Source: an uncultured Pelagibacteraceae bacterium (GTDB lineage: Bacteria > Pseudomonadota > Alphaproteobacteria > Pelagibacterales > Pelagibacteraceae). From it: a stretch of 45,000 bases of DNA. How positions within the stretch are numbered: the first letter of the stretch is position 1; each line of letters starts with the position of its first letter. Where the stretch lies: assembly GCA_902603215.1 (NCBI GenBank), contig CACKTW010000001.1:1-45000 (forward strand), written 5' to 3'. This document shows, piece by piece, positions 1-45,000 of the stretch. The notes below the pieces were generated by a model. That model had not been told where the DNA came from and did not search any database. It saw only the letters and a program-made list of their open reading frames with translations. The translations under genes and the position numbers were made by a program.

Positions 1-373
1 TTTTTCTTTTAAAATAATCTGTATTTTCATCAAAATCATGAATTGTAGATGATGAACTTTCTTTAACTTGTTTCAATAAAGCTTCTTTATTTTCATCTCC
101 CAAAGCAATATTAAATGCATAAATATTAAATTTTTTCTTCATGCTATTTATGTTTTTTTCTAATTTTATGAAATTTTCTTGGCTTGGTTCAAAAATATAA
201 GTTTTATTGATAACAAATGATTTATTAAGGAAAATACTTGTTTCTCCGTGATGACCACCAATATCAAAAAATATATCTATATCATTTAAAAAAAAAAATT
301 TTAATTTTTTAATAATTTTATATTTTGATTTAATGTCAAAAAGATTAATTATTTTTCTAATTAAATTTTCCAT
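1..373 (-). CDS. FkbM family methyltransferase, partial (C-terminus beyond left edge)
   Basis: This is the N-terminal 124 codons of a SAM-dependent methyltransferase of the FkbM type, which usually O-methylates sugars or other small acceptors. The ATG at 373 is followed by a basic leader and then the SAM-binding motif I, read as FFDIGGHHGET at about residues 34-44. An acidic strand-2 motif, IFEPSQEN, follows and should bind the ribose of SAM. The open frame runs off the window at base 1, so the catalytic C-terminal half is not visible. It lies 10 bp downstream of the 384-2078 gene on the same strand and is probably co-transcribed with it. The fold is clear but the acceptor is unknown; a glycan sugar is inferred from context. 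Confidence 0.8.
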   Translation of the reverse strand, partial: MENLIRKIINLFDIKSKYKIIKKLKFFFLNDIDIFFDIGGHHGETSIFLNKSFVINKTYIFEPSQENFIKLEKNINSMKKKFNIYAFNIALGDENKEALLKQVKESSSSTIHDFDENTDYFKRK

Positions 374-383
374 AATGATTAGA

Positions 384-2078
384 TCAATCTCTTAAATAAA
401 CAGTATAACCATAAATTTTCTTTGCCTTTATCATTTCTGCATGACTACAAGGTGCCGGGACATCCCAACACATATTGTTAATAGGTTTATAAAGATAAAT
501 ATTCTTTCCTATTAATTCTTTTTTAAATTCAACATTGTTTATTTTAAAAAATGCCTCTTTAAATGGTTTATAATTATAAATATTTATTTCTTTATTTATT
601 CTATTTAAATTTCTTAAATTAAAAATAAAAAAAGTTAAAAAAATTAACCCATATATAATTTTTTTATCTCTTATCACTTCAGTTTTTTTTTGTGATAAAA
701 AAATACTTGACGGAATAAAGAACACTGAGCTTAAAAGCACAAAGCCTCCATATCTCAAAGATGGATGTTTACAAAACCATATTATAAATAAAAACATTAT
801 TGTAAAAAATACTGATTTAAATTTAATTTTTTTATCTAATTTTTTTCTTTTCCCAAAAAATAACATAAACAAAACAAAAATGATAAAAAATATTCCAAAC
901 AAAGTATCGGAAACTTTATTAAAAAAATATTTATCAATCCATGTGTGAACCCAATTAAAATTTTTTATATATTTATCTGGATTCTCTACTCTAAAATTAG
1001 GATTGGCGCCTGCTTTTGACCAAAGTTCATACCAATTACTCATTTTTTTTACATGTGATTTTGATTTAGACCATGAAATTTTTTCTTTTGAATTTATGCA
1101 GGTAGATTCTAAAGGATAAACTAAACATCCTGAATTAGAAAAATTACTATTAAAATAAAGAATTCCACTAAAAAATATAAAAATTAACAATCTCAAAGAA
1201 ATAAATTTTTTAAAATTTATTTTATTTTTCAAATTAAAAAATATTATAGGTAAAAAAATTAAGTAACTAATAAAGTAGCTTTTTAAAGAAATTATAATTG
1301 CTAAAATTATTAAAATTTTTTCTAAAGCCAAACTTGAAAATTTTTTATAGTTAATTATTTCAAAAGTTAATGAAAAAAGAATAAATGCTAATATTTGGCC
1401 AGTTCTATCAATGCCGTGTTCCGCTATTCTATAAAAAGCAATATTAATAAAGATAAAAGAAAATAGCCTGAAATAAAAAATAAAATTTTTATTTTTTGTA
1501 TTAATTTCTTTGATAATTTCTTTTAATAAAATTAAATTCGTAAAACTTAAAAGAATTAAAGTAGTGGAATTATATAAATATAATTTTAAAAATGGAAAAT
1601 ATAACAAAGAATTAAAATAAAATAATGAAGACGTGGTATTAAAACCATGATTTAAATTACCCAGTCCAAACTGTAACTTGTGTTGAACTAAGTTTAGAGT
1701 GTAAGGCAAGTGGTAATAAGGAAAGTCATCATGATTCTTGGACAAAAACAAACTTAAAATAGATATTGAAAAAATAATAATTATAAATTTATATTCTTTT
1801 TTAAGATTTAATATTTCTCTAATTTTACTGTTCGTACACTGGAAAATTAGAAAAAGTATTCCAAAAATATGGATTACCAAATTATGAATTTCTGAATGAG
1901 GGGTAAATAAATTGGTAAAATAAGATATAAATGAAAGAAAAAAATAACCAAAAATTCCTAAATAACCAATATTTAGTGTAAGATATTTTTTGTTTATTAA
2001 AAATGAAAATAACAAGCCATATCCAACAATTGATGCTACGATCAAAAAATAGCCTGTTATTAATATAAAAAAATTCAC
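384..2078 (-). CDS. Polytopic membrane protein, possible GT-C-like glycosyltransferase
   Basis: This 564-residue protein is very hydrophobic, with roughly ten or more membrane segments spread along its length. Near residues 115-160 there is a polar stretch with the motif HDDFPYYHLPY and then GFNTTSSLFYFNS. An acidic pair after the early membrane helices followed by an aromatic-rich loop resembles the first periplasmic loop of GT-C glycosyltransferases and the LIC_10190-type membrane proteins found in O-antigen loci. That resemblance is from memory and not tested. A Cys-containing loop lies near residues 315-330 and another Cys-rich segment at the C-terminus (MCWDVPAPCSH). The start is GTG at 2078 without a clear Shine-Dalgarno. 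It is divergent from the GT2 gene at 2164 and precedes the FkbM gene. I do not recognise a precise function. Confidence 0.7.
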   Translation of the reverse strand: MNFFILITGYFLIVASIVGYGLLFSFLINKKYLTLNIGYLGIFGYFFLSFISYFTNLFTPHSEIHNLVIHIFGILFLIFQCTNSKIREILNLKKEYKFIIIIFSISILSLFLSKNHDDFPYYHLPYTLNLVQHKLQFGLGNLNHGFNTTSSLFYFNSLLYFPFLKLYLYNSTTLILLSFTNLILLKEIIKEINTKNKNFIFYFRLFSFIFINIAFYRIAEHGIDRTGQILAFILFSLTFEIINYKKFSSLALEKILIILAIIISLKSYFISYLIFLPIIFFNLKNKINFKKFISLRLLIFIFFSGILYFNSNFSNSGCLVYPLESTCINSKEKISWSKSKSHVKKMSNWYELWSKAGANPNFRVENPDKYIKNFNWVHTWIDKYFFNKVSDTLFGIFFIIFVLFMLFFGKRKKLDKKIKFKSVFFTIMFLFIIWFCKHPSLRYGGFVLLSSVFFIPSSIFLSQKKTEVIRDKKIIYGLIFLTFFIFNLRNLNRINKEINIYNYKPFKEAFFKINNVEFKKELIGKNIYLYKPINNMCWDVPAPCSHAEMIKAKKIYGYTVYLRD

Positions 2079-2163
2079 AAGGAGTTTTATGCCATTTTTT
2101 TTAAATTTTAGATATAGATTTTTTGCTTTTCTTTTTTATTAATAAGTTTATTTAAATAACTTT
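2079..2163. promoter_or_regulatory. Divergent intergenic region, presumed promoters
   Basis: These 85 bp separate two divergent genes and must hold the promoter of at least the plus-strand GT2 operon. The sequence is almost entirely A and T with long T runs. I see no convincing -35/-10 pair, operator palindrome or Shine-Dalgarno. Confidence 0.3.
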
Positions 2164-2844
2164 ATGAAAAATTTAACTTTAGTTATACCTGCAAAAAATG
2201 AAAAGGATTGCTTACCTCAAGTCTTAGATGAGTTAAAAGAATTTGAGTGCAAAAAATTAATTGTTGTTGACAAATATGATGTTGGAACAATTGACTCAAT
2301 CAAAAATAAAGATTGTGAAATTCTAGAACAGAAAACGTCAGGTTATGGCAATGCAATAATTGAAGGAATTAATTATGTTCAAACTCCATTTTTGTGCATA
2401 TTTAATGCTGATGGATCATTTGATCCAAAAGATTTAAATAAAATGTATGATTTAAACAAAAATCAAAAAGATTTTGTGTTTGCTTCTAGATATACAAAAA
2501 ATTCTGGCACTAAAGATGATACGATTGTTACATTTATTGGAAATAAATTTTTCTCATTTTTTGGAAACTTTTTTTTTAATTTAAAAATATCAGATATTTT
2601 ATTTACTTATTTAATGGGCAAAAGTGAAAGATTTAAAAATTTAAAACTAAAAAGCCCTGATTTTAGAATATGTGTTGAAATGCCAATCAAAATTAATAAA
2701 TATGGTTTTTCTTATGGCACAATAGGATCTTATGAAAAAAAAAGAATTGGTGGAAATAAAAAGGTTAATGAATTTTATGATGGAATGCTTATTTTAATAG
2801 AAATGATAAGATTATTATTTTTTAAAGTAAAAAAAAATGATTAA
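2164..2844 (+). CDS. Glycosyltransferase family 2, DPM1/polyprenyl-phosphate type
   Basis: This 226-residue cytoplasmic GT-A enzyme opens with the typical strand LTLVIPAKNE at residues 4-13. It has GYGNAIIEGI at about 60-69, as in dolichyl- or undecaprenyl-phosphate glycosyltransferases (GxGxAxxxG), and the nucleotide/metal motif FNADGSFDP at about 79-87. RYTKNSGTKDD follows at about 107, where DPM-like enzymes have an R-x(n)-D loop. It lacks the C-terminal membrane helices of GtrB/ArnC proteins, so it probably works at the membrane surface. It likely transfers a sugar from an NDP-sugar to polyprenyl phosphate or a growing chain; donor and acceptor are unknown. Its end overlaps the next gene by 8 bp, so translation is probably coupled with the ligase/polymerase gene. 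Confidence 0.85.
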   Translation: MKNLTLVIPAKNEKDCLPQVLDELKEFECKKLIVVDKYDVGTIDSIKNKDCEILEQKTSGYGNAIIEGINYVQTPFLCIFNADGSFDPKDLNKMYDLNKNQKDFVFASRYTKNSGTKDDTIVTFIGNKFFSFFGNFFFNLKISDILFTYLMGKSERFKNLKLKSPDFRICVEMPIKINKYGFSYGTIGSYEKKRIGGNKKVNEFYDGMLILIEMIRLLFFKVKKND

Positions 2845-4108
2845 TTTATATTGCGAAAAAATCATTCTATTAATTTTGAGTTTACTTCCTCTTGGAATTA
2901 TTCTGGGTCAATCAGTTTCTACAAGTTTTATAATCATTATTTGTATTCTTTTTTTAATTCTTTCTATTAGAAAAAATGACTGGCTATGGATGGAAGAAAA
3001 ATATATTAAAATACTTTTCTTGTTATATTTATATTTAATTTTCAATTCTATAATTTCTCAAAATCCTTCACTTGCCCTAAATAGAAACTTAGGTTTCGCA
3101 AGATATATAATTTTAATTCCAGCTATTGTGATGATATTAAACAAAGCAAAAAATAGAAATTTTCTAATGCTTGTTTGGATGTTTACTATTTTTTTAACTT
3201 GTTTGGATGTTTATTTTGAATTTTTTAATGATAGAAATTTATTAGGTTTTGAATCAAGTTATGGAAATAGAGTTGTAAGTTTCTTTAAAGACGAACCTGT
3301 TGTTGGGGGTTTTTTATATAGTTTTTTTTTAATAATAGTTGGATATTTCTATAAAAATAAGAAAACCAAATCTAATCTTTTTATTTTTATAAGATATTTA
3401 ATTATAATATCTCTACTTATCTCTATTGTGTTAACAGGAGAAAGATCAAATACCATTAAAGCAGCAATTGCTATAATTGTTTTTCTTTTAGTAATAGAAA
3501 ATATACCAATTTATAAAAAACTTTTTGCAATTGCATTTTTGAGTTTTGGATTTTTGTATTTAGTTAATTCAGTAGAATTTTTAAAATTAAGATATAATGA
3601 TCAATTATTTGATAAAATAAATTCTCAGAAAAAAATTTACCAATTTTATCAAAATAATATTTACTTTAAACATTATAGATCTGCTGTAGAAATTTTTAAA
3701 AAACATCCTTTCTTTGGTGTTGGAAATAAAAATTACGGACATTATTGTTTTAAAGATCAATATATACATTTGAAGAAAATACCTGATAGATTTTTTGGTA
3801 CCAAATCATATCTAGGAACTGTATGCTCTACCCATCCACATCAGATTTACTTTGAATTACTTGCTGAACATGGAATTTTTGGAACAATATTTCTCTTATC
3901 TGCAATTTTTTCAATTATTTTAATGAATATTAAAAACTATCTTATTTTTAAAAATCCTATACATCTTGGATCTATAATATTTATTTCAATTTCTTTTATT
4001 CCAATAATTCCAAGTGGTTCTTTTTTTAGCAGTTCTTATTCAACAATTTTTTGGTTGATTTTTTCAATTATGCTTTCTTATCAAAAGATTGGTAATAATA
4101 AATATTAA
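2837..4108 (+). CDS. O-antigen ligase/polymerase family (WaaL/Wzy_C) membrane protein
   Basis: This 423-residue protein has about ten to twelve membrane segments. A large periplasmic loop of about residues 245-350 ends in the family signature THPHQIYFELLAEHGIFG. The His and surrounding aromatic and acidic residues in this loop are characteristic of the Wzy_C domain, where WaaL-type ligases join O-antigen to lipid A core and Wzy-type enzymes polymerise repeat units. The motif TGERSNTIKA at about residue 200 matches the conserved cytoplasmic/periplasmic Arg region. The gene overlaps the GT2 gene at 2164 and is followed at 4133 by a convergent desaturase gene. Ligase and polymerase cannot be told apart from sequence alone; a ligase is slightly favoured because no second Wzy_C protein appears in the window. 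Confidence 0.85.
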   Translation: MINLYCEKIILLILSLLPLGIILGQSVSTSFIIIICILFLILSIRKNDWLWMEEKYIKILFLLYLYLIFNSIISQNPSLALNRNLGFARYIILIPAIVMILNKAKNRNFLMLVWMFTIFLTCLDVYFEFFNDRNLLGFESSYGNRVVSFFKDEPVVGGFLYSFFLIIVGYFYKNKKTKSNLFIFIRYLIIISLLISIVLTGERSNTIKAAIAIIVFLLVIENIPIYKKLFAIAFLSFGFLYLVNSVEFLKLRYNDQLFDKINSQKKIYQFYQNNIYFKHYRSAVEIFKKHPFFGVGNKNYGHYCFKDQYIHLKKIPDRFFGTKSYLGTVCSTHPHQIYFELLAEHGIFGTIFLLSAIFSIILMNIKNYLIFKNPIHLGSIIFISISFIPIIPSGSFFSSSYSTIFWLIFSIMLSYQKIGNNKY

Positions 4109-4132
4109 GATTAGATAAAAATATTTCAAATA

Positions 4133-5077
4133 TTATTTATTGTACAAACTTTTAAAAGTTTTTAAATAAGAAGATCTATTAGAAAGTATTAAATTTGACA
4201 AATCGCTTTTAACTAAAAAATCCTCTAATTCTTTAAAACGAGTATATGAAACTTCGGGGTCAATGTGGTGGAGTAAATGTTTGTTAAAACCTGCGGCGCC
4301 AAAATATTTGGAAAAAAAATCATCTCCAAAAAGTCTTGTTACAGGTCCATGCTCAATTTTTGTATAGTCAATATCTTTGGATGAATCGAATGAACGATGT
4401 TCGCATGTTTGTCTAATTTTTTCTAAAAAAGGTGAAAAAATAAAAAAACCCAACAGCCAGCTAATAGACAAAAAAATTGAGAAAAAATTATAAAGAATAA
4501 AAGAAATAATTATTTGCGTAACTATCATTAAAGATACAGATGAAATAAAAAGAAATATATTTTTTAAATAATTTGATTCGTCATTTTTTTTAGAAAAATA
4601 AAGAAAATATTTAAATAGGATTTTTAAAATATAGATTCCTGTTAAACCAGAAATTATTTCTCTTAAATTAATAGGATTATGATACGAAACTTCAGTATCC
4701 GCATATGTTCCCAAATGATTATGATGCTTCCAGTGATGTTTTCTATATTGTTTGATCCACATCCCAAAAAAAGGAGTAAAAAAAACATTACCTATAATAT
4801 CGTTAATTTTTTTATTTTTGTGAATATTAAAATGAGCAATTTCATGAAAATGTAACAAATATGCTCTAACCCAAAACGCCATCCAAAAAGCTGAAATGGG
4901 AATCATAAATAAATTTAAATATAAATTTTGAATTTGTGATATTAAAAAAATATTTACACAAATCATAACCCACGGCAAAATTATATTAATTAAGATGACA
5001 TATGATTTGATAGACAATTCTTTTTTAAAAGAGATATAATCTACTGTATTGCTATTTCTTATATTGGATATTTCCAT
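4133..5077 (-). CDS. Membrane fatty acid desaturase-like di-iron protein
   Basis: This 314-residue membrane protein carries all three histidine boxes of the fatty acid desaturase superfamily: HEIAH at residues 78-82 (with H76 and H86 nearby), HHWKHHNH at 114-121, and HLLHH at 267-271. An extra H at 227 (CEHR) may complete the di-iron site. Four to five hydrophobic segments lie between the boxes in the usual arrangement. The family uses O2 and an electron donor to desaturate or hydroxylate acyl chains or other lipids such as carotenoids and sphingolipids. The ATG at 5077 is the only sensible start. It lies 51 bp after the radical SAM gene on the same strand and could be co-transcribed. In a glycan island it may tailor a lipid anchor; the substrate is unknown. 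Confidence 0.85.
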   Translation of the reverse strand: MEISNIRNSNTVDYISFKKELSIKSYVILINIILPWVMICVNIFLISQIQNLYLNLFMIPISAFWMAFWVRAYLLHFHEIAHFNIHKNKKINDIIGNVFFTPFFGMWIKQYRKHHWKHHNHLGTYADTEVSYHNPINLREIISGLTGIYILKILFKYFLYFSKKNDESNYLKNIFLFISSVSLMIVTQIIISFILYNFFSIFLSISWLLGFFIFSPFLEKIRQTCEHRSFDSSKDIDYTKIEHGPVTRLFGDDFFSKYFGAAGFNKHLLHHIDPEVSYTRFKELEDFLVKSDLSNLILSNRSSYLKTFKSLYNK

Positions 5078-5128
5078 TTTGTTTAAAAGTAATTAACTAT
5101 ATACCGAAGATATATACAAAATTATATT

Positions 5129-6676
5129 TTATAAATCACTCTTATTTACATTTGTGCCAAATTTTTTCCTAGTAAATAATATTTCAGTTATAAATCTTAT
5201 ATAATTTGCTTTTTCTACACCTGTAAAAATATATTTAATAAAGTTGCCTATTGGTTTCCATGGCCTCAAAAGGAATGAAATTAAATAAAACTCAATAAAC
5301 ATAAAAAACATTATATAGTGAGTAAAGGTTGGAGTAAGTTGATCAGAATATGATCTCCATTTTTTTGAATAAAAACTTACTATATCTGATACTTCTTCTA
5401 GATTACCATCAAATACTTTTTTTTTCACCAATTCGTCATAAATCACTGAGCCGGGATAAGGAGTGAATTGAGAAACAGTTATATCGTCAACCCCTAAAAC
5501 TGCCAATTTAAAAATCATTTTTATTGTTTGCCAAATCGTTTTTTTATTATCCTCTGGAAATCCAATTACAATAAAACAGCCCACTGAAATTTTTGATTTA
5601 CTTAGCATTTTAACTGCTTCTATGAATTTTTTATAATTAATCTTTTTCTTAATAATATTTCTTATTTCTTCTGATCCCGATTCTGGTGCTAAAGATAACT
5701 TTTCCAAACCTGACTTCGCTAAAAAATTTACTAATTCTTGATTTATCGCCTCACATCTAGTTCCCGCTGGTAACTGATATGATATTCCTATTTCTCTTTC
5801 GATAAGTTCCTCACAAAATGCGATAATTTTTTTGTTATTAATAATAAATGTTGAATCCATAAAACTAAAAGCGGTAACATTATATTTTTTTTTCATGAAT
5901 TCCATTTCATCGACAAGATTTTTGGGTGACCGCATTATAAATCTTTTTGTCCACATTCTGTCATTTGAACAAAAAGTACAATCATAAGGGCATCCTCTTG
6001 TTCCTAGAATTGGTATCCCTCTGCCAAGATTAACTCCGGTAATTTGTTGATGTTCGATATATTCGTTTATGCTCCAGTTATCCCAATCTGGGTAAGGGAT
6101 ATCGTCTATATTGGTAATTCTAGTTCTTCTTTCATTCGTTACAATATTTCCATTCTTGTTTTTATACGCAATACCTTTTACATTTGTATAATCCAAATTT
6201 TTATCAATACATTCTATAAGATTAAGAAATGTTTCTTCTCCTTCTCCAAGAACTATAACGTCAACAAAATCATTTTTTTTAAGAGTATCTTCTGGTAAAG
6301 CAGTTGGATGTTCTCCACCGACAACAATTATGCAATTTGGATAAAGTTTTTTTATATCAAAAGCAATATTTCTTGCCAAAAACCAAGCATGTGAAAATAA
6401 TGCCGTTAACCCTACAACCTTAACATCCTTTGGTACTTTGTTAATTACTTCTTTCGGAGTTAACCCTTGTATCATCAAATCGCTATCAGGTTCAACTTTA
6501 CGAACTTGAGACAAAGCTTCTCCACAAGCGTCGATGGCCGTATAGTCATATCCATGCTTTTTGATATAAGAACCTATATAGGCTAATCCAATTGGAGGGG
6601 TTGGTGTTTGAACTTGTATTCCCGCAACCAATTTTAATCCTTGGTGATTAATTAATACTATTTCACTTTTTTGCAT
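5129..6676 (-). CDS. B12-binding domain radical SAM protein
   Basis: This 515-residue protein has an N-terminal cobalamin-binding Rossmann-like domain (about residues 5-160, with PPIGLAYIGSYI and the late motif GEGEETF at 144-150). The radical SAM domain contains the cluster motif C229xxxC233xxC236 in TRGCPYDCTFC. GFPED near residue 374 is the usual strand beneath the SAM site. The first domain has no DxHxxG motif, so cobalamin would bind base-off without that ligand, as in many class B radical SAM enzymes. Such enzymes often methylate unactivated carbons or act on lipids (HpnP/HpnJ/BchE relatives). The C-terminal 100 residues contain hydrophobic aromatic stretches suggesting membrane contact. 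It is divergent from the TonB-receptor operon. The substrate is unknown. Confidence 0.88.
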   Translation of the reverse strand: MQKSEIVLINHQGLKLVAGIQVQTPTPPIGLAYIGSYIKKHGYDYTAIDACGEALSQVRKVEPDSDLMIQGLTPKEVINKVPKDVKVVGLTALFSHAWFLARNIAFDIKKLYPNCIIVVGGEHPTALPEDTLKKNDFVDVIVLGEGEETFLNLIECIDKNLDYTNVKGIAYKNKNGNIVTNERRTRITNIDDIPYPDWDNWSINEYIEHQQITGVNLGRGIPILGTRGCPYDCTFCSNDRMWTKRFIMRSPKNLVDEMEFMKKKYNVTAFSFMDSTFIINNKKIIAFCEELIEREIGISYQLPAGTRCEAINQELVNFLAKSGLEKLSLAPESGSEEIRNIIKKKINYKKFIEAVKMLSKSKISVGCFIVIGFPEDNKKTIWQTIKMIFKLAVLGVDDITVSQFTPYPGSVIYDELVKKKVFDGNLEEVSDIVSFYSKKWRSYSDQLTPTFTHYIMFFMFIEFYLISFLLRPWKPIGNFIKYIFTGVEKANYIRFITEILFTRKKFGTNVNKSDL

Positions 6677-6731
6677 AATCTAAAGCATAAAAATAAATTA
6701 CTTTTTTTAACCATATTTATTTTTATAAATA

Positions 6732-6767
6732 TACTTTAAGAACATTCTAAAGTAAATTTTTACTTTA
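6732..6767. promoter_or_regulatory. Alternating TACTTTA/TAAAGTA repeats upstream of the receptor operon
   Basis: The heptamer TACTTTA occurs at 6732-6738, its reverse complement TAAAGTA at 6748-6754, and TACTTTA again at 6761-6767. The second and third copies sit within a 20-bp inverted repeat with 9-bp arms (6748-6767); the first and second form a 7-bp-arm inverted repeat with a 9-nt spacer. The last copy ends 16 bp before the ATG at 6784. This could be an operator or a pair of alternative RNA hairpins. Function is inferred from position only. Confidence 0.4.
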
Positions 6768-6783
6768 CAAATTTTAATAAAAG

Positions 6784-8034
6784 ATGAGTTATTTAAACAA
6801 AATTTCAGATAAAGATTCCATATTTCTATTTATATCATTGTATGTTGTTCTATTAATTGGATTTTTCTTTGGTGAAGATTCAACTGGTGGAGCTTTTGCG
6901 GATTATATGAATCAAAAAAATATTTCTAAAAATTTTTCATCAAATTTTTTAGATTCATTTTTAAACTATGGTAGTAGCCATCCAAGCTCTAGACATTCTC
7001 CAATTTTGATAATGATTCTTTCGATTTTTGAAAAATTGAAATTCAATGACACAGTTATAAGATTAATCAACTTACAAATTGCTCCGGTTTGCTCACTTAT
7101 ATTTTATAAGTGTTTAAAGTTAAAATTTCCAAAAATAAAAAATAGTTATATTTTAATATTTTCAGCAATTTTTTTTCTTTCTCCAACGATAAGATCATTA
7201 TCTATTTGGCCTGATAGTAGAATATATGGTTTAACTTTTTTTGTATTATCTGTTTATTTCTTTTTAAATTTTGAAAATAAAAAAACACTTAAATTTGCAT
7301 TATATAATGTAGTTTCGTTATCTATAAGTTCCTATTTTAGTCCTAATTTTGCTGTCTTCTCAATATATTTTTTTATAAATTATTTAAGCTACTATAAAAT
7401 TTCAAAAAACATTTTTTTAATATTTATTTTGAATGCAGCTCTTGCTTTTCCAGCTTTTTACTACATATTTATTTTGGATGTTAATTTTCTAAAAATAACA
7501 GCTGTCCCGGATATACCTTTAATTCAAAGGTTTAATATAGCAAATAAAATAATCCTTATATCTTGTATCTTTTTTTTCTATTATATTCCCTTTTTAACTT
7601 TACATGAAAATAAATTAAAATTTTTAAAAAAAATTTTTGATTATAAAAGAGTTGTAATCACATTATTATTTTCTTTTTTACTAATTTATTTCTTTTCATA
7701 TGAACAAAGATTCACTGGGGGAGGTATTTTTTTTCATATTTCGAATTTAATTCTTAATAATAACTCCTTATTATTTCTAATATTCTTCTTTTCTTTTCTT
7801 ATTATAGTTGAAATTTCAAAACAAGATGTGAAAAATCTGTTGATATTTGTTTTGGTTCTTTTGAGCAATCCGCAACTTACCGTTTATCATAAATATTATG
7901 ATCCTCTTTTTTGGGTTTTGTTGTTACTTTTGATGAATATAAAATTAAATTTATCTAAAATTTTTGATTTAAAAAATATGTCTGTTTTTTATTTATTTTC
8001 ATTATCATTTTTGTTAATTAGTCTATTTAAATAG
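6784..8034 (+). CDS. Polytopic membrane protein, GT-C-like
   Basis: This 416-residue protein has about ten or eleven hydrophobic helices. After the first helix comes GEDSTGGAFADY (about residues 30-41), an acidic loop of the kind found in the first extracytoplasmic loop of GT-C glycosyltransferases, followed by SSRHSPILIMI at about 68-78, which resembles the H/R-P segment of ArnT/PMT-like enzymes. WPDSRIYG near 140 is another conserved-looking loop. I infer a polyprenyl-phosphate-sugar-dependent transferase, but no family assignment is certain. The stop is 2 bp from the ATG of the TonB-dependent receptor gene, so the two are surely co-transcribed. Co-transcription with a receptor is odd for a glycan enzyme. 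ATG at 6784 is chosen as the first in-frame start after the repeat region. Confidence 0.65.
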   Translation: MSYLNKISDKDSIFLFISLYVVLLIGFFFGEDSTGGAFADYMNQKNISKNFSSNFLDSFLNYGSSHPSSRHSPILIMILSIFEKLKFNDTVIRLINLQIAPVCSLIFYKCLKLKFPKIKNSYILIFSAIFFLSPTIRSLSIWPDSRIYGLTFFVLSVYFFLNFENKKTLKFALYNVVSLSISSYFSPNFAVFSIYFFINYLSYYKISKNIFLIFILNAALAFPAFYYIFILDVNFLKITAVPDIPLIQRFNIANKIILISCIFFFYYIPFLTLHENKLKFLKKIFDYKRVVITLLFSFLLIYFFSYEQRFTGGGIFFHISNLILNNNSLLFLIFFFSFLIIVEISKQDVKNLLIFVLVLLSNPQLTVYHKYYDPLFWVLLLLLMNIKLNLSKIFDLKNMSVFYLFSLSFLLISLFK

Positions 8035-8036
8035 AA

Positions 8037-9911
8037 ATGAAATTAAATATTAATTTAACCCTATACTTAAAAATATTAATATTGTTAACTGTAACAATTG
8101 TTCCTGGCAAAGCTTTATCTTTAGAAAATTGTAAATGGGATAATAGAAAAGGAATTCCTTGTGTTATAATTAAACCAACACCAAATACATCTGCTTATTC
8201 TTCCCAAACAGTAAAAAAAGAAATCATCACCAAACAAGAAATAATTAACTCTGGAGCTATAGACATAAAAGATGTCCTTAAAACAATTCCTGGTCTTGAT
8301 ATATTTCAGTCAGGTCCTATGGGTCAACAAACGTCTATGTTTACTAGAGGGTCTGAATCAAATCATACTCTTGTCTTGTTAAATGGTATGCCCATTAATG
8401 ACCAGTCTGTAACCGATGGACTTTTTGATTTTGGACAAGATTTTATACAAACTATTCAACAAATAGAAATTTATAAAGGTGCTAACGGAGCTCACTTTGG
8501 ACCAAGTGCTATAGCGGGTGCCGTAAATTTTATAACAGCAATAGATTATAAAAATAGTATTACAATGAGTGGTTTCAATGGAAAAAATAATTCTATAGAT
8601 GGAAATTATACAAAAATAACTAACAATGGTTGGCATTTAAACTTTAAAGGATCGGCAACTCAAAGCAAAACTAATAGTGCTTTATCAGATGGAGCTGAGA
8701 AGGATGATGCGGATAATATTCAAGTCAATTTAAATACAACAAAATGGTTAGATAATAATACAAAATTAACATCAACTTTATATTCAAGAAAAACTAATGC
8801 GGATTATGATGGTTCCTCAACTGATGAATCTGGCTATGTTGCAAATAATATAATGTATGCACTTCAAACAGGATTGGACCGCGTTTCAAAAAATAAACAA
8901 GATTCGTTAATGCTACATTACCATAATTATGACAGAGAATATGAAAACAGTGGATATTTAGATGAGTATGATAGTGAAACGCTTACTATCAGAGGAGAAA
9001 GAAAAATTAGATCAACAAGCAAATTTTCTTTTGGATATGGGAGTGAATACAAATATGACTGGGGTTCTTTTGAAAATAGGGGCTCTTATAATGCATCAAC
9101 TAAAGGTCATGTTAAAGATTTTGGAATCTTCGGAAATTTTGGCTATAAACTTTCTGAAAATGCAGTTCTCTCTTTATATAGCAGATCTGATGATCATAAT
9201 GTTACTGGTAGAAACGAAACATACAAAATTAATTTAGAAAAAATAATTAATAAATTTAAATTTGGATTAACTCATTCTACAGGATTAAGAAATCCAACTT
9301 TATATGAATTTTATGGAACCGATAATTATGGAATAAAAGGTAATAAAGATCTCAATCCTGAAAAAAGCAAAACAAATGAAATGTCAGGAGAATACAAAAT
9401 TACAAATGGCATCAGTTTTAAAATGACAGCTTATAGAGCAAAAATTTTTGATCAAATAGAAACTAATGCTGGTTATACAAAACATGAAAATGAATTGATT
9501 AATCTTAATCAAGAAGGATTGGAGTCTAAATTTGCCTACAAAAATAATAATAAAAATTTTTCTGTTTTTAGCAACTTTTCAAAAAGTGAAAAAACAAATG
9601 GCCAAACGCAAAATCGAAGGCCAGAAATAACTTTTGGCTCAAATTATATCCAAAGTTTTAAAAATAGCTTTATTGGTCCATTTAATTTTAATATAAGCTA
9701 CAGATATACAGGTAAATATAATGATTGGACGGGAAGTAAAAATGAATTTGTAAAAAGCACTGATTTAGTTGATTTTTCAATTTCTAAAAATGTATTTGGT
9801 AACATTTTTTCTTTAAAAATGACTAACTTATTAAATGAGAAATATGAACGGCCAGCTACATATAGTCAGGATGGAAGGCAAATCAGATTAGGTTTTAAAA
9901 AAAACTACTAA
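8037..9911 (+). CDS. TonB-dependent outer membrane receptor (BtuB-like)
   Basis: This 624-residue outer membrane receptor has a signal peptide at about residues 1-28 (hydrophobic LKILILLTVTIVPGKALS), then a short segment with two Cys residues (ENCKW and GIPC). The plug domain runs from about 65 to 170, with the motifs VLKTIPGLDI, FTRGSESNHTLVLLNGMPIND and IEIYKGANGAHFGPSAIAGAVNFIT. The remaining 450 residues show alternating strand patterns of a 22-stranded barrel, and YGIKGNKDLNPEKS is the usual NPNLKPE-type loop. It ends in an aromatic residue (Tyr), acceptable for BAM recognition. The plug resembles vitamin B12/siderophore receptors, but the ligand is unknown. It lies between the GT-C-like gene (2 bp upstream) and a DUF6580 gene (35 bp downstream), so it probably imports a nutrient with that inner membrane partner. 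Confidence 0.9.
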   Translation: MKLNINLTLYLKILILLTVTIVPGKALSLENCKWDNRKGIPCVIIKPTPNTSAYSSQTVKKEIITKQEIINSGAIDIKDVLKTIPGLDIFQSGPMGQQTSMFTRGSESNHTLVLLNGMPINDQSVTDGLFDFGQDFIQTIQQIEIYKGANGAHFGPSAIAGAVNFITAIDYKNSITMSGFNGKNNSIDGNYTKITNNGWHLNFKGSATQSKTNSALSDGAEKDDADNIQVNLNTTKWLDNNTKLTSTLYSRKTNADYDGSSTDESGYVANNIMYALQTGLDRVSKNKQDSLMLHYHNYDREYENSGYLDEYDSETLTIRGERKIRSTSKFSFGYGSEYKYDWGSFENRGSYNASTKGHVKDFGIFGNFGYKLSENAVLSLYSRSDDHNVTGRNETYKINLEKIINKFKFGLTHSTGLRNPTLYEFYGTDNYGIKGNKDLNPEKSKTNEMSGEYKITNGISFKMTAYRAKIFDQIETNAGYTKHENELINLNQEGLESKFAYKNNNKNFSVFSNFSKSEKTNGQTQNRRPEITFGSNYIQSFKNSFIGPFNFNISYRYTGKYNDWTGSKNEFVKSTDLVDFSISKNVFGNIFSLKMTNLLNEKYERPATYSQDGRQIRLGFKKNY

Positions 9912-9946
9912 GCTAATGAAAAAAAATATATAATATTTGAAGAATA

Positions 9947-10465
9947 ATGAATTTACATTTTATTGATAAAAAAGAGATTTTTCCAATAGTCTTAATTTTA
10001 ATCTTAGCATTGTCTAGGTTACTTCCTCATCCGCCAAATTTTACGCCAATTATAACAATTGGTATAATGAGTTCTTATTTTTTCAAAAATATTTTTTCAT
10101 CTTTAATTATATTGCTAATTTCTATGCTTTTGAGCGATTTGTTCATAGGTTTTTATCAAAATATGGTTTTTGTTTATTTATCATTGATTCTTATTACTTG
10201 TATTTTTTTTAAAATAATTAAAAAAGCTAATTATAGCAGTTTATTAATTTACAGTTTTTTTGGGTCTTTATTATTTTACTTAATTTCTAATTTTGGAGTT
10301 TGGCTAATAGGAAATATGTATGAAAAAAATATTAATGGACTGGTAAACTGCTATTTAATGGCTATACCATTTTTTAAAAACACGTTAATCTCAACAATAA
10401 TATTCACGTATGCTACTTTTTTTACAAACAACATTTGCTTAAAAAATTATAAATCTAACAGTTAA
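9947..10465 (+). CDS. DUF6580 family membrane protein, ECF S-component-like
   Basis: This small 172-residue inner membrane protein has five or six helices. The N-terminal motif SRLLPHPPNFTPI at residues 24-36 is the hallmark of the DUF6580 family, and SDLFIG follows at about residue 64. The length and pattern of a short hydrophobic protein with a PHPxNFTPI entrance resemble substrate-binding S components of energy-coupling-factor vitamin transporters. The gene follows the TonB-dependent receptor by 35 bp. In family context this pairing suggests passage of the same ligand across the outer and then inner membrane; that is inference. No ECF ATPase or T component is in the window. It converges on the tRNA-Val gene, leaving 11 bp. 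Confidence 0.75.
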   Translation: MNLHFIDKKEIFPIVLILILALSRLLPHPPNFTPIITIGIMSSYFFKNIFSSLIILLISMLLSDLFIGFYQNMVFVYLSLILITCIFFKIIKKANYSSLLIYSFFGSLLFYLISNFGVWLIGNMYEKNINGLVNCYLMAIPFFKNTLISTIIFTYATFFTNNICLKNYKSNS

Positions 10466-10476
10466 AAAATCAATAA

Positions 10477-10551
10477 TGGTGGGCATGATAAGGATCGAAC
10501 TTATGGCCTCTTGCGTGTCGAGCAAGCGTTCTACCACTGAACTACATGCCC
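10477..10551 (-). tRNA. tRNA-Val (anticodon GAC)
   Basis: The minus strand folds into a 75-nt cloverleaf: acceptor stem GGGCATG/CATGCCC, D stem GTTC/GAAC with loop AGTGGTA, anticodon stem CTTGC/GCAAG, a 5-nt variable loop, and T stem ATAAG/CTTAT with loop TTCGATC. The discriminator A73 and an encoded CCA are present. The anticodon loop reads TCGACAC, giving GAC at positions 34-36, which decodes Val GUU/GUC. Position 33 is C rather than the near-universal T. The 5' ten nucleotides overlap the end of the upstream WecA-like gene, whose TAG stop is tRNA nucleotides 8-10. Processing of a shared transcript by RNase P would therefore cut the mRNA three codons before its end. Confidence 0.93.
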
Positions 10552-11567
10552 AATCGACTAAGACGTCTGCCTAACCTGTAATACATTGTACAATAAACTA
10601 CTAAATTAAAAAAAACCAATATAATTAAAATTTGTGAATGGTTATGAAAAATAGTTCCAATATAAAAAATTAATAAATTATAAAAATTAATTAATAAGCC
10701 AGATATTGAGTTTGAATAGTTTTTTTTTAATTTCATTTCTTTTATCAAGGACAAATAAACCAAATGGTGTAAATGTTTAGCGTCAGGATAAAGTGGTGAT
10801 TTATTTAGGCTTTTTTTTCTAACTATTGAAAATAAATTTTCAAACGCTGGATACCATAACAACAAAACAACATAAAAAGGTGAAATTTCTGGGTTTAAAT
10901 TTGAAAGATTAATTAAAAAAATTCCTGTCAATATACTTATCAAATAAGCCCCTGAATCTCCCATTAATGTTTTGTTAAAAATATTAAAAATCAAAAGAAT
11001 AAATAGTGTAATGCATAAAATTGAAATATTTGTAATTGCAAAATTTAGCTCATAGTTAGAATGAAAAAAAAGAACTATTGAGTTAACAATCAAGTAATAT
11101 CCAATTAAATTTGCATTAACTCCATCGATAAAATTTGAACCATTCAAAATAATTAAAATACATAAAGATGTAAAAACAATTTTAAATAGATAAGAATTTA
11201 GAAAATTATCTATTATTATTATTCTTGTTTCTTCTATGTGAGGTCCTTCATAAATTATAAAAAGAAACACTACAATAATTTGTAATAAAAATCTCAAATT
11301 TGGAGATATCAGTTTATTTTTATCAGAAAAAAAACCAATAATAAAAATTAAAAATAAAAATATTTTTACTAAATCATTTAGATCAAGAAAAAATATAATA
11401 ATAGAAATTATAACTAGTCCACCTGATAAAGGGATTTTTTTTTGTCCAGTAATTTTTTTATGAAAAGAAGATTTATTTGAATCTAGGTGAAATTCACTTT
11501 TATTTATAATAAAATTTAAAGTAATTAAAAAAATAAATATAAATATCGAATAAAAAAATAAATTCAT
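10542..11567 (-). CDS. WecA/MraY-like polyprenyl-phosphate sugar-1-phosphate transferase (GT4 superfamily)
   Basis: This 341-residue polytopic enzyme has about ten to eleven membrane helices. It would start lipid-linked glycan assembly by moving HexNAc-1-phosphate (or a related sugar) from UDP to undecaprenyl phosphate. Family motifs are IPLSGG near residue 47, LNGSNFIDGVNANL near 141-154 (the NxxDGxNG site), NKTLMGDSGAYL near 198-209 (GDxGS site) and DAKHLHHL near 266 (the HxHH motif of WecA/WbcO rather than MraY). The first Asp pair is altered: the usual DD appears as GFFSDKN near residue 79. The stop codon lies inside the downstream tRNA-Val gene. The epimerase gene upstream ends 7 bp before the ATG at 11567, so the two form an operon. 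Confidence 0.88.
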   Translation of the reverse strand: MNLFFYSIFIFIFLITLNFIINKSEFHLDSNKSSFHKKITGQKKIPLSGGLVIISIIIFFLDLNDLVKIFLFLIFIIGFFSDKNKLISPNLRFLLQIIVVFLFIIYEGPHIEETRIIIIDNFLNSYLFKIVFTSLCILIILNGSNFIDGVNANLIGYYLIVNSIVLFFHSNYELNFAITNISILCITLFILLIFNIFNKTLMGDSGAYLISILTGIFLINLSNLNPEISPFYVVLLLWYPAFENLFSIVRKKSLNKSPLYPDAKHLHHLVYLSLIKEMKLKKNYSNSISGLLINFYNLLIFYIGTIFHNHSQILIILVFFNLVVYCTMYYRLGRRLSRLGM

Positions 11568-11574
11568 TTTTTGT

Positions 11575-12534
11575 TTATTTTAAACCCTTTCTTTTTTTTA
11601 TCCACAATAAATTTGTTCTTAAAATTGTATCTATATTAGAAAATTTTTTTTTCCAATTAATTTTTTTTAATAAATCTTTTTTTTGAAAATTTATTTTTGG
11701 CTTAATTGTTTCAATTTTTTTTAATTGTTTCTTTCTAAAATTGCAAAAACGATTTAATTTAAGAGCAATTTTTTGCATTATTGTAAAATTTGAAAAAAAT
11801 ACATCATTAATTAAATTTATATATATTAAATTTTTTGACATTTTTGGCATGTATTGAATAATTTTATAGTTGAAGGAAGCAATATCTTCAACATGTAAGT
11901 AGTTTCTTGAAGGGTATTTTTTTTTTTTAAAATCATAATAAAGGTTTATTTTTTTTCTATTCAAAATCAATTTAATAAATGTAGGAAAAATTCTATTTAT
12001 AAAATCATTTTTTTCTCCTAATTTTCCGTCTAAGCTTGCTCCGGCTACATTTGGGTATCTAATAATTATTACTTTAAAATTTTTGTTTGATTTTTTTTTT
12101 AAATATTTTTCAATTAATAATTTATATTTAACGTAGGGAGACATTTTTTCTAAATTTAATTTATTTATAAAAAGAGAATAACTGCTCGCAAAAATTAAAT
12201 TTTTAATTCCAATTTTAGTTAAAATATCAATAAATTTTTTTTGTTTTATATAATTATTTTTTTTATAAAGATTTTTCTTTGTAAAGCTTTCTCTAACACA
12301 TGTATATGCCGCAAGATGCAATACTGTATTAATCTTTTTTTTTTTAATTAGTTCGATGATCTTATTTTTATTGCTAATATCAATTTGATAATTTTTACAA
12401 TATTTTTTTGCAAAACTATTGCCTCTGCTTAAATTATCTACCGAAGTAAGTTTTAATCTTTTTACGTTTTTAATATATTTGCAGGTAAATGAACCTATAT
12501 ACCCCAAGCCACCTGTGATTAAAACGTTATGCAT
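11575..12534 (-). CDS. NAD-dependent epimerase/dehydratase (GalE-like)
   Basis: This 319-residue short-chain dehydrogenase of the extended type has GGLGYIG at residues 8-14 for NAD binding and DNLSRG at 33-38, which is typical of GalE-type UDP-hexose 4-epimerases. LHLAAYTCVRES at 72-83 is the conserved nucleotide-sugar strand. The catalytic pair is Y134 and K138 (YVKYK), with the serine motif FASSYSLF at 115-122. GalE normally shows SSxxVYG there, so the loss of the YG suggests a divergent substrate. RNYLHVEDIA further on is the usual C-terminal motif. It probably supplies a UDP-sugar for the adjacent WecA-like transferase, 7 bp downstream. ATG at 12534 is the start; a 119-bp region separates it from the divergent DUF4956 cassette. 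Confidence 0.85.
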   Translation of the reverse strand: MHNVLITGGLGYIGSFTCKYIKNVKRLKLTSVDNLSRGNSFAKKYCKNYQIDISNKNKIIELIKKKKINTVLHLAAYTCVRESFTKKNLYKKNNYIKQKKFIDILTKIGIKNLIFASSYSLFINKLNLEKMSPYVKYKLLIEKYLKKKSNKNFKVIIIRYPNVAGASLDGKLGEKNDFINRIFPTFIKLILNRKKINLYYDFKKKKYPSRNYLHVEDIASFNYKIIQYMPKMSKNLIYINLINDVFFSNFTIMQKIALKLNRFCNFRKKQLKKIETIKPKINFQKKDLLKKINWKKKFSNIDTILRTNLLWIKKRKGLK

Positions 12535-12653
12535 ATTTAATAATTTTGACTATATGTATAAAACCTAAACTTGCTTTGTTTTGCTTTTTGATGGAATATT
12601 AGTTATTAACTTATATTATTTAAATATAAATTAAAAATAAATTAATTAAATCT
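12535..12653. promoter_or_regulatory. Divergent intergenic region before the DUF4956-CotH-VTC cassette
   Basis: These 119 bp lie between the start codons of divergent operons and should hold both promoters. Two tandem ten-mers beginning TTGCTTT lie at 12571 and 12581. A weak plus-strand pair, TTGCTT at 12581-12586 and TATTAA at 12604-12609 with a 17-bp spacer, is possible. The rest is nearly pure A/T up to the ATG at 12654, with no Shine-Dalgarno. The promoter call is weak. Confidence 0.3.
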
Positions 12654-13349
12654 ATGCAGGGAATTCAGGGAATTGTAGAAAACCTAGAAACTTTTAAAGA
12701 GATAGATTACTTAAGAACTTTTATAAGTTTCTTTTGTTGTGTGATTGTTTCTTTCGCTCTTAAATATGTTTACGAAGAAAAATCAAGTTCATTGTCTGGA
12801 AAGTATCATGTTGGCTCGATAATTCCTTTGCTTTCAATAGTTACATTTTTAGTAATATTGATTGTAAAATCATCTTTGGCTTTATCTCTTGGCCTTGTTG
12901 GAGCTCTATCAATAGTTAGATTTAGAACTCCAATAAAAGAGCCTGAAGAATTGGTATATTTATTTTTAGCAATAGCAATAGGTCTTGGTTATGGTGCCGG
13001 ACAAATAATAGCAACTTCGTCGATATCAATTTTAATATTATTGATTGTTTGGTTTTTAATTTCTAGAAAAAATACATCCGGAACATCAGACTATAATTTA
13101 GTTTTAGAATGTAATGAACTGAAAAAAAATAAAGAAAAAGTAAGTAGTAGCTTTATTGTTGAAAATTTTAAAAAAATATTTGATGATATTGATTTAGTTA
13201 AGTTTGAAAAAACTACAGATAACAAAATTGTGATTGTAATTTGTGTTAAATTAATTGAAACTAAACAAATAGACGATTTAAAAAATAATTTAGAAAAAGA
13301 TTTGAATGATTTAAAGATTACTTTTTATCTTTCTAATACAATTTACTAA
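12654..13349 (+). CDS. DUF4956 domain membrane protein
   Basis: This 231-residue protein has four predicted helices (about 22-42, 52-75, 100-120 and 123-142) and a soluble C-terminal domain of about 85 residues. Between the second and third helices is the diagnostic DUF4956 motif: SLGLVGALSIVRFRTP at about 80-95, followed by KEPEEL. The family commonly neighbours VTC-type polyphosphate polymerase domain proteins and CotH kinases, as here, and its molecular role is not established. The soluble tail (strand-helix-strand with conserved hydrophobics) looks like a small alpha/beta or ferredoxin-like domain. The gene is followed 11 bp later by the CotH gene. I infer that the three products work together at the inner membrane, with this protein as the membrane component. 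Confidence 0.85.
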   Translation: MQGIQGIVENLETFKEIDYLRTFISFFCCVIVSFALKYVYEEKSSSLSGKYHVGSIIPLLSIVTFLVILIVKSSLALSLGLVGALSIVRFRTPIKEPEELVYLFLAIAIGLGYGAGQIIATSSISILILLIVWFLISRKNTSGTSDYNLVLECNELKKNKEKVSSSFIVENFKKIFDDIDLVKFEKTTDNKIVIVICVKLIETKQIDDLKNNLEKDLNDLKITFYLSNTIY

Positions 13350-13360
13350 TTTTAGATAAC

Positions 13361-16024
13361 GTGAGAATAAGAAAAAATAAATTTAAAAAAATTTATTTAA
13401 TATTTGCATTATTTTTTATTTTAAGTTTAACTATTTTTATTGCAAATATTACGCCTGGACTTAAAGGCAGTTTAGAACAAGAGGTTAGAATTTTTTTAAA
13501 ACAACCTCTTTTAACTAACGAAAAAAATTTTCAAAATATAATAAAAAATCTATTTCCTGCATTAAAAAATAAAATTTTTAGAGAGGCTAAGTTAGATACA
13601 CTTTATTTACAAATTTCATATTCAAATCTTAAAATTTTAAAAGAGGACAGAAAAAAAGCGCTTAAAAAAAAAGCTTTAATTAATAAAAAAAAAGTTCCTT
13701 TAAAAATAAAATGGATGGGCAAAAATTATGAAGGAAGCGCACGATTAAAAGGAAAGCTTTCAGATCATTGGGGAAACAACAAACAGTATAGCCTTTGGAT
13801 CAAATTAAAAGATGAAAAAACGATTAATGGTTTTAATGAATTTTCAATTACTCAACATGCCTCAAGAGAATTTCCTATTAATCAAATAATTAGTTCTAAT
13901 CTAGAAAAACTAGGTGTTGCTTCGCCAAGATATAAAACTGTAAAAATCGACTTAAATGGAGATGATTGGGGAGTAATGTTGGTGGAAGAACAATTTTCTA
14001 AACCTTATTTTGAGCTCAGAAAATTAAAATATTCTCCAATTATAAAATTAACAAATTCGGAAGATTTTAATTTGCGTGCGATATTTTCTTCTTCGGAGGG
14101 TGTGGAATATGAAGAAATTAAAGCTCTAACAAATTGGCAAGGGAAATTGGAAATTAAAGTTTTTAATAGAAATGATTTTGATGATTTTTATTTTGCAAAA
14201 TTAATATCAATGGCTAGATCTATTAATGAATTAGTTTATTTGGAAAAAATTGATGTGAATAAAGTTGAAAATTATTTTAATTTGGAATTGTTGGCAAAAG
14301 TATTTGCATCAAGCTTAATTTTTGGGGATTTTCACTCATTAGTTACAAGAAACATTCGTTTTTATCTAAACCCCTATACAGCCAAACTAGAGCCTATACC
14401 ATCAGATCACGGATCATCTTTTAGAGAAATAGAAAATCTAGATTTATTAAAAAATGAAATTAACGAACTAATAAATTGTAAAAAAAATTGCAGAAGTGCG
14501 CCTTTAAATTTATATAGATTATTGCTGTCTTCTGATGAATTTAATAAACATTACCTTGTTGCTTTAAATGAATTTGAAAAACTAATTCCAAATATAAAAA
14601 AAGATACTCAAATTATATGCAAATATTATACAAAAATATGTAGTGAGAAAGTTAATTTAAAAGTTATAGAAAAAAACATTGATTTTCTTAAAAAAACTGG
14701 AAACAAATTTTTTGGACAAAAATATTACATAAAAAATGAAAAAAATATAATCGTTAACAAAAATAAATTAAATAATTTAAAATCAATATATTTAAAAAAT
14801 TCAAAATACATCGCTTATGTGCGAGCTTACAAAAATGGAAAGTTAAAAATTTACAATTTATCGCCATATAAAATTTCTTTAAACGAAATACAGGGAATTA
14901 AAAAATATGATGATACATTTGTTAATATTCTAGAGAAAAATATTATATTAAATAAAAGTAGCATTGAACATTTGTCAATTAAAGAGCATGATTTGGGAAA
15001 AAACTTGGAAAATTTTAGTTTTTTAAAATTAAAATTCAAAATGGATAATAATTCAATTAAACCTATAACTATACCGGTAGAAGACACAATATCAGAAAAT
15101 GAATTTAAAAATTCTGTAAACTATAAAATTCCAAAATTTATAGAAGTAAGCAATAATACCTATATTATTAAATCTGGAAAATGGATTTTGAAGTATCCAT
15201 TAGTATTACCAAAAAATTTTAGTTTAAAAATTTTATCGGGTAGTCAAATTTCTTTTGGTCAAGAGGCGTATGTTCATCTAGATGGTGGTAAATTAGAAAT
15301 TTTGGGAACTCTTCAAGACCCGGTTATTTTAAATGCATCCAATAAACATTGGAAGGGCATATTCGTTAGTAATTCAAAAAATAAAGTTTCCAAAATAAAT
15401 TATACCAATATTTTAAATACAAATTATTTTTCAAATAATTTTGTTAAACTAACTGGGGGAGTAAACTTTTATAAATCTGATGTATTAATTGAAAATAGTA
15501 GTTTTAAAAACTCGCTTGCTGAAGACGCTTTAAATATTGTTAAATCTAAATATAGCATTAAATATTCAGATTTTTCTAATCATAAATCAGATGCTTTTGA
15601 TAGCGATTTTTCAAATGGAAATATATTGAACAGTAAATTTACCAATATAAAAGGTGATGCGGTAGATTTTGCTGGAACAAATACGCTAATCAAGGAAGTT
15701 TTTTTTGAAAATATAAATGACAAGGCCATTTCTGCTGGAGAAAAAAGCAAAGTACAAGTTAGTAATTTAAAAATATTAAATTCTAAAGTGGGTATAGCAA
15801 GTAAAGACAGTAGTATTTTAAATGGAGAACAGATTTTTATTCAAAATTCTAGATTGGCAGACATTGCTGCTTTTAAAAAAAAAGATTATTTTAAAGGTGG
15901 AAAAATTAATTTAAATAACTTGGAACAAAAAAAATTAATGATATTAGCTCAAAAAGGAAGTAAAATAATCATTGATAATAAAATTGTCCCAATGACAAAA
16001 TTTGAAACTGAAATATTTTATTAA
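13361..16024 (+). CDS. CotH kinase family protein with C-terminal right-handed beta-helix
   Basis: This 887-residue protein starts with GTG and has an N-terminal signal anchor (about residues 10-28), so most of it should be extracytoplasmic. A CotH domain spans about residues 90-440. Visible motifs are KGKLSDHWG near 130, SITQHASREFPINQ near 165, MLVEEQF near 206 and the Asp motif PIPSDHGSSF near 346-355, which aligns with the metal-binding Asp of the CotH atypical kinase fold. From about residue 600 to 860 there are repeated strand units rich in Asn, Ser and Ile (GKLEILGTLQDPVI, NSSFKNS, NSKFTNIKGDA) typical of a parallel beta-helix, as in carbohydrate-binding or lyase proteins. CotH proteins can phosphorylate protein targets; here the target may be a glycan or the VTC partner. 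The VTC gene follows after 14 bp. Confidence 0.85.
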   Translation: MRIRKNKFKKIYLIFALFFILSLTIFIANITPGLKGSLEQEVRIFLKQPLLTNEKNFQNIIKNLFPALKNKIFREAKLDTLYLQISYSNLKILKEDRKKALKKKALINKKKVPLKIKWMGKNYEGSARLKGKLSDHWGNNKQYSLWIKLKDEKTINGFNEFSITQHASREFPINQIISSNLEKLGVASPRYKTVKIDLNGDDWGVMLVEEQFSKPYFELRKLKYSPIIKLTNSEDFNLRAIFSSSEGVEYEEIKALTNWQGKLEIKVFNRNDFDDFYFAKLISMARSINELVYLEKIDVNKVENYFNLELLAKVFASSLIFGDFHSLVTRNIRFYLNPYTAKLEPIPSDHGSSFREIENLDLLKNEINELINCKKNCRSAPLNLYRLLLSSDEFNKHYLVALNEFEKLIPNIKKDTQIICKYYTKICSEKVNLKVIEKNIDFLKKTGNKFFGQKYYIKNEKNIIVNKNKLNNLKSIYLKNSKYIAYVRAYKNGKLKIYNLSPYKISLNEIQGIKKYDDTFVNILEKNIILNKSSIEHLSIKEHDLGKNLENFSFLKLKFKMDNNSIKPITIPVEDTISENEFKNSVNYKIPKFIEVSNNTYIIKSGKWILKYPLVLPKNFSLKILSGSQISFGQEAYVHLDGGKLEILGTLQDPVILNASNKHWKGIFVSNSKNKVSKINYTNILNTNYFSNNFVKLTGGVNFYKSDVLIENSSFKNSLAEDALNIVKSKYSIKYSDFSNHKSDAFDSDFSNGNILNSKFTNIKGDAVDFAGTNTLIKEVFFENINDKAISAGEKSKVQVSNLKILNSKVGIASKDSSILNGEQIFIQNSRLADIAAFKKKDYFKGGKINLNNLEQKKLMILAQKGSKIIIDNKIVPMTKFETEIFY

Positions 16025-16038
16025 ATAAATAAAAATAT

Positions 16039-16722
16039 ATGAATAATAGATATGAAATTAAAATTCCTTTAAATAACAAAGATTTTCTAAGTTATAAAAA
16101 CTGGCTTATAACTTTAAAAGGTCTTTTTCAAACATATGATGATCGTTGGGTTGAAAATATCTATTATGACAACTTTCAACTTAGTTGTGCATTAGATAAT
16201 CTTGCGGGGATAGCAAATCGTTCAAAATTTAGATTGCGCTGGTACGTAAAAAATAAAAGTCAATCAAATTGCTTTATTGAAATAAAAAAAAGAGAAGGAA
16301 GAATCGGAACAAAGGAAGTTATTTCAACTAATAAACAGGTAGATTTAATAGATATAAAAAATGTTTTTTCAGTTACAAGCCCATATCTAGTGAAACATTT
16401 TCAAAATAAAAAGATTCCAAATCCTATTATTGCTCAAAAAATACTACCAACATTGCAGGTCAAATATGAAAGATCATATTTCTTATATGAAAATCTAGTT
16501 CGTGTAACTTTTGACAAACCTCCAATATTCAAATCATTAATAAATGAAGAAAGTGAAAAAAAAGATTGGTTTGCAGACAGTTTAAGCGTTTTAGAAATTA
16601 AATTTGATCCAAAACACTTAGATTTAGCAAAAAAATTAATACACGCTATGCCCTTTGTTCCAAAAAGACATAGTAAATATCTAAGAGGTTTATATTGTTG
16701 CAATCAAGCAGTTTATTTTTAA
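16039..16722 (+). CDS. VTC domain, polyphosphate polymerase-like protein
   Basis: This 227-residue soluble protein matches the VTC (CYTH/TTM superfamily) domain of eukaryotic polyphosphate polymerase. Recognisable elements are RYEIKIP at residues 4-10, VENIYYD at about 38-44, the basic strand RSKFRLRWYV at about 62-71, the acidic/basic strand CFIEIKKREG at about 79-88, KYERSYF near 139 and VLEIKFD near 188. Alternating Arg/Lys and Glu strands line the tunnel in TTM enzymes, where they bind triphosphate and Mn or Mg. The key charged positions look present, so catalysis on a nucleoside triphosphate or polyphosphate is plausible. It has no membrane segment of its own; the DUF4956 protein upstream may provide the membrane part that VTC4-type systems have. 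It ends 5 bp from a convergent methyltransferase gene. Confidence 0.85.
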   Translation: MNNRYEIKIPLNNKDFLSYKNWLITLKGLFQTYDDRWVENIYYDNFQLSCALDNLAGIANRSKFRLRWYVKNKSQSNCFIEIKKREGRIGTKEVISTNKQVDLIDIKNVFSVTSPYLVKHFQNKKIPNPIIAQKILPTLQVKYERSYFLYENLVRVTFDKPPIFKSLINEESEKKDWFADSLSVLEIKFDPKHLDLAKKLIHAMPFVPKRHSKYLRGLYCCNQAVYF

Positions 16723-16727
16723 TTAAT

Positions 16728-17492
16728 CTATTTTATAATTAATCTGCAAGAATAATCTACGTAGTGCATCCAAACATGTTGATCTTTAAAATATTCATCA
16801 ACAGCCTTTTGTGCCCCTTTCCAAAATCCATAATCATCTATAATTAAAATTCCACCATTGGATAATTTGGGATAAAGAACTTCTAATCCAAATTTAGTAC
16901 TTTCATACCAATCAGTATCTAATCTAAGGATGGAAATTTTTTTAGGTAAATTCTCATTTTTTGTTAGTGTATTTTCAACTTTGCCTTTAACCAAAATTAT
17001 ATCATCTATATTTTTGAAATTCTTTTTTAGATTATTATTTACTTCTTCTATGCCAGCATAACAATTAAATGAATAATTTAAATTTTTGTTTATATTTTTT
17101 TCCCACTCATTTTTTGCTGGTTTGCCACTATAATCAATATCATGATCTGAAGGTTGGCTCATTCCTTCAAAAGTGTCATATCCATAAATTTTTTTATTAA
17201 TTTTTAAATTCTCATTTAAAGATTTAAATATAATTAAATTGCCACCCTTCCAAACACCACATTCTACAAAATCTCCTTCCAATTTTTTCGTATGAACATA
17301 TTTTATAGCTTGAATAAGAGCCCATCTTCTCGTTAAACTTGTCATTGAATACTTCCCTGATTTTAAAAGTAATTCTTTTTCTAAATCAGTTGCTTCAACA
17401 AATGGCAATTTGGAATAACCATAATCAATTTTGACAATCTTATAGTTTATTTTTTGAAGTATTAATTTGATAATTTTTTTTAAAAATTTCAT
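16728..17492 (-). CDS. TylF/MycF-type sugar O-methyltransferase
   Basis: This 254-residue enzyme resembles macrocin O-methyltransferase TylF/MycF, which methylates sugar hydroxyls with SAM and Mg. The SAM site is EGDFVECGVWKGGNL at about residues 52-66. YGYDTFEGMSQPSDHD at about 85-100 is the family's signature, and LRLDTDWYESTK near 188 with IDDYGFWKGA near 218 supply the metal-binding acidic residues. The ATG at 17492 is preferred over an upstream in-frame TTG at 17498. The gene lies 43 bp downstream of the GDP-fucose synthase gene on the same strand, at the end of the deoxyhexose operon. A methylated fucose (or related 6-deoxyhexose) is the obvious inferred product. Confidence 0.88.
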   Translation of the reverse strand: MKFLKKIIKLILQKINYKIVKIDYGYSKLPFVEATDLEKELLLKSGKYSMTSLTRRWALIQAIKYVHTKKLEGDFVECGVWKGGNLIIFKSLNENLKINKKIYGYDTFEGMSQPSDHDIDYSGKPAKNEWEKNINKNLNYSFNCYAGIEEVNNNLKKNFKNIDDIILVKGKVENTLTKNENLPKKISILRLDTDWYESTKFGLEVLYPKLSNGGILIIDDYGFWKGAQKAVDEYFKDQHVWMHYVDYSCRLIIK

Positions 17493-17535
17493 ATTCAAAT
17501 CTTACCAATTTTAAATAAAAGTTTAGACAGTTTTT

Positions 17536-18492
17536 TTAAGCTTTTGATAATTGTAAATTAACCACTTTTTGTATGCCTTTTGATAATTTTATTTTTGGTC
17601 TCCATCCAAGCTTTCTAATTTTATTTGAATCTAAGTTTTTTTTAAATGTTCCATCTGGTGAAGTTTTATCAAATAAAATTTTGTGTTTATAGCCAACACT
17701 CTTCTTAATTATTTGAGATAATTTTTTTATCGTAACAGATTCTCCGCTTCCAATATTAAAAATTGGAAATTTTTTTCCTGAAGTTAAATATAGTCTCTTT
17801 TTGCTTTTTTTTAAAAGTAATAGAACTGCGTTTGCTAAATCAGTTGAAAAAAGAAATTCCCTAATTGGTTTCCCTGTACCAAGTAAAAAAATTTTTTTTT
17901 TATTTTTTTTTTTAGCTTCAACAATTTTAGAAATCATTGCCGGTATAACGTGTCCTGTAAATTTATCAAAATTATCATTTATACCATAAATATTGGTTGG
18001 CATTAAACAAACTACATCTAAATTTTCGTCTTCATAAAGTGCTTCACATAATTTTATTCCAGAAATTTTTGCAATAGCATAACATTGGTTAGTTTTTTCT
18101 AAAATGCCAGTTAGTAAATATTCTTCCTTAATTGGATTTTTAGAATATTTTGGATAAATGCATGAAGTTCCTAAGAAAATAGTTCTTTTTATTTTTTTCT
18201 TTAAAGCAATTTTTAAAAGATTATTTTGTATTTCAATATTTTGAAAAAAAAAATCTTTCTTAAAAGTATTATTTGCTAAAATTCCTCCTGCTCTTGCTGC
18301 TGCCATAATCATATAATCAATTTTTTTATTTTTAAAAAAATTTTCTACTTGTTTATAATTTTGCAAATCTACTTTTTTTCTATCAATTACAATGATATTT
18401 TTAAATTTTTCTTCTTTTAGTTGTCTATAAACCGCACTTCCAACCAGACCTTTGTGTCCAGCAAGAAAAATTTTTGAATTTTTTTTAATCAT
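17536..18492 (-). CDS. fcl: GDP-L-fucose synthase
   Basis: This 318-residue SDR enzyme converts GDP-4-keto-6-deoxy-D-mannose to GDP-L-fucose with NADPH by 3,5-epimerisation and 4-reduction. The Rossmann motif is AGHKGLVGSA at residues 11-20. AAARAGGI at 65-71, LGTSCIYPK at 107-115 (Ser110, Cys111), Y138 and K142 (YAIAK), and H181 (TGHVIP) correspond to the Ser/Tyr/Lys triad and the Cys/His epimerisation residues of the Escherichia coli enzyme. The length is normal. Its ATG overlaps the stop of gmd by 4 bp (ATGA), so translation is coupled with the enzyme that makes its substrate. Confidence 0.93.
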   Translation of the reverse strand: MIKKNSKIFLAGHKGLVGSAVYRQLKEEKFKNIIVIDRKKVDLQNYKQVENFFKNKKIDYMIMAAARAGGILANNTFKKDFFFQNIEIQNNLLKIALKKKIKRTIFLGTSCIYPKYSKNPIKEEYLLTGILEKTNQCYAIAKISGIKLCEALYEDENLDVVCLMPTNIYGINDNFDKFTGHVIPAMISKIVEAKKKNKKKIFLLGTGKPIREFLFSTDLANAVLLLLKKSKKRLYLTSGKKFPIFNIGSGESVTIKKLSQIIKKSVGYKHKILFDKTSPDGTFKKNLDSNKIRKLGWRPKIKLSKGIQKVVNLQLSKA

Positions 18493-19562
18493 CTTTTTTT
18501 ATATCTTGATAAATAAAGATCTTTCTTTGCTATTTCTAAATCGTGCTCTAGCATATCAATTATTAATTTTTTAAAATCATATTTTGGTTTAAATTTTAAA
18601 ACCCTATAAGCTTTTCTCGAATCTCCTCTCAAAAAATCTATTTCCAAAGGTCTAAAATATTTTTTGTCCACTTTGATAAAAAGATGTTTTTTCTTCCCTT
18701 TAATTAAAAAAGCTTTCTCGTTAAGGCCTTTTCCCTTCCAAACAATTTTCATTTTTAAAATTTTACAAGCTAAATTTATAAACTCTTTAACGCTGTAAGC
18801 TTTACCTGTCGAAATAATATAATCATCTGGCTTTTTTTGTTGTAAAATTTTCCATTGCATTTGAATATAGTCTTTTGCATGCCCCCAATCTCTTTTGGCA
18901 TAAAGATTTCCTATAAACAAAACCCCCGGAAAACCAAAAAATTTTCTTGTTAAAAATCTTGTAATTTTTCTGGTAACAAAAGTTTCTCCTCTTCTTGGGC
19001 TTTCGTGATTAAATAAAATTCCAGTACAAGCAAATAGTCCATAGGAATGTCTATAAATTTTTGTAATCCAGTGAGAAAATAATTTTGATGCACCATATGG
19101 AGATTTTGGATTAAACTCAGATTTTTCGTTAAAAATTTTCTTTTTATTGGTTTCGCCAAATAATTCTGATGAACTGGCTTGATAAAATTTTATTTTTTTA
19201 AAATTTAATAGCCTTATTGCTTCTAATATTCTTAAAGAACCTAAGGCAGTAACTTCCGCGGTATACTCTGGCAGTTCAAAAGATGTTCCGACATGACTTT
19301 GTGCTCCAAGGTTATATATTTCATGTGGTTTTATTTTTTTTATTAGATTAAATATGCTGTTAGAATCAGTTAAGTCAGCATAATGAAGAAAAAAATTAGT
19401 TTTATTGTGTGGATCTACATATAGATGGTCCAATCTTTGTGTATTAAAAGAAGAAGATTTTCTTTTGATTCCATGAACTACATAATTTTTTTTTAACAAG
19501 AATTCTGCTAAATATGATCCATCTTGCCCGGTAGTTCCTGTTATTAAAGCTATTTTTTTCAT
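18489..19562 (-). CDS. gmd: GDP-mannose 4,6-dehydratase
   Basis: This 357-residue extended SDR makes GDP-4-keto-6-deoxy-D-mannose from GDP-mannose with NADP. Evidence includes TGTTGQDGSYL at residues 8-18, KRKSSSFNTQRLDHL at 33-47 (the Gmd NADP-binding loop), the catalytic region ASSSELFG at 129-136, Y156/K160 in SPYGASK, and the tetramer-contact motif NHESPRRGETFVTRK. The C-terminal half keeps KRDWGHAKDY, a Gmd signature. Length and order match the family. It overlaps the carbamoyltransferase gene upstream by 4 bp and fcl downstream by 4 bp. Together with fcl it supplies GDP-fucose; no GDP-mannose synthesis gene (manB/manC) is in the window. Confidence 0.95.
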   Translation of the reverse strand: MKKIALITGTTGQDGSYLAEFLLKKNYVVHGIKRKSSSFNTQRLDHLYVDPHNKTNFFLHYADLTDSNSIFNLIKKIKPHEIYNLGAQSHVGTSFELPEYTAEVTALGSLRILEAIRLLNFKKIKFYQASSSELFGETNKKKIFNEKSEFNPKSPYGASKLFSHWITKIYRHSYGLFACTGILFNHESPRRGETFVTRKITRFLTRKFFGFPGVLFIGNLYAKRDWGHAKDYIQMQWKILQQKKPDDYIISTGKAYSVKEFINLACKILKMKIVWKGKGLNEKAFLIKGKKKHLFIKVDKKYFRPLEIDFLRGDSRKAYRVLKFKPKYDFKKLIIDMLEHDLEIAKKDLYLSRYKKR

Positions 19563-21295
19563 TTATTTTTTTTTATAACATAATTATTTATAACTAATAT
19601 ATCTAACGCTGTAGAAAAAAAAGTTTTTAATGCATCTATTGGGCTACAAACTATAGGTTCTCCTTTAATATTAAAAGAAGTATTTAGAATCATTGGAACG
19701 CCTGTTAATTTATAAAATGCCTTGATTAAATCATAATATTTTTTATTATATTTTTGGCTCACTGACTGAATTCTGCATGTTCCATCTACATGAACTATGG
19801 CTGGAGCAATCTTTTTTAAAACTTTGTTTGCATCAAATGAAACCGTCATAAACTTTGAATCAAAAACTTCAGAAAAAAAATCATTTAGTTTATAATCTAA
19901 TATAGAAGGGCAAAATGGCCTCCATATCTCTCTATATTTGATTATTTTATTTATTTTTTTTGAGATCATTTTATCTCTTGGATCTGCCAATATACTTCTA
20001 TTACCTAATGCTCTTGGTCCTGCTTCCATAGAGCCATTAAACCATCCTACAACTTTTTTTTTAGCAAGTTCTTTTGCAATATAGTTTGAAATCTTTTTAG
20101 GTTTGATAAAGTCTATTTTTTTGTTAATAAGTAAATTTGAGATATGTTTATCGCTGTAATTCATTCCTAGTGATAAAGAATTCAACGGCTTGCATCTATT
20201 ATTATTTATTTCAAAATCAGCAATTAAAGCAGAGCCCGCTGAAGCTCCACTGTCTGCACATAGTGGATTAGCAAAAATATTTTCTACGTAATTTTCTTTA
20301 AAAATTTTAGAATTTAATTTTACATTGAGGCCGACTCCTCCACCCATACAAAAATTTTTTATTCCTGTTTTTAAATAAAATTTTTTGCATAAAGTTAAAA
20401 TAGAATCTTCCAAAGCTTTTTGCACTTCATAAGCTAAATCTTTGTGCCATGAAGAAAAGCTTTCATTTTTCTTTTTAGGTTTTTTATTGAATAATAAAAC
20501 CATATTATCAGTATAACGACCTGAATACTTGTGTTTTCCATAATGGATAAATTTTGGGTTAATTGTATAGGTGTTTTGTTGTTTATTTACTTGAATAATT
20601 TCTGAAATTTTTTTTCTTAATTTTAAATTTTGCTTTCCAAAAGCAGCCAATCCCATCAATTTGTACTCACCATCATAGGCTTTGAAACCTAAGTATTCTG
20701 TAAAAGCTGCATAAAACCAACCTAAAGAATGAGGCATATTAACTTCATAAAGTTTTTTAATTCTATTTTTTCTACATTCCCAAACCACAGTGCAATTTTC
20801 CTCGCCAGAACCATCAATTGTAATACATAAAGCTTCTTTGAACATTGAATGTTTAAAACTTTGAAACGCATGCACGTAATGATGTGAATAAAAATAAATC
20901 TTTGGAAGGTGTTTTGTATTAAATTCTTTATGAAAATAATTTTTCAATTTTTTTTTAAAATTAAACAAATTTCTATATTTTAATCTCTTATTTTGCCAAG
21001 AGAGGGTTTTTTTATCAACTAAATATTGTTTTCTAATTTGAGAAAAAAAATTTTTCATAAAACCATTTTGGTATTTATTAAAATCCCAATTATAAGTTAT
21101 GGCTTGCAGGTCATTAATTTTTATATTAAATTTTTTTAAGGCTACTTTTATACTTTTAATTGGAAATTGATTATGAGAATGTTTAATACGAGTTAATCTT
21201 TCTTCTTCAATATAAAAAATAATTTTACCATCTCTAACGATAGATATGGAAGGATCTGCCATATCGTTTATTCCCATTATCATTTTTTTCTTCAT
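19559..21295 (-). CDS. NodU/CmcH-family carbamoyltransferase
   Basis: This 578-residue enzyme would move a carbamoyl group from carbamoyl phosphate (via carbamoyl-adenylate) to a hydroxyl of a sugar. The N-terminal domain starts MGINDMADPSISIVRDG and contains EEERLTRIKHSHNQFP and the metal motif SHHYVHAFQSF near residue 142, both diagnostic. MGGGVGLNVKLN near 320 and GPRALGNRSILADPR near 430 are the C-terminal YrdC-like/Kae1-like signatures, and TGVPMILNTSFN is present near 540. ATG at 21295 is preferred to an in-frame TTG at 21298. It lies 5 bp after the deacetylase-like gene and overlaps gmd by 4 bp. It most likely carbamoylates a deoxyhexose of the glycan, by analogy with NodU. Confidence 0.92.
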   Translation of the reverse strand: MKKKMIMGINDMADPSISIVRDGKIIFYIEEERLTRIKHSHNQFPIKSIKVALKKFNIKINDLQAITYNWDFNKYQNGFMKNFFSQIRKQYLVDKKTLSWQNKRLKYRNLFNFKKKLKNYFHKEFNTKHLPKIYFYSHHYVHAFQSFKHSMFKEALCITIDGSGEENCTVVWECRKNRIKKLYEVNMPHSLGWFYAAFTEYLGFKAYDGEYKLMGLAAFGKQNLKLRKKISEIIQVNKQQNTYTINPKFIHYGKHKYSGRYTDNMVLLFNKKPKKKNESFSSWHKDLAYEVQKALEDSILTLCKKFYLKTGIKNFCMGGGVGLNVKLNSKIFKENYVENIFANPLCADSGASAGSALIADFEINNNRCKPLNSLSLGMNYSDKHISNLLINKKIDFIKPKKISNYIAKELAKKKVVGWFNGSMEAGPRALGNRSILADPRDKMISKKINKIIKYREIWRPFCPSILDYKLNDFFSEVFDSKFMTVSFDANKVLKKIAPAIVHVDGTCRIQSVSQKYNKKYYDLIKAFYKLTGVPMILNTSFNIKGEPIVCSPIDALKTFFSTALDILVINNYVIKKNK

Positions 21296-21300
21296 CAATT

Positions 21301-22032
21301 TTATTTGATATAGTCTGTTTCGTTAAAAAGTGTTTCTTTAAATATAATATTTTTTTCTTTTTTTAAATTTGAGTAGTTTTTTTTTAAATTATATCCTTTT
21401 TTTGTCCAGGCATCTGGATGAAAAACTAATTGTATTTTTCTATGTTTTTTTAAATCTACATTGAATGGATGAATAAATTTCCATTTGTGCCTGGAATCAA
21501 CAAGATAAAGTGTTTTGTTCGCATTATTAATGGCTTTTTCATAAGGTGTGAAATACAAATTTAAATAAGTATTTTTAAAATTAGGAAGATTTAAATTTAA
21601 AAGAAATCGATTTTTTGATGGTCTATGAGGAGAAAAGAAGTTTATTGCTTTTTTAAAATTAGAAAAAAAAATTTTTTTTTGTTTATTTAACTCAGAAATT
21701 ATTGATTTTTTATTTTTTGGACCTTTGTAATTAAAATGTAAACCAACTCCATGGCCCATTTTAATGATTTCATTTACCATTTTAATATTTTCATATGATA
21801 ACAAATTGTAAGAATTATTTTTCAATTGAAAAAAAAAATTAGACTTTGCATTAAGTTTCCGTTTTTCAAATAAAGCTAAATCAAAAGCCCTTTCAATAGA
21901 AAACTCAACATCATGTCTTAAAATAAAAAAATTATTAGAATTTTTATTTACTTCATTAAAATTTAAAAGTTTTAAATTGGATTTATAGTAATAAAATATT
22001 TTTCTATATTCTTTAAATGAAAAAGAATTCAT
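21301..22032 (-). CDS. Polysaccharide deacetylase-like protein (WbmS-type CE4)
   Basis: This 243-residue protein has the metal-binding order of carbohydrate esterase family 4 NodB-like domains. RHDVEFS at about residues 39-45 stands for the catalytic/metal Asp, MGHGVGLHF at about 92-100 holds the two metal His, and SPHRPS at about 134-139 holds the catalytic Arg region. DSRHKWKFIHPFN and LVFHPDAW near the end complete the barrel, with a late His in HPDAW. The HDV form and MGHxxGLHF are typical of the WbmS-like subgroup found in O-antigen clusters such as that of Bordetella. It probably deacetylates an amino sugar or deacylates a similar group. It shares one base with the upstream methyltransferase gene. 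Confidence 0.75.
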   Translation of the reverse strand: MNSFSFKEYRKIFYYYKSNLKLLNFNEVNKNSNNFFILRHDVEFSIERAFDLALFEKRKLNAKSNFFFQLKNNSYNLLSYENIKMVNEIIKMGHGVGLHFNYKGPKNKKSIISELNKQKKIFFSNFKKAINFFSPHRPSKNRFLLNLNLPNFKNTYLNLYFTPYEKAINNANKTLYLVDSRHKWKFIHPFNVDLKKHRKIQLVFHPDAWTKKGYNLKKNYSNLKKEKNIIFKETLFNETDYIK

Positions 22033-22700
22033 TAATTGATTATAAAAACAACTGCTGTGTTAAATTTTTTTTTGATCACTTTATCTAACTTATATCCATA
22101 TTCTTTGATCAATTTCAAACATATATTTTCTGGGATATAATAGCAATTAACGCCTAAAAAAATTTTTCCATTTGGGTTTAAATAATTTTTTGCTTCTTTT
22201 AGAAATTTTTCTGTAAGTTCGGTCCCCTTGTCACCACTATATCTAGAATTAAATCTAACTGTATCTTCTGGTATATTGTGTTTAAATTTAGTTGATACGT
22301 AAGGAAGGTTGGCCGTGATAAGATCATATTTTTTATTAATACCCTTAAACAAATCTGACTGTATTAAAGATATATCTAAGTTATTTTTTTCGATATTAAA
22401 TTTCGCACAATCACAAACATTTTGATACAAATCTGAAGAAGTAACTTTAATACTAGAATATTTTTTTTTTATGTATCTTCCAAATAAAGCTACATGGCCA
22501 CAACCAATATCCAAATACTCTTTGACTTGAAATTTATCATTCAAGTTTTCATCTATTGTTTTTTTAAGAACAAGGCTAGTCAAGTCCCAAGTTCCAGGCC
22601 ACAACTTTTTGTGAATTTTCAAGTGCCAAATATAACTTGCAATTATATCGCTCGACTCTAATTGGTTAAAAAGAAACTTCTTGAATTTTCCTATATTCAT
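22032..22700 (-). CDS. Class I SAM-dependent methyltransferase (HemK/RlmG-like fold)
   Basis: This 222-residue methyltransferase has motif I at EYLDIGCGHVALFG (about residues 61-74), an acidic strand-2 residue in VTSSDLYQN (about 86-94), a second acidic motif SLIQSDLF and the post-motif NLPYVS at 131-136. The last resembles the NPPY motif of enzymes that methylate N atoms, with Leu replacing the first Pro. SRYSGDKGTELTEKFL follows, close to the PrmC/HemK arrangement (xxGxxGL). Whether it acts on a glycan amino group or a protein is unclear. Its TAA overlaps the ATG of the deacetylase gene by one base. It begins the deoxyhexose operon, divergent from the SGNH gene at 22754. Confidence 0.78.
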   Translation of the reverse strand: MNIGKFKKFLFNQLESSDIIASYIWHLKIHKKLWPGTWDLTSLVLKKTIDENLNDKFQVKEYLDIGCGHVALFGRYIKKKYSSIKVTSSDLYQNVCDCAKFNIEKNNLDISLIQSDLFKGINKKYDLITANLPYVSTKFKHNIPEDTVRFNSRYSGDKGTELTEKFLKEAKNYLNPNGKIFLGVNCYYIPENICLKLIKEYGYKLDKVIKKKFNTAVVFIIN

Positions 22701-22753
22701 ATTTTTTTATTTAATTAAGTAATAAAATGCAATAAAATAAATTTTTTTAAATA

Positions 22754-23935
22754 ATGTTAAAACAGAAAACTTTTCTTTCTATAATTATTTTTCTACCATC
22801 TATTGTTTTTAATTACTTTACTTTATCTCTTATAGATTTTGATCATAATTTAAGCTTTTTTACCACAATTTCAATTATATTTATAAATTTTTTAAATTTT
22901 ATTATTGTTCTGTTTTTTTATTTTTTTGGATTAAAAAAAACAATATTTTTAAGTGTTAGTTTTTTGATTTTATTTGCTCTTTCTGACTATTTAGTTTTAA
23001 AAACAGTCAATTTAAAAGCAATACAAGTATACGATAAAAAATTAGGTTGGATTTTAAATAAAAATATTAATACTAAATTAAAACAGTTTACAGAAAAAGG
23101 GTTGCCATATGATGTAAATTATAAAACATCTAAAATAAAAGGTTTTAGAGAATATGATGATAATAAGATCTATGAAAAATCAATTTTTGTAATTGGTGAT
23201 TCCTATACTGCGGGACCTTTCGCTTCTAATGAAAAAATGTACTACAATGTTGCTAAAAATATATTAAAAAAAAAAAATGTATTTTTTAATTGGTATGTTG
23301 CTGGTGGGGGCGGATATGGAACATTACAAGAATTAATAATTTTAAAAGATAATATCAAATTAATTAAACCTTCAATCTTAATCCATCAATTTTGTGAAAA
23401 TGATTTTGAAAATAACTATTTTGAACTTGAAAGCCAGTCTATATTAAAAAATCAGTACTTAATAAGACCTTTTTTAAAAGATAATAAAATACAATTTCCT
23501 AAAAATAAAGAGGCTAGATTATTTAGATTCTTATATAAAAATAGTTTCTTTTTTAAAAAAGTAGATCAAATCTTAACCAATCAAAAATTTATGAAATATA
23601 ATAACTACTATAAGGTTAAACCGAATGATGTTTTTTTAGATAAAGCTGGAATTGCTACAGAAAAACTCATTAGAGAAATAAGAAATAATATTGGCAAAGA
23701 TACAAAGTATATTTCCACTAATTGTTCTACTGAAAATAAAAAAAAGCTTTTGATGTGGAAAAACTATATTGAAAAAGCAAATGGTTTATCTTTTGTTTCG
23801 CCAATTCAAAAAGTTGAAATAGCTCAAAAAAATGGACTTGATGTATTTCATGAAGACGGAAAACATTTAAATGAAATGGGTAATAAAATTTATGGAGAAG
23901 AATTGGGGAAAAAACTATTAGAAATATTAAACTAG
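22754..23935 (+). CDS. Membrane-anchored SGNH/GDSL hydrolase
   Basis: This 393-residue protein has three N-terminal membrane helices (about 5-27, 33-60 and 63-80), then a long soluble domain. GDSL blocks are visible: GDSYTAGPFA near residue 149 (nucleophile Ser), AGGGGYGT near 180, CENDFENN near 215 (the Asn block) and DGKHLNEMG near 369 (catalytic Asp/His). The domain is probably extracytoplasmic and could de-esterify or acetylate a surface glycan. It is a lone plus-strand gene between minus-strand operons; the 3' end overlaps the convergent GT2 gene by 4 bp. A 12-nt A tract at 23266-23277 lies in the coding sequence. Confidence 0.82.
   Translation: MLKQKTFLSIIIFLPSIVFNYFTLSLIDFDHNLSFFTTISIIFINFLNFIIVLFFYFFGLKKTIFLSVSFLILFALSDYLVLKTVNLKAIQVYDKKLGWILNKNINTKLKQFTEKGLPYDVNYKTSKIKGFREYDDNKIYEKSIFVIGDSYTAGPFASNEKMYYNVAKNILKKKNVFFNWYVAGGGGYGTLQELIILKDNIKLIKPSILIHQFCENDFENNYFELESQSILKNQYLIRPFLKDNKIQFPKNKEARLFRFLYKNSFFFKKVDQILTNQKFMKYNNYYKVKPNDVFLDKAGIATEKLIREIRNNIGKDTKYISTNCSTENKKKLLMWKNYIEKANGLSFVSPIQKVEIAQKNGLDVFHEDGKHLNEMGNKIYGEELGKKLLEILN
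23266..23277 (+). repeat. Poly(A)12 homopolymer in the SGNH hydrolase gene
   Basis: Twelve consecutive A residues occur in a Lys-rich part of the coding region, after about codon 170. Such runs are prone to replication or transcription slippage. In this AT-rich window runs of 8-11 are common, so this is only a modest outlier. Confidence 0.6.
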
Positions 23936-24708
23936 TTTTTTTCTATTAATAAATTAATTTTTTGGATAATCTTTTTCTTCAAAACATTTAAAGATAAGAT
24001 TAAAGTTCTAAATATAGATAAGAAAAAATTATTATTCTCATATAAATAAAATACTTTATAGGCATCGGACAATCCTTGAAAAATTGACCTTGATAAAGAA
24101 TGTTTCGATTTTCTCCATAGAGCTAGGTTTTCATTTAATCCATAAAATTTTATAGAATTTTTGGATAATTTAAGCCAAAAAGCATAATCTTCTTTTGTTT
24201 TAAGATTTGGGAAAGAGCCAAAATTCAATAATTTCTTATGCATTATAACCGTCGAAAGACCTATATCGCATGAACTAATAAGATCTTTATATGTTAGTTC
24301 TTTTTTTGCTAACATTTTTCCAATTTTCTTATTAGTTTCATTTATTAAATAATAATTCGTATAACTAAAATCAATATTATTTTTTTCCATAAAATCTATT
24401 TGAACTTTTAATTTATCTTTTTCCCAAATATCATCACAATCTAAAAATGCCAAATATTCGCCTGTTGAAATTTTCATTGCTTTATTTCTGGATAAAGCTA
24501 CACCTTCAGTTTTTTTATTATCAATAAAAATTAAATCTTTTTGAAAATTTACAACTTTTTTTAAATTTTCAAGTTCTTCTTTATTATCATCATCAAAAAC
24601 CAAAATTATTTCTTTGTTAGCATAACTTTGATTCACCGCTGAATAAAAAGATTCTTCGAAAAAATCTTTCTTTTTATAATATGTCATAATAATTGATGCT
24701 TTTTTCAT
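23932..24708 (-). CDS. Glycosyltransferase family 2
   Basis: This 258-residue GT-A protein begins with ASIIMTYYKKKDFFEESFYSA, followed by VFDDDNKEE (about 37-45) and the metal-binding LDCDDIWEKDKLK at about residues 92-104, which contains the DxD motif. EDYAFWLKLS near 170 matches the catalytic ED region of GT2 enzymes. The C-terminal segment after 225 is basic and may contact the membrane. It lies 5 bp downstream of a GT4 gene on the same strand and probably acts in the same glycan chain. Donor and acceptor are unknown. Confidence 0.88.
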   Translation of the reverse strand: MKKASIIMTYYKKKDFFEESFYSAVNQSYANKEIILVFDDDNKEELENLKKVVNFQKDLIFIDNKKTEGVALSRNKAMKISTGEYLAFLDCDDIWEKDKLKVQIDFMEKNNIDFSYTNYYLINETNKKIGKMLAKKELTYKDLISSCDIGLSTVIMHKKLLNFGSFPNLKTKEDYAFWLKLSKNSIKFYGLNENLALWRKSKHSLSRSIFQGLSDAYKVFYLYENNNFFLSIFRTLILSLNVLKKKIIQKINLLIEKN

Positions 24709-24713
24709 ATCGT

Positions 24714-25862
24714 TTACCTAATAAGCACTGTCTCGAGTGTTTTTTGATGTCTAAAAGCAGTATATTTTCTTGAATTTTTTTTTGCTTTAATAATTTTTTT
24801 TTTTATAGATTTTTCATCCTGAATCATAAACTCATCAAATTTTGATAAAAAATCTTCTTTATTATTATTTTCAAATAAAAAACCTGCATTCCCATTTTCT
24901 AAAAATTCATAAGGACCATTTGGGCAGTTACTTGAAATAATAGGAGTATTAGTGGCCGCTGCTTCCATTAAAACAAATCCGGGGTCTTCCCATAAAGAAG
25001 TCAAAACAAAACATTTAGATTGATTAATATATTTATAAACATTTTTTTTAAAACCTAATAATAAAACTGAATTTTCCATTTCGTTTTTTTTAATAATATC
25101 AATCAATTTTTCTTTGTCTTCACCTTCTCCTAAAATTATTAATTTAAATTTTGGATTTTTTTCTAAAATTTTCTTAAAACATTTAACTAAAAAAACTGTA
25201 TTTTTTTGTCTTGTTAATCTGCCAATAGTCAAAATAAATTCTTTCTTTCTGAAATTAATATTATTGATTAATTCTTTCTTTTTGAAATTTATTTCAGAAA
25301 TTTTTATTATTGGGTCATAAAGCAACATTAATTGTTCTTTCGAAAAAATTTTATTCTTAAGCAAGTAATTTAAAGTTGCTTTAGTAGGGCAAAATACTTT
25401 GTATATTTTTTTTGAGCTTAACTTCCAAAGAAACTTTCTTAATATTGTCAACTTTGGATATCCTGATACCCTTAGTATAAATTTAGTTTTAAAATTGAAT
25501 AAATTAAGCAACACTAATGGCAAAGATGTAATTAAATGAATTATAAAAAAATCAGGTTTCTCTAAGCTTAATATTTTTTTTAATGGAAAAATTGAATAAA
25601 AAAAGATTATCCAATAAGATAATCTGCTTCTTATAAAACCGTACCTAGGTAAATCATTAAAAATTTCTTTTTTATTTAAATTTATTAAGTTAATTTTTTT
25701 TTTTTGAATATCTTCCTTACAAAAAGTCCACTCTCCTATCGCATTAATTATGCTAACATAATATTTTTTATTAGAATATTTTATAAGACTTTCTGCAGAA
25801 TTTAAAACTGCCGTAACAGTTGCTACATGAGATATATGTGGTGACCAATAAAAAACTTTCAT
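24714..25862 (-). CDS. Glycosyltransferase family 4
   Basis: This 382-residue GT-B enzyme has a divergent N-terminal Rossmann domain and the typical GT4 C-terminal domain. That domain has ILTIGRLTRQKN near residue 209, KLIILGEGEDKEKL near 240, VLLLGFKKNV near 265, then the E(x7)E motif in WEDPGFVLMEAAATNTPIISS near 292-312 and NAGFLFE near 330. It uses an NDP-sugar as a retaining transferase. A hydrophobic stretch near residues 88-120 may bind the membrane surface. The GT2 gene follows by 5 bp. A T12 tract on the plus strand (25694-25705) lies near its 5' third. Confidence 0.9.
   Translation of the reverse strand: MKVFYWSPHISHVATVTAVLNSAESLIKYSNKKYYVSIINAIGEWTFCKEDIQKKKINLINLNKKEIFNDLPRYGFIRSRLSYWIIFFYSIFPLKKILSLEKPDFFIIHLITSLPLVLLNLFNFKTKFILRVSGYPKLTILRKFLWKLSSKKIYKVFCPTKATLNYLLKNKIFSKEQLMLLYDPIIKISEINFKKKELINNINFRKKEFILTIGRLTRQKNTVFLVKCFKKILEKNPKFKLIILGEGEDKEKLIDIIKKNEMENSVLLLGFKKNVYKYINQSKCFVLTSLWEDPGFVLMEAAATNTPIISSNCPNGPYEFLENGNAGFLFENNNKEDFLSKFDEFMIQDEKSIKKKIIKAKKNSRKYTAFRHQKTLETVLIR
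25694..25705 (+). repeat. Poly(T)12 homopolymer in the GT4 gene
   Basis: Twelve T residues on the plus strand (twelve A in the coding strand) encode Lys codons near residue 54 of the GT4 gene. This is a candidate slippage site only. Confidence 0.6.
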
Positions 25863-25957
25863 GATTTGACTTTAGAATCTCTGCATTATAAGAATACTAG
25901 TGTATATTAAATCATTTTATAACTTTTAAAACATTATTTAAATAAAAATAATTAGCA
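25863..25957. promoter_or_regulatory. Divergent intergenic region
   Basis: These 95 bp separate the GT4 gene (minus) from the TylF-like gene (plus). TTGACT at 25866-25871 followed by TATAAG at 25887-25892 (15-bp spacer) is a weak sigma70-like pair on the plus strand. I see no operator-like palindrome. Confidence 0.3.
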
Positions 25958-26737
25958 ATGAACAAAAAAAATCTTCCTTTTGGATTTAATAATGATTTTG
26001 AATTCAATTTATTAAATATAGAAAATTTTAATCAATCCTTAAGATTAAAAGCTTTAGTAAAATTCATAAAAAAAAATAAAAATGTTAAAGGTGATTATTT
26101 TGAATTTGGAGTATACCAAGGTTCTTCTTTGCTTTCGGTGGCTATTTTGTTTAAAAAACTAAATATAAAAAAAAAGGTTTATGGCTTTGATTCATTTTCT
26201 GGTTTTCCAAAATATGATTTGCAAGATAATATAAAAAATTTCAAAAAATTACTTTTAAAAAAACAAATTTCAAAAAAACATTATGAAAAAATAAAACTTT
26301 TTTTAAAAATAAAAAAATTTAAACAATTTTCCAAACCTAAAAATTTTTATCCAAAAAATATTTCGACTTCATTAAATTTTTCTAAAAATTCACAAAAAAG
26401 CCTTCTGGAAAAAATAAAAAAATTAGGTTTAAATAATATTAAATTGGTAAAAGGTAATTTTTCAAAAACAGTACCCAATTTTTTTAAAAGAAATAAAAAA
26501 ATCTCAATATTTGCATGCAATATAGATTGTGACCTATATCATTCTTATAAAATAATACTTCCTTTTGTTTGGGATAGACTGAATAAAAAAGGCATGGCTT
26601 TACTAGATGAATATTATTCTCTTAAATTTCCGGGAGCTCGTATAGCATGTAATGAATTTTTTAAGAAAAACAAAATTAAACCTATTAAAGCTATCAGCTT
26701 AGATAATGATTTTGAAAGATGGTATATTAAAAAATAA
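25958..26737 (+). CDS. TylF/MycF-related methyltransferase
   Basis: This 259-residue protein has GDYFEFGVYQGSSLL at about residues 47-61 as the SAM site and YGFDSFSGFPKYD at about 82-94, the TylF family loop. IFACNIDCDLYHSYK near 190 and LLDEYYSLKFPGA near 217 are the acidic metal/catalytic region. A central segment of about 55 residues (105-150) is very Lys-rich and longer than in the other TylF protein of the window. It likely O-methylates a sugar. It is a single plus-strand gene flanked by minus-strand operons and converges on the GT4 gene ending at 26767. Confidence 0.82.
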   Translation: MNKKNLPFGFNNDFEFNLLNIENFNQSLRLKALVKFIKKNKNVKGDYFEFGVYQGSSLLSVAILFKKLNIKKKVYGFDSFSGFPKYDLQDNIKNFKKLLLKKQISKKHYEKIKLFLKIKKFKQFSKPKNFYPKNISTSLNFSKNSQKSLLEKIKKLGLNNIKLVKGNFSKTVPNFFKRNKKISIFACNIDCDLYHSYKIILPFVWDRLNKKGMALLDEYYSLKFPGARIACNEFFKKNKIKPIKAISLDNDFERWYIKK

Positions 26738-26766
26738 AAAAACTATTTTTTTTAAAATTTGCAAAT

Positions 26767-27909
26767 TCAAATGATTTCATAAAGTTTTATAATTTTTTTT
26801 GTATTTTCTTCCAAATCATATTTTCTTAAATGCTTTAATAGTCTTTCGTTATTTGAATCAATTTTAAATTCTTTAAAATATGATATTTTTTTTGCAAAAA
26901 GTTCATAATTAAAATCTTTAATTATAAAGCCATTTATTCCATCAATCACAAGTTCATCTCCTCCTTTGGTATCAAAAGTTATGATTGGTATTCGGCTAGC
27001 TAGTGCATCTAATACAACTATCGGACAACCTTCAATTCTGGCAAGATTAACATAAACATTGCTCATTTTATAATAATTAATTAATTTTGAATGTGGAAAA
27101 TAAACTTCATCAAAGTTTTCTATTTGCTCAATTATTTCAAAATTGTCTAAATTATTTTTTACAAAATTATTGCTCAATAAATTTTGAGTATCTCGCCCAA
27201 TAATTATCCATTTAAAATTAACAATTTTTTTTAAATGGGAGGCAACATTTTCAATAAGATCGAAACCTTTTTTTTTTACAGCATATCTTCCAATAGTTAA
27301 TAGGATTAATTTATTTTCTTTATTAAAATTTTTAAATTTTTCAATTTTATTGATATGAGTACAATTTGGTATTTTATATATTTTTTTACTATCAATTTTT
27401 AATTTCTGAAGATCACTAATTATGCTTGAAGATATTGCGTGAAATTGGTCCACATTTTGAAAAGATATTTTCAGATAGTCATCGTATTTTTTATCCAATC
27501 TATAGCCATATTTTATTTCTGAATCTATCTGTATATCTGCGCCTTGAAGAGTAACAACAATTTTTTGATTAAGTTTCTTTAATTCATTTATGTATATTAA
27601 AGTTTTATAATTAACAGAATGAAAGTGCCAAACATTGTAATTTTTTTCTTTTATCAATTTTCTAAAATAAATTCTTAATAAAAATCCAAAATTTAAACTA
27701 AAATAATATTTAAATATAAATACAAAGCTCATTAACGCTTTATTTAATTTAATTATTTTGTATTTTGAGTTTTTTATTGAAACTTTATCTAAAAGCAAAA
27801 CATCTATATTTAATCCATTTTCAACTAATTTATTGGCAAGATTGTGTGTTTGGATTTCGGCTCCACCAATATAAGGCAAAAATGTAGATGGTATAAATGC
27901 TACTCTCAT
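26767..27909 (-). CDS. Glycosyltransferase family 4
   Basis: This 380-residue GT-B enzyme begins VAFIPSTFLPYIGGAEIQTHNLA, the usual GT4 N-terminal Gly-rich loop (GGAE). The C-terminal domain shows LLTIGRYAVKKKGFDLI near residue 203, IIIGRD near 233, NVYVNLARIEGCPIVVLDALASRIPII near 288-314 with the E(x7)D-type motif, and GINGFIIKD near 328. It is the last gene of the fifteen-gene minus-strand run and overlaps the GT2 gene upstream by 4 bp. The sugar is unknown. Confidence 0.9.
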   Translation of the reverse strand: MRVAFIPSTFLPYIGGAEIQTHNLANKLVENGLNIDVLLLDKVSIKNSKYKIIKLNKALMSFVFIFKYYFSLNFGFLLRIYFRKLIKEKNYNVWHFHSVNYKTLIYINELKKLNQKIVVTLQGADIQIDSEIKYGYRLDKKYDDYLKISFQNVDQFHAISSSIISDLQKLKIDSKKIYKIPNCTHINKIEKFKNFNKENKLILLTIGRYAVKKKGFDLIENVASHLKKIVNFKWIIIGRDTQNLLSNNFVKNNLDNFEIIEQIENFDEVYFPHSKLINYYKMSNVYVNLARIEGCPIVVLDALASRIPIITFDTKGGDELVIDGINGFIIKDFNYELFAKKISYFKEFKIDSNNERLLKHLRKYDLEENTKKIIKLYEII

Positions 27910-28676
27910 ATGTTTTTAATTTTATTAAAAATAAAGTTCATTAAATGTAATACACAAAGAACACAAACAAAAAAAATATTTTGCTTATTGTGAATTCTAA
28001 TCTTCGTTTCTTCTGATAGTTTTCCTAAAAAACCAACCTTGCTACCAATTCCATCGGTCCTAAATACTCCTGTAATTTCATTACTTTTTGTACACATTCC
28101 TTTAAATTTATATTTTACAATTAATTTGTAAATCAAGTCATAATCAGCGGAATATTTAAATTTTGTATTGTAAAGACCAATTTTGTCATGAACTAATTTT
28201 TTAATAAAAAAACCTGACGAATGTCCTGGATAAATATTAAATTTCCATTTAATTTTTTCAGGGTGGTATCCACTCATTAATCTATTTTTCATTATAGAAC
28301 CAAATAAAAAGTCTAATGATTTATTTTTGCTAAAGTATTTAGAAACAATTTTTAGTGCATTTTTTTTATAAAAATCATCAGAATTTAATATACCGATAAT
28401 AGCTCCTTTTGAAATTTTAATTCCTTTGTTCATTGCGTCATAAATTCCTTTATCTTTTTCACTTATCCAATAATCAATTTTTGATTTATATTTTTTAATT
28501 ATTTTTAAAGTTTTGTCTGATGATTGGCCGTCTATTATAATATATTCAAAGTTTTTATAAGATTGATTGAGAACACTTTTTATTGCTTTTTCTATATGTC
28601 TTTCTCCATTCAATACTACAGTAATAATACTAATGAGAGGTTTTTTTTTTTTATATTTTCTTAAATATTTTCTCAT
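27906..28676 (-). CDS. Glycosyltransferase family 2 (WcaA-like)
   Basis: This 256-residue GT-A enzyme has PLISIITVVLNGERHIEKAI near residue 13, YIIIDGQSSDKTL near 43, EKDKGIYDAMNKGI near 68 and the DxD-type LNSDDFYKK near 93, all typical of colanic-acid and O-antigen GT2 enzymes. YSADYDLIYKLI near 163 supplies the catalytic acidic residues. I start at ATG 28676 rather than the in-frame GTG at 28688, leaving a 26-bp overlap with the GT4 gene upstream. Codons 9-12 form part of a 12-nt A tract (28641-28652) where slippage would shift the frame very early. Confidence 0.88.
   Translation of the reverse strand: MRKYLRKYKKKKPLISIITVVLNGERHIEKAIKSVLNQSYKNFEYIIIDGQSSDKTLKIIKKYKSKIDYWISEKDKGIYDAMNKGIKISKGAIIGILNSDDFYKKNALKIVSKYFSKNKSLDFLFGSIMKNRLMSGYHPEKIKWKFNIYPGHSSGFFIKKLVHDKIGLYNTKFKYSADYDLIYKLIVKYKFKGMCTKSNEITGVFRTDGIGSKVGFLGKLSEETKIRIHNKQNIFFVCVLCVLHLMNFIFNKIKNI
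28641..28652 (+). repeat. Poly(T)12 homopolymer at the start of a GT2 gene
   Basis: Twelve T on the plus strand form four AAA codons near codons 9-12 of the minus-strand GT2 gene and touch the TAA stop (28651-28653) of the overlapping upstream GT4 gene. A length change would truncate the GT2 protein near its start, as in phase-variable glycosyltransferases. Confidence 0.6.
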
Positions 28677-29769
28677 AATTTTTAGCACTTATTTTTTCTT
28701 TAAATTTTAAAATATTTTTTCTTGCAATAATTAACTTCTTTCTTAAAGATTTAGGATTAAGAATAAATTTATCTATTTTTTTTGAAAGAGCTACAAAATC
28801 ATCAACGGGGAAAAGATCTCCTCCTCTGCCATTAGCTAAAATTTCTCTAGTTCCTCCTTTACAGTCAGAACATATCGCTGGAACATGATAATTGATGGCA
28901 TCGACAATTGAGGTTGAAAAACCTTCACAATGAGATGCGTTAATATAAAGATCAGCTTGTTTATAATAATTTTTTGTTATTTTTTTATGTCCAAGTAAAA
29001 AAACTTTTTTTTTTAAATCTAAATTATCTATTAAAGTGTCCAAATTTTTTTTTTCATCTTGTTTTTTATCATAGCCTTTGCCAAGAATAATTAATTTAAA
29101 TTTTTTGAACTTAATCTTTGCAACAGCTTTTATAATAGTATCAATACCTTTTTCTTTGATTAAGCTTCCAACATTTAGGATTATGATCTCATTAAAATTT
29201 TTTTTAAATTTTCTTACAGATTTATTATAATGGGTAACAGATGGTGGATAGATATGTAATACTTTTGTTCTGCAATATTTAGCTAGATCCTTGCTTTCTC
29301 TTATTGAATTAGCTAAAACCAAATTTGCTTTTTTATATAAAATTTTCACAAGGTATAAAATTATTTTTTTTCTTAAAAAATCTTTAAAACCATATGCTCT
29401 TTTCAATTGATCTAAACTAGTTCTTTCAATCAATATTGTTTTGACTTTCAAAGATTTTTTTATGGATAGCATTGAAATTACATTTGCATAGTGATGATTT
29501 GATATAAAAATTGTTTCTAATTGGCTTTGGCTTTGAATTCTTTTAATAATATTATTAAGATAAAAAAAAGAAAATACAGTTCTTTTAATATTGAGTTCAA
29601 AAATTTGACTACAAATTTTATTTAACTTGTTTTTGTAAAAACATTTTCCTACACAAATAATAAAGATGGAGTAATTTTTTTTATTCAAATTTTTGCAAAG
29701 TTTATATATTGAATTACCAGAGCCTCCATGATTAAAATTGGGGAGAAAAAAAATTAAATTTTTTTTCAT
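28651..29769 (-). CDS. Glycosyltransferase family 4
   Basis: This 372-residue GT-B enzyme has the N-terminal motif FFLPNFNHGGSGNSIYKLCKN (about 7-27), the GT4 acceptor-side loop. The C-terminal domain includes ILNVGSLIKEKGIDTII near residue 196, LIILGKGYDKKQDEK near 217, VFLLGHKK near 243, and the signature ASHCEGFSTSIVDAINYHVPAICSD near 266-290, which contains the E(x7)D pair. NGRGGDLFPVDD follows. It overlaps its neighbours on both sides, by 4 bp with the deacetylase and 26 bp with the GT2 gene. Substrates are unknown. Confidence 0.9.
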   Translation of the reverse strand: MKKNLIFFLPNFNHGGSGNSIYKLCKNLNKKNYSIFIICVGKCFYKNKLNKICSQIFELNIKRTVFSFFYLNNIIKRIQSQSQLETIFISNHHYANVISMLSIKKSLKVKTILIERTSLDQLKRAYGFKDFLRKKIILYLVKILYKKANLVLANSIRESKDLAKYCRTKVLHIYPPSVTHYNKSVRKFKKNFNEIIILNVGSLIKEKGIDTIIKAVAKIKFKKFKLIILGKGYDKKQDEKKNLDTLIDNLDLKKKVFLLGHKKITKNYYKQADLYINASHCEGFSTSIVDAINYHVPAICSDCKGGTREILANGRGGDLFPVDDFVALSKKIDKFILNPKSLRKKLIIARKNILKFKEKISAKNYEKIFKKI

Positions 29770-30692
29770 GTTAAATATCCATTAAAAGGAAATTTATTTT
29801 TTTCAAATCCAACCATAATTCTTTTTAAATAAAAAAGATTTGTATTTACTGGATTGTCTCCATGAATAGCTGTTGGACAACAAATGATTTTTTTAGATTT
29901 TAAAAATTTAATTGTAGCAATATTAAAATCGCCTTTTTGCCCTTCGGGATACGCATAATGTTTAATATTTAAATTTAATTTTTTTGAAAGTAAATTTATT
30001 GATTTAGTTATTTCTTTTTTCATATCCTTATTGGTCATTTTAGAAAAGATATTATGATTATATGAATGACCACCAATCGTAAATAAAGAATTTTTTGAAA
30101 TTTTTTTAAGCTGATTCCAAGACATAGATTTGTAGTTTTTTGAATGGTTAATATTTGGTTGAACATCGTTTAAAATTTTTTTAAGATTTTTTAAGATTTT
30201 TTCTTTGTTTAATTTTGAATTTTTTTTACAAAATTTTTTTATTTTATTTATTGCAATGATTTTTTCTTTTTTATTTTTTATTGAAAAATTTAATTTTCTA
30301 GATAATTTTAAAAAAAATTCTTTTTTTTTAGTCAAATTTATTAGATCTTCTATTTGATCTACCCAAAACATTTTTTTTTTTCCTATCATTCCTGCTGTTA
30401 TATAAAAAACTGCAGGAATAGAAAATTTTTTTAAAATGGGAACTGCTATTTTATAATTATTTTCAAATCCGTCGTCAAAAGATACTACGACACTATTTTT
30501 TAAAAAATTTTTTTTTTTAATAATAGAAGGAACTTGATCAATAGAAAGAACGTTGCAATTTTTTTTTATAAAATTCATTTGTTTATAAAATTCATTTACA
30601 TGAACATGTTTACCAGAATAATTTTGCACACCACGATTTTTATGATCTGTAACACCGTGATATAAAAGTATTTTTAGATTGTTTTTTTTCAT
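29766..30692 (-). CDS. Polysaccharide deacetylase (CE4, NodB domain)
   Basis: This 308-residue protein starts MKKNNLKILLYHGVTD, with the YHGV opening typical of CE4 enzymes. VVSFDDGFENN near residue 66 has the catalytic DDG motif, and GGHSYNHNIFSKM near 210 has the HSxxH zinc motif. KHYAYPEGQKGDFN near 252 is the conserved Pro-Gly region that follows in the barrel. A Lys-rich insert lies between residues 105 and 180. I choose ATG 30692, 4 bp after the formyltransferase stop; a longer frame from 30728 would overlap it by 32 bp. It probably removes N-acetyl groups, making a free amine for the neighbouring formyltransferase. That partnership is inferred. Confidence 0.85.
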   Translation of the reverse strand: MKKNNLKILLYHGVTDHKNRGVQNYSGKHVHVNEFYKQMNFIKKNCNVLSIDQVPSIIKKKNFLKNSVVVSFDDGFENNYKIAVPILKKFSIPAVFYITAGMIGKKKMFWVDQIEDLINLTKKKEFFLKLSRKLNFSIKNKKEKIIAINKIKKFCKKNSKLNKEKILKNLKKILNDVQPNINHSKNYKSMSWNQLKKISKNSLFTIGGHSYNHNIFSKMTNKDMKKEITKSINLLSKKLNLNIKHYAYPEGQKGDFNIATIKFLKSKKIICCPTAIHGDNPVNTNLFYLKRIMVGFEKNKFPFNGYLT

Positions 30693-30696
30693 GAAT

Positions 30697-31425
30697 CTAT
30701 TGCTTGAATAAATTAATATACATATCAAATTTTTGTTTAGCTAAAAATTTTTTTTTTAATGGCATAAAAGAAAAATAATTTCCAATTTTTTTTTGTTTAA
30801 TTCCAAGATTTTTTTTAAAAAATTTTTTTTTAAATAATGAATAAAACATTTTTGCAGCTAATAAAGTTGTAAAATATCTCAAATGAAAAATTTTCATTTT
30901 TTTTTTAAGTTTTATTTTTTTTTCCATTAAAATCGGTCCTGAATCTAATTGTTCATTAACTTGATGAATGCAGGTTCCAATATTATTGAAATCATCGTTT
31001 ATTATTGCCCACAAATCTGAATCTAATCCACGGTATTTTTTAATTATACCTCTGTGAATATTTAATACATTTAATGAAAAACTATCAATTATTTCCTTTG
31101 AAATTTTTCTGCATCCAAAAACTATGCCTATATCAGGTTTAATTTTTTTTAAAATTTTTAAAGATTTTTTTGAATTAATATTTGTAACATTAATTAATTT
31201 TTTATTATTTAATTTTTTTGAAAACCTGGAAAAAAATTTTTTTAGTTCAAATTTATATTCCTCTTCTTCGTAAAATGGGCCCGTTACAAATTTTGGCTTT
31301 ATACTAGATGTTTCGAAAATATATTTAAAAAAATTTATATTTTTGTCTTCTAGATATTTAATAAAATATCTGTGGTGTAATGTGTCTGTTGATAACAAAA
31401 TAATAACCGGTTTTTTATAAGCCAA
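30697..31425 (-). CDS. Formyltransferase family protein, probable sugar N-formyltransferase
   Basis: This 242-residue protein carries the N10-formyl-tetrahydrofolate transferase core without the C-terminal domain of methionyl-tRNA formyltransferase. The catalytic triad is visible: N122 and H124 in [13 protein letters not shown] and D161 in [19 protein letters not shown] at 149-159 is the usual strand between them. The start is a TTG at 31425 within the end of the neuB-like gene; AGGA about 10 nt upstream supports it and no early ATG exists. By context (between a CE4 deacetylase and a NeuB-like synthase) it likely N-formylates an amino sugar such as a Qui4N- or nonulosonate-type amine. Confidence 0.85.
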
Positions 31426-32101
31426 ATTCTATTTTCCTATGTATTTTTCTTCCAATGTCGACCATGGTTTTAAATTCTTCAGGGGTTGCCGACAAAATAT
31501 GATCTCTTACTACTGTGCTTGATTTATCTAATGTAAAATGTTTTTCAATAACGCTTGCTCCCCTGCTAATTGCGATAAGAGGAGCATCAATACCAATGGA
31601 ATGATCACTATAACCTACACAATGTGAATCTTTAAAATTTTTTGGCAATCCTTTTAAATCTTTTAATTCTGTTGGATATTTTGATTTACACCAAAAATAT
31701 TTGACATTTTTTTTTGATGGAATTGGCAAATCTTTTTTATCCCACATGCCAAGTGAAATAAATGTTGTTTTATCAAGATTTACTATTTCTTTAACTAAAT
31801 TCAAATTATCCACTACTGTTCTTGAAGCTATCTTGTACTTGTCTAAATTTAATTTTTTTACCATTTCTAAAGAATCTTTGTTAAAAATAGAAAACATGAG
31901 TTCTATACCAAATTCATTTGACCATTTTTTTAATGTCTTAATTCTTTTTAAATCTAAATAATTGATTTCATTTGGAGAACCTCTCCACCCAAGTTGAAAT
32001 TTTGCAATATCGGCCCCGCTATCTTTTGCCAATTTAATCATCTCATAACACAAATTGAAATTTCCATTATGATTTAAACCTATTTCAGCAATAAATATCA
32101 T
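31415..32101 (-). CDS. NeuB-family nonulosonate synthase, compact form without SAF domain
   Basis: This 228-residue TIM-barrel protein matches N-acetylneuraminate, legionaminate and pseudaminate synthases, which condense PEP with a six-carbon sugar. Visible motifs are [10 protein letters not shown] at 5-14, ADIAKFQ at 30-36, DKYKIASR at 87-94, TFISLGMW at 113-120, [12 protein letters not shown] at 138-149, VGYSDHSIG at 162-170 and [10 protein letters not shown] at 184-193, with [12 protein letters not shown] at 199-210. Family members are usually near 340 residues and end in an SAF (antifreeze-like) domain. Here the protein stops after the barrel and the loop following KFQ is also short. The frame is intact at both ends, and the stop overlaps the formyltransferase start by 11 bp. 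Confidence 0.85.
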
Positions 32102-32115
32102 TACTTAATCCTTTT

Positions 32116-32778
32116 CTAATAACTTTTTAGCAATTTGTCATATCTGCTTAAAATTTTTTTTCTTTTAGTTCTATTGGTAGAATGTTGTCTATATTTATAA
32201 AGTGGAAACTCTAATCTTCCTATATTAAATTTTTTACTGAATCTTTTTTTTAGTTCGTGTCCTTCTCTCATTTTAAAATTTTCATTATATAACCCGATAT
32301 CAAACAAAGCTTCTTTTCTAAACATAATTCCACATGCTATTTCATTTTTAAAGCAATTAACTTTTTCTATAATTTTTTCATTATCAGATACTTTATAGTA
32401 ATCCACTGCCACTGCTTGATATTCTCTATTCATATCTAGAAAAAGTTTTGTAAGATACAAAAACATACGAGAAACATAATCATCAGAATCGACTCTTACA
32501 ATATATCTTCCCACAGATGCTTTGATTGCAGTATTAATTGATTTAGGAAGGCCAATATTTTTTTTGTTTTTTATAATTTTTATTCCACTAAATTCTTTTA
32601 AATTTTTAATAACTTTTTGAGTATTGTCTGTAGAGGCGTCGTCTACCAATATAATTTCAATATCTTTTTTATTTATTATAATTTGATTTTTTAAACTTCT
32701 GATACATCTTTCAATCCATTTATCATGGTTATAGGTACAAATAATTACTGAAATATCTGGAAGAAAATTTTTTTTCAT
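32116..32778 (-). CDS. Glycosyltransferase family 2
   Basis: This 220-residue GT-A protein has [22 protein letters not shown] near residue 8, [13 protein letters not shown] near 42 and [13 protein letters not shown] near 95, which holds the DxD metal motif. [17 protein letters not shown] near 152 and [10 protein letters not shown] near 170 are typical downstream elements, with the acidic catalytic region reduced to EGHE. It overlaps the fused cytidylyltransferase-dehydrogenase gene by 4 bp and precedes neuB by 14 bp. It is a candidate for the transferase that uses the CMP-activated product, although GT2 enzymes using CMP-nonulosonates would be unusual. Confidence 0.87.
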
Positions 32779-34505
32779 TTATTCTTGTCCTTAAAAAAAT
32801 TATTAATTGTAATTAAAGATTGTTGAGCGGCCTTTTCTTCGGATTCATAAGTTAGTCCTGCTATATGTGGAGTGATAAGCAGTCTATCATTTATTTTTGA
32901 AAATTTAATCAATTTATTTTTTTTAATATCTTTTTGTTCATCTTTTACAACGTCAGTAGCTACATAAGATAAAACTTTTGACTTTAAAGCTTTAATTAAC
33001 CCTGTTTCAGAAACTATTTCACCTCTTGAAGTATTTATTAAAATAGATCCTTTTTTAATCTTTTTGAACCAAACATGATTAATCATATTTTTTGTTTTAT
33101 CATTCAAATTAACACAAATAAATAATATATCTGCTTTTGAAATTACATCTGAATATGACCTTTTTTGTGAAATATTTTTATTTTTTATTTTTTTAAATGG
33201 ATCGTACGCTAAAACTTTCATGCCAAATGCAACGGCGTATTTAGCAACGTTAGATCCTATTCTTCCAAATCCAATTATTCCAATCGTTTTTCCATGCAAT
33301 TCATGTCCTCTAAGAATATCTTCTTCATCTCTCCAATGTCCAGATTTAGATATTTCAACAGATTTTGGTATTTTTTTTATTGTTGATAACAATAGCCCGA
33401 ATGTAAATTCTGAAGAAGCATAAATTTTTTTGATAAATTTTGTCTTTAAAAGTGTTTTTACTTTAATGTTTTTTTTTTTACAAAAATCCTTATCTATGTG
33501 ATTGCTGCCTGTTGATGGAGTAACTATAAGTTTAAGATTTTGAGCAAATTTTAAAATATCTTCATTAATTAAATATGTTGGGCATGGACTACAAAACCAG
33601 CAATCAACATATTTTACTAAGGACTTAATTTTATTTTGATCTTGCGTTTTTGTAATTATACAATCATATTTTTTAGTTAGTTGATTTTTTATTTCTTTTA
33701 AAAAATGTAGTGGTGTGGTGATTAATATTTTTTTCTTAAAATTTTTTTTATAAAATAAAACTTTTTTATCTATTTTTTTTGGCACATTTGTACAATAGCC
33801 TTTTTCGATCAATAATTTTGCTGTTAATAGATCAAATTTATTATCTATATTGATTGATTTATTTTCATTCATTATAAATGGTAAGGAATTTTTTCCTTGT
33901 CTACTTTTTTGTTTAATAATGCAATCTCTCCTCATTGCGTAAATAGCACCGTTTCTTATATAACTTGGTTCAAAATCTTGACGCCTAGATCCTTTTTTTG
34001 GTTCTGGATATTCTCTACAAAAATCTTTAACTTTGTTCCCTATGATTTTTTTGAGTCTTATTGGGTGTTTTTCCCCTGTGTTTACATAGCTAATTACAGA
34101 ATCTTTTTTTGATTTTAATAATAGCTCTAGAGCACCATCAATATCCGTTTCATCTCTAAATGGTGATACACATGGCAGTTCAATTACATAATCAAATTTA
34201 GTTTCAAAAAATTTTTCACATTCTATTACTGAATGCCTTAGGGCATCAACGGAAAGTGTTTTATCTTTTGCTAAATTTTTTGGTCTTAAAAAAGGAACTA
34301 ATGCTCCATATTCTTTAGATATTTTTGCAATTTTTTTATCATCCGTTGAAACAATTACATTTTTAATAAATCTAGAATTTAGAGCTGCAGAAATTGTATA
34401 ACTTATTAATGGATGATTATTAATAGGATAAATGTTTTTTCTAGGAATGCTTTTTGAGCCCCCTCTAGCCAAAATAACACATAAAAAATTTTTTTTATTT
34501 TTCAT
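32775..34505 (-). CDS. Fusion of CMP-nonulosonate synthetase (NeuA-like) and D-2-hydroxyacid dehydrogenase
   Basis: This 576-residue protein joins two enzymes. Residues 1-235 form an acylneuraminate cytidylyltransferase: [13 protein letters not shown] at 12-24 (CTP loop), [14 protein letters not shown] at 110-123 and [10 protein letters not shown] at 182-191. Residues 255-576 form a D-isomer-specific 2-hydroxyacid dehydrogenase of the phosphoglycerate dehydrogenase type: [12 protein letters not shown] at 408-419 for NAD, the catalytic R494 (TSRGEIV), E523 (DEQ) and H547 (ITPHIAG). All three catalytic positions are present. A short Lys-rich linker (about 240-258) separates the domains. The frame is continuous with no sign of an assembly join. 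The neighbours are GT2 and NeuB. The dehydrogenase substrate is unknown; it may oxidise or reduce a 2-hydroxy/2-keto acid sugar precursor. Confidence 0.88.
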
Positions 34506-34517
34506 AAATTCATCATT

Positions 34518-36317
34518 TCAATTATAAGTTTTACTAGTGTTTAAAATTATATTTTTTAAATTTTCTATTTTTTTTGAATCGTATTTTGCATATTTTTGAC
34601 AAAATTTTTTTCTAACATGTTGAACATCTTTTTTGTTCCACCATTCGTCTATTTCATTCCAAATTTCATTTAAATGTTCGCTAACGCTTTCCGTTGTTTC
34701 GTGAAAAATCTTACTTTTCTTTAGCTCTTCAAAATATGGTATCGCTTCTTCTCTTAAAGGATTTTTATTGGTTGGGCAAAATATTATAACTGGAATATTG
34801 GCTGCCAATAATTCTAAATAGCCAGTTGCGTTATATGTGTAGACAACAAGCTTTGTTTTTTTCAATATTTCTATTATCGGCTTGTAACCTTTATCAATTG
34901 TAATTTCTGGAAACTCGTCAGACCAAAGTTTTTCTTCACACCAGCCATACTTTCGTTCATGAAGCCTTATAACCAAATTTTCTGATCTAATTTTAAAATT
35001 TAATTTTCTTGCAATTTTTAAACAATTTTGATGATATTCTAATAGTTGATGACCTCTAACTCTTGAATCCAAAGCTGTTGCTGAATATCTTTCTTTGGGT
35101 CTTATTACAAATAATAGTTTTGTTTTTTTTTTAATTTTTTTGATTTTTTCATAAATGTTTATTGGTTTAAGGATTCCAAAAGGAATCAATTTTTTATCTC
35201 TGTTGTCTTCCCATCCCCAGGTAAGATAAAAATCAGATATATCTCTTTCAAATTCCTCATACCAATGAAATAAACATTGCCCATATGCTCCTCCATGTTG
35301 TCCGTGTATTAATTTCGTCCCGTTTTCCTTTTTTTCAGCCGTATATTTTGCTGGAATAGTTTTATTATTAATAAAATGAGATGTAAATATGGTTTCAGGT
35401 TTTTTTGGCCAATTAAGTTTTGAAGTTGCAGTAGAAATCTTTTTATAATTTTCTAAATATGACATTGGTATCAATGTTGGCATTATTTCTCTTAAAAATT
35501 TTTCAAAATTATTTTTTGCTTCAAAATTAAGTTTAATTTTATTTCTCAGTTCTTTATTTGGTTCACACAAAAAAGTTTGATCTGGTGATAAACTCAAAGG
35601 AAATAAACCTAAACTTAAATTCAATTTTATTTCTGAAAATTTCCCTAGATAACTTTCACAAATTAAATATTTTTCATTTTTTCTAATTAATTTTATTAAA
35701 GGATTAAATATATTTGATAAAAAAATTATTATTCTTCTATTTAAGTTTTTTCGATGTAATTTAACTCTAACATAATTATCATTTTTTAAATCATCAATAT
35801 ATTCAATATTAATTGCATTTTTAAATGAAATTGTTTCTATAATTTTTGAAAAAATAAAGTGGTTCCACTTATCTTGGTGAATAATATCTATAAAATTTTC
35901 TATTCCTAAGGGAACCATTTCTGAAACATTTATTTTTAATATTATAGTATTCGAAAGAGTATTTTCTGAAAATGCTTTTTGAATAATTTCCCATCTATCA
36001 AATAAAATTTGAATAAAGCAATTAAGCCAATGTCCAAGATAAATTTTCCAATATCTTTCTGAATATTTTTCATCATGAATTTCATTTAACACTTGCACAA
36101 GATTTTTTATTATCTTTTCGCTAAGATTTTTTAAATAAATATAATCTTCTTGTAATTTTTTGGTATCATCCCAATGATAAGCAAGCGTTTGATGATTTAA
36201 TTCATTCCAAATATTTTTTTCGCTATAAATTTTGCACCAATTACCTAAAAAAAGTAAAGGTTGATCATATTTCCAAGTTTCTTCCATGGCTGTTGTTATA
36301 AGAAATTTTTTTTGCAT
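34518..36317 (-). CDS. LIC12162-family putative transferase (surface carbohydrate)
   Basis: This 599-residue soluble protein matches the LIC12162/TIGR04331 family by its N-terminal signature: FLITTAMEETW, then PLLFLGNWCKIYS and LAYHWDDTKKLQEDYIYL within the first 70 residues, and WKIYLGHWLNCFIQILFDRWE near 110. The family occurs in O-antigen and nonulosonate loci and is annotated as a probable transferase. GQHGGAYGQCLFHWYEEFERD near 350 and NATGYLELLAANIPVIIFC near 520 resemble the donor-binding half of GT-B enzymes such as CDP-glycerol or capsule transferases. I start at ATG 36317, which is 7 bp after the ABC transporter stop; a longer frame would overlap it. No membrane segment is seen. Confidence 0.83.
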   Translation of the reverse strand: MQKKFLITTAMEETWKYDQPLLFLGNWCKIYSEKNIWNELNHQTLAYHWDDTKKLQEDYIYLKNLSEKIIKNLVQVLNEIHDEKYSERYWKIYLGHWLNCFIQILFDRWEIIQKAFSENTLSNTIILKINVSEMVPLGIENFIDIIHQDKWNHFIFSKIIETISFKNAINIEYIDDLKNDNYVRVKLHRKNLNRRIIIFLSNIFNPLIKLIRKNEKYLICESYLGKFSEIKLNLSLGLFPLSLSPDQTFLCEPNKELRNKIKLNFEAKNNFEKFLREIMPTLIPMSYLENYKKISTATSKLNWPKKPETIFTSHFINNKTIPAKYTAEKKENGTKLIHGQHGGAYGQCLFHWYEEFERDISDFYLTWGWEDNRDKKLIPFGILKPINIYEKIKKIKKKTKLLFVIRPKERYSATALDSRVRGHQLLEYHQNCLKIARKLNFKIRSENLVIRLHERKYGWCEEKLWSDEFPEITIDKGYKPIIEILKKTKLVVYTYNATGYLELLAANIPVIIFCPTNKNPLREEAIPYFEELKKSKIFHETTESVSEHLNEIWNEIDEWWNKKDVQHVRKKFCQKYAKYDSKKIENLKNIILNTSKTYN

Positions 36318-36324
36318 AAAAATA

Positions 36325-38046
36325 TCAAGATAAATCCTTATGTAACTGTGAATCTTCCAATTTATAAATTTGATTACAATATTCCAAGGTAGTTTTTCTA
36401 TGTGATACAATTAAAAGAGTCCTATCTTTAGAATATCTTTCAATTTCTTTCATAAGTTTTTTTTCAGTTTCAGAATCTAGTGCGCTTGTTGCTTCATCAA
36501 AAATTATAATTGATGGTTTATTATAAAGTGCCCTTGATATTCCAATTCTTTGTTGTTGACCTCCTGATAATTTTATTCCTTTTTCACCAACTATTGTGTC
36601 TAGGCCTTCTGGTAAGTTTTTTATAAATTCTTCAAGTTGAGTAATTTTGATAATTTCATTTATTTTTTCATTGTCTGCTTCATTTCCAGAAATTCCAAAA
36701 ATAATATTATTTTTAATTGTATCATCAATCATATGAACCGATTGGGGAGCGTAACCAATTAGATTTTGCCAAGATCTTATATTTTTTTCTATACTGACAT
36801 TGTCTATACTGATTTTTCCTTTTTCAGGAACTAGCAACCCAATAAAAATGTCAACGAAAGTGCTTTTGCCTGATCCCGTAGTACCCATAATTCCAATTGT
36901 TTCTCCTTTTTTAATTTCAAAGGATAAATCCTTTAAAACGTAATTATTTTTTTTAGGATATTTAAAATAAAGATTTTTAATCTCTATTTTATCTTTAAAA
37001 ATATTTTCAAAATTTTTGGGTTGATATTTTTTTTCTTTACTATCTCCTAATTCTTGAGCCAAAGTATTGACAACCGGTTTTGAAAAATTAAGAGCTTGAA
37101 GTGATCTCAATATTCTTATAACGGAAGGCAACAATCTATAAGCAGCAACTGAAAATAATCCCAAAGTAGGCACTATAGTTGCAATTTCATAATTTCTTTT
37201 TATTAAAATAAAAGTTAAAAAACAAAGTCCAAAAACTCCTAAAAATTCAAGCCAAAATCTTGGTGAATTATCCAAAATGTCAAAATATTTTTTAACAACT
37301 GAATACTTAAAGTTGTGATTTATATATTGAGATATAAAATTTTCTTCTCTTCCAAGAACTTTGATTATTTTAAAACTATTAATGGCCTGTAAAAGACTTT
37401 TAAAAGAAAGTCCAGATTGATAAAGTCTTTTTTCACCCCATAGCTTTATATACTTTCGAGTAATTCTATTAAATAGCAATGCAATTAAAGTTATTATTGT
37501 TGCAACAATTATCGTGCCAAATGGTTCGACTAGTAATAAAAGCGTACTTATTCCTATTAAGACAAAAATTTCTATAATTAAAAGTATAAAATAATCTATA
37601 TATTTTAAAAATCCTTTTACCTCTACAAAATTTCTTGCCAATAAAGCCGAATTTTTATTTAAATAAGATGCATAAGATAAAAACATATAATTTCTTAAAA
37701 GTCTTTCACATATATTTCTATATAATTTATCAGCAAAACTTTTTTGCCACCAAGTAAAAATAAATAAAAAAATATTTTTAATAAAATAAATAAAAAGAAC
37801 AGATCCTATTCCAAATAAAATTAAGTCTTTTTTTTCAAAATTTGATGATAAAAAATTTGATATTTCGTTAACTGTTTCAAATTTGGTATAGAAATTTCCT
37901 TCCGCAAGGAAAGTAAGTGCTGGAAAAACTAAGGCCACTCCAAGAGTTTCTAGAACAACGCAGATAATCATCAAAAAAAACAATACGATTGCCCTGTTCA
38001 AATATTCTTTTGAAATAATTTTTATAGCTTTTTTTAAAACTTCCAT
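36325..38046 (-). CDS. PglK/MsbA-like ABC transporter, lipid-linked glycan flippase
   Basis: This 573-residue half-transporter has six membrane helices in residues 1-320 and a C-terminal ATPase. Walker A is GTTGSGKST near residue 387, the Q-loop is GYAPQSVHMIDD near 432, the signature is LSGGQQQRIGISRAL near 490, and Walker B is IIIFDEATSALD near 512, followed by the H-loop in IVSHRK. The N-terminal helix VVLETLGVALVFPALTFLAEG is like that of PglK, the flippase of lipid-linked oligosaccharides in Campylobacter, and of MsbA relatives. It probably flips the glycan assembled by the surrounding enzymes. Gaps to its neighbours are 7 and 11 bp. Confidence 0.9.
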   Translation of the reverse strand: MEVLKKAIKIISKEYLNRAIVLFFLMIICVVLETLGVALVFPALTFLAEGNFYTKFETVNEISNFLSSNFEKKDLILFGIGSVLFIYFIKNIFLFIFTWWQKSFADKLYRNICERLLRNYMFLSYASYLNKNSALLARNFVEVKGFLKYIDYFILLIIEIFVLIGISTLLLLVEPFGTIIVATIITLIALLFNRITRKYIKLWGEKRLYQSGLSFKSLLQAINSFKIIKVLGREENFISQYINHNFKYSVVKKYFDILDNSPRFWLEFLGVFGLCFLTFILIKRNYEIATIVPTLGLFSVAAYRLLPSVIRILRSLQALNFSKPVVNTLAQELGDSKEKKYQPKNFENIFKDKIEIKNLYFKYPKKNNYVLKDLSFEIKKGETIGIMGTTGSGKSTFVDIFIGLLVPEKGKISIDNVSIEKNIRSWQNLIGYAPQSVHMIDDTIKNNIIFGISGNEADNEKINEIIKITQLEEFIKNLPEGLDTIVGEKGIKLSGGQQQRIGISRALYNKPSIIIFDEATSALDSETEKKLMKEIERYSKDRTLLIVSHRKTTLEYCNQIYKLEDSQLHKDLS

Positions 38047-38057
38047 AAATTTTTAAC

Positions 38058-38939
38058 TTAACTAATTACATTTTTTAATTTCAAGTTTAATTCCTCTGAT
38101 ATTTTTTTAATTTCTTCGTTTTGTAAAAAATTTGAATTTTTGAATATATTTTTCATTTCAATATGTTTTAAATTATCCTTAATAAAATTTTCTAATGAAA
38201 AACTTTCTGATCCAAAAGTTGAAAATATAACGGCTCTTTCTTTTTCTTCTTGTATCATCATTTTGGGAAAATAATTTGCAATAAAATTTTCAATTAATGG
38301 ATGAAAACTAACATTGGGTAGTATCTTTAATCTTACAGCGCTACCACTATGACAAGTTCTCAAATTCCAAATAATAGCATCTCCCACCTCTGTTTTTGCA
38401 TTGACTGATTTATAAAACTGTTGAGGAAACAAATACTTAAAGCTACCTTTTTCTATAAATATTTTTTTTAATAGTTTTCTTCCATATCTTAGGGTGTGAC
38501 ATGATCCTTTCCAAACTTTCACGCCATTGCTAAAATCAGAATGATTTTGAAGATACACTCCTACTCTCACCAACGGATATTTAGTAGTAAAAGGGCAATC
38601 AAAATCATTCTTTGCGTCATTATGAAAGCTTCTATATGGTTTTTCATTCCATCTGAAAGAGCTATATCCCCAGTAGACAACTTCGTCTCCTAAAATATCT
38701 CTTATTGTACTTATTAGTTTTTTATTTAAAATCACACTTTGCAATTCTGGATAACTTAAAACATCTTTTAAGTTTTTTTGTTCTAATTCTTTATAATTTA
38801 AAGATTCTTCTCCTAAATTCTTTTTAGACTCTTTTGATATGAAATTTCTGTAAGCCTCTACTTCATTTTTTGAATAAACATTTTTTACGATCAAATATCC
38901 ATCTTTCCAAAATTGTTTAATTTTATCTTCGTTAAGCAT
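38058..38939 (-). CDS. Phytanoyl-CoA dioxygenase (PhyH) family protein
   Basis: This 293-residue Fe(II)/2-oxoglutarate oxygenase candidate has the metal triad H106 and D108 in FHNDAKND and H197 in TCHSGSAVR, with R203 as the likely 2-oxoglutarate carboxylate ligand. GVYLQNHSDFSNGVKVWKGSCH at about 127-148 is the usual jelly-roll core strand. The family hydroxylates many small molecules, lipids and some sugars; PhyH proteins also occur in phosphonate and glycan clusters. Here it lies between the sulfotransferase (4 bp) and the ABC flippase (11 bp), so a glycan or lipid carrier substituent is the likely substrate. This is inference. Confidence 0.85.
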   Translation of the reverse strand: MLNEDKIKQFWKDGYLIVKNVYSKNEVEAYRNFISKESKKNLGEESLNYKELEQKNLKDVLSYPELQSVILNKKLISTIRDILGDEVVYWGYSSFRWNEKPYRSFHNDAKNDFDCPFTTKYPLVRVGVYLQNHSDFSNGVKVWKGSCHTLRYGRKLLKKIFIEKGSFKYLFPQQFYKSVNAKTEVGDAIIWNLRTCHSGSAVRLKILPNVSFHPLIENFIANYFPKMMIQEEKERAVIFSTFGSESFSLENFIKDNLKHIEMKNIFKNSNFLQNEEIKKISEELNLKLKNVIS

Positions 38940-38943
38940 TTTA

Positions 38944-40083
38944 TTACAAAAAATTAGTCATTTTTTTACCTACCTTGGGATTTAAAATGATCAATAGCCT
39001 CCTTAAAATATTTCTAGGAATAATTAAAAATTTACTCAAAAAATATTTTTTTTGATAATTAAAATTTGTAAAAAAATATAAATAAGCTTTTACTATATCT
39101 TTAAAACTATGCTTGTATTCAAATTTGTAATTGAAAAAATAAAAAATATTATTAAATATAACTTCAATCATTAAGGTTTTTTTTTTATCAAGAACTTTTT
39201 TCCATCTTTTTGTTACTTCTTCTGGGTTATAGAAATTAGTTTTTGGATATTTTTTTAAATCTTTTTCTTGATTTTGGTCTTGTAAATATGCACTTTCACC
39301 AAACCATTCTTTTCCATTAAACGTTTGATTAAGAAGAGTTTCTGAAAAATTAATATTTAACCATTTACTTAATTTTTGCATTTCATATTTTAAATTTTTG
39401 TGTAAATTTTCATTTTTTGCTATATAAATTTTATTGGTTAAGCTAATTCTGTTTTTTACAAATTGGTCAGCTGATTTCCAATTAAGCAAAACATGATCAA
39501 ATTGATTTGAAAAAATTTGATCATTATTATGTTTCTGCATTCTTAAAATACTTCCAGCTATTGAAGCTCTTGGGTCACGCATCATAAAAATAAATTGGGG
39601 ATTAAAAATTTTTTCATATTTTTCTGAATGCCATGAAACGTGCTCTTGATGGACCAATATTTTTTTTATTTGCAAATCTACATCGTAGAGTTTTGCATAT
39701 GAGTAATGAATACCTAAAAATAGATTCTTAAAAATATTTTTTTCTTTTGATAAAATTAACCAATCATATAAATAATTTTCAAATAATTTTTTCTCTTTAG
39801 CATCTTTAATAAAATTTCTTCTTTGTGTTTGATGTCTTGGGTCTAGGAAAAAAAGATCTCCAAAAGCTTTTGCTATATCTTTGCTACAATTTTTTTTCTT
39901 AAATGAAATTTTTTTATTCCTTCTTTTTATTGTTTCTATAGACCTAAAAAAACTAAAAGCAGGCATAATTAAAATTTCTTTGTGGTTATCTAGCAAACTG
40001 TGGGCCCAATCTATTCCGTTATGACCATATGATGTCAGTATACAAATATTTAAATTTTTTAAATTTTCTACAATTCTATCCAT
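38944..40083 (-). CDS. Sulfotransferase family protein with unusual P-loop
   Basis: This 379-residue protein resembles bacterial PAPS-dependent sulfotransferases. The N-terminal PAPS-binding loop is read as ILTSYGHNGIDWAHSLLDNH at about 15-34, where most members have GxRSGTTxLxxLLxxH; the Arg-Ser-Gly-Thr core is replaced by His-Asn-Gly-Ile. The 3'-phosphate motif MMRDPRASIAGS near 168 is well kept. FNGKEWFGESAY near 260 is the usual C-terminal motif of this type. It shares one base with the upstream tviB-like gene. It would sulfate a glycan hydroxyl or amine, but the altered P-loop leaves activity in doubt. Confidence 0.78.
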   Translation of the reverse strand: MDRIVENLKNLNICILTSYGHNGIDWAHSLLDNHKEILIMPAFSFFRSIETIKRRNKKISFKKKNCSKDIAKAFGDLFFLDPRHQTQRRNFIKDAKEKKLFENYLYDWLILSKEKNIFKNLFLGIHYSYAKLYDVDLQIKKILVHQEHVSWHSEKYEKIFNPQFIFMMRDPRASIAGSILRMQKHNNDQIFSNQFDHVLLNWKSADQFVKNRISLTNKIYIAKNENLHKNLKYEMQKLSKWLNINFSETLLNQTFNGKEWFGESAYLQDQNQEKDLKKYPKTNFYNPEEVTKRWKKVLDKKKTLMIEVIFNNIFYFFNYKFEYKHSFKDIVKAYLYFFTNFNYQKKYFLSKFLIIPRNILRRLLIILNPKVGKKMTNFL

Positions 40084-41354
40084 TATAATCTTTCATCAAC
40101 AAATTCTTTTTTGAAAAAGCTTTTTACATCGTAAATAATATGATTGTTTTTACAAAAAATTTTAGGTCCTTTTTGATTTAAATATTTAAATTTATCATGA
40201 GAAACTGCTAAAATTAAAATATTATATTTTTTTTTTGTTTTTAATTTTTTAATAAATTTAAATTTATAATCTTTTTTTAATTCATTAGGATTAATCCAGG
40301 GATCATAAATTTCAATTTTTGCTTTTATAGATTTTAAATTTTTAATTAAATCAAAAACTTTTGAATTTCTTGTATCAGAACAATTTTTTTTAAAAGTACA
40401 TCCAAGTATTAAACATTTTCTATTTTTTAATGGAATATTTTTTAATTTAATTAAATATTTAATTCTTTTAGCTATATACTTGCTTACAGAATTATTAAGA
40501 TTTCTTCCTGTTAAAATTATTTTTGGGTTATATCCAAGCTCCTTTGATTTAAAAGTTAAATAGTATGGATCAACTCCAATGCAATGGCCGCCTACTAAAC
40601 CCGGTTTATACTTTACAAAATTCCACTTGGTTGCAGCGGCATCCAATACTTCTTCTGTATCAAGTTTTAGTCTATTAAAAATAATTGCTAATTCGTTTAT
40701 TAAAGCAATGTTTAAATCTCTCTGGGTATTCTCAATAACTTTTGCTGCTTCTGCAATTTTAATATTAGAAGCTAAATAGGTTCCAGCCTTAATAATTGAT
40801 TTATACAAATTATCAACTTGTCTACCAATTTTAATTGTTGAGCCACTAGTTATCTTCTTCAAATTAGTTAAGGAATAACGTTTATCTCCAACATTTATTC
40901 TCTCTGGTGAATATCCACAAAAAAAATCTTCATTATATTTTAGGTTTGATTGTTTTTCTAAAATAGGAACGCAAACCTCTTCAGTACAACCAGGAAAAAC
41001 TGTAGATTCATAAATAACAATTGATTTTTTTTTTAAAAATTTTCCAACTAATTTGGTAGCATTTATTATGTTTGATAAATCTGGCTTATTCTTCTTATTT
41101 ATTGGGGTTGGCACCGTTATTATAAAGTAAGTTGAATTATTTAAATCTTGGAAGTTATTAGAAAATTTTAAATATTTTGCTTTAGAAAAATCTTGTCTGG
41201 TTGTTTGAAAATTTACATCTTTGAATTTCTTTAGTTCATCAATTCTTGATTTTGAGGAATCAAAACCAATAACTTTGAATTTTTTTCCAAATTCCAAAGA
41301 TAATGGTAAACCAACATATCCAAGTCCGATTATTGAAATTTTATTTTTTAACAT
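40083..41354 (-). CDS. tviB: UDP-HexNAc 6-dehydrogenase (TviB/WbpA/WbpO group)
   Basis: This 423-residue nucleotide sugar dehydrogenase oxidises a UDP-sugar C6 twice to the uronic acid with NAD. The N-terminal domain starts [31 protein letters not shown] at 81-93 and [14 protein letters not shown] at 113-126 are typical, and C258 in [13 protein letters not shown] is the catalytic cysteine. The [10 protein letters not shown] and DPYYLTFK motifs favour the Vi-antigen TviB/WbpO group, which acts on UDP-GlcNAc or UDP-GalNAc, over UDP-glucose dehydrogenase. It overlaps the epimerase gene by 14 bp. The symbol is by family similarity; substrate is not certain. Confidence 0.88.
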
Positions 41355-42363
41355 TTTTTTTTATTTTATAATATTCTAAATACCAATTAATAAATTCTTG
41401 AATTCCTTTTTTAATAGAAGTTTTAGATTTATATTTAAGTAATTTTTTTATTTTTCTAGTATCTGAAAAAGTCTTTGGAACATCTCCTTGTTGCAGAGGT
41501 AAAAATTTTTTAATTGCTTTTTTTTTTAGGTTTTCTTCAATAGTGTCTATATATTTCATTAAGTTAACGGGCTTACTATTTCCAATATTCAAAATTCTAA
41601 AAGGCGCAGTGCTTTCTCCTGGGTTTAATTTTGATTTTTTTGCTTTTTTTTTTATTATGTTATCGCTTGCCTTTATTACTCCATTCACTATGTCATCAAT
41701 ATAAGTAAAATCTCTTACATGTTTTCCTTTATTAAAAATTTCTATAGGTTTTCCAGATATAATATTTTTTGTAAAAATAAATAATGACATATCGGGTCTT
41801 CCCCAGGGACCATAAACAGTAAAAAATCTTAAACCAGTTGTTGGTAAATTAAATAAATAACTATAGCTATGAGCCATGATTTCATTTGCTCTTTTTGTGG
41901 CTGCATAAAATTGAATTGGATGATCTACATTATCACTTTCTGAAAATGGATGTTTGGAATTAAGTCCGTAAACACTGCTTGTGCTTGCGTAGGTAAGATG
42001 TTTTATATTTTTTTTTTTACAAAGAAAAAGTATATTTGTAAATCCGATTAAATTACTTTCAACGTATGCTTCAGGATTCTTTAAAGAATATCTAACGCCA
42101 GCTTGGGCGGCAAGATGGACAACTCTTTCAAATTTATGTTTGTTAAAACATGATTCTAATTTTTTTTTATTTGCAATATTAAATTTAATAAAAATAAATT
42201 TTGTTTTATATTTTCTAAGTAATTTTAGTCTACTTTTTTTAAGATTTTGATCATAATAATTATTTATACTATCTATACCGATTACTTGATCCCCTCTATC
42301 TAAAAACTTTTTAGCAGTATGGAATCCTATAAATCCAGCAACACCGGTAACCAAAATTTTCAT
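41341..42363 (-). CDS. UDP-glucuronate 4-epimerase-type SDR (Cap1J/LspL group)
   Basis: This 340-residue extended SDR has [15 protein letters not shown] at 6-20, [16 protein letters not shown] at 31-46 and [22 protein letters not shown] at 84-105. These motifs are characteristic of UDP-glucuronate and UDP-GlcNAc-uronate 4-epimerases. The catalytic residues are Y153 and K157 in FYAATK with TSSVYG at 128-133. [21 protein letters not shown] near 178 completes the family signature. It likely interconverts UDP-GlcA/UDP-GalA or the N-acetyl versions made by the dehydrogenase with which it overlaps. The MarR-type regulator gene lies 21 bp upstream. Confidence 0.88.
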
Positions 42364-42384
42364 TTTAGAAAAATATTAAATTTA

Positions 42385-42684
42385 TTATTTTTTAATTTCT
42401 TTTTGTAATTCGTCATATTCTTTCATTTTTTGTTTCATAAAATTAATTGTAAGTTTAGTTTTTGCAGAAATGCCTGACGGGGTAAGCAAATATATATAGC
42501 GAATTTTTTTTGAATTTTTTTGAAAATTACTAATCTTGATTAATCCTTTTTTTTTCAATTCATTTAAGCAATAATTCATTTTTCCAAGACTAAAGCCTAA
42601 TTTGCCAGCAAGCTTTCTTTGCGAAAAATTTGGGTTTTTATCAATTTTTCTTAAAGTGTTAAATAAATCGGGGTCTAATTTCAT
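42385..42684 (-). CDS. EPS-associated MarR-type winged-helix regulator
   Basis: This 99-residue DNA-binding protein matches the small MarR-like regulators found at the head of polysaccharide clusters. The winged helix includes NFSQRKLAGKLGFSLGKMNYCLNELKKKGLI, in which SLGKMNYCL is the recognition helix signature, and YLLTPSGISAKTKLT follows in the wing region. A C-terminal helix (FMKQKMKEYDELQ) is probably a dimerisation helix. I prefer ATG 42684, with AGG 6 nt upstream, over an in-frame TTG at 42738. The TTG has no ribosome site and sits within a palindrome. It is the first gene of the fifteen-gene minus-strand run and probably controls itself and the divergent phosphonate genes. Confidence 0.85.
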   Translation of the reverse strand: MKLDPDLFNTLRKIDKNPNFSQRKLAGKLGFSLGKMNYCLNELKKKGLIKISNFQKNSKKIRYIYLLTPSGISAKTKLTINFMKQKMKEYDELQKEIKK

Positions 42685-42701
42685 AATTTGCCTGTTATAG
42701 C

Positions 42702-42716
42702 GTTCATAGATTGAAC
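42702..42716. promoter_or_regulatory. Operator-like palindrome 1, GTTCATAGATTGAAC
   Basis: This 15-bp element has arms GTTCA and TGAAC separated by five bases and closely resembles the perfect palindrome 31 bp away. It lies just upstream of the chosen ATG (42684) of the MarR-type gene. It is inferred to be a binding site of that regulator. Confidence 0.5.
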
Positions 42717-42732
42717 GGTCAAGTAAATTAGT

Positions 42733-42747
42733 GTTCAATTATTGAAC
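42733..42747. promoter_or_regulatory. Operator-like palindrome 2, GTTCAATTATTGAAC
   Basis: This is a perfect inverted repeat with 7-bp arms and one central base. Its centre is 31 bp from that of the first palindrome, about three helical turns, so two dimers would sit on the same face of DNA. It lies 57 bp upstream of the phosphonate gene ATG and 48 bp upstream of the regulator ATG, so it could serve both directions. Confidence 0.55.
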
Positions 42748-42804
42748 TATATAGGTTATTATGATAGAAAATTTAAAATATTTATTTAATTAACAAAAAT
42801 TATT

Positions 42805-44100
42805 ATGAAAAAAAAAATTGCATACGTGGCTTTATCAGCAGATATTTTGCATGAAGGCCACATTAATATACTTAAAACAGCAAGTAAGCTAGGCAATGTT
42901 GTGGTTGGTCTGCTAACAGATGAAGCTATATCTACATACAAAAAAATTCCATATTTAGATTTCAAACAAAGAAAAACTGTTATTCAAAATATTAAATATG
43001 TAACTAAAGTAATACCTCAAAAAACTTTGGATTATGTTCCTAATCTTAAATATATAAAGCCAGATTTTGTTGTTCATGGAGATGATTGGAAAACCGGGAT
43101 TCAAAAAAAAACCAGAGGAAAGGTAATTAAGATACTAAAAAAATGGTCAGGAAAACTAGTAGAACCCAAATATACAAAAAATATTTCATCTTCAAAAATA
43201 AAAGAAAAAATATATGAGGCTGGAATCTCTCCTGAAAATAGAGTTTCTAGATTAAAAAGATTAATAAATGTAAAAAAAATAGTTAGAATATTAGAATCTC
43301 ATAATTCACTTACTGGTCTAATTATTGAAAATTTAAAGATTAATAAAAAAAAAGAATATTTAGAATTTGATGGAATGTGGTCCTCAAGTTTAACGGATTC
43401 CTTAACAAGAGGAAAACCAGATAATCAAGCGGTAGATTATTCAACGCGAATTTCTGGTTTAAATGAAATTCTAGATGTTACTACTAAGCCATTAATTTTT
43501 GATGCAGACAATGGTGGAAGGCTTGAGCATATTTCATATTTAGTTAAAACTTTAGAAAGGGCTGGAGTGTCAGCAGTAGTCTTCGAAGACAAAATTGGAC
43601 TAAAAAAAAATTCCTTATTTGAAGACCAAAAAAAAACTAAACAAGATCTTATTAAAAATTTTTGTAAAAAAATAACTAAAGCTAAAAATGCTAAAATCTC
43701 TGATGATTTAATGATAGTTGCAAGAATAGAGTCTTTTATTTTAGGAAAAGGATTAAGTGACGCAATTAAAAGAGCGGAAGCTTATTCAAAAGCTGGAGCA
43801 GATGCAATTTTAATTCATAGCAAGGAAAAAAATCCAAAAGAAATTTTTTCATTTTCAAAAAAATTTAATAAAAGTAAATTTAAAAAACCATTAATTGCGG
43901 TTCCTTCTACATATTCTAAAACATCCGAAACAATGTTAATAAAAAATGGTTTTAAAATTGTAATTTATGCAAATCATTTACTAAGAGCCTCTTATCCTGC
44001 AATGCAGGATGTTGCTAAAAAAATACTTTTAAGTAAAAGATCATTTGAAGTAGAAAAAAAAATAAGCCCTATTAAGGAAATTATAAGTTTAATAAAATAA
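42805..44100 (+). CDS. aepX: Cytidylyltransferase-phosphoenolpyruvate mutase fusion
   Basis: This 431-residue enzyme starts the phosphonate pathway. Residues 1-135 are a nucleotidyltransferase of the glycerol-3-phosphate/cholinephosphate cytidylyltransferase type, with HEGH at 16-19 and ISSSKI at 127-132. Residues 150-431 are phosphoenolpyruvate mutase, which makes the C-P bond of phosphonopyruvate. Evidence is EFDGMWSSSLTDS at 187-199, FDADNGG at 232-238 and the gating-loop signature EDKIGLKKNS at 261-270; the EDK-NS motif separates mutases from isocitrate-lyase-like hydrolases. The fused N-terminal domain is known in this family and may form CMP-activated phosphonate. The decarboxylase gene follows after 5 bp. 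Confidence 0.93.
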   Translation: MKKKIAYVALSADILHEGHINILKTASKLGNVVVGLLTDEAISTYKKIPYLDFKQRKTVIQNIKYVTKVIPQKTLDYVPNLKYIKPDFVVHGDDWKTGIQKKTRGKVIKILKKWSGKLVEPKYTKNISSSKIKEKIYEAGISPENRVSRLKRLINVKKIVRILESHNSLTGLIIENLKINKKKEYLEFDGMWSSSLTDSLTRGKPDNQAVDYSTRISGLNEILDVTTKPLIFDADNGGRLEHISYLVKTLERAGVSAVVFEDKIGLKKNSLFEDQKKTKQDLIKNFCKKITKAKNAKISDDLMIVARIESFILGKGLSDAIKRAEAYSKAGADAILIHSKEKNPKEIFSFSKKFNKSKFKKPLIAVPSTYSKTSETMLIKNGFKIVIYANHLLRASYPAMQDVAKKILLSKRSFEVEKKISPIKEIISLIK

Positions 44101-44105
44101 ATCTG

Positions 44106-45000
44106 ATGATATCTCCAAAAATATTTTTATCATTTTTAAAAAAAAAAGGATTTAATTTTTTTTCAGGTGTTCCTGATAGTGTTTTAAAAAATTTTACTAA
44201 TTTATTAGATCATGATAATAAAATTAATCATATTGTTTCAACAAATGAAGGTTCGGCTATTTCTCTAGGTATAGGTTATCATTTAGCTACCAAAAAAGTT
44301 CCGTGCATTTATATGCAAAACTCAGGATTGGGTAATGCTTTTAATCCTCTAACATCAATTGCGCATAAAAAAGTTTATTCAATACCTCTTCTGCTTATAA
44401 TTGGTTGGAGAGGATCTCCAAAATCTAAGGACGAGCCACAACATAATGTTATGGGAAAAATTACTCAAAAAACTTTAAAGCTTATGAATATTAAATCAGC
44501 AGTTATAAATGGAAGAAGTAATTTTAAAAAATTAGAAAGGCAAATTTCTAATTTAAAATCAAATAAAAAAACTTTTGCGATATTGATTAAACCAAATTCC
44601 TTTAATAAATATAATTTGAAAAAGAAAAAAACTAAAAAAAATATATTTAAAAGGGCTGAATTTCTTGAATATTTTTTAACTAAAATCCCTCAAAAATCAA
44701 AAATAATATCTACAACTGGATATTCATCAAGAGAAGTTTTTCAAATAAAAAAAGAAAAAAAAATAAATAAAGGAAAAAATTTTTATATGGTTGGTGGCAT
44801 GGGGCATGCCTCAATGGTAAGTCTTGGATATTCAATTAATCGAAAAGAGCAAACAATATGTATTGATGGGGATGGATCTTTACTAATGCATCTTGGTTCG
44901 ATAAGAACAGCAGGATTTCTTGGAAATAAAAATTTTAAACATGTTTTGCTGAATAATAATTCTCATGAATCTGTAGGTGGACAAAGTACAAACGCCAAAG
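44106..45000 (+). CDS. aepY: Phosphonopyruvate decarboxylase, partial (C-terminus beyond right edge)
   Basis: The first 298 codons of a ThDP enzyme are present, starting with ATG at 44106. VPDSVLKNF near residue 22 and NEGSAISLGIGYH near 46-58 (with the catalytic Glu) are the ThDP pyrimidine-domain motifs. MQNSGLGNAFNPL near 68-80 and SKDEPQHNVMG near 109-119 are specific to phosphonopyruvate decarboxylase, and IDGDGSLLMHLGS near 256 is the ThDP-pyrophosphate motif. It removes CO2 from phosphonopyruvate to give phosphonoacetaldehyde and so makes the unfavourable mutase reaction irreversible. An aminotransferase for 2-aminoethylphosphonate should follow beyond the window. About 80 residues are probably missing. 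Confidence 0.93.
   Translation, partial: MISPKIFLSFLKKKGFNFFSGVPDSVLKNFTNLLDHDNKINHIVSTNEGSAISLGIGYHLATKKVPCIYMQNSGLGNAFNPLTSIAHKKVYSIPLLLIIGWRGSPKSKDEPQHNVMGKITQKTLKLMNIKSAVINGRSNFKKLERQISNLKSNKKTFAILIKPNSFNKYNLKKKKTKKNIFKRAEFLEYFLTKIPQKSKIISTTGYSSREVFQIKKEKKINKGKNFYMVGGMGHASMVSLGYSINRKEQTICIDGDGSLLMHLGSIRTAGFLGNKNFKHVLLNNNSHESVGGQSTNAK

What the first reader, a model, noticed from the sequence alone, without database searches (positions are those of the whole stretch)
32775..34505. CMP-nonulosonate synthetase fused to a D-2-hydroxyacid dehydrogenase
One uninterrupted frame holds a complete NeuA-type domain and a complete dehydrogenase with all catalytic residues (R494, E523, H547). NulO pathways do not normally include a 2-hydroxyacid dehydrogenase. 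The fusion suggests that oxidation or reduction at the alpha carbon is coupled to CMP activation, perhaps giving a modified ulosonic acid. An alternative is a phosphonate branch: as I recall, phosphinothricin clusters pair a PGDH-like enzyme with a cytidylyltransferase, and PEP mutase lies only 8 kb away.
Basis: partly seen in the sequence, partly recalled or inferred. Interest (0 to 1): 0.78.

Follow-up and report, generated by a model that had tools for sequence, protein, structure and literature searches.

The report
Sugar-activating enzyme fused to hydroxyacid dehydrogenase
In an ocean bacterium of the SAR11 group, one protein joins an enzyme that loads an acidic sugar onto CMP with an enzyme that oxidises or reduces hydroxy acids; the same two enzymes, separate or fused, sit together in many bacteria, in archaea and in phage contigs, which points to an uncharacterised step in making acidic surface sugars.

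Summary
The fusion is real: one 576-aa minus-strand frame, a NeuA/PseF-type cytidylyltransferase followed by a D-2-hydroxyacid dehydrogenase (DH). The same single-frame fusion occurs in four other Pelagibacteraceae genomes and in Magnetococcales; an unrelated one occurs in Omnitrophota. It is part of a cassette with a small family-2 glycosyltransferase and a NeuB-like synthase lacking the SAF domain. IMG/VR viral contigs carry the same cassette, with NeuA and DH as adjacent genes. In other bacteria, a related DH sits in NeuB-NeuC-NeuA operons. Searching with the DH alone gave the same answer: 32 of 37 viral loci have NeuA directly beside it. Of 24 high-scoring cellular loci, 10 are fused, 10 have NeuA near, and 4 have NeuB beside it. 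SerA-type dehydrogenases score below a clear gap and lack NeuA. NeuA linked to this DH usually carries Asn where characterised CMP-sialate synthetases have a catalytic Asp. In two Thaumarchaeota genomes NeuA is instead fused to a LarA hydroxyacid racemase. Best reading: alpha-carbon chemistry on an acidic sugar coupled to CMP activation; substrate and direction are unknown. The phosphonate alternative found no support. The papers searched hold no description beyond one passing remark on Leptospira santarosai.

The parts
32775..34505 (-). NeuA/PseF-type cytidylyltransferase fused to D-2-hydroxyacid dehydrogenase, 576 aa
   Evidence: AF2 mean pLDDT 91.2, pTM 0.61
33786..34505 (-). cytidylyltransferase domain, residues 1-240 (R14, S17, K18, K23, N24, R74, R175, Q176, D221 conserved; Asn219 at the position of catalytic Asp213/Asp209)
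33735..33785 (-). interdomain linker, residues 241-257; the border motif G236-x-C238-x-N240-x-P242 is invariant in seven fusions; residues 250-255 have pLDDT < 50
32778..33734 (-). D-2-hydroxyacid dehydrogenase domain, residues 258-576: GFGRIG Rossmann motif, D435 (NAD type, inferred), catalytic R494, E523, H547
32116..32778 (-). small family-2 glycosyltransferase, 220 aa, overlaps the fusion by 4 bp; conserved cassette member
31415..32101 (-). short NeuB-like synthase, 228 aa, complete TIM barrel with catalytic residues but no C-terminal SAF domain
34518..36410 (-). 630-aa protein without Pfam match; relatives precede the fusion in L144 and L231 and occur in L142 and L143
36325..38046 (-). 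ABC transporter, syntenic in Pelagibacteraceae capsule loci
40083..41354 (-). UDP-glucose dehydrogenase-type gene, syntenic neighbour
41341..42363 (-). UDP-glucuronate epimerase-type gene, syntenic neighbour

Best explanation
This is a bifunctional enzyme of a four-function cassette (SAF-less NeuB-like synthase, NeuA-type cytidylyltransferase, dedicated NAD-type D-2-hydroxyacid dehydrogenase, small GT2) that most likely makes and transfers a CMP-activated acidic sugar onto a surface glycan of a SAR11 cell, with a relative of the cassette carried on viral contigs. SHOWN by sequence: domain make-up, catalytic residues, conserved linkage, single-clade origin of the window's fusion, recurrent coupling of NeuA to alpha-hydroxyacid enzymes. 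INFERRED: the synthase joins PEP to an aldehyde other than ManNAc (no SAF domain, no NeuC/WecB-type epimerase found in the genome); the dehydrogenase interconverts the 2-hydroxy and 2-keto forms of the sugar acid at C2, and the cytidylyltransferase domain captures the 2-keto (anomeric) form from CTP; fusion keeps the two steps together. Direction of redox, the sugar itself and channelling are not shown. The identity part is about 0.9 likely, the C2-redox mechanism about 0.45.
For: Independent fusions: window, four Pelagibacteraceae contigs and two Magnetococcales, nine further genomes of the phylum, and an unrelated one in Omnitrophota L155 outside the clade. DH family: NeuA-linked DHs form a 63-row clade (SH-aLRT 98) apart from SerA-type; the seven fusions one clade (98); the NeuA tree agrees. 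DH-only searches: NeuA directly beside the DH in 32/37 viral loci; in cells, 24 loci at 264-414 bits are fused (10), near NeuA (10) or beside NeuB (4), while the next level (<=227 bits) is SerA-type with none. Cassette order is conserved in viral contigs and Pelagibacteraceae. NeuA active-site signature N219+R184: 51/66 DH-linked against 9/91 others. LarA hydroxyacid racemase fused to NeuA in two Thaumarchaeota MAGs. No NeuC/WecB-type epimerase in own genome; SAF-less NeuB folds as a complete barrel.
Against: A NeuB product already carries a 2-keto group, so it is unclear why C2 redox would be needed; reduction would give an acid that cannot be CMP-activated at an anomeric centre. The N219/R184 signature follows the tree, and the tree-aware sign test is not significant. 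No substrate evidence exists. The own genome is only 70% complete, so NeuC may be missing by chance. The AF2 domain orientation is uncertain (pTM 0.61), so channelling is unsupported.
Confidence: 0.5

Rival explanations
1. The dehydrogenase makes a small D-2-hydroxy acid (D-lactate, D-glycerate, D-malate) that decorates the sugar as an acyl or ether group; it is fused to NeuA only because both serve one pathway.
For: LarA (malate/lactate racemase-like) and D-2-hydroxyacid DH can both yield D-hydroxyacids; closest solved relatives are PGDH, glyoxylate reductase and D-lactate DH; hydroxyacyl substituents on NulOs are known (own knowledge).
Against: In known NulO pathways N-acyl groups are set on the NDP-sugar, before NeuB (own knowledge), whereas the fusion and overlaps are with NeuA; no acyl-CoA ligase or acyltransferase was seen as a fixed cassette member; NeuA active-site residues differ in DH-linked NeuAs, which a mere supplier enzyme would not require.
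Confidence: 0.2
2. The DH half is an ordinary phosphoglycerate or glyoxylate dehydrogenase captured by a chance fusion, without a pathway link.
For: Highest-scoring NCBIfam model is PGDH (169.5 bits).
Against: PGDH score is far below its cut-off (169.5 against 454); separate clade from SerA-type enzymes; bimodal DH-only search with NeuA or NeuB beside every high scorer; fusion arose at least twice.
Confidence: 0.07
3. Phosphonate branch: the pair works like PhpE/PhpF of phosphinothricin synthesis, using phosphonate acids from the nearby PEP mutase.
For: PEP mutase with its own cytidylyltransferase-like domain at 42805-44100, followed by a TPP enzyme.
Against: PEP mutase is on the other strand, several genes away; none found beside other cassettes; NeuB-like genes accompany the pair in nearly all loci.
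Confidence: 0.04
4. The DH fold uses bound NAD for another reaction on the sugar acid or its CMP form, such as epimerisation or an oxidation-assisted elimination, with no net redox change.
For: NeuC-dependent operons also carry the DH, where the usual product needs no C2 redox; LarA works through a transient 2-keto intermediate (family knowledge); SAH hydrolase, of related fold, uses NAD this way (own knowledge).
Against: Canonical R/E/H triad and NAD motif are kept, as in true dehydrogenases.
Confidence: 0.17

Closest known systems
CMP-NulO synthetases NeuA/PseF (PF02348; V. cholerae CMAS 6ifd, N. meningitidis 1eyr)
   Same: Same fold, ARGGSK motif, R74, RRQ motif, second metal Asp (D221)
   Different: First metal/catalytic Asp is Asn219; Arg184 added; below the PseF equivalog cut-off (145 against 205.7 bits); fused to a DH
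D-2-hydroxyacid dehydrogenases (PGDH 1wwk, glyoxylate reductase 2dbq, D-lactate DH 5z20)
   Same: Same fold, catalytic Arg/Glu/His, GxGRxG and Asp for NAD
   Different: Separate clade tied to NeuA; 'NEQ/DEQ'-type motif in place of the usual 'EP' at the catalytic Glu in the window clade; below all NCBIfam equivalog cut-offs shown
NeuB/PseI/SpsE synthases (6ncs, 8h2c, 1xuu, 1vli)
   Same: The neighbour at 31415-32101 has the TIM barrel and PEP/metal residues
   Different: No SAF domain, 228 aa
PhpE/PhpF of phosphinothricin synthesis
   Same: PGDH-like enzyme paired with a cytidylyltransferase (recalled, not tested)
   Different: NeuB and GT2 partners here; cytidylyltransferase fold differs as far as recalled
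NeuB 'with a phosphoglycerate dehydrogenase domain' in Leptospira santarosai (one sentence in PMC4758666)
   Same: Mentions a sialic-acid gene product carrying a PGDH domain
   Different: No sequence, function or cassette described; called a synthetase

Membership tests
CMP-NulO synthetase (NeuA/PseF) | PF02348 above cut-off and nucleotide-binding ARGGSK...KN motif | tested here: met
   (80 bits, cut-off 22.6)
CMP-NulO synthetase (NeuA/PseF) | two metal-binding aspartates (Asp209/Asp211 in N. meningitidis) | tested here: not met
   Asn219/Asp221 in the window by alignment to 6ifd; D209A abolishes activity in N. meningitidis (PMC2901514)
CMP-NulO synthetase (NeuA/PseF) | PseF equivalog score (TIGR03584) | tested here: not met
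   145.3 bits, cut-off 205.7
CMP-NulO synthetase (NeuA/PseF) | CTP-dependent activation of a nonulosonic acid | not testable with these tools
   needs assay
D-2-hydroxyacid dehydrogenase superfamily | PF02826 and PF00389 above cut-off; catalytic Arg-Glu-His; NAD motif | tested here: met
Phosphoglycerate dehydrogenase (SerA) | TIGR01327 cut-off; same clade as SerA-type enzymes | tested here: not met
   169.5 against 454 bits; separate clade; score gap
NeuB synthase (neighbour) | PF03102 barrel | tested here: met
NeuB synthase (neighbour) | C-terminal SAF domain | tested here: not met
   228 aa; absent in alignment
PhpE/PhpF-like phosphonate pair | regular neighbourhood of PEP mutase | tested here: not met

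The most novel reading that the evidence does not exclude
A widespread, undescribed step of ulosonic-acid activation: NeuA-type enzymes with a changed metal site work with a dedicated alpha-hydroxyacid enzyme (D-2-hydroxyacid DH, or LarA in Thaumarchaeota) to make a CMP-activated acidic sugar that is not a standard NulO or Kdo, used by bacteria, archaea and viruses.
Probability: 0.35. Interest if true: 0.82.

Novelty: new variant of a known kind. Interest (0 to 1): 0.62.

Why it matters
NulO-type sugars shape phage attachment and cell-surface recognition. A conserved dehydrogenase tied to NeuA across many phyla and viral contigs means that current NulO pathway maps lack a step, and that genes annotated as 'phosphoglycerate dehydrogenase' beside NeuA are probably misnamed. 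The fused protein gives a single, expressible target for finding the missing sugar.

Tried and rejected
Single-protein scans with P0001 found nothing in genome or viral collections; a profile of the NeuA part was needed. A mixed NeuA alignment was too divergent for the genome scan. Phage and plasmid record searches gave no place covering most of the protein; one plasmid record, Gemmobacter fulvus NZ_CP076366, has the two genes side by side. Phosphonate link rejected (no PEP mutase beside other cassettes). Join error rejected (recurrent fusion). Ordinary SerA rejected (tree, score gap). Literature searches found no functional description of the pair. The first DH tree was drawn from loci found through NeuA, so its purity is biased by sampling; the DH-only searches were run to remove that bias. 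The tree-aware test of the active-site signature is not significant, so it is reported as a clade feature only.

Full report
CHECK OF THE OBSERVATION. The frame 32775-34505 is open on the minus strand, 576 aa from ATG. Residues 9-194 match CTP_transf_3 and 271-549 match the two D-2-hydroxyacid dehydrogenase domains, all above Pfam cut-offs. AlphaFold2 gives two confident domains (pLDDT 91.2) with a weak linker and uncertain mutual orientation (pTM 0.61); Foldseek's best PDB hits are glyoxylate reductase, D-lactate DH and PGDH.

THE GENOME. The window lies in an 805-kb, 50-contig, 70% complete genome. Genome G391, placed in the same family, carries over the fusion the same sequence as L145, a Pelagibacteraceae contig (AG-422-G03), so the host is SAR11-like. 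The surroundings are a polysaccharide locus: UDP-sugar genes, ABC transporter, glycosyltransferases. The gene order UGE/UGD, ABC, 34518-type protein, fusion, GT2, short NeuB recurs in part in L142, L143, L144 and L231.

THE FUSION IS REAL AND SHARED. A NeuA-part profile (A3) found single-frame fusions in four Pelagibacteraceae contigs (571-575 aa), two Magnetococcales MAGs (626, 629 aa) and an Omnitrophota MAG (594 aa). In 397 genomes of the window's family three have the fusion (own, G391, G208), while G172 and G092 have the same two genes side by side. Nine more fusions turned up in 398 genomes of the phylum, in two families; one of these loci has the ORF geometry of Magnetococcales L141. 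Trees put window, Pelagibacteraceae and Magnetococcales fusions in one supported clade for both halves; the Omnitrophota fusion has a different DH and arose separately. A linker-border motif G-x-C-x-N-x-P is invariant in the seven fusions.

THE CASSETTE. In IMG/VR contigs (up to 548 kb) the unfused pair lies with a short NeuB and a small GT2 close to those of the window, in the orders NeuB-NeuA-DH-GT2 or NeuA-DH-NeuB-GT2. Some contigs are near-copies of one another, so counts are not independent, and IMG/VR assignment of a contig to a virus was not re-tested here. In a third form NeuA is followed by an enolase-superfamily protein nearest to sugar-acid dehydratases, then a more distant DH. In other bacteria the DH usually follows NeuA in NeuB-NeuC-NeuA-DH operons, often with an asparagine-synthase-like amidotransferase next, in Chloroflexota, Thermodesulfobacteriota, Acidobacteriota, Bacteroidota and Patescibacteria; L165 is a Lokiarchaeota case, with NeuA divergent beside the DH and NeuB.

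IS THE LINK MORE THAN CHANCE? The first DH tree used loci found through NeuA, so a NeuA-only clade was expected. The DH was therefore searched alone. Viral contigs: 37 loci, NeuA directly beside the DH in 32; a NeuB-cytidylyltransferase fusion takes that place in one (L252), one contig is cut (L233), and three weaker DHs have NeuB nearby. Genomes: scores fall into two groups; of 24 loci at 264-414 bits, 10 are fused, 10 have NeuA within about 1.1 kb and 4 have NeuB beside the DH with NeuA not seen in the 1.5-kb flank; the six inspected loci from the next level (<=227 bits) are SerA-like and have none.

WHAT THE NeuA HALF SAYS. Aligned with V. cholerae CMAS (6ifd), the pair Asp213/Asp215 corresponds to Asn219/Asp221. 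D209A (the Asp213 equivalent) abolishes activity in N. meningitidis (PMC2901514). Asn is found in 58 of 72 DH-linked NeuAs against 14 of 98 others, and Arg184 in 66 of 72 against 16 of 98. Together they mark 51/66 against 9/91 non-redundant rows. Of the nine exceptions, one is the LarA fusion (L152), one has the enolase-family gene next (L149) and two are cut contigs (L094, L097). This follows the tree, so it is a clade feature, not independent proof. It suggests a changed acceptor or metal geometry (inference).

LarA IN THE SAME SLOT. In two Thaumarchaeota MAGs (L152, L156) NeuA is fused to a LarA-type nickel hydroxyacid racemase, with NeuB directly upstream. D-2-hydroxyacid DH and LarA are unrelated, but both move a hydride at C2 of a 2-hydroxy acid (family knowledge). 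This is the strongest hint that the NeuA-linked step concerns C2 of an acid.

MECHANISM. Most likely the DH interconverts 2-hydroxy and 2-keto forms of a sugar acid and the cytidylyltransferase captures the keto form as the CMP-sugar, which GT2 transfers. Shown: parts, residues, linkage. Inferred: substrate, direction, channelling. Difficulty: a NeuB product already has the keto group. The SAF-less NeuB (complete barrel) and the lack of a detected NeuC/WecB-type epimerase point to an acceptor other than ManNAc in the window cassette. In G208 an HMGL-like (hydroxy-oxovalerate aldolase-like) gene stands next to the fusion where the short NeuB would be expected, another route to 4-hydroxy-2-oxo acids.

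PHOSPHONATES. The PEP mutase (42805-44100) is on the other strand, with its own nucleotidyltransferase domain and a TPP enzyme next to it; the search set found no PEP mutase beside other cassettes. Not supported.

LITERATURE. No paper in the library described the pair; [quoted passage not shown] The library holds open-licence papers only, so subscription papers may hold more.

VERDICT. Novelty: a new variant of ulosonic-acid activation, function unproved.

Noticed in passing
42805-44999 (+): PEP mutase with an N-terminal nucleotidyltransferase domain, followed by a TPP enzyme that looks like phosphonopyruvate decarboxylase: a probable phosphonate branch separate from this cassette.
   Followed up: partly
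L152 and L156, 9992-11956: NeuA fused to a LarA nickel hydroxyacid racemase in Thaumarchaeota MAGs, with NeuB directly upstream. PMC8397731 reads a LarA of sediment Thaumarchaeota as lactate use; whether it is the same gene was not tested.
   Followed up: partly
L155:5674-7458: Second, unrelated NeuA-dehydrogenase fusion (594 aa) in an Omnitrophota MAG.
   Followed up: yes
L252:4222-5994: 590-aa fusion of NeuB and a cytidylyltransferase beside the cassette dehydrogenase in a viral contig.
   Followed up: partly
L148:10826-12676: Cassette-type dehydrogenase fused to a methyltransferase domain (616 aa) between two NeuA genes in a Parcubacteria MAG.
   Followed up: no
L232:6486-8072: HMGL-like aldolase gene next to the NeuA-DH fusion in G208, where the short NeuB is expected.
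   Followed up: partly
34518-36410 and 38944-40083 (-): Two capsule-locus proteins with no Pfam match above cut-off; both are conserved in the Pelagibacteraceae locus L142.
   Followed up: no
L164, L180, L194, L199: NeuB-NeuC-NeuA-DH operons continue into an asparagine-synthase-like amidotransferase, hinting at amidation of an acid group.
   Followed up: no
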